NCBI GenBank assembly: GCA_028286385.1
Contig: JAQBRQ010000029.1
Location: 1 to 37,944 of the forward strand
Direction of reading: 5' to 3'
From: Candidatus Saccharimonadota bacterium
Lineage (GTDB): Bacteria > Patescibacteriota > Saccharimonadia > Saccharimonadales > UBA4665
Length of the DNA: 37,944 bases
In this document: piece by piece, positions 1 through 37,944 of the stretch
Layout of the letters: each line of letters begins with the position of its first letter
How positions within the stretch are numbered: the first letter of the stretch is position 1
The notes under the pieces: model-generated
Database searches by the model: none
What the model was told of the DNA's origin: nothing
What the model saw: only the letters and a program-made list of their open reading frames with translations
Position numbers and translations under genes: made by a program

Positions 1-34
1 AAAGGCATCGTCTATTTAATTGCAAGCATAAATC

Positions 35-487
35 CTACTCGGCTGCTTTAATAGCTTCCCGGCAATAAAATTTTACAGAATCCGACAGGGCATACTCAGG
101 TTTTTCTAAATCGTCTAAGCCAAGCCAATGGATGCTGGAATGTTCACTCGACAGGGTATGACGGTTATTTTCGGCTTTCCCAAAGTAGACAAGAGCAATG
201 TGTTTATGCGGAGGATTAGCTTCATGAACGTCAATGTAGCGCGGCGGATAAATAAATTTGGTATCGGTTTGCTCAATAGACGGTTTATCGCTTAAAATTT
301 TTACGTTGAGGCCTGTTTCTTCTTGGATCTCCCGAAACAATGCCTCTTCTGGGTCTTCATTTAGTTCAATATGCCCGCCCATCGGTATCCACTTATCGTA
401 GCGCGGATGGTGCACGAGCAAGACCTTGTCGTCGTGAACAATGAATACAGTAATTACGAAGTCATACAAGTCGTTTATGTGCGGCAT
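35..487 (-). CDS. Nudix hydrolase
   Basis: A 150-aa single-domain Nudix hydrolase. The complete Nudix box (G-x5-E-x7-REUxEExGU) lies at about residues 38-60, with G38, E44, R52, E53, E56, E57 and G59 all present, so Mg-dependent hydrolysis of a nucleoside diphosphate linked to another moiety is expected. The substrate cannot be read from sequence. The N-terminal VITVFIVHDDKVLLVHH strand and the PMGGH loop before the box are typical. It is divergent from the membrane-protein gene at 613. It could be an 8-oxo-dGTP or ADP-ribose type enzyme; I do not choose. Confidence 0.9.
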   Translation of the reverse strand: MPHINDLYDFVITVFIVHDDKVLLVHHPRYDKWIPMGGHIELNEDPEEALFREIQEETGLNVKILSDKPSIEQTDTKFIYPPRYIDVHEANPPHKHIALVYFGKAENNRHTLSSEHSSIHWLGLDDLEKPEYALSDSVKFYCREAIKAAE

Positions 488-612
488 GCCATTAGTTTAC
501 CACTTCATACATAATCGAACCGATACGACGGAAGGCTGTGTTAGAAAAATAATAGTCGAGGGCGAGCAAGTGCTCTGTAATGAGGTTTATAGTAAAAAGT
601 TAGGAGGGTGTA

Positions 613-1230
613 ATGGCGCGCGCAACGACGCACACAGATTTAGAAAAAAATTATAATAGGCGCGGGAATGCGACAGCGATAGATGAAAATCAGCAGCGCC
701 AAAAATACGGTGGTTTTCATTTTGGTGCAGCGATGTTTGGGTGGTTAGTAAGTACGGGGATGGCGGCTATACTCACGGGTATTTTAGCAGCCGCAGGCAG
801 CGCCGTAGCAGTAACATCTTTAGACCAATCCCAAGCTCTAAATTCGCAGACGGTTAATACTGTGGGTTTAGCAAGTGGAGTCTTATTCTTGCTAGTGCTA
901 GCCGTGGCATATTACGCGGGCGGCTATGTTGCTGGCCGCATGTCTCGCTTCGACGGCGTGCGCCAAGGCTTTGGTGTATGGGTCATAGGTATTTTGATTA
1001 CGCTCATTCTGGGTGGCCTGGGTGCTGCAATAGGCGCGAACTATAACGTGCTACAACAAATTAATTTGCCTCACATCCCAATTGAACAAGGTAGCTTCAC
1101 GACAGGCGGCCTAATCACCTCACTAGTAGCGATTATCGTAAGCCTACTAGCTGCCCTCGGGGGTGGAAAGGCTGGAGAACGATATCATCGGAAGATCGAT
1201 AGCGCCGGGGTCATTAATCCTAGCGACTAG
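613..1230 (+). CDS. Four-helix integral membrane protein, function unknown
   Basis: A 205-aa protein with about four hydrophobic segments near residues 43-67, 85-107, 118-140 and 164-186, a charged N-terminal tail (ending DENQQRQKYGG) and a short charged C-terminus. Glycine/alanine-rich helices (GGYVAGR, LGGLGAAIGA) resemble small membrane proteins of the TIGR04086/YrzE type, but I am not sure of a family. The start is decided by a strong Shine-Dalgarno AGGAGG at 602-607, 5 nt before ATG, unlike many other genes here that have no leader. It is convergent with the FHA/transglutaminase gene. Confidence 0.75.
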   Translation: MARATTHTDLEKNYNRRGNATAIDENQQRQKYGGFHFGAAMFGWLVSTGMAAILTGILAAAGSAVAVTSLDQSQALNSQTVNTVGLASGVLFLLVLAVAYYAGGYVAGRMSRFDGVRQGFGVWVIGILITLILGGLGAAIGANYNVLQQINLPHIPIEQGSFTTGGLITSLVAIIVSLLAALGGGKAGERYHRKIDSAGVINPSD

Positions 1231-1325
1231 CGCGACGCCCTGAGCGTTGGTAACTTTGCAGGTATGGAATTATTTCGCAGAGAGTTATATGGGTCGTCAC
1301 TGTTTTCGAGTGCACAGAACTGACC

Positions 1326-2474
1326 CTAGCGATCAACAGGCAAATCGTACTTCCAGCGGCCTTGTTTGTGAGCCTTTTCTTTTGTGCCTACGAAGTTTTG
1401 TGCTGGGTCAATAACGAATGACAGACCACCTGGAGTCTTGAATACTGCCCAAGCGTGTGCGCCATGGGCGTCGACATCATGATTACGTTCTACACCAGCT
1501 TGGCCGATAAGCATTTTCTTTTCAACTAGCGTTTCAGCTAAAAATGCTGCGACTAAACATTGGTGGCGGCACACGCCAACGCCCTTTTCTATATATTCAC
1601 TTAAACCAATTAAGGTGTTGCCTGCATAATGAGGCCTACTCAGCTTATCTGCACCTTTGTGGTCATAGGGCATAACTTTACGAGTGTACTTATTGATCTC
1701 TTTGAGCACTGCTTCAACTGCTACAGTTGGCTCACGACCAAATTTTTGTTCTGCTTTTTTGATCATATCCTGGGCAATCTGTTGCATTGCTCGTGATTTA
1801 TCATCTACTACTACCGCTTCAGAGTCAGGCCTAGTGGTAAAATAAACCCCGTTTTTCACTGATTTGCTATCACGTCCAATGATCGGATGATTCTTGGAAT
1901 AACCGTACGGTGCCTCAATATCACGCTTCCCAAAGTCATAGCGGTCGTAGATATCATCTTCGGCTATCTGAGTGAATACTGCTCTGATATTTGCAGCATG
2001 TCTACGTCCACCCTGGGCAGTCTTCAGGTCACCACTCAACAACGTTTTATTGGTAGGTCTTAAATTCTGGACGATAAGACCCAGTCCATCATAAGCAAGT
2101 GAAAAATGGCTACCTGAAACCCGGGGATCATAATCAAATCGATCTGTATGGTGACCGCGGCCCAAAACCACTGGATCGTTTAGCCAAACACCCTTGAAGC
2201 CTCTGGTTTGACCGTCTCTAAATTGCTTGCTAACAACCAGTAGGGGAGAGGCGTAAGTATCATCGAGACGAGTATCAAGCACGGAAAATAACTGTCTATC
2301 AGCTTCTATTTTGGCAACAGTTGGAACCGCTAGTCCAACCTCTCGTTTTGTCTGGTATGCATCGGCTAACGGCTGGCCACCGTGTAGGTCTATGACTTGC
2401 GATTCGTTATGAGCCATCTGATGTCCCATACGTATGGCGCCTGGCAAAGGAAGGTGATTAGGGTGAGTTGACAT
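1326..2474 (-). CDS. FHA-like plus transglutaminase-like cysteine protein
   Basis: A 382-aa protein with two readable modules. Residues about 80-150 look like a forkhead-associated domain: GR at 105-106, SGSH at 120-123, and NLRPTNKT at 137-144 in place of the usual D-x-x-S-T-N-G-T. Residues about 285-365 look like a transglutaminase/EDR1-like papain-fold core: GVGVCRHQC with Cys302, AHAWAVF with His340 and FVIDPAQ with Asp356, the expected Cys-His-Asp order. FHA domains read phosphothreonine; bacterial transglutaminase-like domains are often proteases or amidases. No signal peptide or TM segment is seen. The gene starts 2 nt after the stop of the 180-aa gene upstream, so the two are co-transcribed. 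The domain calls are by motif only. Confidence 0.7.
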   Translation of the reverse strand: MSTHPNHLPLPGAIRMGHQMAHNESQVIDLHGGQPLADAYQTKREVGLAVPTVAKIEADRQLFSVLDTRLDDTYASPLLVVSKQFRDGQTRGFKGVWLNDPVVLGRGHHTDRFDYDPRVSGSHFSLAYDGLGLIVQNLRPTNKTLLSGDLKTAQGGRRHAANIRAVFTQIAEDDIYDRYDFGKRDIEAPYGYSKNHPIIGRDSKSVKNGVYFTTRPDSEAVVVDDKSRAMQQIAQDMIKKAEQKFGREPTVAVEAVLKEINKYTRKVMPYDHKGADKLSRPHYAGNTLIGLSEYIEKGVGVCRHQCLVAAFLAETLVEKKMLIGQAGVERNHDVDAHGAHAWAVFKTPGGLSFVIDPAQNFVGTKEKAHKQGRWKYDLPVDR

Positions 2475-2476
2475 AC

Positions 2477-3019
2477 TTATGGATTTACAACTTCAGGTTC
2501 AGAGATCGTCAGTAAGTCGGGTGAAAGGTTAGGGATAATACCATGCTCTTGAGCTAGCTTCACTCCTTCAATTAGGTCAGATACAACTTTATAATCACTT
2601 TCGTCAAACCTTGCAGATACACCGGCTACGCCTTCGTATACTTTTGCAACGGTTACAGGCCAGACATCTCTTTTTACTGATCCATCGTCATCATAACTTG
2701 TATTGATGAGGACAACTGTCGGCTGCTCGAGTACAACGCTTCCTGTATCTTCGCCCATTTGATATTTTCGTTTTACGATACTGACAGCAGCTATGACGGT
2801 TGGGTTAGATAAATCCGGACTTATATCAGGAAGAGGGGTGCCACCTTGATTGCGCACGCGTTCTTCGTATAACTCTCTGCTTCGCTCCAAGGCAGACATT
2901 GCTTTATCCGCTATGCCACTCTCGCGCAGAACACGATTTTGCTCAGAGTGAATAGTATTAAGCGTGAACTCTTCTTCCTGACTTGGGTTTGGTTCGTGAA
3001 ATGGTAATGCTTCAGACAT
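2477..3019 (-). CDS. Unrecognised 180-aa protein, leaderless
   Basis: I do not recognise this protein. It is soluble and acidic, with a charged helical first third (residues about 15-60, SEQNRVLRESGIADKAMSAL) and a beta-rich middle (VVLEQPTVVLINTSYDDDGS, RDVWPVTVAKVYEG). The start is fixed by a consensus promoter only 6 nt upstream of ATG, so the transcript should begin at the start codon. It is followed by the FHA/transglutaminase-like gene with a 2-nt gap; the pair probably acts together, but nothing shows how. Confidence 0.7.
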   Translation of the reverse strand: MSEALPFHEPNPSQEEEFTLNTIHSEQNRVLRESGIADKAMSALERSRELYEERVRNQGGTPLPDISPDLSNPTVIAAVSIVKRKYQMGEDTGSVVLEQPTVVLINTSYDDDGSVKRDVWPVTVAKVYEGVAGVSARFDESDYKVVSDLIEGVKLAQEHGIIPNLSPDLLTISEPEVVNP

Positions 3020-3054
3020 AAAAACATACTATCACAAAGATAGTGTTTTGTCAA
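3017..3054 (-). promoter_or_regulatory. Consensus promoter for a leaderless transcript
   Basis: Read on the minus strand: TTGACA (3054-3049), 17-nt spacer, TAGTAT (3031-3026), 6 nt, then ATG (3019-3017). The spacer and -10 contain ACTATC-tttgt-GATAGT, an inverted repeat that could bind a regulator. The element is nearly identical to the promoter at 18564-18601. Confidence 0.8.
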
Positions 3055-3112
3055 TCTGCTGGCGGGCCGTAATGGAGCAGGTCTGGAGCTATTACTGCAG
3101 CATGCTGCAAGT

Positions 3113-3625
3113 TTACTCAGGCTTAGGTAATGTGGGGTTTGGGCATATAATGCGCATGCCAGGAGCTAGCGGCTGCTTGCCAGTGCTGGGCCATGCTTCC
3201 CCTGGGAGCTCAAATTCACCCCAAACATTACCTTGTTCATCGACAGTACGAAAGCAAGGCTGTGTTCGATGAAAATCCGAGCCCTGGTCTCGGTTGTACA
3301 CCCACTTCATTTCAGGCCCCTTAGTAACCGTGGCATCAATAGTGGCAAGTCGCTCTTCAGCAGCCCCCAGGGTACCGAGGCGACCACTTTCGACATCTTC
3401 CCTAAGCTTTGCTTCAAGTCCTTCCCGGAGCGCGACAGTTTCAGCACGAACCTCCGCTACTTTACTCGTCCACTCTTCAAATTTTTCTTGATGACGTATT
3501 TTCTCATACCGAATTTCTCGTTCTTGCGGTGACTCGGTTGCCGCTACTGTAAGGTTAGCAGGATTAATACCCATCGCACTCAGACGGTCTTGAATATTTG
3601 AGCCTGCATCTTTAGGTGATTCCAT
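3113..3625 (-). CDS. Unrecognised 170-aa protein
   Basis: I do not recognise this protein. An upstream in-frame ATG exists at 3682, but I place the start at 3625 (MESPKDAG) because AAAGGA lies just before it and a promoter (TTGACA at 3692-3687, 17 nt, TATTGT at 3669-3664) would put the transcript start downstream of the longer start. Residues about 30-85 are strongly helical and charged (REIRYEKIRHQEKFEEW, LREGLEAKLREDVE), a likely coiled coil. The C-terminal part is beta-like and proline-rich. It lies upstream of, and in the same direction as, the 180-aa and FHA/transglutaminase genes, with a 93-nt gap that holds their own promoter. Confidence 0.65.
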   Translation of the reverse strand: MESPKDAGSNIQDRLSAMGINPANLTVAATESPQEREIRYEKIRHQEKFEEWTSKVAEVRAETVALREGLEAKLREDVESGRLGTLGAAEERLATIDATVTKGPEMKWVYNRDQGSDFHRTQPCFRTVDEQGNVWGEFELPGEAWPSTGKQPLAPGMRIICPNPTLPKPE

Positions 3626-3639
3626 CGTTAAATAATCCT

Positions 3640-3956
3640 TTGCCGCATGATTGTATAATATAAACAATATCACTAAGAGCACCCTATGTCAAATTAGAGG
3701 AGCTGAATTCCACTTCCAAACGCAACACTCACATGGCTGGTTCGCCCCACTTTGGTCTGGGTAAGTGCTTAACAGAATTATGTTAAACGTTGACATTGCC
3801 TATTTCGGCGAAGAGAAAAGTGGGCCCGACCGGCTAGCGGCCTTTGGCCTTTTCCGCCGATGCTTTCTCGGAACAAGCTCCTGCGAGAGCATCGGCTGCA
3901 CCGAACCGGACTGCTAAAGCAGGGTCCGTTTCTGGAGCCCAGACGGAGCCCAGCAA
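3640..3956. other. Gene-free stretch with strong inverted repeats
   Basis: No convincing gene. It contains a long imperfect stem (GCCGATGCTTTCTCG near 3851 with CGAGAGCATCGGC near 3882), GGCCTTTGGCC near 3840, and a short tandem repeat of GGAGCCCAGAC near 3934. The 12-mer GGGCCCGACCGG near 3823 also occurs in the 3' half of the adjacent tRNA-Asp. It could encode a structured RNA on either strand; no family was recognised. Confidence 0.4.
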
Positions 3957-3982
3957 ATAAAAAAGACCATCTTGCGATGATC
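3957..3982 (-). terminator. Intrinsic terminator of tRNA-Asp
   Basis: On the minus strand GATCATC-gcaa-GATGGTC forms a 7-bp stem with a GCAA tetraloop followed by a run of T. It lies about 10 nt past the tRNA CCA end. Confidence 0.85.
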
Positions 3983-3991
3983 CATTTTATT

Positions 3992-4067
3992 TGGCGGGCC
4001 CGACCGGGTTCGAACCGGCGATCTCCTCCGTGACAGGGAGGCGTGATAACCACTTCACTACGAGCCC
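3992..4067 (-). tRNA. tRNA-Asp(GTC)
   Basis: Cloverleaf on the minus strand: acceptor GGGCTCG pairs with CGGGCCC, anticodon arm CCTCC-CTGTCAC-GGAGG gives anticodon GTC, and the T arm has GGTTCGAACC. The discriminator is G, as usual for tRNA-Asp, and CCA is encoded. Confidence 0.96.
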
Positions 4068-4139
4068 ATGATTATCTTTTTATACGAAAGACAGGGGTAA
4101 TGATACCAATTTACCCAAGTAAAAGCAAGTGTAACCGGT

Positions 4140-4829
4140 CTAGGCCGCCCGGGCGGCCGGCACGAGTTTGGGGAATAGTAGCGGCGTAGCGACGGTGCCG
4201 AGCTCATCTCTTAGAGCCCGTACATCAGGCAAGCCAAGGGCAATGACGGTTTCTATGGCGTGGTGTACGACGTTATCAAATGTTTGGTTGTCGCTAACAG
4301 GGAGTTCAGCCGCCATAGCCTTTAGTTCGGGTGATACAGCCCCGTGACTTCGAATATCATCGTACTCAATCTTAATATTTTTGGCTTGATTCTTGAACTC
4401 CTGGTCTAACAGCCAGTTATAAAACAGTCCTGAGGTGTAGCCTGCGGTCGATTCAAAAACGGCCAGACCACCTAAAATGTGGCGGTCATCACGGTTGAGG
4501 CGTTTGCTGCTGGCATGCAGCGACAAAGCTTCGAAGTCTGCTAATCCGGCTACGCGCGGTGCAGCTTGCAGAGGAGTAACAACAGTCTGATGCTCGGCGA
4601 TAAGGGCATCTATAGCCGCATTTGAGGCTTGATGCGTGGAGGCGGTTAGCTCGGGCCAGATCTGTGAACGACAGCTTTTGTTAAACGCAAACCGTACACA
4701 GACCGCACCAACCAGGCTCGCTTCGGCGGGCAAAGGGGACTCGTTGGAGCTTTCAAACACATAACTGCCAGGGCGTTCATTGAATTCACTGAACGCGATA
4801 GATATTAGTTGGCCGTTTTGATGAATCAT
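4140..4829 (-). CDS. Unrecognised 229-aa protein
   Basis: I do not recognise this protein. It has no TM segment or signal peptide. The first 50 residues look like strands (LISIAFSEFNERPGSYVFE, LVGAVCVRFAF); the rest is alpha-helical and alanine-rich, ending in PAARAA. A promoter-like TATAAT (4860-4855) with TTTACT 16 nt upstream gives a leader of about 20 nt lacking a clear Shine-Dalgarno. It stands alone between tRNA-Asp and the tRNA-Thr/Gly pair. Confidence 0.65.
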   Translation of the reverse strand: MIHQNGQLISIAFSEFNERPGSYVFESSNESPLPAEASLVGAVCVRFAFNKSCRSQIWPELTASTHQASNAAIDALIAEHQTVVTPLQAAPRVAGLADFEALSLHASSKRLNRDDRHILGGLAVFESTAGYTSGLFYNWLLDQEFKNQAKNIKIEYDDIRSHGAVSPELKAMAAELPVSDNQTFDNVVHHAIETVIALGLPDVRALRDELGTVATPLLFPKLVPAARAA

Positions 4830-4919
4830 TTTTTGTTGCTAATGGTTAATCGGTATTATATGCCTAAAATGTTCAAAGTAAATGAGCTGAGTTGTGATAA
4901 ATCTTTCATTTCTTACTGC

Positions 4920-4925
4920 TATAAT
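4920..4925 (+). promoter_or_regulatory. -10 box for the tRNA-Thr/tRNA-Gly transcript
   Basis: TATAAT lies 27 nt before tRNA-Thr. A good -35 at normal spacing is not evident. Confidence 0.5.
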
Positions 4926-4951
4926 ACTTCGGTACACCAGGCATAGGTTAT

Positions 4952-5027
4952 GCCACCTTAGCTCAGTTGGTAGAGCGACACATTCGTAACGTGTAGGTCA
5001 GCAGTTCGATCCTGCTAGGTGGCTCCA
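4952..5027 (+). tRNA. tRNA-Thr(CGT)
   Basis: Acceptor GCCACCT pairs with AGGTGGC, the anticodon loop TTCGTAA gives CGT, and the T arm has AGTTCGATCCT. The discriminator base at 5024 is T (U in RNA) and CCA is encoded. The UCCA end is complementary to the UGGA of the T-box before thrS. The innermost anticodon-stem pair is A-C. Confidence 0.95.
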
Positions 5028-5053
5028 GATTAATCGCGCGGATTGCGCGACAG

Positions 5054-5128
5054 GCGGGTATCGTATAGTGGTTAATATGTAACCTTCCCAAGGTTGAGAG
5101 GAGAGTTCGATTCTCTCTACCCGCACCA
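5054..5128 (+). tRNA. tRNA-Gly(CCC)
   Basis: Acceptor GCGGGTA pairs with TACCCGC, and the anticodon arm TAACC-TTCCCAA-GGTTG gives CCC. The T arm is GAGAGTTCGATTCTC, the discriminator is A and CCA is encoded. It follows tRNA-Thr by 26 nt and is probably co-transcribed. Confidence 0.95.
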
Positions 5129-5152
5129 TGGTAAAATACGCTTAAGCTTATT

Positions 5153-6139
5153 ATGAATAAAAAACAGCAAACACCCCTTGGAATAGCTGCGCAAGTCGTA
5201 GCCAGCACAAAGCTGCAAGAACATGCCGGTGTTACCTGGATTGACGTAGAAAATCCGCGCAAGGAAGATCTGGCCGGCTTTGTCGCTAAGTATAATCTCC
5301 ACGAATTACAGATAGACGAATGTTTGAACAAAGGGCACTTGCCGCAAGTGGAAGTCGAACCTGATTATGTGTTCGTGTTGCTGCATTTTCCAAAATACGT
5401 GGCCGACCAGCATAAAATCGAAACCGATCAGGTGGGTATTTTCTTGGGCCGCAACTATCTGCTAACAGTGCACGGTGACGAAACGCCGAGTATTCGAAAC
5501 TTCTTCGACGTCTGTAATCAAGACCGTGAAAAACAAGCCTTATACTTCGAAAAGTCCACGAGCTATTTGTTGCACGCCATCATTGAGCAATACCTCAAAG
5601 ACCTGGCTAACTTGATTCACGATGTTTCGTGCGACCTCGATAACATTGAAGACATGGTTTTTGATGGCAAAGAGTCTGACGCCTACCAAATCGGCCAGCT
5701 TCGGCACCGAATTATGCGCATTAGGCGAATTCTGGCGCCACTGCAAGAGGTTCTTGATGATTTGTCGTCAGTCGTTGCAGATTCCAGGGGCGAAAATATC
5801 GCCCGCTACTACCGAAATAACAAAAAAATGGCTAACCGCCTCTGGGAGGAAGTCGAAGAAGCCCGCGAAACAATCGAAATTTATAAAGATGCTGATTTTA
5901 CGGCCAGCACTGGCAAGACCAACGCCATTCTGGCAGTCTTAACGTTATTGTTCACCCTAACGATACCGGCCACCGTCATCGGCACATTTTATGGCATGAA
6001 TATCTTGTTGCCAGGCGGCCTAACCACGGGCTCCTGGACATTTTTAGGCGCCTATACAACTCTCAAAATGGTGGGAATAGGTTCAGGATTACTGGCGCTC
6101 TTAATGTACTACTACTTTAAGAAGCGCAGCTGGGTTTAA
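5153..6139 (+). CDS. corA: CorA-type magnesium/divalent cation channel
   Basis: A 328-aa protein with the CorA layout: a large cytoplasmic N-terminal domain, a long acidic and basic helix (residues about 160-255, with RHRIMRIRRIL and WEEVEEARETIEIYKD), and two C-terminal TM helices around 258-283 and 300-322. The signature YGMN at the end of TM1 (GMN at 281-283) is present, followed by a short periplasmic loop and a basic C-terminus (KKRSW). It forms a homopentameric inner-membrane channel for Mg2+ (or Co2+/Ni2+). The start is 25 nt after tRNA-Gly; TAAAAT at 5132-5137 could be its -10, giving a very short leader without Shine-Dalgarno. Confidence 0.93.
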   Translation: MNKKQQTPLGIAAQVVASTKLQEHAGVTWIDVENPRKEDLAGFVAKYNLHELQIDECLNKGHLPQVEVEPDYVFVLLHFPKYVADQHKIETDQVGIFLGRNYLLTVHGDETPSIRNFFDVCNQDREKQALYFEKSTSYLLHAIIEQYLKDLANLIHDVSCDLDNIEDMVFDGKESDAYQIGQLRHRIMRIRRILAPLQEVLDDLSSVVADSRGENIARYYRNNKKMANRLWEEVEEARETIEIYKDADFTASTGKTNAILAVLTLLFTLTIPATVIGTFYGMNILLPGGLTTGSWTFLGAYTTLKMVGIGSGLLALLMYYYFKKRSWV

Positions 6140-6179
6140 TCTGACAACTGATAAATAAGTGGTACAATAGGACCAACAT

Positions 6180-6536
6180 ATGGCGACTCCCAAGAAGTAT
6201 TTTCATGATCATCTCGTGCTCCTATTGCTCAGTGTTAACGGCTTTTTAGCTACAGCAGGCAGCATCTTTATTTTGGTGCGCCTGAGCACCAGTCATGGCA
6301 ACGGCTACATCGTCCAATATCGTTCGAGCCTGGGCATCAACGCCTTCGAGACCGGTAACGTCCTGGATCTACTAAGTTTTGTGGTGTTTGCGGCCTTGGT
6401 GCTAGGTATCCACGCTGTGCTCAGCATGCGAGCCTACCACGTCAATCGCCAGGTAGCCATCGCCATTTTGAGCCTCGGCATTCTGCTGCTTGCCCTGACA
6501 ATTATTATTAGTAACGCGCTGCTCGTACTGCGCTAA
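6180..6536 (+). CDS. Small three-helix membrane protein
   Basis: A 118-aa protein with hydrophobic segments at about 11-33, 58-80 and 90-116 and short basic loops (MRAYHVNRQ). I do not recognise a family. It has its own promoter (CTGACA 6141-6146, 16 nt, TACAAT 6163-6168) and a weak AGGA 7 nt before ATG. Its stop is 3 nt from the glycosyltransferase start, so the two are probably translated together and it may be an accessory subunit of that enzyme. Confidence 0.75.
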   Translation: MATPKKYFHDHLVLLLLSVNGFLATAGSIFILVRLSTSHGNGYIVQYRSSLGINAFETGNVLDLLSFVVFAALVLGIHAVLSMRAYHVNRQVAIAILSLGILLLALTIIISNALLVLR

Positions 6537-6539
6537 CCT

Positions 6540-8171
6540 ATGATCGACCTCGAGATTCCCTTTGAGAAGGACCGCAAGGGTCATTATCGATTCTTCGAGA
6601 TTCTGCCCGGCACGCTTAGCTGGACATTGCTGTTTTTGCCGCTGATTTTATCGTTTATTAACGTGACGGTGGCCGTGTTCTTCATTCTGGCCTATCTGTT
6701 AGTCTTCTTTGTGCGCTCCATCGCCTACTCGATACGCTCGATTGCTGGCTACCGCACCATGAAGCACCATCTTAAACTTGATTGGAACGGTATGGCCGCC
6801 GACATTGAAGCCGGGGAAGTCACCGGACCTACAATTGAGCGGCCCAAATGGCACCATAAGAACCTGTCGCGGCTCGGTGTCCGCGTCCGCCAAGTTAAGC
6901 CCAGCCAGTTAACACACGCCGTGATTATCGCCACTGTTAACGAGAGCCGGGAAGTGTTGGAGCCGACGATTCAGGCAGTGATCGATTCCGATTACGACAC
7001 TCAAAAGATGATTTTAGTGATTGCCTACGAAGGCCGCGCCGGTAAAGAAGCCGAAGACCGCGTGCAGGAACTCATAAAGCTATACGGCGACAAATTCCAG
7101 CACGCCATGGCGGTCATGCATCCATCAAATATCCCTGGCGAGATCATCGGTAAGGGCGGCAATGTGACGCACGCCGGCCGTGCCCTGCAAAAATACCTAG
7201 TCGCCGAGAAGATTGACCCCGAAGATGTTATCGTCACCACTTTAGACGCCGATAACCGCCCCGATAAGCGCTATTTCGCGGCCCTTAGCTATCTGTTCTG
7301 CGTGGTGCCGGATCCGTCGAAGGCATCTTACCAGCCGCTGCCAATGTTCACCAATAACATCTGGGACGCGCCAACGCTGATGCGCGTGGTGGCAACCGGC
7401 AATAATTTGTTCTACATTGTTGGTACGCAGCGCCCGCACTTGGCACGCAACTTTTCGGCTCACGCCCAGCCAATGCAGGCGTTGATCGATATGGACTTCT
7501 GGAGTGTGCGCACCATCGTAGAGGATGGCCACCATTTTTGGCGCAGCTACTTCCACTTCGATGGTGACTACAGAGTTTATCCACTGAGTATCCCAATCTA
7601 TCAAGATGCGGTACTAGCCGAGGGCTACTTGCGCACATTACGTGCTCAGTTCGTGCAACTGCGTCGCTGGACGTATGGCGCGTCCGACATCGCCTACATC
7701 GCCAGTAAAGGCTTTTGGCACAAGAACAAAGCACCGAAGCTCGATGTACTAGCCAAATTAATGCGTTCCATCGAGGGCCACGTCAGTTGGGCAACCGGCA
7801 CGTTGCTAATCTACTTCGCTGCCTTTGTGCCACCGCTCATTGCACCACAGAGTCTGGCCGCCAACGAATTACCGCTGATCGTCAGCCGCGTGCAAAAAAT
7901 CGGTATCATCGGCTTACTGATTTCGGTATACGTTTGCATGGTCACACTGCCGCCTCGTCCAGCTCGCTACCGCCGCCACCGCTCAGTACTTATGCTTACC
8001 CAGTGGATCTTCTTGCCGGTGACCAGTGTTTGCTACGGCGCTTTAGCTGCCTTTAATAGCCAAACCCGCCTGATGTTTAAGCGCTACCTATCGAAGTTCG
8101 ACGTTACCGAGAAGGCCACAGTCAGCGCCTCCGGCAAAACCACCAGCACCACCGCCGACCCCGACGCCTAA
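6540..8171 (+). CDS. Processive-type GT2 membrane glycosyltransferase
   Basis: A 543-aa family 2 glycosyltransferase of the cellulose/hyaluronan synthase type. Two TM helices near residues 22-60 precede the catalytic domain; DAD at 236-238 binds the metal/UDP-sugar, ED at 328-329 is the likely catalytic base, and QLRRW at 373-377 is the Q-x-x-R-W motif that marks processive enzymes. Further TM helices follow at about 415-440, 460-485 and 490-515. The product would be an exported polysaccharide or glycolipid; the sugar is unknown. It is coupled to the small membrane protein upstream. The C-terminal 25 residues are Thr/Ala-rich and soluble. Confidence 0.88.
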   Translation: MIDLEIPFEKDRKGHYRFFEILPGTLSWTLLFLPLILSFINVTVAVFFILAYLLVFFVRSIAYSIRSIAGYRTMKHHLKLDWNGMAADIEAGEVTGPTIERPKWHHKNLSRLGVRVRQVKPSQLTHAVIIATVNESREVLEPTIQAVIDSDYDTQKMILVIAYEGRAGKEAEDRVQELIKLYGDKFQHAMAVMHPSNIPGEIIGKGGNVTHAGRALQKYLVAEKIDPEDVIVTTLDADNRPDKRYFAALSYLFCVVPDPSKASYQPLPMFTNNIWDAPTLMRVVATGNNLFYIVGTQRPHLARNFSAHAQPMQALIDMDFWSVRTIVEDGHHFWRSYFHFDGDYRVYPLSIPIYQDAVLAEGYLRTLRAQFVQLRRWTYGASDIAYIASKGFWHKNKAPKLDVLAKLMRSIEGHVSWATGTLLIYFAAFVPPLIAPQSLAANELPLIVSRVQKIGIIGLLISVYVCMVTLPPRPARYRRHRSVLMLTQWIFLPVTSVCYGALAAFNSQTRLMFKRYLSKFDVTEKATVSASGKTTSTTADPDA

Positions 8172-8470
8172 TCTCTGTGATACCACTCGGCAGCGTACTG
8201 GTATTCTTCCAGTATCTGGAGCCCCATATCAGGCGGCGTGCCAGGAGTAAAGTAGTCTTTAAAAAGCTTATTCGGATCGTACGGTTGCCCATTCACTAGA
8301 TAGGCTTTTGGCGCTCGAGCGGATTTGTGGGTAGCGAGCCAGTCAAATAGCGCATCGCGAATAACACGGCTCCTCGACAGACTGCGTGCTTTGGCTTCAC
8401 GGTCAACCCTGCGCAATAAATCAGGGGCAATGGTGATATCTATGCGTCGGCTGAGGCGGTGTTTAGTCAT
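8168..8470 (-). CDS. Ribbon-helix-helix (CopG/Arc-like) regulator
   Basis: A 100-aa protein starting at MTKHRLSRRID, preceded by GGAAGGA; a longer in-frame ORF begins at 8527 but lies inside the operator. Residues about 8-50 form an RHH DNA-binding unit (RIDITIAPDLLRRVDREAKARSLSRSRVIRDALFDW in pieces): a beta strand followed by two helices, with SRSRVIRDAL typical of CopG-family proteins. The C-terminal half is acidic and could be a toxin- or partner-binding tail, but no toxin gene is adjacent. A 34-bp near-perfect palindrome lies 35 nt upstream, so autoregulation is likely. The last 4 bases overlap the end of the convergent glycosyltransferase gene. Confidence 0.82.
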   Translation of the reverse strand: MTKHRLSRRIDITIAPDLLRRVDREAKARSLSRSRVIRDALFDWLATHKSARAPKAYLVNGQPYDPNKLFKDYFTPGTPPDMGLQILEEYQYAAEWYHRD

Positions 8471-8504
8471 TACTTCATCCTTCCTACTTACCTCTCTATT
8501 TGAA

Positions 8505-8538
8505 GTGTACACATAGTGTACGTACATTATGTGTACAC
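8505..8538. promoter_or_regulatory. 34-bp palindromic operator
   Basis: A dyad of 34 bp with only one pair of mismatched symmetric positions, built from repeated GTGTAC units (8505, 8516 and 8531 direct, plus inverted copies). It lies between the divergent RHH gene and the sugar-transferase gene. Tandem short half-sites are how RHH repressors bind. Confidence 0.8.
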
Positions 8539-8615
8539 TCGCGAGAGGGACAGGGCAAGAAAGTTAAGACAAAGTTAAGATTTATTGCGATTGCTGTGTT
8601 ATAGTCTGTGCAACT

Positions 8616-9212
8616 ATGAAAAAAGGTTTGGAATATGCTTTTTCGCCCGAGAAGCGGGCCCTTGATTTGGCTGTTGCTGTTTGTGCTCGACCAGCTGCTT
8701 CGGCCGCCGGTGCTTTGTTGTGTCGCATGACGCACCGGGAGCTGGCAGAGGATGACGAATCGATTTTTAACCAAGAGCGTATAGGTGTCGACGGTGCGCC
8801 ATTCATTATTGATAAACTCCGGACTTTGGACAGCCGTACCGGTGAGCCATTTGGCGTAATAGCTCAACTGTTTCGTCAGTACGGTATTGATGAGTTAATG
8901 CAATCTAAGAATATTCTCCATAACCAGATGAGCGTTGTCGGGCATCGACCTCTACCGCCGTATGAGCACGGGGCAGTGCTAGCCAATGCGTCACCCGCAC
9001 TGGTCGGCCGTTGGGAGCGCGTTGTGCTGCCAACTAAACCGGGCGCGATCAGCACCTTTTCACTTCTAAATCATCGAGAACCAGAATTTATGATCGATAG
9101 AGCTGAGTATAAGTTGGAGTGTGACATTAAAGACGTGATTGACGGTTCCTTGGCTTGCGATGTGTCGCTCCTGGCGCGAACACTGGGCGCCATTGCCGGT
9201 GGAAGCATGTAA
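8616..9212 (+). CDS. Bacterial sugar transferase (phosphoglycosyl transferase-like)
   Basis: A 198-aa protein of the PF02397 type that transfers a sugar phosphate to undecaprenyl phosphate. Seen in order: KRALDLAVAV at 13-22 with a following alanine-rich hydrophobic stretch (possible re-entrant helix, with Pro), QERIGVDGAPFIIDKLRTL at about 53-71, YGIDELMQ near 89-96 (usual LDELPQ), MSVVGHRPLPPYE near 107-119 and KPGAISTFS near 139-147 (usual KPGITG). Motifs are degenerate at several positions (M for P, H for P), so activity or substrate may differ. TATAGT 10 nt before ATG suggests a nearly leaderless transcript, divergent from the RHH gene and next to its operator. Confidence 0.82.
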   Translation: MKKGLEYAFSPEKRALDLAVAVCARPAASAAGALLCRMTHRELAEDDESIFNQERIGVDGAPFIIDKLRTLDSRTGEPFGVIAQLFRQYGIDELMQSKNILHNQMSVVGHRPLPPYEHGAVLANASPALVGRWERVVLPTKPGAISTFSLLNHREPEFMIDRAEYKLECDIKDVIDGSLACDVSLLARTLGAIAGGSM

Positions 9213-10562
9213 CTAGATGACGCCTTGGCTGAGCATGGCTTCGGCGACTTTGAGGAAGCCGGCGGTGTTGGCGCCCTTCATGTAATCAACGGTGTCGTCG
9301 GTTTTGCCGGCTTTAACGCACTGGGCATGAATGTCGCGCATGATGCTTTTGAGGCGTTCATCAACTTCTTCGAGGCTCCATGAGGTGCGCATGCTATTTT
9401 GGGCCATTTCCAGGCCCGAAACTGCTACGCCACCGGCGTTACTGGCTTTAGCAGGCGCGAATAGCACCTCGGCTTGCTTGAATACCTCTAATCCCTCAGG
9501 GGTGGTTGGCATGTTGGCGCCTTCGGCCACGACGAGCGGGTGATTAGCCGCAATAGTTTCGGCGTCGGCTTTGTCGATCTCGTTTTGCGTGGCACAAGGC
9601 AAATAAATGTCGGCTTTGACGGACCACGGTTTTTGGCCTTCGTAGTACTCGGCGTCGGGGTCTTTCTGCAAATATTCTTTGATGCGACCGCGGCGAACAT
9701 TTTTGATTTCTTGCACGTACTTGAGTTCTTCAAGACTGAACCCATCGGCGTCGTAGATGTAGCCAGCTGAGTCACTTAATGTAAGGACTTTGGCGCCCAT
9801 TTCGGTCGCTTTGATGGCCGCGTACTGCGCCACGTTGCCGGACCCGGAAATAACCACCGTTTTCCCCTTGATGTCTTGGCCGGCGTGCTCCAACATGGCC
9901 TCTACAAAGTAGAGCAGGCCGTAGCCGGTTGCTTCTGGTCGTAGGTTGCTGCCACCCCAGTCGAGACCCTTGCCGGTTAGCGATCCATGGAACTCATTAA
10001 CTAATTTTTTATACATCCCAAACATGTAGCCAATCTCGCGGGCACCGACGCCAATGTCGCCAGCCGGGATATCGGTATCCGGACCAATATGATTAGACAG
10101 TTCAATCATAAATGCCTGGCAGAAGCGCATGACCTCACCATCACTTTTGTTCTTTGGGTCAAAGTCCGCACCACCTTTTGCGCCACCGAGCATCAAGCCG
10201 GTTAGGCTGTTCTTAAAAATTTGCTCAAAGCCCAAAAACTGCAGCACACTGAGGTTGACTGTTGGGTGAAACCGCAGGCCACCCTTGTAAGGCCCTAAAA
10301 CACTGGAGAACTGCACGCGGTAACCGCGATTAACCTGCGGCACGCCGTTGTCATCTACCCAGGTCACCTTAAACTGAATAATACGTTCAGGTTCGGTGAT
10401 GCGTTCCAGGATGCGGGCATCGCGTAGATCCGGACGCTCTTCAAGCACATCGCCAAGCGAACTGACTAATTCCTCGACGGCCTGCACAAATTCTGGCTCG
10501 CCGGCGTGCTTCTTTTGGAAATCGTCCAAAAAGTTTTCAATATACTGCTGATCAATACTCAT
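9213..10562 (-). CDS. gdhA: NADP-type glutamate dehydrogenase
   Basis: A 449-aa hexameric-type glutamate dehydrogenase, of the usual length (about 450). Seen: VQFSSVLGPYKGGLRFHP, the substrate-lysine motif GGAKGGADFDP, DIPAGDIGVGAREIGYMFG, then a Rossmann domain with VVISGSGNVAQYAA. It interconverts 2-oxoglutarate plus ammonia and glutamate. I start at MSIDQQ (10562), 1 nt after the nrdR stop; an alternative ATG seven codons upstream overlaps nrdR. TATCAT lies 7 nt upstream and could be a second promoter. It shares the transcript with nrdR, and its stop abuts the convergent sugar-transferase gene. Confidence 0.95.
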   Translation of the reverse strand: MSIDQQYIENFLDDFQKKHAGEPEFVQAVEELVSSLGDVLEERPDLRDARILERITEPERIIQFKVTWVDDNGVPQVNRGYRVQFSSVLGPYKGGLRFHPTVNLSVLQFLGFEQIFKNSLTGLMLGGAKGGADFDPKNKSDGEVMRFCQAFMIELSNHIGPDTDIPAGDIGVGAREIGYMFGMYKKLVNEFHGSLTGKGLDWGGSNLRPEATGYGLLYFVEAMLEHAGQDIKGKTVVISGSGNVAQYAAIKATEMGAKVLTLSDSAGYIYDADGFSLEELKYVQEIKNVRRGRIKEYLQKDPDAEYYEGQKPWSVKADIYLPCATQNEIDKADAETIAANHPLVVAEGANMPTTPEGLEVFKQAEVLFAPAKASNAGGVAVSGLEMAQNSMRTSWSLEEVDERLKSIMRDIHAQCVKAGKTDDTVDYMKGANTAGFLKVAEAMLSQGVI

Positions 10563-10563
10563 G

Positions 10564-10965
10564 CTACCTATGATACACCTCATAATGGCTGCTCGCAGCT
10601 TTATCGAAGCGATTGAGGGCTACTTGGACGATTTGAGTGATAGTTGTGGCTTGTACGGTGCCTTCACGGGCTTGCACCCGGAGCTTCTTTATAACGGTCT
10701 CGGTTAGGGCGCCTGCATCGTCTAGGGCGCTTGGTCGGTGCTGAATGCTCTTATGGATGCTTATGAACAATTTATCGCGTGAAAACGGCTGTAGCGAGCC
10801 AGGGCGTCCACGAACTATCCAGGCTGCGGAGTACTGAGCGGTCTCTTCGGTAGTAAAGACGGCGCCACAGGCGTTGCAGCGCCGCCGGCGCCAAATTTGA
10901 TTAAGCCGCTTCTGGGGACGGGAGTTGATAACGCTTGTTTCTGAGCCACAATGTATGCAAACCAT
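10564..10965 (-). CDS. nrdR: NrdR-like transcriptional repressor
   Basis: A 133-aa protein with the NrdR arrangement: an N-terminal zinc ribbon (C3-x2-C6 and C30-x2-C33, with WRRRRCNACGAVFTT) followed by an ATP-cone (about residues 50-130, starting VRGRPGSLQPFSRDKLFISI). NrdR senses ATP/dATP and represses ribonucleotide reductase genes; typical length is about 150, so this one is slightly short. Unusually it is the first gene of a pair with gdhA, with no nrd gene nearby. A pair of DnaA-box-like sequences and a possible attenuator lie upstream. Confidence 0.88.
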   Translation of the reverse strand: MVCIHCGSETSVINSRPQKRLNQIWRRRRCNACGAVFTTEETAQYSAAWIVRGRPGSLQPFSRDKLFISIHKSIQHRPSALDDAGALTETVIKKLRVQAREGTVQATTITQIVQVALNRFDKAASSHYEVYHR

Positions 10966-10999
10966 GACTACATATTGTCATATCGCTATTAAAAATGCC

Positions 11000-11029
11000 A
11001 GTGGATAACCTGCGCGGAAACGTGGATAA
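11000..11029. promoter_or_regulatory. Two DnaA-box-like sequences
   Basis: AGTGGATAA at 11000 and CGTGGATAA at 11021 each match the reverse of TTATCCACA at 8 of 9 positions, spaced 21 bp (two helical turns), 35 bp upstream of nrdR. They could be a regulatory DnaA site or chance. Confidence 0.4.
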
Positions 11030-11053
11030 GCCAGGTCGAGGTATGCCTTGGCC

Positions 11054-11088
11054 AAACAAAAACCCCGAGAAACCTGAGGCTCTCGGGG
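11054..11088 (-). terminator. Intrinsic terminator/attenuator before nrdR
   Basis: On the minus strand CCCCGAGA pairs with TCTCGGGG across a 10-nt loop and is followed by TTTTTGTTT. It lies between a strong minus-strand promoter and nrdR, so it ends a short RNA or acts as an attenuator. Confidence 0.8.
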
Positions 11089-11111
11089 ATAAAGCTCGAA
11101 TCAGCAGTGTG

Positions 11112-11195
11112 CTATTTGCTAGCTGTTGCTGGGGTTCGAAGTCGTCGTATGCGGTTATTGCTTGGTTTCGAAGAAATTAATTCTTCGTAAAACAT
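11112..11195 (-). CDS. Possible 27-aa leader peptide
   Basis: A short ORF inside the minus-strand transcript upstream of nrdR-gdhA, ending about 24 nt before a terminator hairpin. It includes the stretch RIRRLR with codons CGC ATA CGA CGA CTT CGA. There is no clear Shine-Dalgarno. It could be a leader peptide for attenuation or simply lie in an untranslated small RNA; coding is not proven. Confidence 0.35.
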   Translation of the reverse strand: MFYEELISSKPSNNRIRRLRTPATASK

Positions 11196-11244
11196 CTGAA
11201 ATGCGTCTAAAGCGCTGGAGTTACTAATACCAAAACGTCCTTGT

Positions 11245-11283
11245 TTAACCGATCTAATATAGCAGGCAAAAACATACTAGTCA
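11245..11283 (-). promoter_or_regulatory. Strong minus-strand promoter
   Basis: Read on the minus strand: TTGACT, 17-nt spacer, TATATT. The transcript would start near 11240 and meet the terminator at 11088-11054 about 150-185 nt later; readthrough would enter nrdR. The rest of the 425-bp gap between nrdR and the next plus-strand gene shows nothing else. Confidence 0.7.
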
Positions 11284-11391
11284 ATACTTAGAGGGTTTAC
11301 GCTAATGCTTATAACAGGGGTCGTCTCCGAAATATTAAATAATTCTTAACTTTGTTGAACGGCTCGATGCGCGGTGCTAGAATGAGGCTAT

Positions 11392-11790
11392 ATGACAGCA
11401 AGCAGCACCACAATTGATGACCTGGCCGAAGCTATCTCCGATATGGGGAATATGATTAGCGACGAGTTCGTCATAGTAAATGACCAGCTTGTCAGCATGG
11501 GTAGTGATATTACTCATCTAAAACAAGACGTATCCGGTCTCAAGCAGGACGTTTCTGGTCTCAAAGAGGACGTGTCGGGACTAAAACAAGACGTATCCGG
11601 TCTCAAAGAGGATGTGTCTGAGTTGAAGCAAGACGTATCCGGGTTAAAGCAGGGCGTATCTAGTCTCAAGTTTGGACTGGCAGAAGTCAAAGTTGAGCAG
11701 CTAAAGACTAATGAGCGGCTCGGTGCTGTTGAGAGTGAGATTCAAGGGATTCATAGCGATATTATTGAGATATACGACCGAATAATTTAG
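11392..11790 (+). CDS. Heptad-repeat coiled-coil protein, leaderless
   Basis: A 132-aa protein of unknown role. Residues 43-91 are seven copies of a seven-residue unit (LKQDVSG and variants LKEDVSG, LKQGVSS), a nearly perfect heptad repeat with Leu and Val at the core positions, so a parallel coiled coil is expected. Flanking segments are helical too (DDLAEAISDMGNMISDEF and VEQLKTNERLGAVESEIQ). The promoter TTGAAC (11355-11360), 17 nt, TAGAAT (11378-11383) lies 8 nt before ATG, so the mRNA is probably leaderless. It resembles small phage or DUF-type coiled-coil proteins, but no family is assigned. Confidence 0.8.
   Translation: MTASSTTIDDLAEAISDMGNMISDEFVIVNDQLVSMGSDITHLKQDVSGLKQDVSGLKEDVSGLKQDVSGLKEDVSELKQDVSGLKQGVSSLKFGLAEVKVEQLKTNERLGAVESEIQGIHSDIIEIYDRII
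11518..11664 (+). repeat. Seven 21-bp tandem repeats within the coiled-coil gene
   Basis: Seven in-frame 21-bp units encoding LKQDVSG-like heptads. Units 1 and 4 are identical in sequence while others differ at synonymous or single positions, so copies have moved by recent duplication. Confidence 0.9.
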
Positions 11791-11821
11791 TCCGTAACCT
11801 GCGACTCTTCGCCAGTTCACC

Positions 11822-11856
11822 AATTAAAAAGCCCTGCGATGCAGGACTCTTTAATT
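11822..11856 (-). terminator. Terminator of tRNA-Val
   Basis: On the minus strand AGTCCTGC-atc-GCAGGGCT is followed by TTTTAATT; A/T-rich flanks extend the stem, so it may also end the plus-strand coiled-coil gene. Confidence 0.85.
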
Positions 11857-11932
11857 GGTGGGCGATATAGGATTCGAACCTATCACCTCCACAACGTCAA
11901 TGTGGCGCTCTAGCCAAATGAGCTAATCGCCC
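11856..11932 (-). tRNA. tRNA-Val(GAC)
   Basis: Acceptor GGGCGAT pairs with ATCGCCC, the anticodon arm CCACA-TTGACGT-TGTGG gives GAC, and the T arm is ATAGGTTCGAATCCTAT. The discriminator is A and CCA is encoded. Confidence 0.96.
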
Positions 11933-12068
11933 CCGTGTAACAGATTATAGATTACAGGATTGCGGCTGTTTTCGCAAGATCTGCGAACATAACACCACGT
12001 ATGACGTTAGTATGAAAAGGTTATCCCCATGGGGAATTGTCGGAAATACAGCATAAAACGGCTAGCCT

Positions 12069-12196
12069 TATAATACTAACCCTGCTATATTAGTTCATGA
12101 GGCGCAGTTTTGACGAGATTGTTTTACCCCCGCCGGGAAGCGGGCGAACAGTATAGATGCGGTTGATGGCAATGCGAGTTCCATCAACCGTTTTTT
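12069..12196 (+). ncRNA. Candidate short structured RNA upstream of the T-box
   Basis: A TATAAT (12069-12074) is followed about 115 nt later by a perfect 10-bp terminator stem (CGGTTGATGG 12160-12169 with CCATCAACCG 12181-12190) and six T. Between them is a GC hairpin (CCCGC-cgggaa-GCGGG) enclosed by TGTT/AACA. There is no ORF. It lacks the SRP helix-8 and 6S signatures I know. It may be a stand-alone small RNA. No good -35 is visible. Confidence 0.5.
12160..12196 (+). terminator. Intrinsic terminator
   Basis: Perfect 10-bp stem with an 11-nt loop and TTTTTT; it ends the candidate RNA and isolates the T-box promoter downstream. Confidence 0.88.
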
Positions 12197-12217
12197 ATTT
12201 GCCGTTAAACAGGTGTT

Positions 12218-12408
12218 ATACTGTTAGAGAGCAGAGACTTGGCCTCACCAACCGGGGAGCTCCGTAGAGGTGGCGACGACGTACGTAAACAGTAGTCGCA
12301 AGAGTAAATGTCGAGGTGGAACCTCCTGTAGGCTGCAAAAGCACAGGACCGAGACGCGTGAATGGTTAAATAAATTGCGAGATTGTTTAACTACCATGCG
12401 TCTTTTTT
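12218..12408 (+). promoter_or_regulatory. T-box riboswitch controlling thrS
   Basis: A transcription-attenuation T-box. The promoter -10 is TATACT (12218-12223). The antiterminator is readable: GAGG, bulge UGGAACC at 12317-12323, then TCCTGT (12324-12329) pairing with ACAGGA (12343-12348), followed by CC. The alternative terminator runs from GACGC (12353) to GCGTC (12398-12402) followed by TTTTTT. The upstream stem I region contains AGAGCAGAGA and candidate Thr codons, but I could not fix the specifier. The UGGA of the bulge is complementary to UCCA, the end of the tRNA-Thr at 4952. Uncharged tRNA-Thr should therefore switch on thrS. Confidence 0.87.
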
Positions 12409-12438
12409 ATTGGTAACTAATCGTAAAGGAATAACACG

Positions 12439-14292
12439 ATGGCCGAGCAACCCGTCCAAGCAGATCAATTACACGCAATGAGGCACTCACTGGCGCACAT
12501 CATGGCTACTGCCGTGCAGCACCTCTGGCCAGAGGCTAAGTTTGGCGTTGGCCCAGTGGTCGAGAATGGCTTTTATTACGATATTGATCTTGGAGAAACC
12601 AAAATTTCCGAAGAGGACTTTCCGAAGATTGAGGCTGAAATGCAGGCTATTATTAAGAGCAACCTGCCATTTGAACGCTCCGAATTGCCGATCGACCAGG
12701 CTATCGCTTGGGCGCAGGCTGCCGGGCAACCATATAAAGAAGAGTTGCTCAACGACCTAAAGCGCGCTGGTACTACCATCGCTAAAGATCTAAACGCCGA
12801 CGAACTGGGCACGATTGCCGAGGGTGATGCTCAGATAGAGAACGTGTCCTTCTACAAGGATGGTGACTTCACTGACCTCTGTCGTGGCCCGCACGTGGAG
12901 TCGACCGGCAAGGTCGGTGCCTTCAAGCTAATGCGCGTCGCCGGCGCCTACTGGCGTGGCAACGAAAAGAACCCGCAGATGCAGCGCCTGTACGGTGTAG
13001 CCTTCGCTACTGCCAAAGAACTGCGCGTGCATCTCGATATGTTGGTCGAGGCCAAAAAGCGCGATCACCGCAAGCTTGGCCAGGAACTCGACCTATTCGT
13101 GTTCTCAGATATGGTTGGCTCCGGTTTGCCACTGTTTACACCGCGAGGCACGGTATTGCGCGAGGAGCTGGTTAATTTTTCTAATCAATTACGCCAAAAC
13201 TATGGCTTCGAAAAGGTTTGGATTCCGCACATCACCAAAAAGGACCTGTACGAAGCTTCTGGCCACTGGGCGAAGTTCGGCGATGAACTGTTCCTGGTAA
13301 AGAGTCAGGAAACGAGCGATGAGTTAGTCATGAAGCCAATGAACTGCCCACACCACACCCGAATTTACGCCTCACAGCCGCGTAGCTATCGAGATCTGCC
13401 AATCCGTTATCTGGAGACAACTACGGTCTACCGCGATGAAAAGACGGGTGAACTGGGAGGTTTAAGCCGAGTGCGCTCAATTACTCAGGATGACAGTCAT
13501 GCTTTCTGCCGCCAGGATCAGATTGAGCAAGAAATCGATAATCTGTTAGCAGCAGCTCACGAGTTTTATGCAACTATTGGGATGGATCTACGAGTGCGCC
13601 TGAGTTACCGCGACGAGTCCGATGCCTACCTAGGCGCACCAGAACTCTGGGCCTCAGCTCAAGAACAGCTCAAGAAAGCAGTTGTTTCCAATGGCCTGAG
13701 CTACTTTGAACAAGAAGGCGAAGCGGCATTTTATGGACCAAAGATCGACTTTATGGCAACTGATGCCATTGGCCGCGAGCACCAGGTTGCGACTGTGCAG
13801 CTCGACTTTGTGATGCCTGAGCGCTTTGAGCTGGAATACGTTAGTGATGATGGTACCAAGAAACAACCGGTGATGATCCACTGCGCAATAATGGGATCTG
13901 TTGAGCGCTTCCTGAGCGTCTACATTGAGCACACCGCTGGCAAATTCCCAGTCTGGTTAGCGCCGGAGCAGGTCCGCGTCATATCAGTTAACCAAGAGCC
14001 TGCAACTTTAGAGTTTGCCACTCAGGTCCAGACCCGAGCGAGTGAGCTGGGCCTGCGCATTGTCGTCGATAACTCCAACGAGTCGGTTGGCAAAAAGATC
14101 CGCTCAGCGGAGTTAGCTAAGGTCCCCTACACCATCGTAGTCGGCGAAAAAGAGATCGCCAGCAGGGAAGTGGTCCCCCGCATTCGCAAAGATATGGCCG
14201 TTATGGACGTACAGCTAACAGTGGGGCTTGAGCAGTTCCTCGGCACTGTCGCTAACGAAGCTAAAGCCCGCGTGCTAAAGACGTCGTTATAG
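12439..14292 (+). CDS. thrS: Threonyl-tRNA synthetase without TGS domain
   Basis: A 617-aa class II ThrRS. It begins directly with the editing domain (HSLAH at 16-20; CRGPH later in the domain), so the about 60-residue N-terminal TGS domain of E. coli ThrRS (642 aa) is absent. The catalytic core has motif 1 near SGLPLFTPRGTVLR, the zinc-site MNCPHH with Cys303, motif 2 RSITQDDSHAFC and motif 3 region HCAIMGSVERFL; the C-terminal anticodon-binding domain starts near APEQVRVI. AAAGGA precedes the ATG. Transcription passes through the T-box leader, and the gene is followed 10 nt later by the ATL-MiaA fusion with its own AGGAG, so tRNA charging and tRNA modification are co-expressed. Confidence 0.96.
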   Translation: MAEQPVQADQLHAMRHSLAHIMATAVQHLWPEAKFGVGPVVENGFYYDIDLGETKISEEDFPKIEAEMQAIIKSNLPFERSELPIDQAIAWAQAAGQPYKEELLNDLKRAGTTIAKDLNADELGTIAEGDAQIENVSFYKDGDFTDLCRGPHVESTGKVGAFKLMRVAGAYWRGNEKNPQMQRLYGVAFATAKELRVHLDMLVEAKKRDHRKLGQELDLFVFSDMVGSGLPLFTPRGTVLREELVNFSNQLRQNYGFEKVWIPHITKKDLYEASGHWAKFGDELFLVKSQETSDELVMKPMNCPHHTRIYASQPRSYRDLPIRYLETTTVYRDEKTGELGGLSRVRSITQDDSHAFCRQDQIEQEIDNLLAAAHEFYATIGMDLRVRLSYRDESDAYLGAPELWASAQEQLKKAVVSNGLSYFEQEGEAAFYGPKIDFMATDAIGREHQVATVQLDFVMPERFELEYVSDDGTKKQPVMIHCAIMGSVERFLSVYIEHTAGKFPVWLAPEQVRVISVNQEPATLEFATQVQTRASELGLRIVVDNSNESVGKKIRSAELAKVPYTIVVGEKEIASREVVPRIRKDMAVMDVQLTVGLEQFLGTVANEAKARVLKTSL

Positions 14293-14302
14293 GAGTACTT
14301 TG

Positions 14303-15529
14303 ATGGAAGAGGTTGAGCCGAATTTTCGCGCCAGGGTTGAAGCGCTAGTGCGCCAGATCCCAAAGGGCAGGGTGATGACCTACGGCCAGTTGGCAGCGCT
14401 CTGCGGCAATGCCCGGGCGGCGCGGATTGTCGGCGGTATTGCTCATTTTGGCGATCCAGACTTGCCGTGGCAACGCGTGGTTAACAAGCAGGGCGGCCTA
14501 GCTAGTGGCTATCCGGGCGGGCGTTCAGGCCACAAACAGGTGTTGGAGCAAGAAGGTTTTGAGGTTTCAGATGAATACACAATTGATGTCCAGAAACTGA
14601 TTTGGTGGCCAGAAGGCCATCAGCCAGATGAGCAGCCAAACCCTCAGCAAAGCAAAATTTCGCCGCCGTTAATTGTGGTTGTAGGCGAGACCGCCTCTGG
14701 TAAATCGTCGCTAGCGTTGCAACTGGCACAACAATATAATGGCGAAATTATATGTGCCGACAGCTCTACGGTGCGCCGTGAAGCCAACATTGGTACGGCT
14801 AAACCAACGCCAGAAGAGCAGCAGATGGTGCCGCACCATCTGCTCGACATCACCGGTCCGGACGAGGAATTCTCGGCGGCCATGTTTAAAGAACAAGCGA
14901 ACAAAGCGATTGCCGATATCGCGTCTCGCGGTAAGTTGCCAATCATGGTTGGCGGGACTGGGCTGTATATAAATGGCGTTATATATGACTACGGATTTTT
15001 GCCGCCGGTGAGCGGTAGCGACAGGCAAGAGCTCAACCAGATGTCTAACAGCGAACTGCTCCAGAGGATTGCAGACTTGGGCCTCAGCCCCAATGGCATC
15101 GACACCCAGAATAATAGGCGGCTGATTCGCTTTGTCGAGACCGGTGGCGCTCAACCAACGAAGCAGGAGCTGCGAGCCAATACGCTGGTGCTCGGGCTCA
15201 AGACCGACAAAGCTGTGCTACTGCAGCGCATTACCCAAAGGGTGGATGCAATGCTTGAACAAGGTCTGGAAAAGGAAGTCGATGGCCTGGCAAAGACCTA
15301 TGGCTGGGACTGCGAAGCCCTCAAAGCCGTGGGCTACAGCCAGTGGAAAGACTACTTTTTGGGTGAGCAATCACTAGCCGAAACCCGCCAGCTGATTATC
15401 AAAGCAACCAAGGATCTCGCCAAACGGCAACGCACTTGGTTCAAGCGTAACAAAAGTATTCAATGGCTAACAACCCCTGTTAATCAGGCTGATTTCGTAG
15501 ACTCAATCACAACACTTTTAGAAGACTAA
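14303..15529 (+). CDS. miaA: Fusion: alkyltransferase-like (ATL) domain with tRNA dimethylallyltransferase MiaA
   Basis: A 408-aa fusion. Residues 1-95 match the O6-alkylguanine-DNA alkyltransferase C-terminal fold (IPKGRVMTYGQLAALCGN, ARIVGGIAHFGDPDLPWQRVVN), but the reactive Cys of PCHRV is Trp56 (PWQRV), the hallmark of ATL proteins that bind alkylated guanine without repairing it. Residues about 120-408 are MiaA: P-loop GETASGKS (128-135), TAKPTPEE, GGTGLYING and a C-terminal tryptophan-rich basic segment. MiaA adds dimethylallyl to A37 of tRNAs reading UNN codons. The usual DSMQVYR motif is ADSSTVRRE here, a change in the tRNA/substrate-binding loop. The start is ATG 7 nt after AGGAG (14291-14295); a TTG just upstream is less likely. 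Confidence 0.9.
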   Translation: MEEVEPNFRARVEALVRQIPKGRVMTYGQLAALCGNARAARIVGGIAHFGDPDLPWQRVVNKQGGLASGYPGGRSGHKQVLEQEGFEVSDEYTIDVQKLIWWPEGHQPDEQPNPQQSKISPPLIVVVGETASGKSSLALQLAQQYNGEIICADSSTVRREANIGTAKPTPEEQQMVPHHLLDITGPDEEFSAAMFKEQANKAIADIASRGKLPIMVGGTGLYINGVIYDYGFLPPVSGSDRQELNQMSNSELLQRIADLGLSPNGIDTQNNRRLIRFVETGGAQPTKQELRANTLVLGLKTDKAVLLQRITQRVDAMLEQGLEKEVDGLAKTYGWDCEALKAVGYSQWKDYFLGEQSLAETRQLIIKATKDLAKRQRTWFKRNKSIQWLTTPVNQADFVDSITTLLED

Positions 15530-15566
15530 TCTTGGTAGTTGAACTATTTGTTGCTACAATAGCAGC

Positions 15567-16193
15567 ATGATTGAGCAACTCTTTGGGTCAAAAACACGCG
15601 TTAAATTATTACAGTTGTTCTACAGCAATCCGAACCGACCTTTTTATGTTCGCGAGATTACTCGCAAGATCGATGAACAAATTAATTCGGTGCGCCGCGA
15701 ACTCAGCAACTTATTAAGCATCGGCATTATTACGTCCGATAATACCAACAATAAACTGTACTACGAGGTCAACCAAAAGTTCGAGTACTACGATCCGCTG
15801 CAGCAAATCTTTGGCGGTGGCGTTAAAAAGACTGCTAAAAAAGCCGGTACAACCGTTACTAACGAAGATAACGCCGCCGAGGCAGACCTCCGGGCTGTTG
15901 GCCATATCGATCTCGCCGTGTATACCGGGCAGTTTACCCGAGACGAAACAGCCGGCATCGACCTATTAATTGTTGGTGAAGTTAACTCTAACGCCTTGCA
16001 GAAGTATGTCGACGAACTTGAAGCCAAAGAGAACAAAGCGCTTCGTTACACCTCTATGAGCTTGGCCGATTTTAAATATCGCCAGCAAATCCGCGACCGT
16101 TTCGCGGTATCAATTGCCCAGTCCAAAAAGCAAGTGCTGGTAGATTTACATAATCTGCTCAGTGAAATTGAACAAGAATCAAAGGAGAAATAA
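15567..16193 (+). CDS. Winged-helix regulator with nucleotidyltransferase-like C-terminal domain
   Basis: A 208-aa protein. Residues 1-75 are a winged helix (RVKLLQLFYSNPNRPFYVRE, INSVRRELSNLLSIGII, NKLYYEVN wing). Residues about 105-185 (HIDLAVYTGQFTRDETAGIDLLIVGEV, then a helical tail) look like the MNT-type nucleotidyltransferase fold seen fused to HTH domains in archaea and candidate-phyla bacteria, though the catalytic GS-x-D-x-D motif is not obvious (only GIDLLIVG). The promoter TTGGTA, 17 nt, TACAAT, 6 nt, ATG means it is leaderless. It is followed 3 nt later by the MBL-fold gene, so the two form an operon. Confidence 0.75.
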   Translation: MIEQLFGSKTRVKLLQLFYSNPNRPFYVREITRKIDEQINSVRRELSNLLSIGIITSDNTNNKLYYEVNQKFEYYDPLQQIFGGGVKKTAKKAGTTVTNEDNAAEADLRAVGHIDLAVYTGQFTRDETAGIDLLIVGEVNSNALQKYVDELEAKENKALRYTSMSLADFKYRQQIRDRFAVSIAQSKKQVLVDLHNLLSEIEQESKEK

Positions 16194-16196
16194 ACA

Positions 16197-16820
16197 ATGG
16201 ATCTGCAATTTTACGGTGCTAACTGTGTGACTTTAACCTATAAGGGTGCGCGCACGGTGATTGATGACGATTTGTCCGAGCTCGGCGCTAAAAGCATCGT
16301 TAAAGCCGGTGATGTAGCGCTGTTTACCGGCCCTCATGGCGGTGCTGACGCTGCTCGCCTGACATTTGCCAGCCCTGGCGAGTACGAAGTAGCCGACGTT
16401 TCAATTATTGGTATCGCCGCTCGCGCTCACATCGATGGGCCTGGTACCACCAACGCCACGATGTTTAAGTTTGTCCACGGCGACATAACTGTTCTTGTCA
16501 CTGGGCACATCTACCCAGAGCTCAGCGAAGCCCAGCTCGAAGCTATCGGCATTGTTGATGTGCTGGTTGTACCTGTTGGCGGCAATGGCTACACCGTTGA
16601 CCCGGTCGGGGCCCTTAAGCTCATCAAAGCTATCGAACCAAAGATTATTGTGCCAACACACTACGCCGACAAAGCGCTCAACTACACGGTGCCGCAACAA
16701 GACCTTTCCAACGCTCTCAAAGAGATGTCGATGGAGCCAAAAGAAGCCGTCGCTAAGCTTCGCTTGAAGCCAAATGAACTCTCCGACGTCACACAGCTTG
16801 TCGTCCTCGAAAAGTCCTAG
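16197..16820 (+). CDS. MBL-fold metal-dependent hydrolase-like protein
   Basis: A 207-aa protein resembling the COG2220 (UlaG-like) MBL group: MDLQFYGANCVTL start, SPGEYEVADVSIIGIA, a central VLVTGHIYPELSEAQLEAIGIVDVLVVPVGGNGYTVDPVGALKLIKAIEPKIIVPTHY pattern in pieces. The canonical HxHxDH loop is reduced to FTGPHGGAD, so metal binding may be lost; His in PTHY is kept. AAGGAG lies 9 nt before ATG. It is second in an operon with the winged-helix protein, which may use it as a partner. Confidence 0.78.
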   Translation: MDLQFYGANCVTLTYKGARTVIDDDLSELGAKSIVKAGDVALFTGPHGGADAARLTFASPGEYEVADVSIIGIAARAHIDGPGTTNATMFKFVHGDITVLVTGHIYPELSEAQLEAIGIVDVLVVPVGGNGYTVDPVGALKLIKAIEPKIIVPTHYADKALNYTVPQQDLSNALKEMSMEPKEAVAKLRLKPNELSDVTQLVVLEKS

Positions 16821-16838
16821 CCGCAACGTAGGATAATT

Positions 16839-16868
16839 AAAAAGCCTCGTTTAAACACGAGGCTTTTT
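16839..16868. terminator. Bidirectional intrinsic terminator
   Basis: AAAAAGCCTCGT-ttaaac-ACGAGGCTTTTT is a perfect 12-bp dyad with A and T flanks, ending both the MBL gene and the convergent rpmB. Confidence 0.92.
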
Positions 16869-16882
16869 AAAAGAATTTTTAA

Positions 16883-17092
16883 TTACTTGGTTGAAGTAAC
16901 AGGGGTCAAAAGACCCTTTTTCTTGAGGGTGCGAATAGCCTGGGTGCTAAGCTTCATGGTAACTTTTTTACCGTCGACCATAAGGGTCTTCTTCTGAAGA
17001 TTTGGCTTCCAGACTTTCTTGGTGTGGCGCTGAGAAAAGCTGACATTGCTGCCGTACTGCTTACCTTTGCCGGTGAGATCACATTTCTGCAT
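16883..17092 (-). CDS. rpmB: 50S ribosomal protein bL28
   Basis: A 69-aa basic protein with the bL28 signature: an N-terminal CDLTGKGKQYGSNVSFSQ followed by HTKKVWKPNLQ and a basic helical C-terminus (LSTQAIRTLKKKGL). Only one Cys of the usual zinc ribbon is present. AAGGAC precedes the ATG and TATAGT may be its -10. Single gene. Confidence 0.96.
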   Translation of the reverse strand: MQKCDLTGKGKQYGSNVSFSQRHTKKVWKPNLQKKTLMVDGKKVTMKLSTQAIRTLKKKGLLTPVTSTK

Positions 17093-17200
17093 AACTTGTC
17101 CTTAACATTTACTATAGATTCAAGGTGTTATTGTAGCGTAACACTGCCTCAAAGTCAACGGCAGCCGTAATCGTCGCATGCTGCTGGTATACTAATAGGA

Positions 17201-17830
17201 ATGTTATCCAATCTTTCCGGTATTGACCTCGTTGTTGTCCTGGTGTCGATTATTGTTTCGTTGACGATCCACGAAGCGATGCACGCCTTTACGGCTCATT
17301 GGCTAGGTGATGACACGGCGCACCGCGAAGGTCGCCTAACGCTGAATCCGCTGGCGCACATCGATGTACTCACTACCGTACTCTTGCCGATGGTGCTCAT
17401 ACTGGCCCACTTGCCGCCAATCCTGGCGGCTAAGCCCGTACCATTTAACCCGGACCGCGTAAAATGGGATGAGTTTGGCGCGGCTTTAATTGGCGTTGCC
17501 GGACCGCTCACGAACCTGGCTTTAGCCGGCTTAGCGGCGATTATTTTCCGACTTTTTGGGGCTGATTTAAGTAGTGGAGTTAACAACGCTATCGTCATAT
17601 TCACATCTGTTAATATTGGCTTCTTTATCTTCAATATGATTCCATTTCCGCCACTCGACGGCTCCCGCTTATTGTACGCTTTTGCTCCTGAGCCAGTGCA
17701 GGCATTCATGCGCCAGATTGAAAGTTACGGCTTTATGGCCATCATCTTTTTCTTCTTTATCGTCTTCCAGTTTATCTCCGGCCCGATCGTCAATATTCAG
17801 AACGCAATCCTTACTTTCTTGCTGCTCTAA
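17201..17830 (+). CDS. Site-2 protease family (M50, YwhC-like) membrane peptidase
   Basis: A 209-aa integral membrane metalloprotease. The zinc motif HEAMH is at 24-28 in the first TM helix, and the third ligand sits in NMIPFPPLDG (N145 to D153). About four to five TM helices; no PDZ domain, as usual for the short YwhC subgroup. It would cleave within membrane segments of substrates such as anti-sigma factors. TATACT (17188-17193) is 7 nt before ATG, so the mRNA is likely leaderless; the -35 is weak. Single gene. Confidence 0.93.
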   Translation: MLSNLSGIDLVVVLVSIIVSLTIHEAMHAFTAHWLGDDTAHREGRLTLNPLAHIDVLTTVLLPMVLILAHLPPILAAKPVPFNPDRVKWDEFGAALIGVAGPLTNLALAGLAAIIFRLFGADLSSGVNNAIVIFTSVNIGFFIFNMIPFPPLDGSRLLYAFAPEPVQAFMRQIESYGFMAIIFFFFIVFQFISGPIVNIQNAILTFLLL

Positions 17831-17835
17831 TCCTG

Positions 17836-18002
17836 TATAATTAGAGAGTCGGGTAGGGCTGTAACAGGCTCATTCCCGGGCATAATGATTATCTGAATAC
17901 TAATCATTAGGGAGCTCAACATTTGCTGCGACCGTGGTCAAGGCGTGCGAGCACCCACCTCGAGTTCGCTCAGGTGATCACGCCCGGTACCCGACACTTT
18001 TT
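17836..18002 (+). ncRNA. Structured RNA of unassigned family
   Basis: A stand-alone transcription unit of about 155 nt. TATAAT (17836-17841) places +1 near 17848. The 5' end GTCGGGTA (17848-17855) pairs with TACCCGAC (17988-17995), followed by TTTTT. Inside are a hairpin AATGATTA/TAATCATT, extended by GGCTC/GAGCT; and CACCTcGAG-ttcg-CTCAGGTG enclosed by GGCGTG/CACGCC. There is no ORF. I see neither the SRP helix-8 motif nor a tRNA-like end, so it is not obviously SRP RNA or tmRNA. A 6S-like role is possible but the fold is branched rather than a single rod. Confidence 0.68.
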
Positions 18003-18008
18003 ATATAA

Positions 18009-18084
18009 CGGGGTGTAGCGCAGTTGGTAGCGCGTACGGCTGGGGGCCGTGAGGTCGCAGGTTCGAGCCCTGTCATCCCGACCA
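18009..18084 (+). tRNA. tRNA-Pro(GGG)
   Basis: Acceptor CGGGGTG pairs with CATCCCG (one G-T), the anticodon loop CTGGGGG gives GGG, and the T arm has AGGTTCGAGCCCT. The discriminator is A and CCA is encoded. It directly follows the terminator of the structured RNA. Confidence 0.95.
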
Positions 18085-18123
18085 AATGGATTGCCCGAAG
18101 TTCCTTTAGGCCATTCTTTAGAT

Positions 18124-18161
18124 TTGACATATATAATATAAACTAGTATAATTCTGTATTA
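18124..18161 (+). promoter_or_regulatory. Consensus promoter, leaderless
   Basis: TTGACA (18124-18129), 17 nt, TATAAT (18147-18152), 8 nt, ATG at 18161. Confidence 0.8.
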
Positions 18162-18427
18162 TGAGTGATATGGAACAAAGAGGCGGTGATATGCCCGAAG
18201 GCGAAACACCCGAACCCTCTAACGAAGACGTGTCAAGAGCTGACGTTTATATTACCGCTAAAATGATGAGTGGTATGAGTGCAGGTCTGGCTTTTATAGC
18301 TAATGTTGAATCTATTGCAGGTTGGGACGCTGTTTCTACTAATACTTTGAGAGTAGCAGGTGCGGTAGCGGTAGGCGCTGCTTGTGGAGCAGTTGCGGGC
18401 TTCTTCTCAGAAGACTGTGATAGCTAG
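18161..18427 (+). CDS. Small acidic protein with hydrophobic C-terminal half
   Basis: I do not recognise this 88-aa protein. The first 25 residues are acidic (EGETPEPSNEDVS); residues about 33-52 and 63-81 are hydrophobic and Gly/Ala-rich (VAGAVAVGAACGAVAGFF), probably two TM helices. Reality is supported by a consensus promoter 8 nt upstream. Single gene; the 170 nt after it show nothing else until the next promoter. Confidence 0.65.
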   Translation: MSDMEQRGGDMPEGETPEPSNEDVSRADVYITAKMMSGMSAGLAFIANVESIAGWDAVSTNTLRVAGAVAVGAACGAVAGFFSEDCDS

Positions 18428-18563
18428 TCTTAAAACACTAGATTATGCACAACTTTCTTAGGCTCTAATTTAGTGCCTACTTTGTGACCAGCAGGATCGC
18501 CTGACTGAACCGCCCTCTAGGGCTTAAGCCACCACACTTACGTTGAAAACGAGGGTAAATTAA

Positions 18564-18601
18564 TTGACAAAACTAAGTCTTTGTGGTAGTATTTATGTAT
18601 G
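18564..18601 (+). promoter_or_regulatory. Consensus promoter, leaderless, twin of the one at 3017
   Basis: TTGACA (18564-18569), 17 nt, TAGTAT (18587-18592), 6 nt, ATG. Over -35 to -10 it differs from the 3017-3054 promoter at about five positions, including most of the spacer being shared. Confidence 0.8.
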
Positions 18602-18946
18602 CCTGAATCACAAGAAAACCCCGTTCCACAGCCACTCCCAGAAGCACAAGCACCAGTCCCAGAAGTGCAAGTTCCTATTGAGAAAACTCCCGGCCTGCTC
18701 AATAAGCTACGTCTTGGACGCTTGGCAACTTTTTGTGCCGGAGTAGAAGTTCCTGCAGTTGTGGCTTCTATCGCGACCAAAGACCCCATATATGCAGAGA
18801 TGGGGGTATATTTTAATAGTGTGGCAGTAGGCGGGACTCTCTTTTCCGCACACCAGTACTTTCGAAATGGTGACCGGACAGGAAAAGATAACCCACTTAT
18901 GGGAGCATTTATTAAAGACAAGTCAACTGATGTCCGAGAAGATTAA
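18599..18946 (+). CDS. Small proline-rich membrane-associated protein
   Basis: An unrecognised 115-aa protein. Residues 1-30 are rich in Pro, Gln and Val (PVPQPLPEAQAPVPEVQVPIEK); residues about 40-60 and 70-85 are weakly hydrophobic; the C-terminus is charged. The start is fixed by the leaderless promoter 6 nt upstream. Its promoter twin drives the 180-aa gene at 3019, hinting at co-regulation. Confidence 0.65.
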   Translation: MPESQENPVPQPLPEAQAPVPEVQVPIEKTPGLLNKLRLGRLATFCAGVEVPAVVASIATKDPIYAEMGVYFNSVAVGGTLFSAHQYFRNGDRTGKDNPLMGAFIKDKSTDVRED

Positions 18947-18984
18947 CATCTGTTCAACCAGATTCGTTATGATATGATGTGCGC

Positions 18985-19488
18985 ATGAGCAATTTAGAAA
19001 TTTCTAGCACTGAAGCAAAGCAAGACAAACTTTTCTACGTCGTAGCCAACATAATAATCGTTAACTCGGTGGACCAAACCTGTCTGCTACTCAAGCGCAG
19101 CGAAACCGAGAAAGTTTTAGGTGGCAAGTGGGCATTTCCGGGCGGTAAGCTTGAGCATAGCGACGTGGCGAGCTTGCTTGCCGAAACCGGTAATCAGCCA
19201 ATTGACGGCATTGATGACATACTCGGTAAGCTCGCTGTGCGAGAAGCGCAGGAAGAATGTGGGCTGACGGTTAATGGCGAAAATAACACCGTTATCAAGA
19301 ACAAAGTATTCGTGCGACCAGATGGTGTGCCAGTCTTTATGGCAACACTTACAGCTGAATATGCTGGCGGCTCCGTTGTTCTCGAAGATGGAGCTTTCTC
19401 TGATTTTGCATGGGTAAGTAAAGAAAACCTCGGTAACTATGACTGCATAGAGGGCGTTCGCCAAGAGGCCGAAAAAGCCCTCAGCTAA
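18985..19488 (+). CDS. Nudix hydrolase with interrupted Nudix box
   Basis: A 167-aa Nudix protein. The first part of the box is WAFPGGKLEHSD (G53-G54) and the second is AVREAQEECGL (R86, E87, E90, E91, G93), separated by about 20 extra residues (SLLAETGNQPIDGIDDILG) inside the loop that is normally seven long. The catalytic glutamates are kept, so activity is plausible; the insert may shape the substrate. ATG at 18985 is preferred (TATGAT ends 6 nt upstream); a GTG two codons earlier is possible. Single gene. Confidence 0.85.
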   Translation: MSNLEISSTEAKQDKLFYVVANIIIVNSVDQTCLLLKRSETEKVLGGKWAFPGGKLEHSDVASLLAETGNQPIDGIDDILGKLAVREAQEECGLTVNGENNTVIKNKVFVRPDGVPVFMATLTAEYAGGSVVLEDGAFSDFAWVSKENLGNYDCIEGVRQEAEKALS

Positions 19489-19513
19489 CCACCCCTTATG
19501 TTAAGATAAGTGC

Positions 19514-20248
19514 ATGTGGCAAGAAACCAAGCACGGACTCTACAAACAGTTCAATTTTGAAGATTTTAAGCACGCCTGGGCCTTTATGGAGCGGGTGGCC
19601 GAGCTGGCTGAGGAGTTTCAGCACCATCCAAGGTGGGAAAACGAATGGAGCGTGGTGCAGATCTGGTTGATCACGCATGAGGGGCCGCAGCGCGTCACCG
19701 ACAAAGATAGGCAGATGGCTGAAGCGATTGACTCCGCGTATGCTGCTCACCCGCGTCAGGGCGAGCAGACGGCCGATCCATCGGTGCACCCGGACATGGT
19801 CAAAATCTTCAGTGATGGCGGCTCACGGGGCAATCCGGGCCCATCAGCCAGTGGCTTCGTGGTGCTCGACATGGAAGACAACGTGCTGGTAGACAAAGGC
19901 GTCTACCTCGGTGTAACGACCAATAATGTCGCCGAGTATACTGGGCTCAAATTGGCCCTCGAAGAGTGCGCCAAGATGGGCATCAAGGAAGTGCATTCTT
20001 ACATGGATAGCCTGCTGGTCGTGAACCAAATGAAGGGCATTTTTAAGGTTAAAAACCGTGAATTATGGCCGCTGCACGACGCCGCCGTGGGCCTTGTTAA
20101 GCAGTTTGACCACGTATCGTTTAAACATGTGCCGCGTGAGTTTAATAAGCTGGCTGATGCTGCCGTAAACCGAGCGCTGGACGATCACGCCAACGGCCAG
20201 ACTGACGGTCACAACGACGCCAGCGTTGATACCGAGCAACAGGGGTGA
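19514..20248 (+). CDS. rnhA: Fusion: pterin-4a-carbinolamine dehydratase-like domain with RNase HI
   Basis: A 244-aa fusion. Residues about 8-75 match the PCD/DCoH fold: FNFEDFKHAWAFMERVAELAEE, the active-site HHP at 37-39, WENEWSVVQIWLITH with H55, and VTDKDRQMAEAID. Residues about 94-225 are RNase HI with all four acidic residues: D101 (FSDGGSRGNPG), E141 (AEYTGLKLAL), D165 (YMDSLLV) and D215 (KLADAAVNRAL). RNase HI removes RNA from RNA/DNA hybrids; the PCD domain recycles pterin cofactors or acts as a dimerisation module. The C-terminal 20 residues are polar and disordered. TAAGAT 6 nt before ATG suggests a leaderless mRNA. The stop is immediately before the rnpB -10 box. Confidence 0.9.
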   Translation: MWQETKHGLYKQFNFEDFKHAWAFMERVAELAEEFQHHPRWENEWSVVQIWLITHEGPQRVTDKDRQMAEAIDSAYAAHPRQGEQTADPSVHPDMVKIFSDGGSRGNPGPSASGFVVLDMEDNVLVDKGVYLGVTTNNVAEYTGLKLALEECAKMGIKEVHSYMDSLLVVNQMKGIFKVKNRELWPLHDAAVGLVKQFDHVSFKHVPREFNKLADAAVNRALDDHANGQTDGHNDASVDTEQQG

Positions 20249-20254
20249 TATAAT
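20249..20254 (+). promoter_or_regulatory. -10 box of rnpB
   Basis: TATAAT starts one base after the TGA of the upstream gene and lies 6 nt before the P1 stem of RNase P RNA. Confidence 0.7.
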
Positions 20255-20260
20255 AGTACT

Positions 20261-20626
20261 TGGTCAGATTATTGACTAATCGCCCGCTTCGGCGGGAGGA
20301 AAGTCCGGGCAGCAAAGGGAAGGACAGTCGCTAACGGCGACCGGGGGCAACCCTAGGGAAAGTGCCACAGAAACAATACCGCCTTTGCAAACGTTTCGGC
20401 TGCTGCAAGGTAAGGGTGAAAAGAGCGGGGTAAGAGCCCACATTTGTCCGCGGTGACGCGGAGAAACGGTAAACCCTGTCTGCTGCAAGGAGATGGATTT
20501 TTTGAGCCTAAAGCTCAAAGCGTCCCGCTGAGAATTCATCATAAGATCCGCTTGAGCTCATTGGCAACGGTGAGCCTAGATAGATGATTAGTCTCGACAA
20601 AACCCGGCTTACAGATAATCTGACCA
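20261..20626 (+). ncRNA. rnpB: RNase P RNA (M1-type)
   Basis: The catalytic RNA of RNase P. The core is plain: GGAGGAAAGTCCGGGC near the 5' end, the ACAGAAACAATACCGCC region, GGTAAGGGTGAAAAG, and near the 3' end TAGATAGATGATTA followed by GACAAAACCCGGCTTA. A perfect 12-bp P1 stem (TGGTCAGATTAT 20261-20272 with ATAATCTGACCA 20615-20626) sets both ends, giving 366 nt, the size of a bacterial type A RNA. It processes the 5' ends of tRNAs. Confidence 0.96.
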
Positions 20627-20637
20627 CTTATCATGAT

Positions 20638-20889
20638 ATGAACTCCGATAACTACAACGACTTCGCCGCGATGGCGCACGAAGGCGACAATATCTACGAG
20701 TGGTCGATCGCCATGATTGACGAGCAAGGCGGACAGACACAGGTGTATGTTACCGAAGCTGGCTTTGCGATCTCGCAGATCGAAACAGCTTTGCGCAAAA
20801 AATTTGAATCCGTAACGTTGCTAACCGGTACGCCAAAACCGGCCGACGAAACGGCTAGCCGTGCTGTATATGTTAAGCTGATAAAATGA
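20638..20889 (+). CDS. Unrecognised 83-aa protein
   Basis: I do not recognise this small protein (MNSDNYNDFAAMAHEG start). It is soluble with an alpha/beta pattern (EWSIAMIDEQGG, YVTEAGFAISQIETALRKKF). An in-frame ATG at 20584 exists but lies inside rnpB, so I start at 20638. The stop overlaps the next start by 4 bp (ATGA), so it is translationally coupled to the 286-aa gene. Confidence 0.65.
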   Translation: MNSDNYNDFAAMAHEGDNIYEWSIAMIDEQGGQTQVYVTEAGFAISQIETALRKKFESVTLLTGTPKPADETASRAVYVKLIK

Positions 20890-21746
20890 GTAGTCGCAAT
20901 AACAGGGCAAGAGCCCACGAGGCGCTTGTCGGCGGATCGCTTTCGGACACCGTTACATTACCAACCTACGTGCATGAGCGTGCAATGAAGGCTGTCAAAG
21001 GTACCGTGCATGATTCACGCGAACGAAGCATACATTTTGCTCACCGCAGAGATCGGTGGAGCGGTGGCCTCGCACTGCGAGGCAAGCCTGCAAGTCCAAC
21101 GGGTGCCCGGACAAACAGAGCCCATGCCATAATCGCTTCGGTCACTAGCCCAGTGCTTACAATGCATACCCACCCAAGCATCAACGAAAATCATGTGCTG
21201 GATAGCGTGGCATATGCAAACTGGCATGGTGCACGAAATGATACAGAATTAGCTATTTACACGGCCAGGGAATTACAGCTGAGGCGCGCGGTCTTTATGC
21301 TCCCGAGTACTCCTGATATTAGGAACATGCTTGCTAACCAAATGTCTTCTATTGGCCATATGGTTTCTTCTGAAGGCGGTCATTTCTTGGCAATCAGTAA
21401 TGACCAGTATGGTGTAAAACGGAACAGCCCCCTTAGTAGTTTGGACTACTTTGAGCGAGATGAGCTGATACGGCAACATGTGTCTCCCATCAAATCCTAT
21501 ATAGAGATAGTCTATCGTGAGTACCGAACAAAAGCCGAAATGGATGCCCGTAATGTCTATGCTGCGCAGAGAAGCGTAATTGCTGGCACGTTAGCAGCGG
21601 GCTATGCCTGTTATTTTACGCCCGATATTGAAAATCCCAGTCTGGAACGTATTCCAGTATCTGGGATTTTGAGCAACAGCAAGTGTAGCTTACTTAGTGG
21701 CGGCTTTGACGACAGCGGTGAAGGCTGCAGGCTCGTTGACGGCTAG
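20886..21746 (+). CDS. Unrecognised protein with a JAMM-like HTHP motif
   Basis: A 286-aa protein without assigned family. MHTHPSINENHV around residues 93-104 (H94, H96, P97, and D107) recalls the HxHP of JAB/MPN metalloproteases, but the following spacing is not canonical. The N-terminus is basic; residues 225-245 are mildly hydrophobic. It is coupled to the 83-aa gene by ATGA. The last 116 nt run across a palindromic terminator (21631-21670) and then antisense into rplT by 57 nt, so the true C-terminus may be eroded. Confidence 0.55.
   Translation: MSSRNNRARAHEALVGGSLSDTVTLPTYVHERAMKAVKGTVHDSRERSIHFAHRRDRWSGGLALRGKPASPTGARTNRAHAIIASVTSPVLTMHTHPSINENHVLDSVAYANWHGARNDTELAIYTARELQLRRAVFMLPSTPDIRNMLANQMSSIGHMVSSEGGHFLAISNDQYGVKRNSPLSSLDYFERDELIRQHVSPIKSYIEIVYREYRTKAEMDARNVYAAQRSVIAGTLAAGYACYFTPDIENPSLERIPVSGILSNSKCSLLSGGFDDSGEGCRLVDG
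21631..21670. terminator. Bidirectional terminator between 286-aa gene and rplT
   Basis: AAAATCCCAG at 21631-21640 pairs with CTGGGATTTT at 21661-21670, with an inner GGAA/TTCC pairing, flanked by A and T. It lies 20 nt after the rplT stop but inside the reading frame of the plus-strand gene. Confidence 0.75.
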
Positions 21747-22034
21747 TTCAGCCAGGACTTTGCGGTCCAGGGAGATGTTAGCGGTCTTGAGGCCGGCGAT
21801 CAGCTTGCTGTAGGTAGTGCCGTTGAGGCGGGCACCGGCGTTGATGCGGGTGTTCCACAGCTGGCGGAATGTTCGCTTGCGGTTTTTGCGGTCGCGAGTA
21901 GCGAACTGCAGGCTCTTGGTGACCGCTTGGCGACCACGCTTGATACTGACGCGGTTAGGATGGCTAAAGCCCTTAGTGGCTTTGCGGATTTTTACGTGCT
22001 TTGCGTGTCCTGGGACACCTCGTTTTACTCTCAT
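21690..22034 (-). CDS. rplT: 50S ribosomal protein bL20
   Basis: A 114-aa basic protein with the bL20 signature: MRVKRGVPGHAKHVKIRKATKGF, RDRKNRKRTFRQLWNTRINAGAR in pieces, and YSKLIAGLKTANISLDRKVLAELA. It is an early 23S assembly protein. Last gene of infC-rpmI-rplT, the classical order; 22 nt after rpmI with GGAG upstream. Confidence 0.98.
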   Translation of the reverse strand: MRVKRGVPGHAKHVKIRKATKGFSHPNRVSIKRGRQAVTKSLQFATRDRKNRKRTFRQLWNTRINAGARLNGTTYSKLIAGLKTANISLDRKVLAELAVNEPAAFTAVVKAATK

Positions 22035-22055
22035 GATAACTCCTTAAAATTTGGC

Positions 22056-22250
22056 TTAAACGCCGAGATTCTTCTTAATGTTGCTGGCCATTTTGCCGGT
22101 TCGGGTTGTAAGTCCAGCCAGTGAGCGTTTGCGGCTGCCGTTCTTTTTGCTCAAAAAGTGGTTCTTGTTACTGTGGCCGACACGGACTTTACCGTTCTTA
22201 CTGATCTTTACGCGGTCTTTGGTGCCGCTATGCGTCTTTAGTTTTGGCAT
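22056..22250 (-). CDS. rpmI: 50S ribosomal protein bL35
   Basis: A 64-aa protein beginning MPKLKTHSGTKDRVKI, with HSNKNHFLSKKNGSRKR, typical of bL35 (about 65 aa). The start at 22250 is chosen by family length and GGAGAAT upstream. It overlaps the 3' end of infC by 23 nt, so the two are translationally linked. Confidence 0.97.
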   Translation of the reverse strand: MPKLKTHSGTKDRVKISKNGKVRVGHSNKNHFLSKKNGSRKRSLAGLTTRTGKMASNIKKNLGV

Positions 22251-22800
22251 CTGATTCTCCTTCTTGCGTCGCTTTGTAGGCAACGGTTTTCTTTCCACTT
22301 GCTCTAATTACGAAGTTTAATTGTTTTCCAGCTAATTGCGGCTGTTGGTCGACTACTATTGTATCACCGAAATCCTCAATGACCCTTTTAGCAATGTTAA
22401 AACCGATTTCGCGGTGTGCCTGTTCTCGTCCTCGGTAAAACAGAGTGATCTTAACTTTGTGCCCAGCCTCAAGGAATTTGACGACTTTGCCCATTTTGAT
22501 GTCCAGATCATGTTCACCGATTTTGAGCCCGAAGCGCATTTGCTTCATATCGAGCGACTTGGCAGTTTTGCGATTTTTTTGCAGCTGCTTCGTGCGCTGG
22601 TAATTGAACTTACCCCAGTCAACAATCTTACATACCGGCGGATCTGCATCTGGTGAGATCTCTACCAGGTCGAGGTCGCGTTCTTGCGCGATGGCAAGAG
22701 CCTCCTGCTTAGTTAGAATGCCGAGCTGTTTGCCATCTTCATCGACGACTCGCAGGCTTTGTGCCCGAATCTGATCATTCAGGCGGGTGTATTTGGCGAT
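22228..22800 (-). CDS. infC: Translation initiation factor IF-3 with a probable AUC start codon
   Basis: A 190-aa IF-3. Translation on the minus strand from 22800 gives IAKYTRLNDQIRAQSLRVVD, then DEDGKQLGIL, ALAIAQERDLDLVEISPDAD, PPVCKIVDWGKFNYQ; the C-domain follows (MRFGLKIGEHDLDIKMGKV, FYRGREQAHREIG). No ATG, GTG or TTG occurs in frame before residue 81; an in-frame TAA lies four codons upstream of ATC. AAGGAG (22814-22809) is 8 nt before that ATC, so AUC is the natural start. E. coli infC uses AUU and IF-3 represses its own translation through it. First of infC-rpmI-rplT. Confidence 0.93.
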   Translation of the reverse strand: MAKYTRLNDQIRAQSLRVVDEDGKQLGILTKQEALAIAQERDLDLVEISPDADPPVCKIVDWGKFNYQRTKQLQKNRKTAKSLDMKQMRFGLKIGEHDLDIKMGKVVKFLEAGHKVKITLFYRGREQAHREIGFNIAKRVIEDFGDTIVVDQQPQLAGKQLNFVIRASGKKTVAYKATQEGESDAKTKDA

Positions 22801-22841
22801 AAGTTCATCTCCTTAGTTGTTGATTTTAACGTATGAGTAGT

Positions 22842-23054
22842 TTAACAGATTGGGCTCCAGAGGTCAAACCCATTTTGCTTTTCTTCGGTAGCGTTTGGCT
22901 CTTCTGCCCGCTTAACTACCCGTTGGTCTCTGAGCCGCAGCATGACAGCCTCCCGAATGTAATCGCTACGCGTGCAATAGTTGGCCTTAGCCGCCTCGTT
23001 GATTATTGGCAGCAACTCGGCCGGCAGAGTTAGTGTGATGTTTTTATAGGGCAC
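22842..23054 (-). CDS. Ribbon-helix-helix (CopG-like) protein
   Basis: A 70-aa small regulator: NITLTLPAELLPIINEAAKA (strand plus helix) and YCTRSDYIREAVMLRLRDQ (second helix) make an RHH unit; the tail is acidic and polar. I start at the GTG at 23054 by family length, although a GTG at 23087 also fits. Both GTG codons sit inside the arms of an 11-bp inverted repeat. It lies between comM and infC in the same direction, with no toxin gene beside it. Confidence 0.72.
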   Translation of the reverse strand: MPYKNITLTLPAELLPIINEAAKANYCTRSDYIREAVMLRLRDQRVVKRAEEPNATEEKQNGFDLWSPIC

Positions 23055-23093
23055 GTGGTTCCGCCATTGTTTCCATGTTGTTACCACGTGCCC
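23049..23093. repeat. 11-bp inverted repeat around the RHH start
   Basis: GGGCACGTGGT (23049-23059) and ACCACGTGCCC (23083-23093) are perfect inverted copies 23 nt apart, overlapping both possible start codons of the RHH gene. It could be an operator or an RNA hairpin that hides the start. Confidence 0.8.
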
Positions 23094-23122
23094 TGGTTTT
23101 TGGGCGACCGACTATCCCGACG

Positions 23123-24694
23123 CTAAGCATGTTTTTCCTGACGGCTTTTAGGGCGGAGGGCCAGAGCCTCGCTCATATGAGTTTTGTAGATGGTGGGAGA
23201 GGCTTCAAGGTCGGCGATGGTGCGGGCAACTTTAATGGTTCGCATGTAAGCACGAGCCGACAGCGCGTATGTGCGTGCCGCGTTGTTTAGAGACTCAATG
23301 GCGTCTGGTTCCAGGCGGGCAAGTTGTTTGATCTCCAGGTTGCTCATATCGGTATTGAGCCGACTGGGGCCAAGTCGATCGGATTGTAATTTTCGGGCCT
23401 GTATGATGCGTTTGCGGGCGGCCTGACTATCTGTATCGCCAGGGGAGCTGCGGGATACAGGCTGGGCCAAAAGCAGGGTATGGTCAATTTCGTGGACATC
23501 GCACGAGAGGTCGATGCGGTCCATTATGGGACCGGAAAAACGATTTTGGTAGTTGAATTTTTGGGCCGCTGCACAGTGGCAGCCGCTTGGCGTGCCGTAG
23601 TAGCCGCAGGGGCAGGGGTTAGCGGTGGCTACCAAGATAAAGTTAGCAGGAAATTCAACGCTGCCGGTGGCCCGGGAGACGCTGATGATGCGGTCTTCTA
23701 GGGGTTGGCGTAATGATTCTAGGGTTGTTCGGCTAAATTCGGGGAACTCGTCGAAGAACAGGATGCCACGATGCGCCAGGCTGAGTTCACCGGGGCGCAC
23801 GTTGCTGCCACCACCGGTAACTGCAACCGTGCTAGCGCCGTGATGCGGCGCTCGAAAGGGGCGCTGGCTAATAATTTGTTCGTAGTCATGGCTAGCTAGG
23901 CTGTGGAGGTGTGTGACCTCGAGGACTTCTTCACGGTTTAAAGGCGGTAGAATGCTTGGCATTGCCTTGGCCAGCATGCTTTTGCCGGTACCCGGCGGCC
24001 CGCTCAATAAGATATTGTGGCCACCGGCAGCGGCGATTTCCAGCGCTCGCTTAGCAAGCAGCTGGCCAACAATGTCGCCCAGCTGGACACCTTCGGCTTT
24101 GCTGCTGCCGTGTTCGCCGGCCAAAACGGGGTCTGCGGCTGGAGTGTACTTGCCATCCCGGGTATGTACGGTTTGTACGGGTATGGTCGCATTAAGGTGG
24201 CAGAACAGTTCAGCCAGGTCCTGTATTGGCACCAAGACCACGTCTGGCACCAGTTGAGCCTGTTTGAGGTTGGCGGCCGGTACATAGAACGTATTGATGC
24301 CGCGGGCCCGGCCAACCAGTATTTTGCCAATGATGCCGCGCACGGCCCGGGTGTTACCGTCGAGGCCTAGTTCACCGATAAAAGCTGCCGAAGCCGGAAC
24401 CTCGACGCGTACCTGATCGCTGGCTACTAGGATAGCCACGGCGATTGCCAGGTCGAAGCCGCTGTCGGCCTTTGGAACATCGGCCGGAGCCAAGTTTATG
24501 ATGACTCTTTTGCGCGGTAGCATTATCCGGCTAGTCGCGAATGCACCCCTGATACGCTCGCGAGCTTCATTGACTGCTTTGTTGGCGAAGCCCACAATAA
24601 TGATATTCGGCAGGTTATTTGATAAATGGCACTCAATATCGACAATAATGCCGCTTGCCCCAGTAGACGTAATACTTTGCACCTGTACACTCAT
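23123..24694 (-). CDS. comM: YifB/ComM family Mg-chelatase-like AAA+ ATPase
   Basis: A 523-aa protein of the ComM group: an N-terminal Lon-like fold starting SVQVQSITSTGASGIIVDIE with KADSGFDLAIAVA, a AAA+ core with Walker A GPPGTGKS near residue 230, FRAPHHGAS, GELSLAHRGILFFDEFPEF (Walker B), ANPCPCGYYG, and a C-terminal helical Mg-chelatase domain (LSARAYMRTIKVARTIADLE). In Vibrio ComM is a hexameric branch-migration helicase for natural transformation. It has a 168-nt structured leader and no Shine-Dalgarno close to ATG. Confidence 0.95.
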   Translation of the reverse strand: MSVQVQSITSTGASGIIVDIECHLSNNLPNIIIVGFANKAVNEARERIRGAFATSRIMLPRKRVIINLAPADVPKADSGFDLAIAVAILVASDQVRVEVPASAAFIGELGLDGNTRAVRGIIGKILVGRARGINTFYVPAANLKQAQLVPDVVLVPIQDLAELFCHLNATIPVQTVHTRDGKYTPAADPVLAGEHGSSKAEGVQLGDIVGQLLAKRALEIAAAGGHNILLSGPPGTGKSMLAKAMPSILPPLNREEVLEVTHLHSLASHDYEQIISQRPFRAPHHGASTVAVTGGGSNVRPGELSLAHRGILFFDEFPEFSRTTLESLRQPLEDRIISVSRATGSVEFPANFILVATANPCPCGYYGTPSGCHCAAAQKFNYQNRFSGPIMDRIDLSCDVHEIDHTLLLAQPVSRSSPGDTDSQAARKRIIQARKLQSDRLGPSRLNTDMSNLEIKQLARLEPDAIESLNNAARTYALSARAYMRTIKVARTIADLEASPTIYKTHMSEALALRPKSRQEKHA

Positions 24695-24897
24695 GATGCC
24701 AAAAGTAAAACACCTCGTCCGGTTAAGGACAAGGTGTTTTAAGAATTATTTAAGATTTTGGTTTTGCTTTTGGAGTTTTATCTAGTGGGATGACAATCTG
24801 CGAGAAATTGTCATCCCTATTTGGTCGTTTTTATTTTTGAGCACTTAATTTGTTCAGTGCTATTACGTATCTTATAGAATAGGTTCAGCGGCGTCAA
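24695..24897 (-). promoter_or_regulatory. comM promoter and structured leader
   Basis: On the minus strand: TTGACG (24897-24892), 17 nt, TAAGAT (24874-24869). The leader of about 168 nt holds GCACT/AGTGC near 24841-24860, a perfect 11-bp hairpin (GGGATGACAAT 24787-24797 with ATTGTCATCCC 24107-24117 in the last digits, that is 24807-24817), and a 14-bp stem (24707-24740) just before the ATG. The last looks like an intrinsic terminator in either direction, so attenuation is possible. Confidence 0.6.
24707..24740. terminator. Terminator-like hairpin upstream of comM
   Basis: AAAACACCTcGTCC pairs with GGACaAGGTGTTTT across a TTAA-type loop. It sits 13 nt from the comM start and could attenuate comM, or end a plus-strand transcript; no plus-strand gene ends here. 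Confidence 0.65.
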
Positions 24898-24981
24898 TAA
24901 CAATTATGCTTATTGTTCAATAAAGCTGTGCATAACTTTTTGGCTGGTAGCTGCCAATGCACAAACCAAAGCATAAGAGGA

Positions 24982-25266
24982 TTGACAAAAACGGGTCTGC
25001 GTGCTAGTCTAGAACCTGTAAGTCACAAAAACAAAAACGTTCAATACAACTAAAACAACGATGCTTCTTGCGGGAAGCGGACTTACTTACAAAAGGCGCG
25101 ATATAGGCGCCACTCGCGGAGGGATCCGTGCCAACGCTCTATTTGACCCTCAAAGTCAGTAGAGCGGTCAGTCAGCTGTGGGCAACAAGCGCTTCAATAG
25201 TCTAATTTATATAAGCGGATTTGTTGCCCCGGCACCATTTTTAAACTAAATAGGGCCTCACGACCT
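24982..25266 (+). promoter_or_regulatory. Promoter and 250-nt structured leader or stand-alone RNA
   Basis: TTGACA (24982-24987), 17 nt, TAGTCT (25005-25010). The transcript from about 25017 includes GTAAGTC pairing with GACTTAC around an A-rich loop, GGCGC-gatata-GGCGCC-like hairpin, GCTCTA/TAGAGC, and a final stem GGGCAACAA (25180-25188) with TTGTTGCCC (25221-25229), followed by TTTTT at 25239. The final stem could terminate a small RNA; otherwise the whole is a 5' leader of the membrane protein at 25267. No riboswitch class recognised. The 24898-24981 gap shows nothing else. Confidence 0.55.
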
Positions 25267-25644
25267 ATGCAATTACAAAAACACCAGCTTCTCAAACACG
25301 TCAAAAGATGGCCATACGCCGCGTTATTTACGCTCGATGGTCTTTTTTTTGGCTTAACGGAGCCACGAACAGTGGCTGTCCCGATGTTAATGATCGGTTT
25401 TGGACTGATCGTCGCCAATTTATACTGTATGATCCGCGGGGTTATACGGTTGGCTCGGTGGTATGGGGTATCCTTTGGTTCGCACGCTCGCCGGGTAGCA
25501 GCGGTCGCGACAGGGGTTATCGGGAGTGTCGTGGCGCTCCAGTCAATTGGGCAGTTGAGTCCGCGTGACGTTATAGTATTACTGCCGTTTGCGATCTTGG
25601 CGTACCTCTATACGTCATACAGTCAAACTTCGCCGGAACCATAA
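25267..25644 (+). CDS. Small membrane protein
   Basis: A 125-aa protein with about three TM helices (residues about 15-30, 37-60 and 78-95, 98-115) and a basic N-terminus (LQKHQLLKHVKRW). I do not recognise a family. It has no Shine-Dalgarno but a long structured leader. The short C-terminus is polar. Single gene. Confidence 0.65.
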   Translation: MQLQKHQLLKHVKRWPYAALFTLDGLFFGLTEPRTVAVPMLMIGFGLIVANLYCMIRGVIRLARWYGVSFGSHARRVAAVATGVIGSVVALQSIGQLSPRDVIVLLPFAILAYLYTSYSQTSPEP

Positions 25645-25716
25645 ACATGATGCATCTATGCTAACGCTTTACGATGCATCTATCATCAGGCTAGCGCAAC
25701 CTGTATAATGTGAATT

Positions 25717-26124
25717 ATGAATCCATCCTCTAATGAAACCGGTTTGAATTTGCCACCACCAATTCCGGAGCAGGCACCGCCCTCAGCGGGCGCTCCCGAG
25801 GCGGCTGTACCAAAAGTTGAACAGGCGCCTATTGCAGCTGAGCGGGCACCAACTGCTGCTCAAGTTGCACCACCATTAAATGTTCCAATGCCCGTCCCGA
25901 TGCCCGCAAATGGCCAACAGGACGATGTGAGCGTTACAACACAAGGTGTTGTACAAACATTGCCTGACGACGGCGATCTTATTGAAAAAGAGTGGGTAAA
26001 TAAAGCTAAAGCGATAGTAGCGCGCACCAGAGACGACCCGTATACGCAGAGTGAAGAGTTAACAGTGTTCAAGGCCGATTATATGAAGAAGCGCTACGAC
26101 AAGACTATAAAAGTGAGTAAGTAG
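25717..26124 (+). CDS. Proline-rich small protein upstream of the VirD4-like ATPase
   Basis: A 135-aa protein. Residues 1-75 are low-complexity Pro/Ala/Val (PPPIPEQAPPSAGAPEAAVPK); the conserved-looking part is the last 60 residues (DDVSVTTQGVVQTLPDDGD, IEKEWVNKAKAIVARTRDDPYTQSEEL, FKADYMKKRYDK). No TM. TATAAT (25704-25709) ends 7 nt before ATG, so it is leaderless. It ends 5 nt before the large ATPase gene, so the two are an operon and it may be that ATPase's partner. Confidence 0.75.
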   Translation: MNPSSNETGLNLPPPIPEQAPPSAGAPEAAVPKVEQAPIAAERAPTAAQVAPPLNVPMPVPMPANGQQDDVSVTTQGVVQTLPDDGDLIEKEWVNKAKAIVARTRDDPYTQSEELTVFKADYMKKRYDKTIKVSK

Positions 26125-26129
26125 ACATA

Positions 26130-29100
26130 ATGACAACGCTCTTAGTTATCTTTGGGACACTTTTTACCTTGGCTTTGATAGCAGCGCCAATAGTTTTTTT
26201 ACAAACGCGCAAGGTTTTTCGTGAGCAAAAAAACTATGAACGTGGGCTCAAGATTGTGCCACTGCTTATCCACTTGCCGCCACCAAGTGATGATACCGAT
26301 TTAGGCGGCAGGGACGTCCGTGATGTAACCGACGAGACGATTAGCAAAGCCGAGATTATCTACAACATTATTGCTAGTACGTTGCAGAAAGGCTTCAAGA
26401 GTAATTTTTACGGACAGCGGCATTTTGCATTCGAAATTGTCGGCAGCCAAGGCTTTGTGTACTTTTATGCTGCTGTGCCGATCTCGCTTTTGGAGGTTGT
26501 GAAGCAAGCAATCGTCAGCGCCTACCCAGCCGCGCGGCTCGAAGAAGTTGCTGAACACAATATATTTAGTCCGGTTGGTAAGGCCAGCGGTACTTTGGGC
26601 GGTGAATTATCACTTAAGGAGCACTACGCCTATCCGATCGCCACCTTCCAGGATTTGAAGCGCGATGCTATGCAATCGTTGCTCAATGCGTTATCGACCC
26701 TCGGTAAAGAAGATGGCGCTGGTATCCAAATCTTATTAAGGCCGGCTGATCCAAGCTGGCGCAAAAACGCCTCGGCCATAGCTAGCAAGAAGCGCAAGGG
26801 TAACGATAACGGGGTCAGCGCCAGTGGCATCATGAAAGACGTGGTCAAGGCCTTCAACAAGCCGCCAGAGGGCGGCAAAGACGAGGCGCCCAAGCCCAAG
26901 GAGCTGTCTAGCATGGAGCAATCGACGCTTGATGCCATCGACGAGAAGACCCGCCATCCGGGCTACGAAGTAGTGATTCGCGTGGTGGCGTCATCTAATG
27001 TGACGCAGCGGGCACAGGCGCTGCTGGCGAACATCGTGGCCAGCTTCCAGCTGTATGACGCGCCAGGCAAGAACGGCTTTAAGTACACGCCGGCCAAAGA
27101 TGTTGATGGGCTAGTCACTGCCTACCTTATGAGGTTTTTCCCGCAGCACCATAATAAGAACATCCTAAACTCAGTGGAGTTAGCGACGCTGTTCCACTTC
27201 CCGGATCAGCGCAATATTCCAACATCGCAACTGGCCCGTCAGGATTCTAAGCAGGTCGATGGACCGCGTAACATCCCCGAAGAAGGCCTGTTGCTGGGTT
27301 ACAACCTGTTCCGCGGAGCTAAGAAGCCAATTCGCCTAGCGCTGCATGACCGCCAGCGGCACATGTACGTGGTCGGGCAGACTGGTACCGGTAAGTCGAC
27401 CTTCCTGGAAAACCTGGCGCTGCAGGACATGCTCAGCGGCAATGGTTTCGCCTTTGTTGACCCGCACGGCGACACAGCCGAAAAATTGTTATCCATGGTT
27501 CCAAAGGAACGAACCGAGGACGTGATTTACTTCAGCCCGGCCGACATGGAGTACCCAATGGGGCTCAATTTATTCGAATTTAACCACCCCGATCAGAAGG
27601 ACTTTTTGATCCAAGAAGCTCTGAATATGCTCTACAAATTGTACGATCCGCAACACCAGGGCATCATGGGACCGCGCTACGAGCACTTATTCCGCAACGC
27701 CGCTTTGACGATCATGGCTGACCCTCAAGGTGGTACATTCGTCGATATTCCTAAATTATTCCGCGATCAGAAGTTTGTGCAGCAAAAATTACAGCACGTC
27801 ACCGACCTTAACGTCCGTGAGTTCTGGCTTAAGGAGATGCCGGCCAGTTCACGCTCCAATGACTTCGGCGAGGTCACGAGCTGGTTTGTGAGTAAGTTTG
27901 GTGCTTTCCTGAGTAACGAAATGATGCGCAACATTATCGGGCAGACCAAATCAGCCTTCGATTTGCGCGATATTATGGACAACAAAAAGATCCTGCTGGT
28001 CAACTTAAGTAAGGGCCGCACGGGCGAACTCAATAGTAAGCTGCTGGGCATGATCTTCGTGATGAAGTTCCAGGCGGCCGCCATGAGCCGTTCCAATATT
28101 CCAGAAGACGACCGTGTTGACTTTAGCTTGTACGTTGATGAGTTCCAGAACTTCTCGACTGATAGCTTCGCGACCATCATGTCCGAGGCCCGAAAATACC
28201 ACCTAAACCTGATCGTGGCCAACCAGTTTACGACCCAGTTAACCGAAGAAATTCGCGACGCTGTGTTTGGTAACATCGGTACTATCGTGTCCTTCCGCAT
28301 TGGCCAGAACGATGTCGAGAGCCTGGGCCGTTACTTCCAGCCAATCTTTGATGGCGATGATCTGGTGCGTATTCCGAACTACAATACGATTATGCGCACG
28401 CTGGTTGGCGGTGTGCCGACGCAGCCGTTTAGTATGGCAACCTTGCCGCCGCTCGGTACGGCCAATCCACGGCTTGGCGAAGCCCTCAAGCAGTTGGCGG
28501 CTGCTAAGTATGGCCGCTCCAAGGCCGACATCGAAAAAGAATTATATGCGCGCTTAGCTACCAAGGAAGATGTGAAGCCAGCTGCTCCGGCATTTGGCGC
28601 CCCAGCACCAGCATCGGCGTCGCCGTTTGGTTCACCGGCTCCAGCCGCTCCAGGCGGCTCGCCAGCGTCCGCGGCGCCTAAACCTGCAGCTGGCGGTTCA
28701 TCATTTCTCGACGATTGGCTTGATAAGCGTCGCAGCGGCGCCACGGCTCCAGCCGCTCCGGTCATGCCTGCTGCACCGGCGGCGCCTATGGCCGCTGAGC
28801 AGCCCGCCAGCCAGCCTTTGCCAGCCGAAACCCCTACAATTACGGTTACGCCCAAAACGATGCTCACAGAGGATCCTGAAGGGCCAAAACCCGATGCTTT
28901 CACACCGCCAGCACCAACTGAACGGCAGCCGTTCCAGCCAGCACCAGTCGCCCCGGCACCAGAAACCGGTGGCGACACCAAAAACATCTCCAGCAACGAA
29001 ATTGAACAGACCGAAGTTGATAAGATCGCCGCTGAGCTTAAGTCTCAGCTTGATGCGCCTAAGCCCGTCAAACTTGGTGGCAGCAAGAAAGAGCATAGCG

Positions 29101-29186
29101 TCGATTTGCAGGCGGGTGATGACGACACGATCTTCATCGACCGTGACGGTTCATTCAGCCTCAATGAGCCTCCCAAGAAAGATTAA
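26130..29186 (+). CDS. VirD4/TraG-like DNA-transfer ATPase with long proline/alanine tail
   Basis: A 1018-aa membrane-anchored ATPase. One TM helix at about 4-25, a domain of unknown function to about residue 370, then the RecA-like motor: Walker A GQTGTGKST at 416-424, FAFVDPHGDTAEKLL, and Walker B LYVDEFQNF (D670, E671), followed by the sensor-like QLTEEIRDAVFGN and TIVSFRIGQND. The order matches type IV coupling proteins and HerA-like pumps. Residues about 800-1018 are Pro/Ala/Ser-rich, low-complexity and end acidic. No relaxase, VirB4 or pilus gene occurs in the window, so the secreted substrate is unknown. Base content of the tail matches the rest. Confidence 0.87.
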   Translation: MTTLLVIFGTLFTLALIAAPIVFLQTRKVFREQKNYERGLKIVPLLIHLPPPSDDTDLGGRDVRDVTDETISKAEIIYNIIASTLQKGFKSNFYGQRHFAFEIVGSQGFVYFYAAVPISLLEVVKQAIVSAYPAARLEEVAEHNIFSPVGKASGTLGGELSLKEHYAYPIATFQDLKRDAMQSLLNALSTLGKEDGAGIQILLRPADPSWRKNASAIASKKRKGNDNGVSASGIMKDVVKAFNKPPEGGKDEAPKPKELSSMEQSTLDAIDEKTRHPGYEVVIRVVASSNVTQRAQALLANIVASFQLYDAPGKNGFKYTPAKDVDGLVTAYLMRFFPQHHNKNILNSVELATLFHFPDQRNIPTSQLARQDSKQVDGPRNIPEEGLLLGYNLFRGAKKPIRLALHDRQRHMYVVGQTGTGKSTFLENLALQDMLSGNGFAFVDPHGDTAEKLLSMVPKERTEDVIYFSPADMEYPMGLNLFEFNHPDQKDFLIQEALNMLYKLYDPQHQGIMGPRYEHLFRNAALTIMADPQGGTFVDIPKLFRDQKFVQQKLQHVTDLNVREFWLKEMPASSRSNDFGEVTSWFVSKFGAFLSNEMMRNIIGQTKSAFDLRDIMDNKKILLVNLSKGRTGELNSKLLGMIFVMKFQAAAMSRSNIPEDDRVDFSLYVDEFQNFSTDSFATIMSEARKYHLNLIVANQFTTQLTEEIRDAVFGNIGTIVSFRIGQNDVESLGRYFQPIFDGDDLVRIPNYNTIMRTLVGGVPTQPFSMATLPPLGTANPRLGEALKQLAAAKYGRSKADIEKELYARLATKEDVKPAAPAFGAPAPASASPFGSPAPAAPGGSPASAAPKPAAGGSSFLDDWLDKRRSGATAPAAPVMPAAPAAPMAAEQPASQPLPAETPTITVTPKTMLTEDPEGPKPDAFTPPAPTERQPFQPAPVAPAPETGGDTKNISSNEIEQTEVDKIAAELKSQLDAPKPVKLGGSKKEHSVDLQAGDDDTIFIDRDGSFSLNEPPKKD

Positions 29187-29220
29187 CGCACACAGCACAG
29201 CGCCGCGTACGTATCCAGTA

Positions 29221-29802
29221 TTAGTCAGCGTTTTTGCGGTGGCCGGCCGTAGCCAGATGCACCAGGAGTTCCAGGACTAGGCCGACGACGAAGCCGCCAG
29301 CGAATAATGCTACAAAGACAAACGAGTTGTACTCAAAGCCCAGGTGCTTGGCTAAGTACAGATAGCCGCTGGTGCCCAGGAATGCGACCAGGCCGCCACC
29401 AAGCAAACCAGATGGTCGGCTGACGGTTTTACCGGCAGTTTCACTGACGGCTCGAATAACTGGTTGATGCACGATTTTGCTGAGGGCCCGCTTAGGTGCC
29501 GGCAACTTACGTTGAATCTGGTTTAGCTCGCGCTTGAGCGTTATATTTTTAAGCTCACGGTTGATCTGCTTGGGCTGGACAGCTGGCGCGGCTTGTTCGG
29601 AAGCAGCCTTGAGATCTTCGATGACCGGCGCAGACTCCTGGGCGGTCTCAGCAACGTCTACGCGGGCTTCGGCGAGCGCCTGCATTGGATCTTTTTCTCC
29701 GGGCCGCAGCTTTTCGGCTTGTTCGGCTGTTGGCAACAACTTCTCGTTTTTTAGTTTGCTAAAGTCGGGGCCTTTTTCGAGGGTAGGGGCTTGTTCACTC
29801 AT
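29221..29802 (-). CDS. Membrane protein following the LPNTG surface protein
   Basis: A 193-aa protein, unrecognised. Residues 1-120 are charged and helical (AEQAEKLRPGEKDPMQALAEARVD, RELKNITLKRELNQIQRK); two hydrophobic segments at about 130-152 and 158-182 form a C-terminal membrane hairpin. AAGGAG overlaps the stop of the upstream surface-protein gene (9-nt gap), so they are co-translated and may form a surface or membrane complex. Confidence 0.75.
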   Translation of the reverse strand: MSEQAPTLEKGPDFSKLKNEKLLPTAEQAEKLRPGEKDPMQALAEARVDVAETAQESAPVIEDLKAASEQAAPAVQPKQINRELKNITLKRELNQIQRKLPAPKRALSKIVHQPVIRAVSETAGKTVSRPSGLLGGGLVAFLGTSGYLYLAKHLGFEYNSFVFVALFAGGFVVGLVLELLVHLATAGHRKNAD

Positions 29803-29811
29803 AGTAACTCC

Positions 29812-31233
29812 TTAGAAAGTTGCTGTTTCTTTAATAGCGATGTCAGATTCTTCGGCGAGGAGGCGGGCGCGGCCGAAGAAGTAGCCGGCAATCATCACGA
29901 CGCTAGCGGCGATGAGCAGTGTGGTGCCCGGGCCGGTGTTTGGCAGGGAAGCAGCAGTTGTTTCGATGGCCTTGGTCGGGGTACCAGGCAGCTTAATGGT
30001 GACGGCGTTGCCGTAGACGTTGGTCATGATCAGATCAAAGTGGTTTGGATCGCTGGTACCGGTCGGCGTTGCTGGGATAACAGCTTTTACCTTGACGGTG
30101 ATCTGGCGGGTGACAGTTTCACCGGCTTCGATCTTTTGAGCGGGCCACGTCACAATCTTGTTGGCATCGATCGTGCCGCCATGAAGGTCGGTCGTATCTG
30201 CGTAGTCGAGCACATCAGCTAAGTTTTCTTGGAAGACGAACGTATCGATGGCCTTTTTGCCGTTGTTCTGGGCATACAACGTGTAGGTGATGACATCACT
30301 GGCGCTGGCGGTGCTATTGTTGGCATCGGCCAGGCCGGCAGTCACGTTAGTGGCCGTTTTGTGGACGACGACACAGGCCAACAAATCTTCGCTGCTCGTA
30401 CCTTTGTCGCATGGCTTACACTCGGGGCTTGTTTTAGGAATTGACGAGTTGTACGGGCAATTTTCGTAACACTCAGGTGAGCCGAGCGGTAAGGTAGTTT
30501 TACCTGGTACCTCGCAAAACTTGGGTGTCGGAGTTGGCGTTGGCGTTGGTGTTGGTGTAGGAGTCGGAGTAGGGGTCGGCGCTGGCGTTGGAGTTGGCGT
30601 TGGCTTGGGAATAGGTGTCGGTGTCGGCGCTGGGATTGGCGCGCCAACAGCACTACCCGAGAAGCCGCCACTCACTGTTGAAGCCACCGGTAACCCGACT
30701 GACACGAGGTTGCCGCAGTCCTTCAATATGAAGAACTCTTTACCGGCGTTATTGGTTAATTTCAGGGCTGAGAAATTGGATGACAGCGCCACGTTTTTGA
30801 GCGGGCGGAAATATATCTGCACGCCGCCAGCATTAACCGGTGTTTCCCCGGCTACGCCGTAGGGGTGATGACCGGCAGAATAGTAATTCTTTTGGCCCAC
30901 TACAACGGTTTCAGTTGTAGCTTTGCTGATGTCGCTGCAATCAATATTGAAATGATTCATAATTGCTTGGTAGCCGCGGGTCTTGTTGTAACAGTGTGCG
31001 GCTGCGTTGGCGGCCGAGGTGACGCCACCGATAATAAGGTCGTTCGTCGAATCAGCAGAGGTTGATTGCGGCGGACTTATGACGGCGAAGAACTGGATGC
31101 TAAAGGCCAGCAATATAAAGACCACGCCAATCCGGCGGATGGCGGCTTCTTCGCGCATGCGACGACTATAGAAGGCCAGCTGATGAACGAGGCCGGGGTT
31201 ATACGGTAATACGGACAAGATTTTTTCGAACAT
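29812..31233 (-). CDS. LPNTG-type surface protein with Pro-Thr stalk and DUF11-like domain
   Basis: A 473-aa membrane/surface protein. The N-terminus is positively charged with a TM segment at 35-52 (signal anchor). Residues 197-237 are a Pro-Thr/Pro-Lys repeat (stalk). Two Cys pairs follow (CEVPGKTTLPLGSPECYENC). Residues about 290-405 resemble a DUF11/conserved-repeat Ig-like module (SASDVITYTLYAQNNGKKAIDTFVFQENL). It ends in LPNTG (430-434), a hydrophobic helix and a 19-residue tail, the order of a sortase signal, although the tail is longer and not very basic. No sortase is in the window. It may help attachment to a host cell. First of an operon. Confidence 0.85.
   Translation of the reverse strand: MFEKILSVLPYNPGLVHQLAFYSRRMREEAAIRRIGVVFILLAFSIQFFAVISPPQSTSADSTNDLIIGGVTSAANAAAHCYNKTRGYQAIMNHFNIDCSDISKATTETVVVGQKNYYSAGHHPYGVAGETPVNAGGVQIYFRPLKNVALSSNFSALKLTNNAGKEFFILKDCGNLVSVGLPVASTVSGGFSGSAVGAPIPAPTPTPIPKPTPTPTPAPTPTPTPTPTPTPTPTPTPKFCEVPGKTTLPLGSPECYENCPYNSSIPKTSPECKPCDKGTSSEDLLACVVVHKTATNVTAGLADANNSTASASDVITYTLYAQNNGKKAIDTFVFQENLADVLDYADTTDLHGGTIDANKIVTWPAQKIEAGETVTRQITVKVKAVIPATPTGTSDPNHFDLIMTNVYGNAVTIKLPGTPTKAIETTAASLPNTGPGTTLLIAASVVMIAGYFFGRARLLAEESDIAIKETATF
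30522..30645. repeat. Hexanucleotide-like repeat encoding the Pro-Thr stalk
   Basis: About twenty degenerate GTTGGC/GTCGGA-type units, read on the minus strand as alternating Pro and Thr. Repeat-number change here would change the stalk length in 2-residue steps. Confidence 0.85.
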
Positions 31234-31249
31234 ATTTTTGTACTTTTTG

Positions 31250-33658
<2,409 letters not shown>

Positions 33659-33659
33659 T

Positions 33660-36305
33660 ATGGATGATAACATGGACGACAACACCCCAAACACCGACCC
33701 AATTGAACCAACGAACGAGCCAGAAGAGCAGCGCCCGAATAACGATATTCGCCACGAAATCTCGATGGAAGAACGCCGCCGCGGCGTGGAACACGCCGCT
33801 GACGTGCTCGATTCCGGCCACTCACGTTCCGTAGAGCTTCGAACCGTCGAAAACGTCATGGAAGATAGCTATTTGCGTTATAGCATGAGCGTTATCATTG
33901 ATCGTGCCCTTCCTGACGTCAGGGATGGTATGAAACCAGTGCATCGCCGCATTCTGTACAGCATGAACGAAGACGGCCTGCGCAGCGGCGCTCGTCACCG
34001 TAAGAGTGCTAACGTTGTTGGTGCCGTCATGGGGAAATACCACCCGCACGGTGACTCAAGCATCTACGACGCCATGGTTCGTATGGCGCAGCCATGGGCC
34101 ATGCGTTACATGCTGGTTAACGGCCAGGGTAACTTCGGTAGTATGGACGGAGATCCTCCGGCTGCCATGCGTTACACCGAAGCCAAGATGGCTAAGTTGG
34201 CCGACGAAACGCTGGCTGATATCGACAAAGAAACCGTCGATTTCCGCGAAAACTACGACGGCACGACCACCGAACCAACCGTCCTGCCGGCTAAATTGCC
34301 GAACTTATTGCTGAACGGGCAACTCGGTATTGCCGTTGGTATGGCGACCAACATCCCGCCGCACAACTTAAACGAGCTCATCGACGCCGAAGTTTGCCTC
34401 ATCGACAACCCGAACGCCACACTCGATGATTTACTGAAATTCGTAAAGGGCCCTGACTTCCCAACCGGCGGTATTATCTACGGCCAAGAATCAATCCGCA
34501 CAGCCTATGCAACGGGTCGCGGCGGCGTTGTGACTCGCGGTATCGCCGAGATCGTGGAAGGTACCAAGAACCGCCACCAGATCGTTATTACGGAGATCCC
34601 ATACGCGCTCAACAAAGAAAGCCTGGTCCTAAAGATCGCCGACCTCGTTCGCGACAAAAAGCTGGTTGGTATCAGCGACCTGCGCGACGAAACCGCCCGC
34701 GGTCAAGTTCGCATTGTGATCGACCTCAAGAAAGACGCTTACCCTAAGAAGCTCCTCAATCAGCTCTACAAGTTGACGCCTTTGCAGACGACTTTCCACT
34801 TCAACATGATGGCCCTGATTGACGGCATTCAGCCCAAAGTCCTTGGTTTGCAAGACATTTTGCAAGAGCACATCAAGCACCGCCAGGTCGTCATCCGGCG
34901 CCGTACGGAGTTTGAGCTGCGCAAAGCCAAAGAGCGCGCCCACATCCTGGAAGGTCTCAAGATTGCCCTCGACCACATCGACGAAGTCATTAAGGTGATT
35001 CGCGCTAGTGACACCACTGAAGAAGCACAGGCTAACCTGATCAAGCGCTTTAGCCTGAGCGACATTCAAGCCAAAGCTATCCTGGCCATGCAACTGCGCA
35101 CCCTAGCTGGCCTGGAACGCAAGAAGATCGAAGACGAACTGGCCGAGCTGATGAAGCTGATCGCCAAGCTGGAATCAATTTTGGCCGACGAAAAGCAAAT
35201 CCTCAAGATTGTCCGTGCCGAACTGGTTGAACTCCAAAAACAATACGGTGACGAACGCCGCACCAAGGTTATTCCTAGTGAACTTGGCAGGATGAGCGAC
35301 GAAGATCTCATCGCCGACGAGCAGGTTGCCGTTACGCTGACCGCTGCTAACTACATCAAGCGCAGCCCGCTGGCTGAATACAAGAAACAGGGCAGGGGCG
35401 GCAAGGGCCGCCGTGGTATGGCTACTCGCGAAGAAGACGTCATTGAGCACGTCGTCAACGCCAGCACTCATGACTTCCTACTGTTCTTTACCAACAAGGG
35501 CCGCGTCTTCCGACTCAAGACCTACGAAGTGCCTGCAGTTGGCCTAAACGCCAAAGGCGTAGCCATTGTGAACTTGTTGCAGTTGCAGCCCGAAGAGACG
35601 GTCACAAGCGTTATAAACGTTTCTAAGACGCATGACGCCAAGAATCTGATCATGTGTACCGTTCGCGGTGTCGTCAAGAAAACGCCGTTTGAGCAGTACC
35701 AGAACGTCCGTACCAGCGGTTTGATCGCTATTAACCTCGACGAAGGTGACGAACTCAAGTGGATCCGCATGACCACCGGCGAAAACGAAGTCGTCATTTC
35801 GACCAGCCTGGGCCAGGCTATCCGCTTCCACGAAAAAGATGCCCGCCCAATGGGCCGCGTATCCCGCGGTGTGCGCGGTATCCGCTTGCGCGCCAACGAC
35901 CACGTCATCGGCATGGATATCGTCGAAGAAGGCTCCAGCATCTTTGTGATTAGCAAGTACGGCTACGGTAAACGCACCAAGGTCGCCCAGTTCACGGCTC
36001 ACGCCCGCGGCGGCGTTGGTATCCGTTCTGCCATCGTCAATGACAAGACAGGCGAGCTGAAGGGCGTTAAAACGCTCTCAGGTGAAGATCAGGAAGTGAT
36101 CATCATCAGCCAACAGGGCCAGACCATTCGCTTAGGCATGAAAGACATTCCAGCTCTCGGTCGCGCCACCCAAGGCGTGCGCATCATGCGTCTCAACGAC
36201 AAAGACCAGGTTGTATCCCTGGCACTCGTCGAGAAATCTGACGAACTCGAAGAAGACGACAGCGCCGAAGGCGCCGAGAACGTCGTCATCGAAGCCGCCG
36301 CCTAA
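33660..36305 (+). CDS. gyrA: DNA gyrase subunit A
   Basis: An 881-aa GyrA. A 60-residue acidic/polar extension precedes the standard start ([23 protein letters not shown]). The catalytic tyrosine is Y172 ([10 protein letters not shown]). The GyrA box QGRGGKG at 577-583 identifies gyrase rather than topoisomerase IV, followed by the beta-pinwheel repeats. The C-terminus is acidic ([16 protein letters not shown]). It cuts and passes DNA, with GyrB supplying ATP; a 1-nt gap to gyrB makes co-translation likely. Confidence 0.97.
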
Positions 36306-36314
36306 AAATAATGC

Positions 36315-36351
36315 TTGCTTTGAATGTGTCTATGTGGCATAATCTCACGCA
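36315..36351 (+). promoter_or_regulatory. Promoter, leaderless
   Basis: TTGCTT (36315-36320), 17 nt, CATAAT (36338-36343), 7 nt, ATG at 36351. Confidence 0.6.
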
Positions 36352-36575
36352 TGAGTGAAAATTTAGATGAACTTGCAGGTCGTTACGCGGTCGAGGAACG
36401 GATGTGTGAAGTACTAGCGGGTAAAGTTGAAACTGCTCGAACAGGGCTTGGTAGACGCGTTGCTCAGTTTCGCCTGGGCATGCATCAAGTAGAGCTTGGA
36501 CAGATAACTGACGAATATGACGTGGCTGAGCTGTATGGTTTGATGTCAAAGACGCCAAGCGACACCGAAGCATAG
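36351..36575 (+). CDS. Unrecognised 74-aa protein
   Basis: A small charged protein (MSENLDELAGRYAVEERMCEVL start), helical, with RTGLGRRVAQFRLGMHQVELGQI in the middle. I place the start at 36351 because the promoter at 36315-36343 ends 7 nt upstream; a longer frame from 36324 lies over the promoter. It resembles the length and helix pattern of chorismate-mutase type proteins, but the key residues are not evident. Confidence 0.6.
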   Translation: MSENLDELAGRYAVEERMCEVLAGKVETARTGLGRRVAQFRLGMHQVELGQITDEYDVAELYGLMSKTPSDTEA

Positions 36576-36596
36576 GTTAAGATTACACTTCATTTT

Positions 36597-36932
36597 ATGA
36601 AATCCCCCAAACCCAGAGAAGAGTTATTTTTATCAGCATTTGAGGCAGGAATATACTTTACGGCCGCAGATATTGCCAAGCGAGCAGCAGAGAAGGCTGT
36701 GTCACCGCGTAGTGGGTCCGTTGGCGAAATTGTTCGTAAGCTGAGCGTTTCCAGAGAAGCGAGGGCTAGTTTGCTCGCTGCAGACGAGACGCTCAGCAAT
36801 CTCGTGTCGCAAGGCCTTGTCGAGGTGGCACCGGACGCTACTTGTGGCGACGAGGTGTTTGCACAACCCGACCGTCAGCCATGCTTTGGCTACATATTTC
36901 GACTGGCCGAGCAGCAGGCAGCCACCGCCTAG
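36597..36932 (+). CDS. Unrecognised 111-aa protein
   Basis: A soluble protein of unknown role. The first 40 residues are helical (LFLSAFEAGIYFTAADIAKRAAEKA), then GSVGEIVRKLSVSREARASLLAADETLSNLVSQGLVEVAPD, a pattern that could be a winged helix ending in a wing (ATCGDEVFAQ). TACACT 7 nt before ATG is a possible -10. It follows the 74-aa gene by 21 nt. Confidence 0.6.
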   Translation: MKSPKPREELFLSAFEAGIYFTAADIAKRAAEKAVSPRSGSVGEIVRKLSVSREARASLLAADETLSNLVSQGLVEVAPDATCGDEVFAQPDRQPCFGYIFRLAEQQAATA

Positions 36933-36989
36933 CTCTAGCTTTTGGCAGCCGCAGCCGGCAGCTAGCAGGTTTTGCTCGCCCAAAAACCA

Positions 36990-37034
36990 GCCCACTTAGT
37001 AACTATGTGCTCCTCATATAATAACTAAGTGGGC
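36990..37034. repeat. 11-bp inverted repeat between genes and the rRNA promoter
   Basis: GCCCACTTAGT (36990-37000) and ACTAAGTGGGC (37024-37034) with a 23-nt loop; A-rich at the right side. It may end the upstream transcript. The stretch from 36933 to 37121 shows nothing else. Confidence 0.75.
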
Positions 37035-37121
37035 CCAAAAATGGTCGACCACATCCAGGACACAGGCAAGACGCAGTATTAAGTGATGCATGAATTACTA
37101 CGAGTATAGTTCATTTACCCC

Positions 37122-37150
37122 TTGACCTAAACGGTATTGTGCGGTAAGAT
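37122..37150 (+). promoter_or_regulatory. rRNA operon promoter
   Basis: TTGACC (37122-37127), 17 nt, TAAGAT (37145-37150), 170 bp before the 16S gene. Confidence 0.75.
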
Positions 37151-37199
37151 TGTGGGAATGGTTTGACAGAGGCTTTCTACGAATGTCCCTAAATCGGCC

Positions 37200-37216
37200 A
37201 CTTGTTCGTTAAAAAT
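37200..37216 (+). promoter_or_regulatory. boxA-like antitermination element
   Basis: CTTGTTCGTTAAAAATT resembles the boxA of rRNA leaders (TGCTCTTTAACA) in the correct place for NusB/S10 antitermination. Confidence 0.45.
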
Positions 37217-37323
37217 TGAGTAGTGCAAATCAACGTCAATTCACTTTTGAATTGTTTTTTAAGTAAGTCAGTGTGACTCGCAAGAGTTACATGTTCGACT
37301 GAAGTTAAGATTGAATTCTTTTT

Positions 37324-37944
<621 letters not shown>

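Follow-up and report, generated by a model that had tools for sequence, protein, structure and literature searches.

The window, a stretch of 37,944 nucleotides from a Candidatus Saccharimonadota bacterium, carries a stand-alone structured RNA gene of ~150 nt on the forward strand, at about 17848-18000. Upstream lies an open reading frame (17201-17830) that encodes a metalloprotease-like HEAMH motif and, from a by-eye reading of this motif, is likely an M50-type site-2 protease. Downstream, 13 nt past the closing stem of the RNA, starts a tRNA-Pro. The 5' end of the RNA gene is predicted to within about 2 nt and the 3' end to between 17995 and 18002. The gene keeps its own promoter; TATAAT or TATACT occurs upstream in 33 of the 35 homologues, whereas the frequency in other windows of these loci predicts 3.4. 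There is no good -35 element at 17-nt spacing from the TATAAT box. Termination at the T-run is plausible, and a simple terminator scan made no call there because the stem preceding the T-run is long-range; alternatively, the 3' end could be made by processing at the tRNA-Pro. The promoter box, an 8-bp closing stem, the T-run and the tRNA-Pro directly after them had been pointed out in an earlier note on this DNA, and all are present (Table 1). Just past the tRNA-Pro, a perfect consensus promoter (TTGACA-17-TATAAT, 12/12; 18124-18152) stands ahead of a small open reading frame (18161-18427) for a putative protein. A class A RNase P RNA (20264-20627, 254 bits) shares a housekeeping-RNA neighbourhood with the gene.

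Table 1 Features of the RNA gene and its surroundings, in window coordinates. MFE, minimum free energy; the covariance model R2 is described in the text.
Feature	Position	Strand	Basis or remark
-10 box TATAAT of the RNA's own promoter	17836-17841	+	Sequence; conserved in homologues
6S (SsrS) RNA gene, divergent (assignment almost certain)	17848-18002	+	R2 match 17873-17992 (E 1.1e-9); fold z -4.1
Closing stem, 5' strand GTCGGGTA	17848-17855	+	Pairs with 17988-17995; sequence, MFE fold
Optional small hairpin, 5' side of closing arm	17856-17871	+	MFE fold
Basal helix, 5' strand CCGGGC	17876-17881	+	Partner GCCCGG 17982-17987; MFE fold
Alternative hairpin P3, AAUGAUUA / UAAUCAUU, loop UCUGAAUAC	17884-17908	+	Exclusive with P2
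Helix P2 (6S downstream helix), 5' strand UGAUUAUCUGA	17886-17896	+	Predicted pRNA template
Central bubble, 5' strand	17897-17909	+	Consensus fold
Apical stem, 5' strand GGG-A-GCUC	17910-17917	+	Partner GAGC-A-CCC 17949-17956; pair counts
Terminal hairpin of apical arm, with conserved ACCGUGGU	17926-17945	+	Consensus fold
Central bubble, 3' strand; forms alternative hairpin P5, ACCU../..AGGU	17957-17975	+	97% of cells paired
Helix P2, 3' strand UCAGGUGAUCA	17970-17980	+	11 bp with 17886-17896
Closing stem, 3' strand TACCCGAC	17988-17995	+	Sequence, MFE fold
T-run TTTTT, possible termination or 3' end	17998-18002	+	Sequence
tRNA-Pro (GGG), conserved neighbour	18009-18084	+	ARAGORN

The 155-nt stretch folds at -60.5 kcal/mol compared with a shuffle mean of -44.5 kcal/mol (sd 3.9, z -4.1), and none of 200 shuffles was as stable as the native sequence. 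The consensus fold of 35 sequences (alignment A1) is the rod of 6S RNA, comprising a closing stem, the 11-bp helix P2, a central bubble and an apical stem. Double-sided changes occur at 21 of its 33 pairs, and P2 and the apical stem together are 96.9% paired versus 31-51% for controls with slid partners. Taken singly, P2 is paired in 95% of cells in the 35 sequences, with UG/AU/UA exchange at column 82, and the apical stem in 99%, with double-sided changes at 4 of its 7 pairs. The terminal apical hairpin exhibits 9 to 20 double-sided changes at most pairs, and the columns of the basal helix changed on both sides in 4 to 15 sequences per pair. A CTGA(A)TA sequence at the edge between P2 and the bubble is nearly invariant. 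The basal arm of the rod is variable among homologues; the closing stem differs from one to another (for example, GGCTGGG/CCCAGCC in L021) and the small hairpin of the closing arm is missing from several, such as L010. A pseudoknot between GUGG of the apical loop and CCAC was considered and dropped because CCCAC is part of the apical stem and of the 6S consensus. The earlier note had read the locus as a stand-alone RNA with two internal arms and had named covariation across Saccharibacteria as a check. The gene is real, its fold beating the shuffles and its homologues being found across the class, and the covariation is strong, both from pair counts and in the consensus fold. The interior is structured as that note held, but the layout is P2, central bubble, apical stem and two alternative bubble hairpins rather than two arms.

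The first of these hairpins, P3, is formed when 17884-17891 pairs with 17901-17908, joining the 5' strand of P2 to the distal part of the 5' bubble strand. In the second, P5, the 3' strand of P2 pairs with the 3' bubble strand (97% of cells). P3 and P5 together exclude P2. P3 is paired in 96% of cells and shows compensatory exchange of UA to AU in 13 sequences and of AU to UA in 3 sequences at another pair, where the counts of compensatory cells are not counts of independent events. At column 82 (U17890 in the window) 13 sequences have A for U, and in those sequences the P3 partner is U and not A while the P2 partner is U and not G or A. The partners change together, and therefore both of the exclusive pairings, P3 and P2, are kept. 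Nearest-neighbour predictions give the window RNA -60.5 kcal/mol as a rod and -60.1 kcal/mol in the two-hairpin fold, and put about 64% of the molecules in the former and 36% in the latter; over the 35 homologues the median difference between rod and two-hairpin fold is -0.3 kcal/mol, and the two lie within 3 kcal/mol of each other in 29. Shuffling of the distal bubble produced an equally good alternative fold in 35 of 700 trials. In the covariance model R1, built from 35 homologues, P3 stands in place of the rod, owing to a 3'-end shift in the MAFFT alignment of short pieces; alignment A1, which is longer, yields the rod. Other families of the class, and basal lineages, have P3 in shortened form or not at all. 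P3 is therefore not essential for 6S function generally, and it is a lineage-specific addition to 6S RNA.

The Rfam 6S model, RF00013, did not match the window copy at the gathering score (46.4 bits) or at E 10, and a search of the copy's own genome (G000) at E 0.001 returned no 6S match. Searched with all of Rfam at E 10, the RNA itself gave only the tRNA and, on the opposite strand, a snoRNA match due to chance. At a loose threshold, RF00013 matches the homologous locus in relatives with 43.9, 39.5, 32.4, 31.5 bits and weaker scores. In seven genomes (G028, G005, G017, G025, G035, G024 and G004) these matches coincide with those of a DNA similarity search. Three further RF00013-matched homologues (G032 with 43.9 bits, G059 and G037) have diverged too far to be picked up by the DNA search and were also found by R1 (L039, L040 and L041, of which L039 is itself part of the R1 alignment). 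Across 295 genomes of the class RF00013 gave 18 matches at E 0.01, five of them above gathering, and in each of the 12 such loci that were retrieved R1 matched at the same place. An independent test was provided by a second covariance model, R2, for which ten 6S RNAs detected by RF00013 were used, all from outside the window's family. Over the 38-kb window R2 yields a sole match, at 17873-17992, with 52.8 bits and an E value of 1.1e-9; among the window's relatives it finds 28 of 29 at E below 0.001 and the last at 0.023. It also yields the same rod architecture from its independent alignment. The apical stem agrees with the Rfam 6S consensus GGGagccc/gggcaCCC, and CCCACCUgg at the 3' edge of this stem is the Rfam 6S consensus.

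The 6S membership of the window copy, as argued from these sequence models, is transitive because Rfam gives that copy no direct match even at E 10, but the argument runs in both directions. Computation establishes that the RNA is homologous to 6S RNA, is conserved as a single copy across the class and folds into a covarying rod with a central bubble. We therefore regard it as almost certain that the RNA at 17848-18002 is the 6S RNA (SsrS) gene of a Saccharibacterium, its polymerase-blocking function being deduced. The earlier note had assigned the RNA to no known family and had weighed a 6S-like regulator against a new RNA. The RF00013 matches to homologues and the R2 match to the window copy (E 1e-9) refute the latter and bear out the former; the Rfam check for a known family, which that note had suggested, was negative for the window copy itself and positive for its homologues and by way of R2. 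The same note saw no signatures of SRP RNA, tmRNA or RNase P RNA, correctly so. The SRP RNA models (RF00169, RF01854) have no match at the RNA locus, the genome's own tmRNA (RF00023, 61.5 bits) sits on another contig, and its own RNase P RNA (RF00010) lies elsewhere, at 20264-20627.

A DNA similarity search of 60 relatives found the element in most of them. R1 finds the RNA in 181 of the 295 class genomes and in 114 of 129 genera, nearly always as one copy per genome; in the other 114 class genomes it has no match at E 0.001 under strict filters. An exact scan for the core, over one genome per species (84,980 species), returned 40 stretches, and all those named beyond 'bacterium' belong to Saccharibacteria, Saccharimonadia or Patescibacteria, which supports a saccharibacterial origin of the DNA. 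In other classes of Patescibacteria (L095-L103), RF00013 matches 19 of 287 phylum genomes at E 0.001, three of them above gathering. From these matches it follows that 6S RNA is probably widespread and under-annotated throughout the phylum.

Three other explanations were considered. The one that survives best, at low probability, is an RNA descended from 6S that has exchanged the 6S function for another, such as core-polymerase binding or a role as an sRNA sponge. The near-invariant bubble and P3 sequences could reflect a different binding partner, and there is a precedent in Ms1 of Actinobacteria, a rod-like structural relative of 6S set beside the present RNA by description, which differs in binding core polymerase (PMC4191392, PMC9130861). 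However, the present RNA retains every element of the 6S cycle (P2, the bubble, the apical stem and the 3'-bubble hairpin), and all of them covary. A new family with no relation to 6S, sharing a short CCCACCU-like motif by chance, would account for the silence of Rfam at E 10 on the window copy and for the absence of an R1 match to E. coli ssrS at E 1, but is very improbable. It is largely refuted already by the R2 match to the window and is opposed by the two-way matches, full-length and at the same loci, between this RNA and RF00013-recognised 6S RNAs, and by the single rod architecture derived independently from two alignments. Least credible of all is a role in cis, as a leader or processing element for the tRNA-Pro. 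The tRNA follows closely here, and 25 of 30 homologous loci (L001-L030) have it in their flanks, often on the same strand and directly downstream. In some homologues, however, it is far away, on the opposite strand or not detected in the vicinity, and a terminator-like hairpin comes after the RNA (L015, for example); the 6S match accounts for the RNA without such a role.

Typical 6S RNAs are ~200 nt long, and the saccharibacterial 6S RNA, at about 150 nt, is shorter. It resembles E. coli SsrS and the RF00013 family in its closing stem, P2 and central bubble, in an apical stem (GGGagc/gcaCCC) with CACCU after it, and in being present as one copy with its own promoter; it differs in scoring under the gathering threshold of Rfam, the window copy having no match at all. 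In the 6S cycle, holoenzyme is bound via a bubble that resembles an open promoter, a pRNA is made on the 5' bubble/P2 strand, P2 opens, and refolding leads to release (PMC8876501). The parts that this cycle requires are all present and covary, and the function predicted by analogy is a reversible block of sigma70-type RNA polymerase that is released by pRNA synthesis. By imitating an open promoter, the rod would dock in the active cleft of the RNA polymerase that carries the housekeeping sigma factor, and would block the enzyme. The polymerase would then copy the 5' strand of P2 into a short pRNA, 5'-AUUCAGAUAAUCAUU..., with a start opposite U17898 that is predicted from the alignment to E. 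coli 6S alone. Copying would open P2 and free its 3' strand, which could fold with the 3' bubble strand into P5 as the RNA leaves the polymerase. P5 is the counterpart of the E. coli-type 3'-bubble release hairpin, an extended hairpin in which the 3' bubble strand pairs with the 3' strand of P2 (defined in PMC8876501).

In this lineage the 5' strand of P2 may in addition fold back on the 5' bubble strand as P3, and the free RNA is predicted to alternate between the rod and the equally stable two-hairpin fold. The strong extra 5'-bubble hairpin, which makes the two energies equal, distinguishes the RNA from that of E. coli, where forbidding P2 costs 3.3 kcal/mol in a similar calculation; the contrast is therefore one of degree. 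B. subtilis-type 6S is also similar in that its bubble sequence pairs a second way once P2 opens, and a weak 5'-bubble hairpin is predicted there too. Its collapse helix, however, joins the 5' bubble to the 3' strand of P2, whereas the partner of the 5' bubble in the present RNA is the 5' strand of P2, with compensatory changes. A helix of the B. subtilis kind, sought by eye in the present RNA, has at most 4 bp. On the folding model the most likely effect of the additional hairpin P3 is to make leaving the rod less costly, and the likely role of P3 would be to ease release or to hold unbound RNA in a non-binding form. More tentatively, and with rather less than even confidence, we propose that the saccharibacterial 6S RNA may be an evolved two-state switch, in which a polymerase-binding rod and a non-binding two-hairpin fold are held at the same energy, with separate compensatory changes at shared bases maintaining each of them, such that half of the free RNA would be in reserve and release would be independent of long pRNAs.

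The window thus carries an RNA of a known kind, divergent and unannotated, to which a structural element specific to this lineage has been added. With five of 295 class genomes over the Rfam threshold, standard annotation will miss saccharibacterial 6S RNA. In the open-access literature, no work linking 6S RNA with Saccharibacteria was found, nor any mention of 6S RNA among the Patescibacteria papers listed; a search of this scope is weak evidence of novelty. Saccharibacteria have genomes of around 1 Mb or less and live on other bacteria. In 40 genomes (G000 and 39 relatives), no SRP RNA (RF00169, RF01854) was found over threshold, the best score being 22.5 bits in one relative, and none of the 40 has an SRP54-type GTPase over the Pfam cut-off, while SRP54 scores in every one of 14 control genomes. 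That Parcubacteria and many CPR bacteria have lost SRP has already been published (PMC4508563, PMC8080830). Since cultured, transformable Saccharibacteria exist (PMC10633639), a role of 6S RNA in the switch between host-bound and free states is testable. The second hairpin, supported by covariation, offers a natural variant for the study of 6S release from polymerase, and the gene adds a global transcription regulator to Saccharibacteria, in which 6S RNA survives though SRP is lost.
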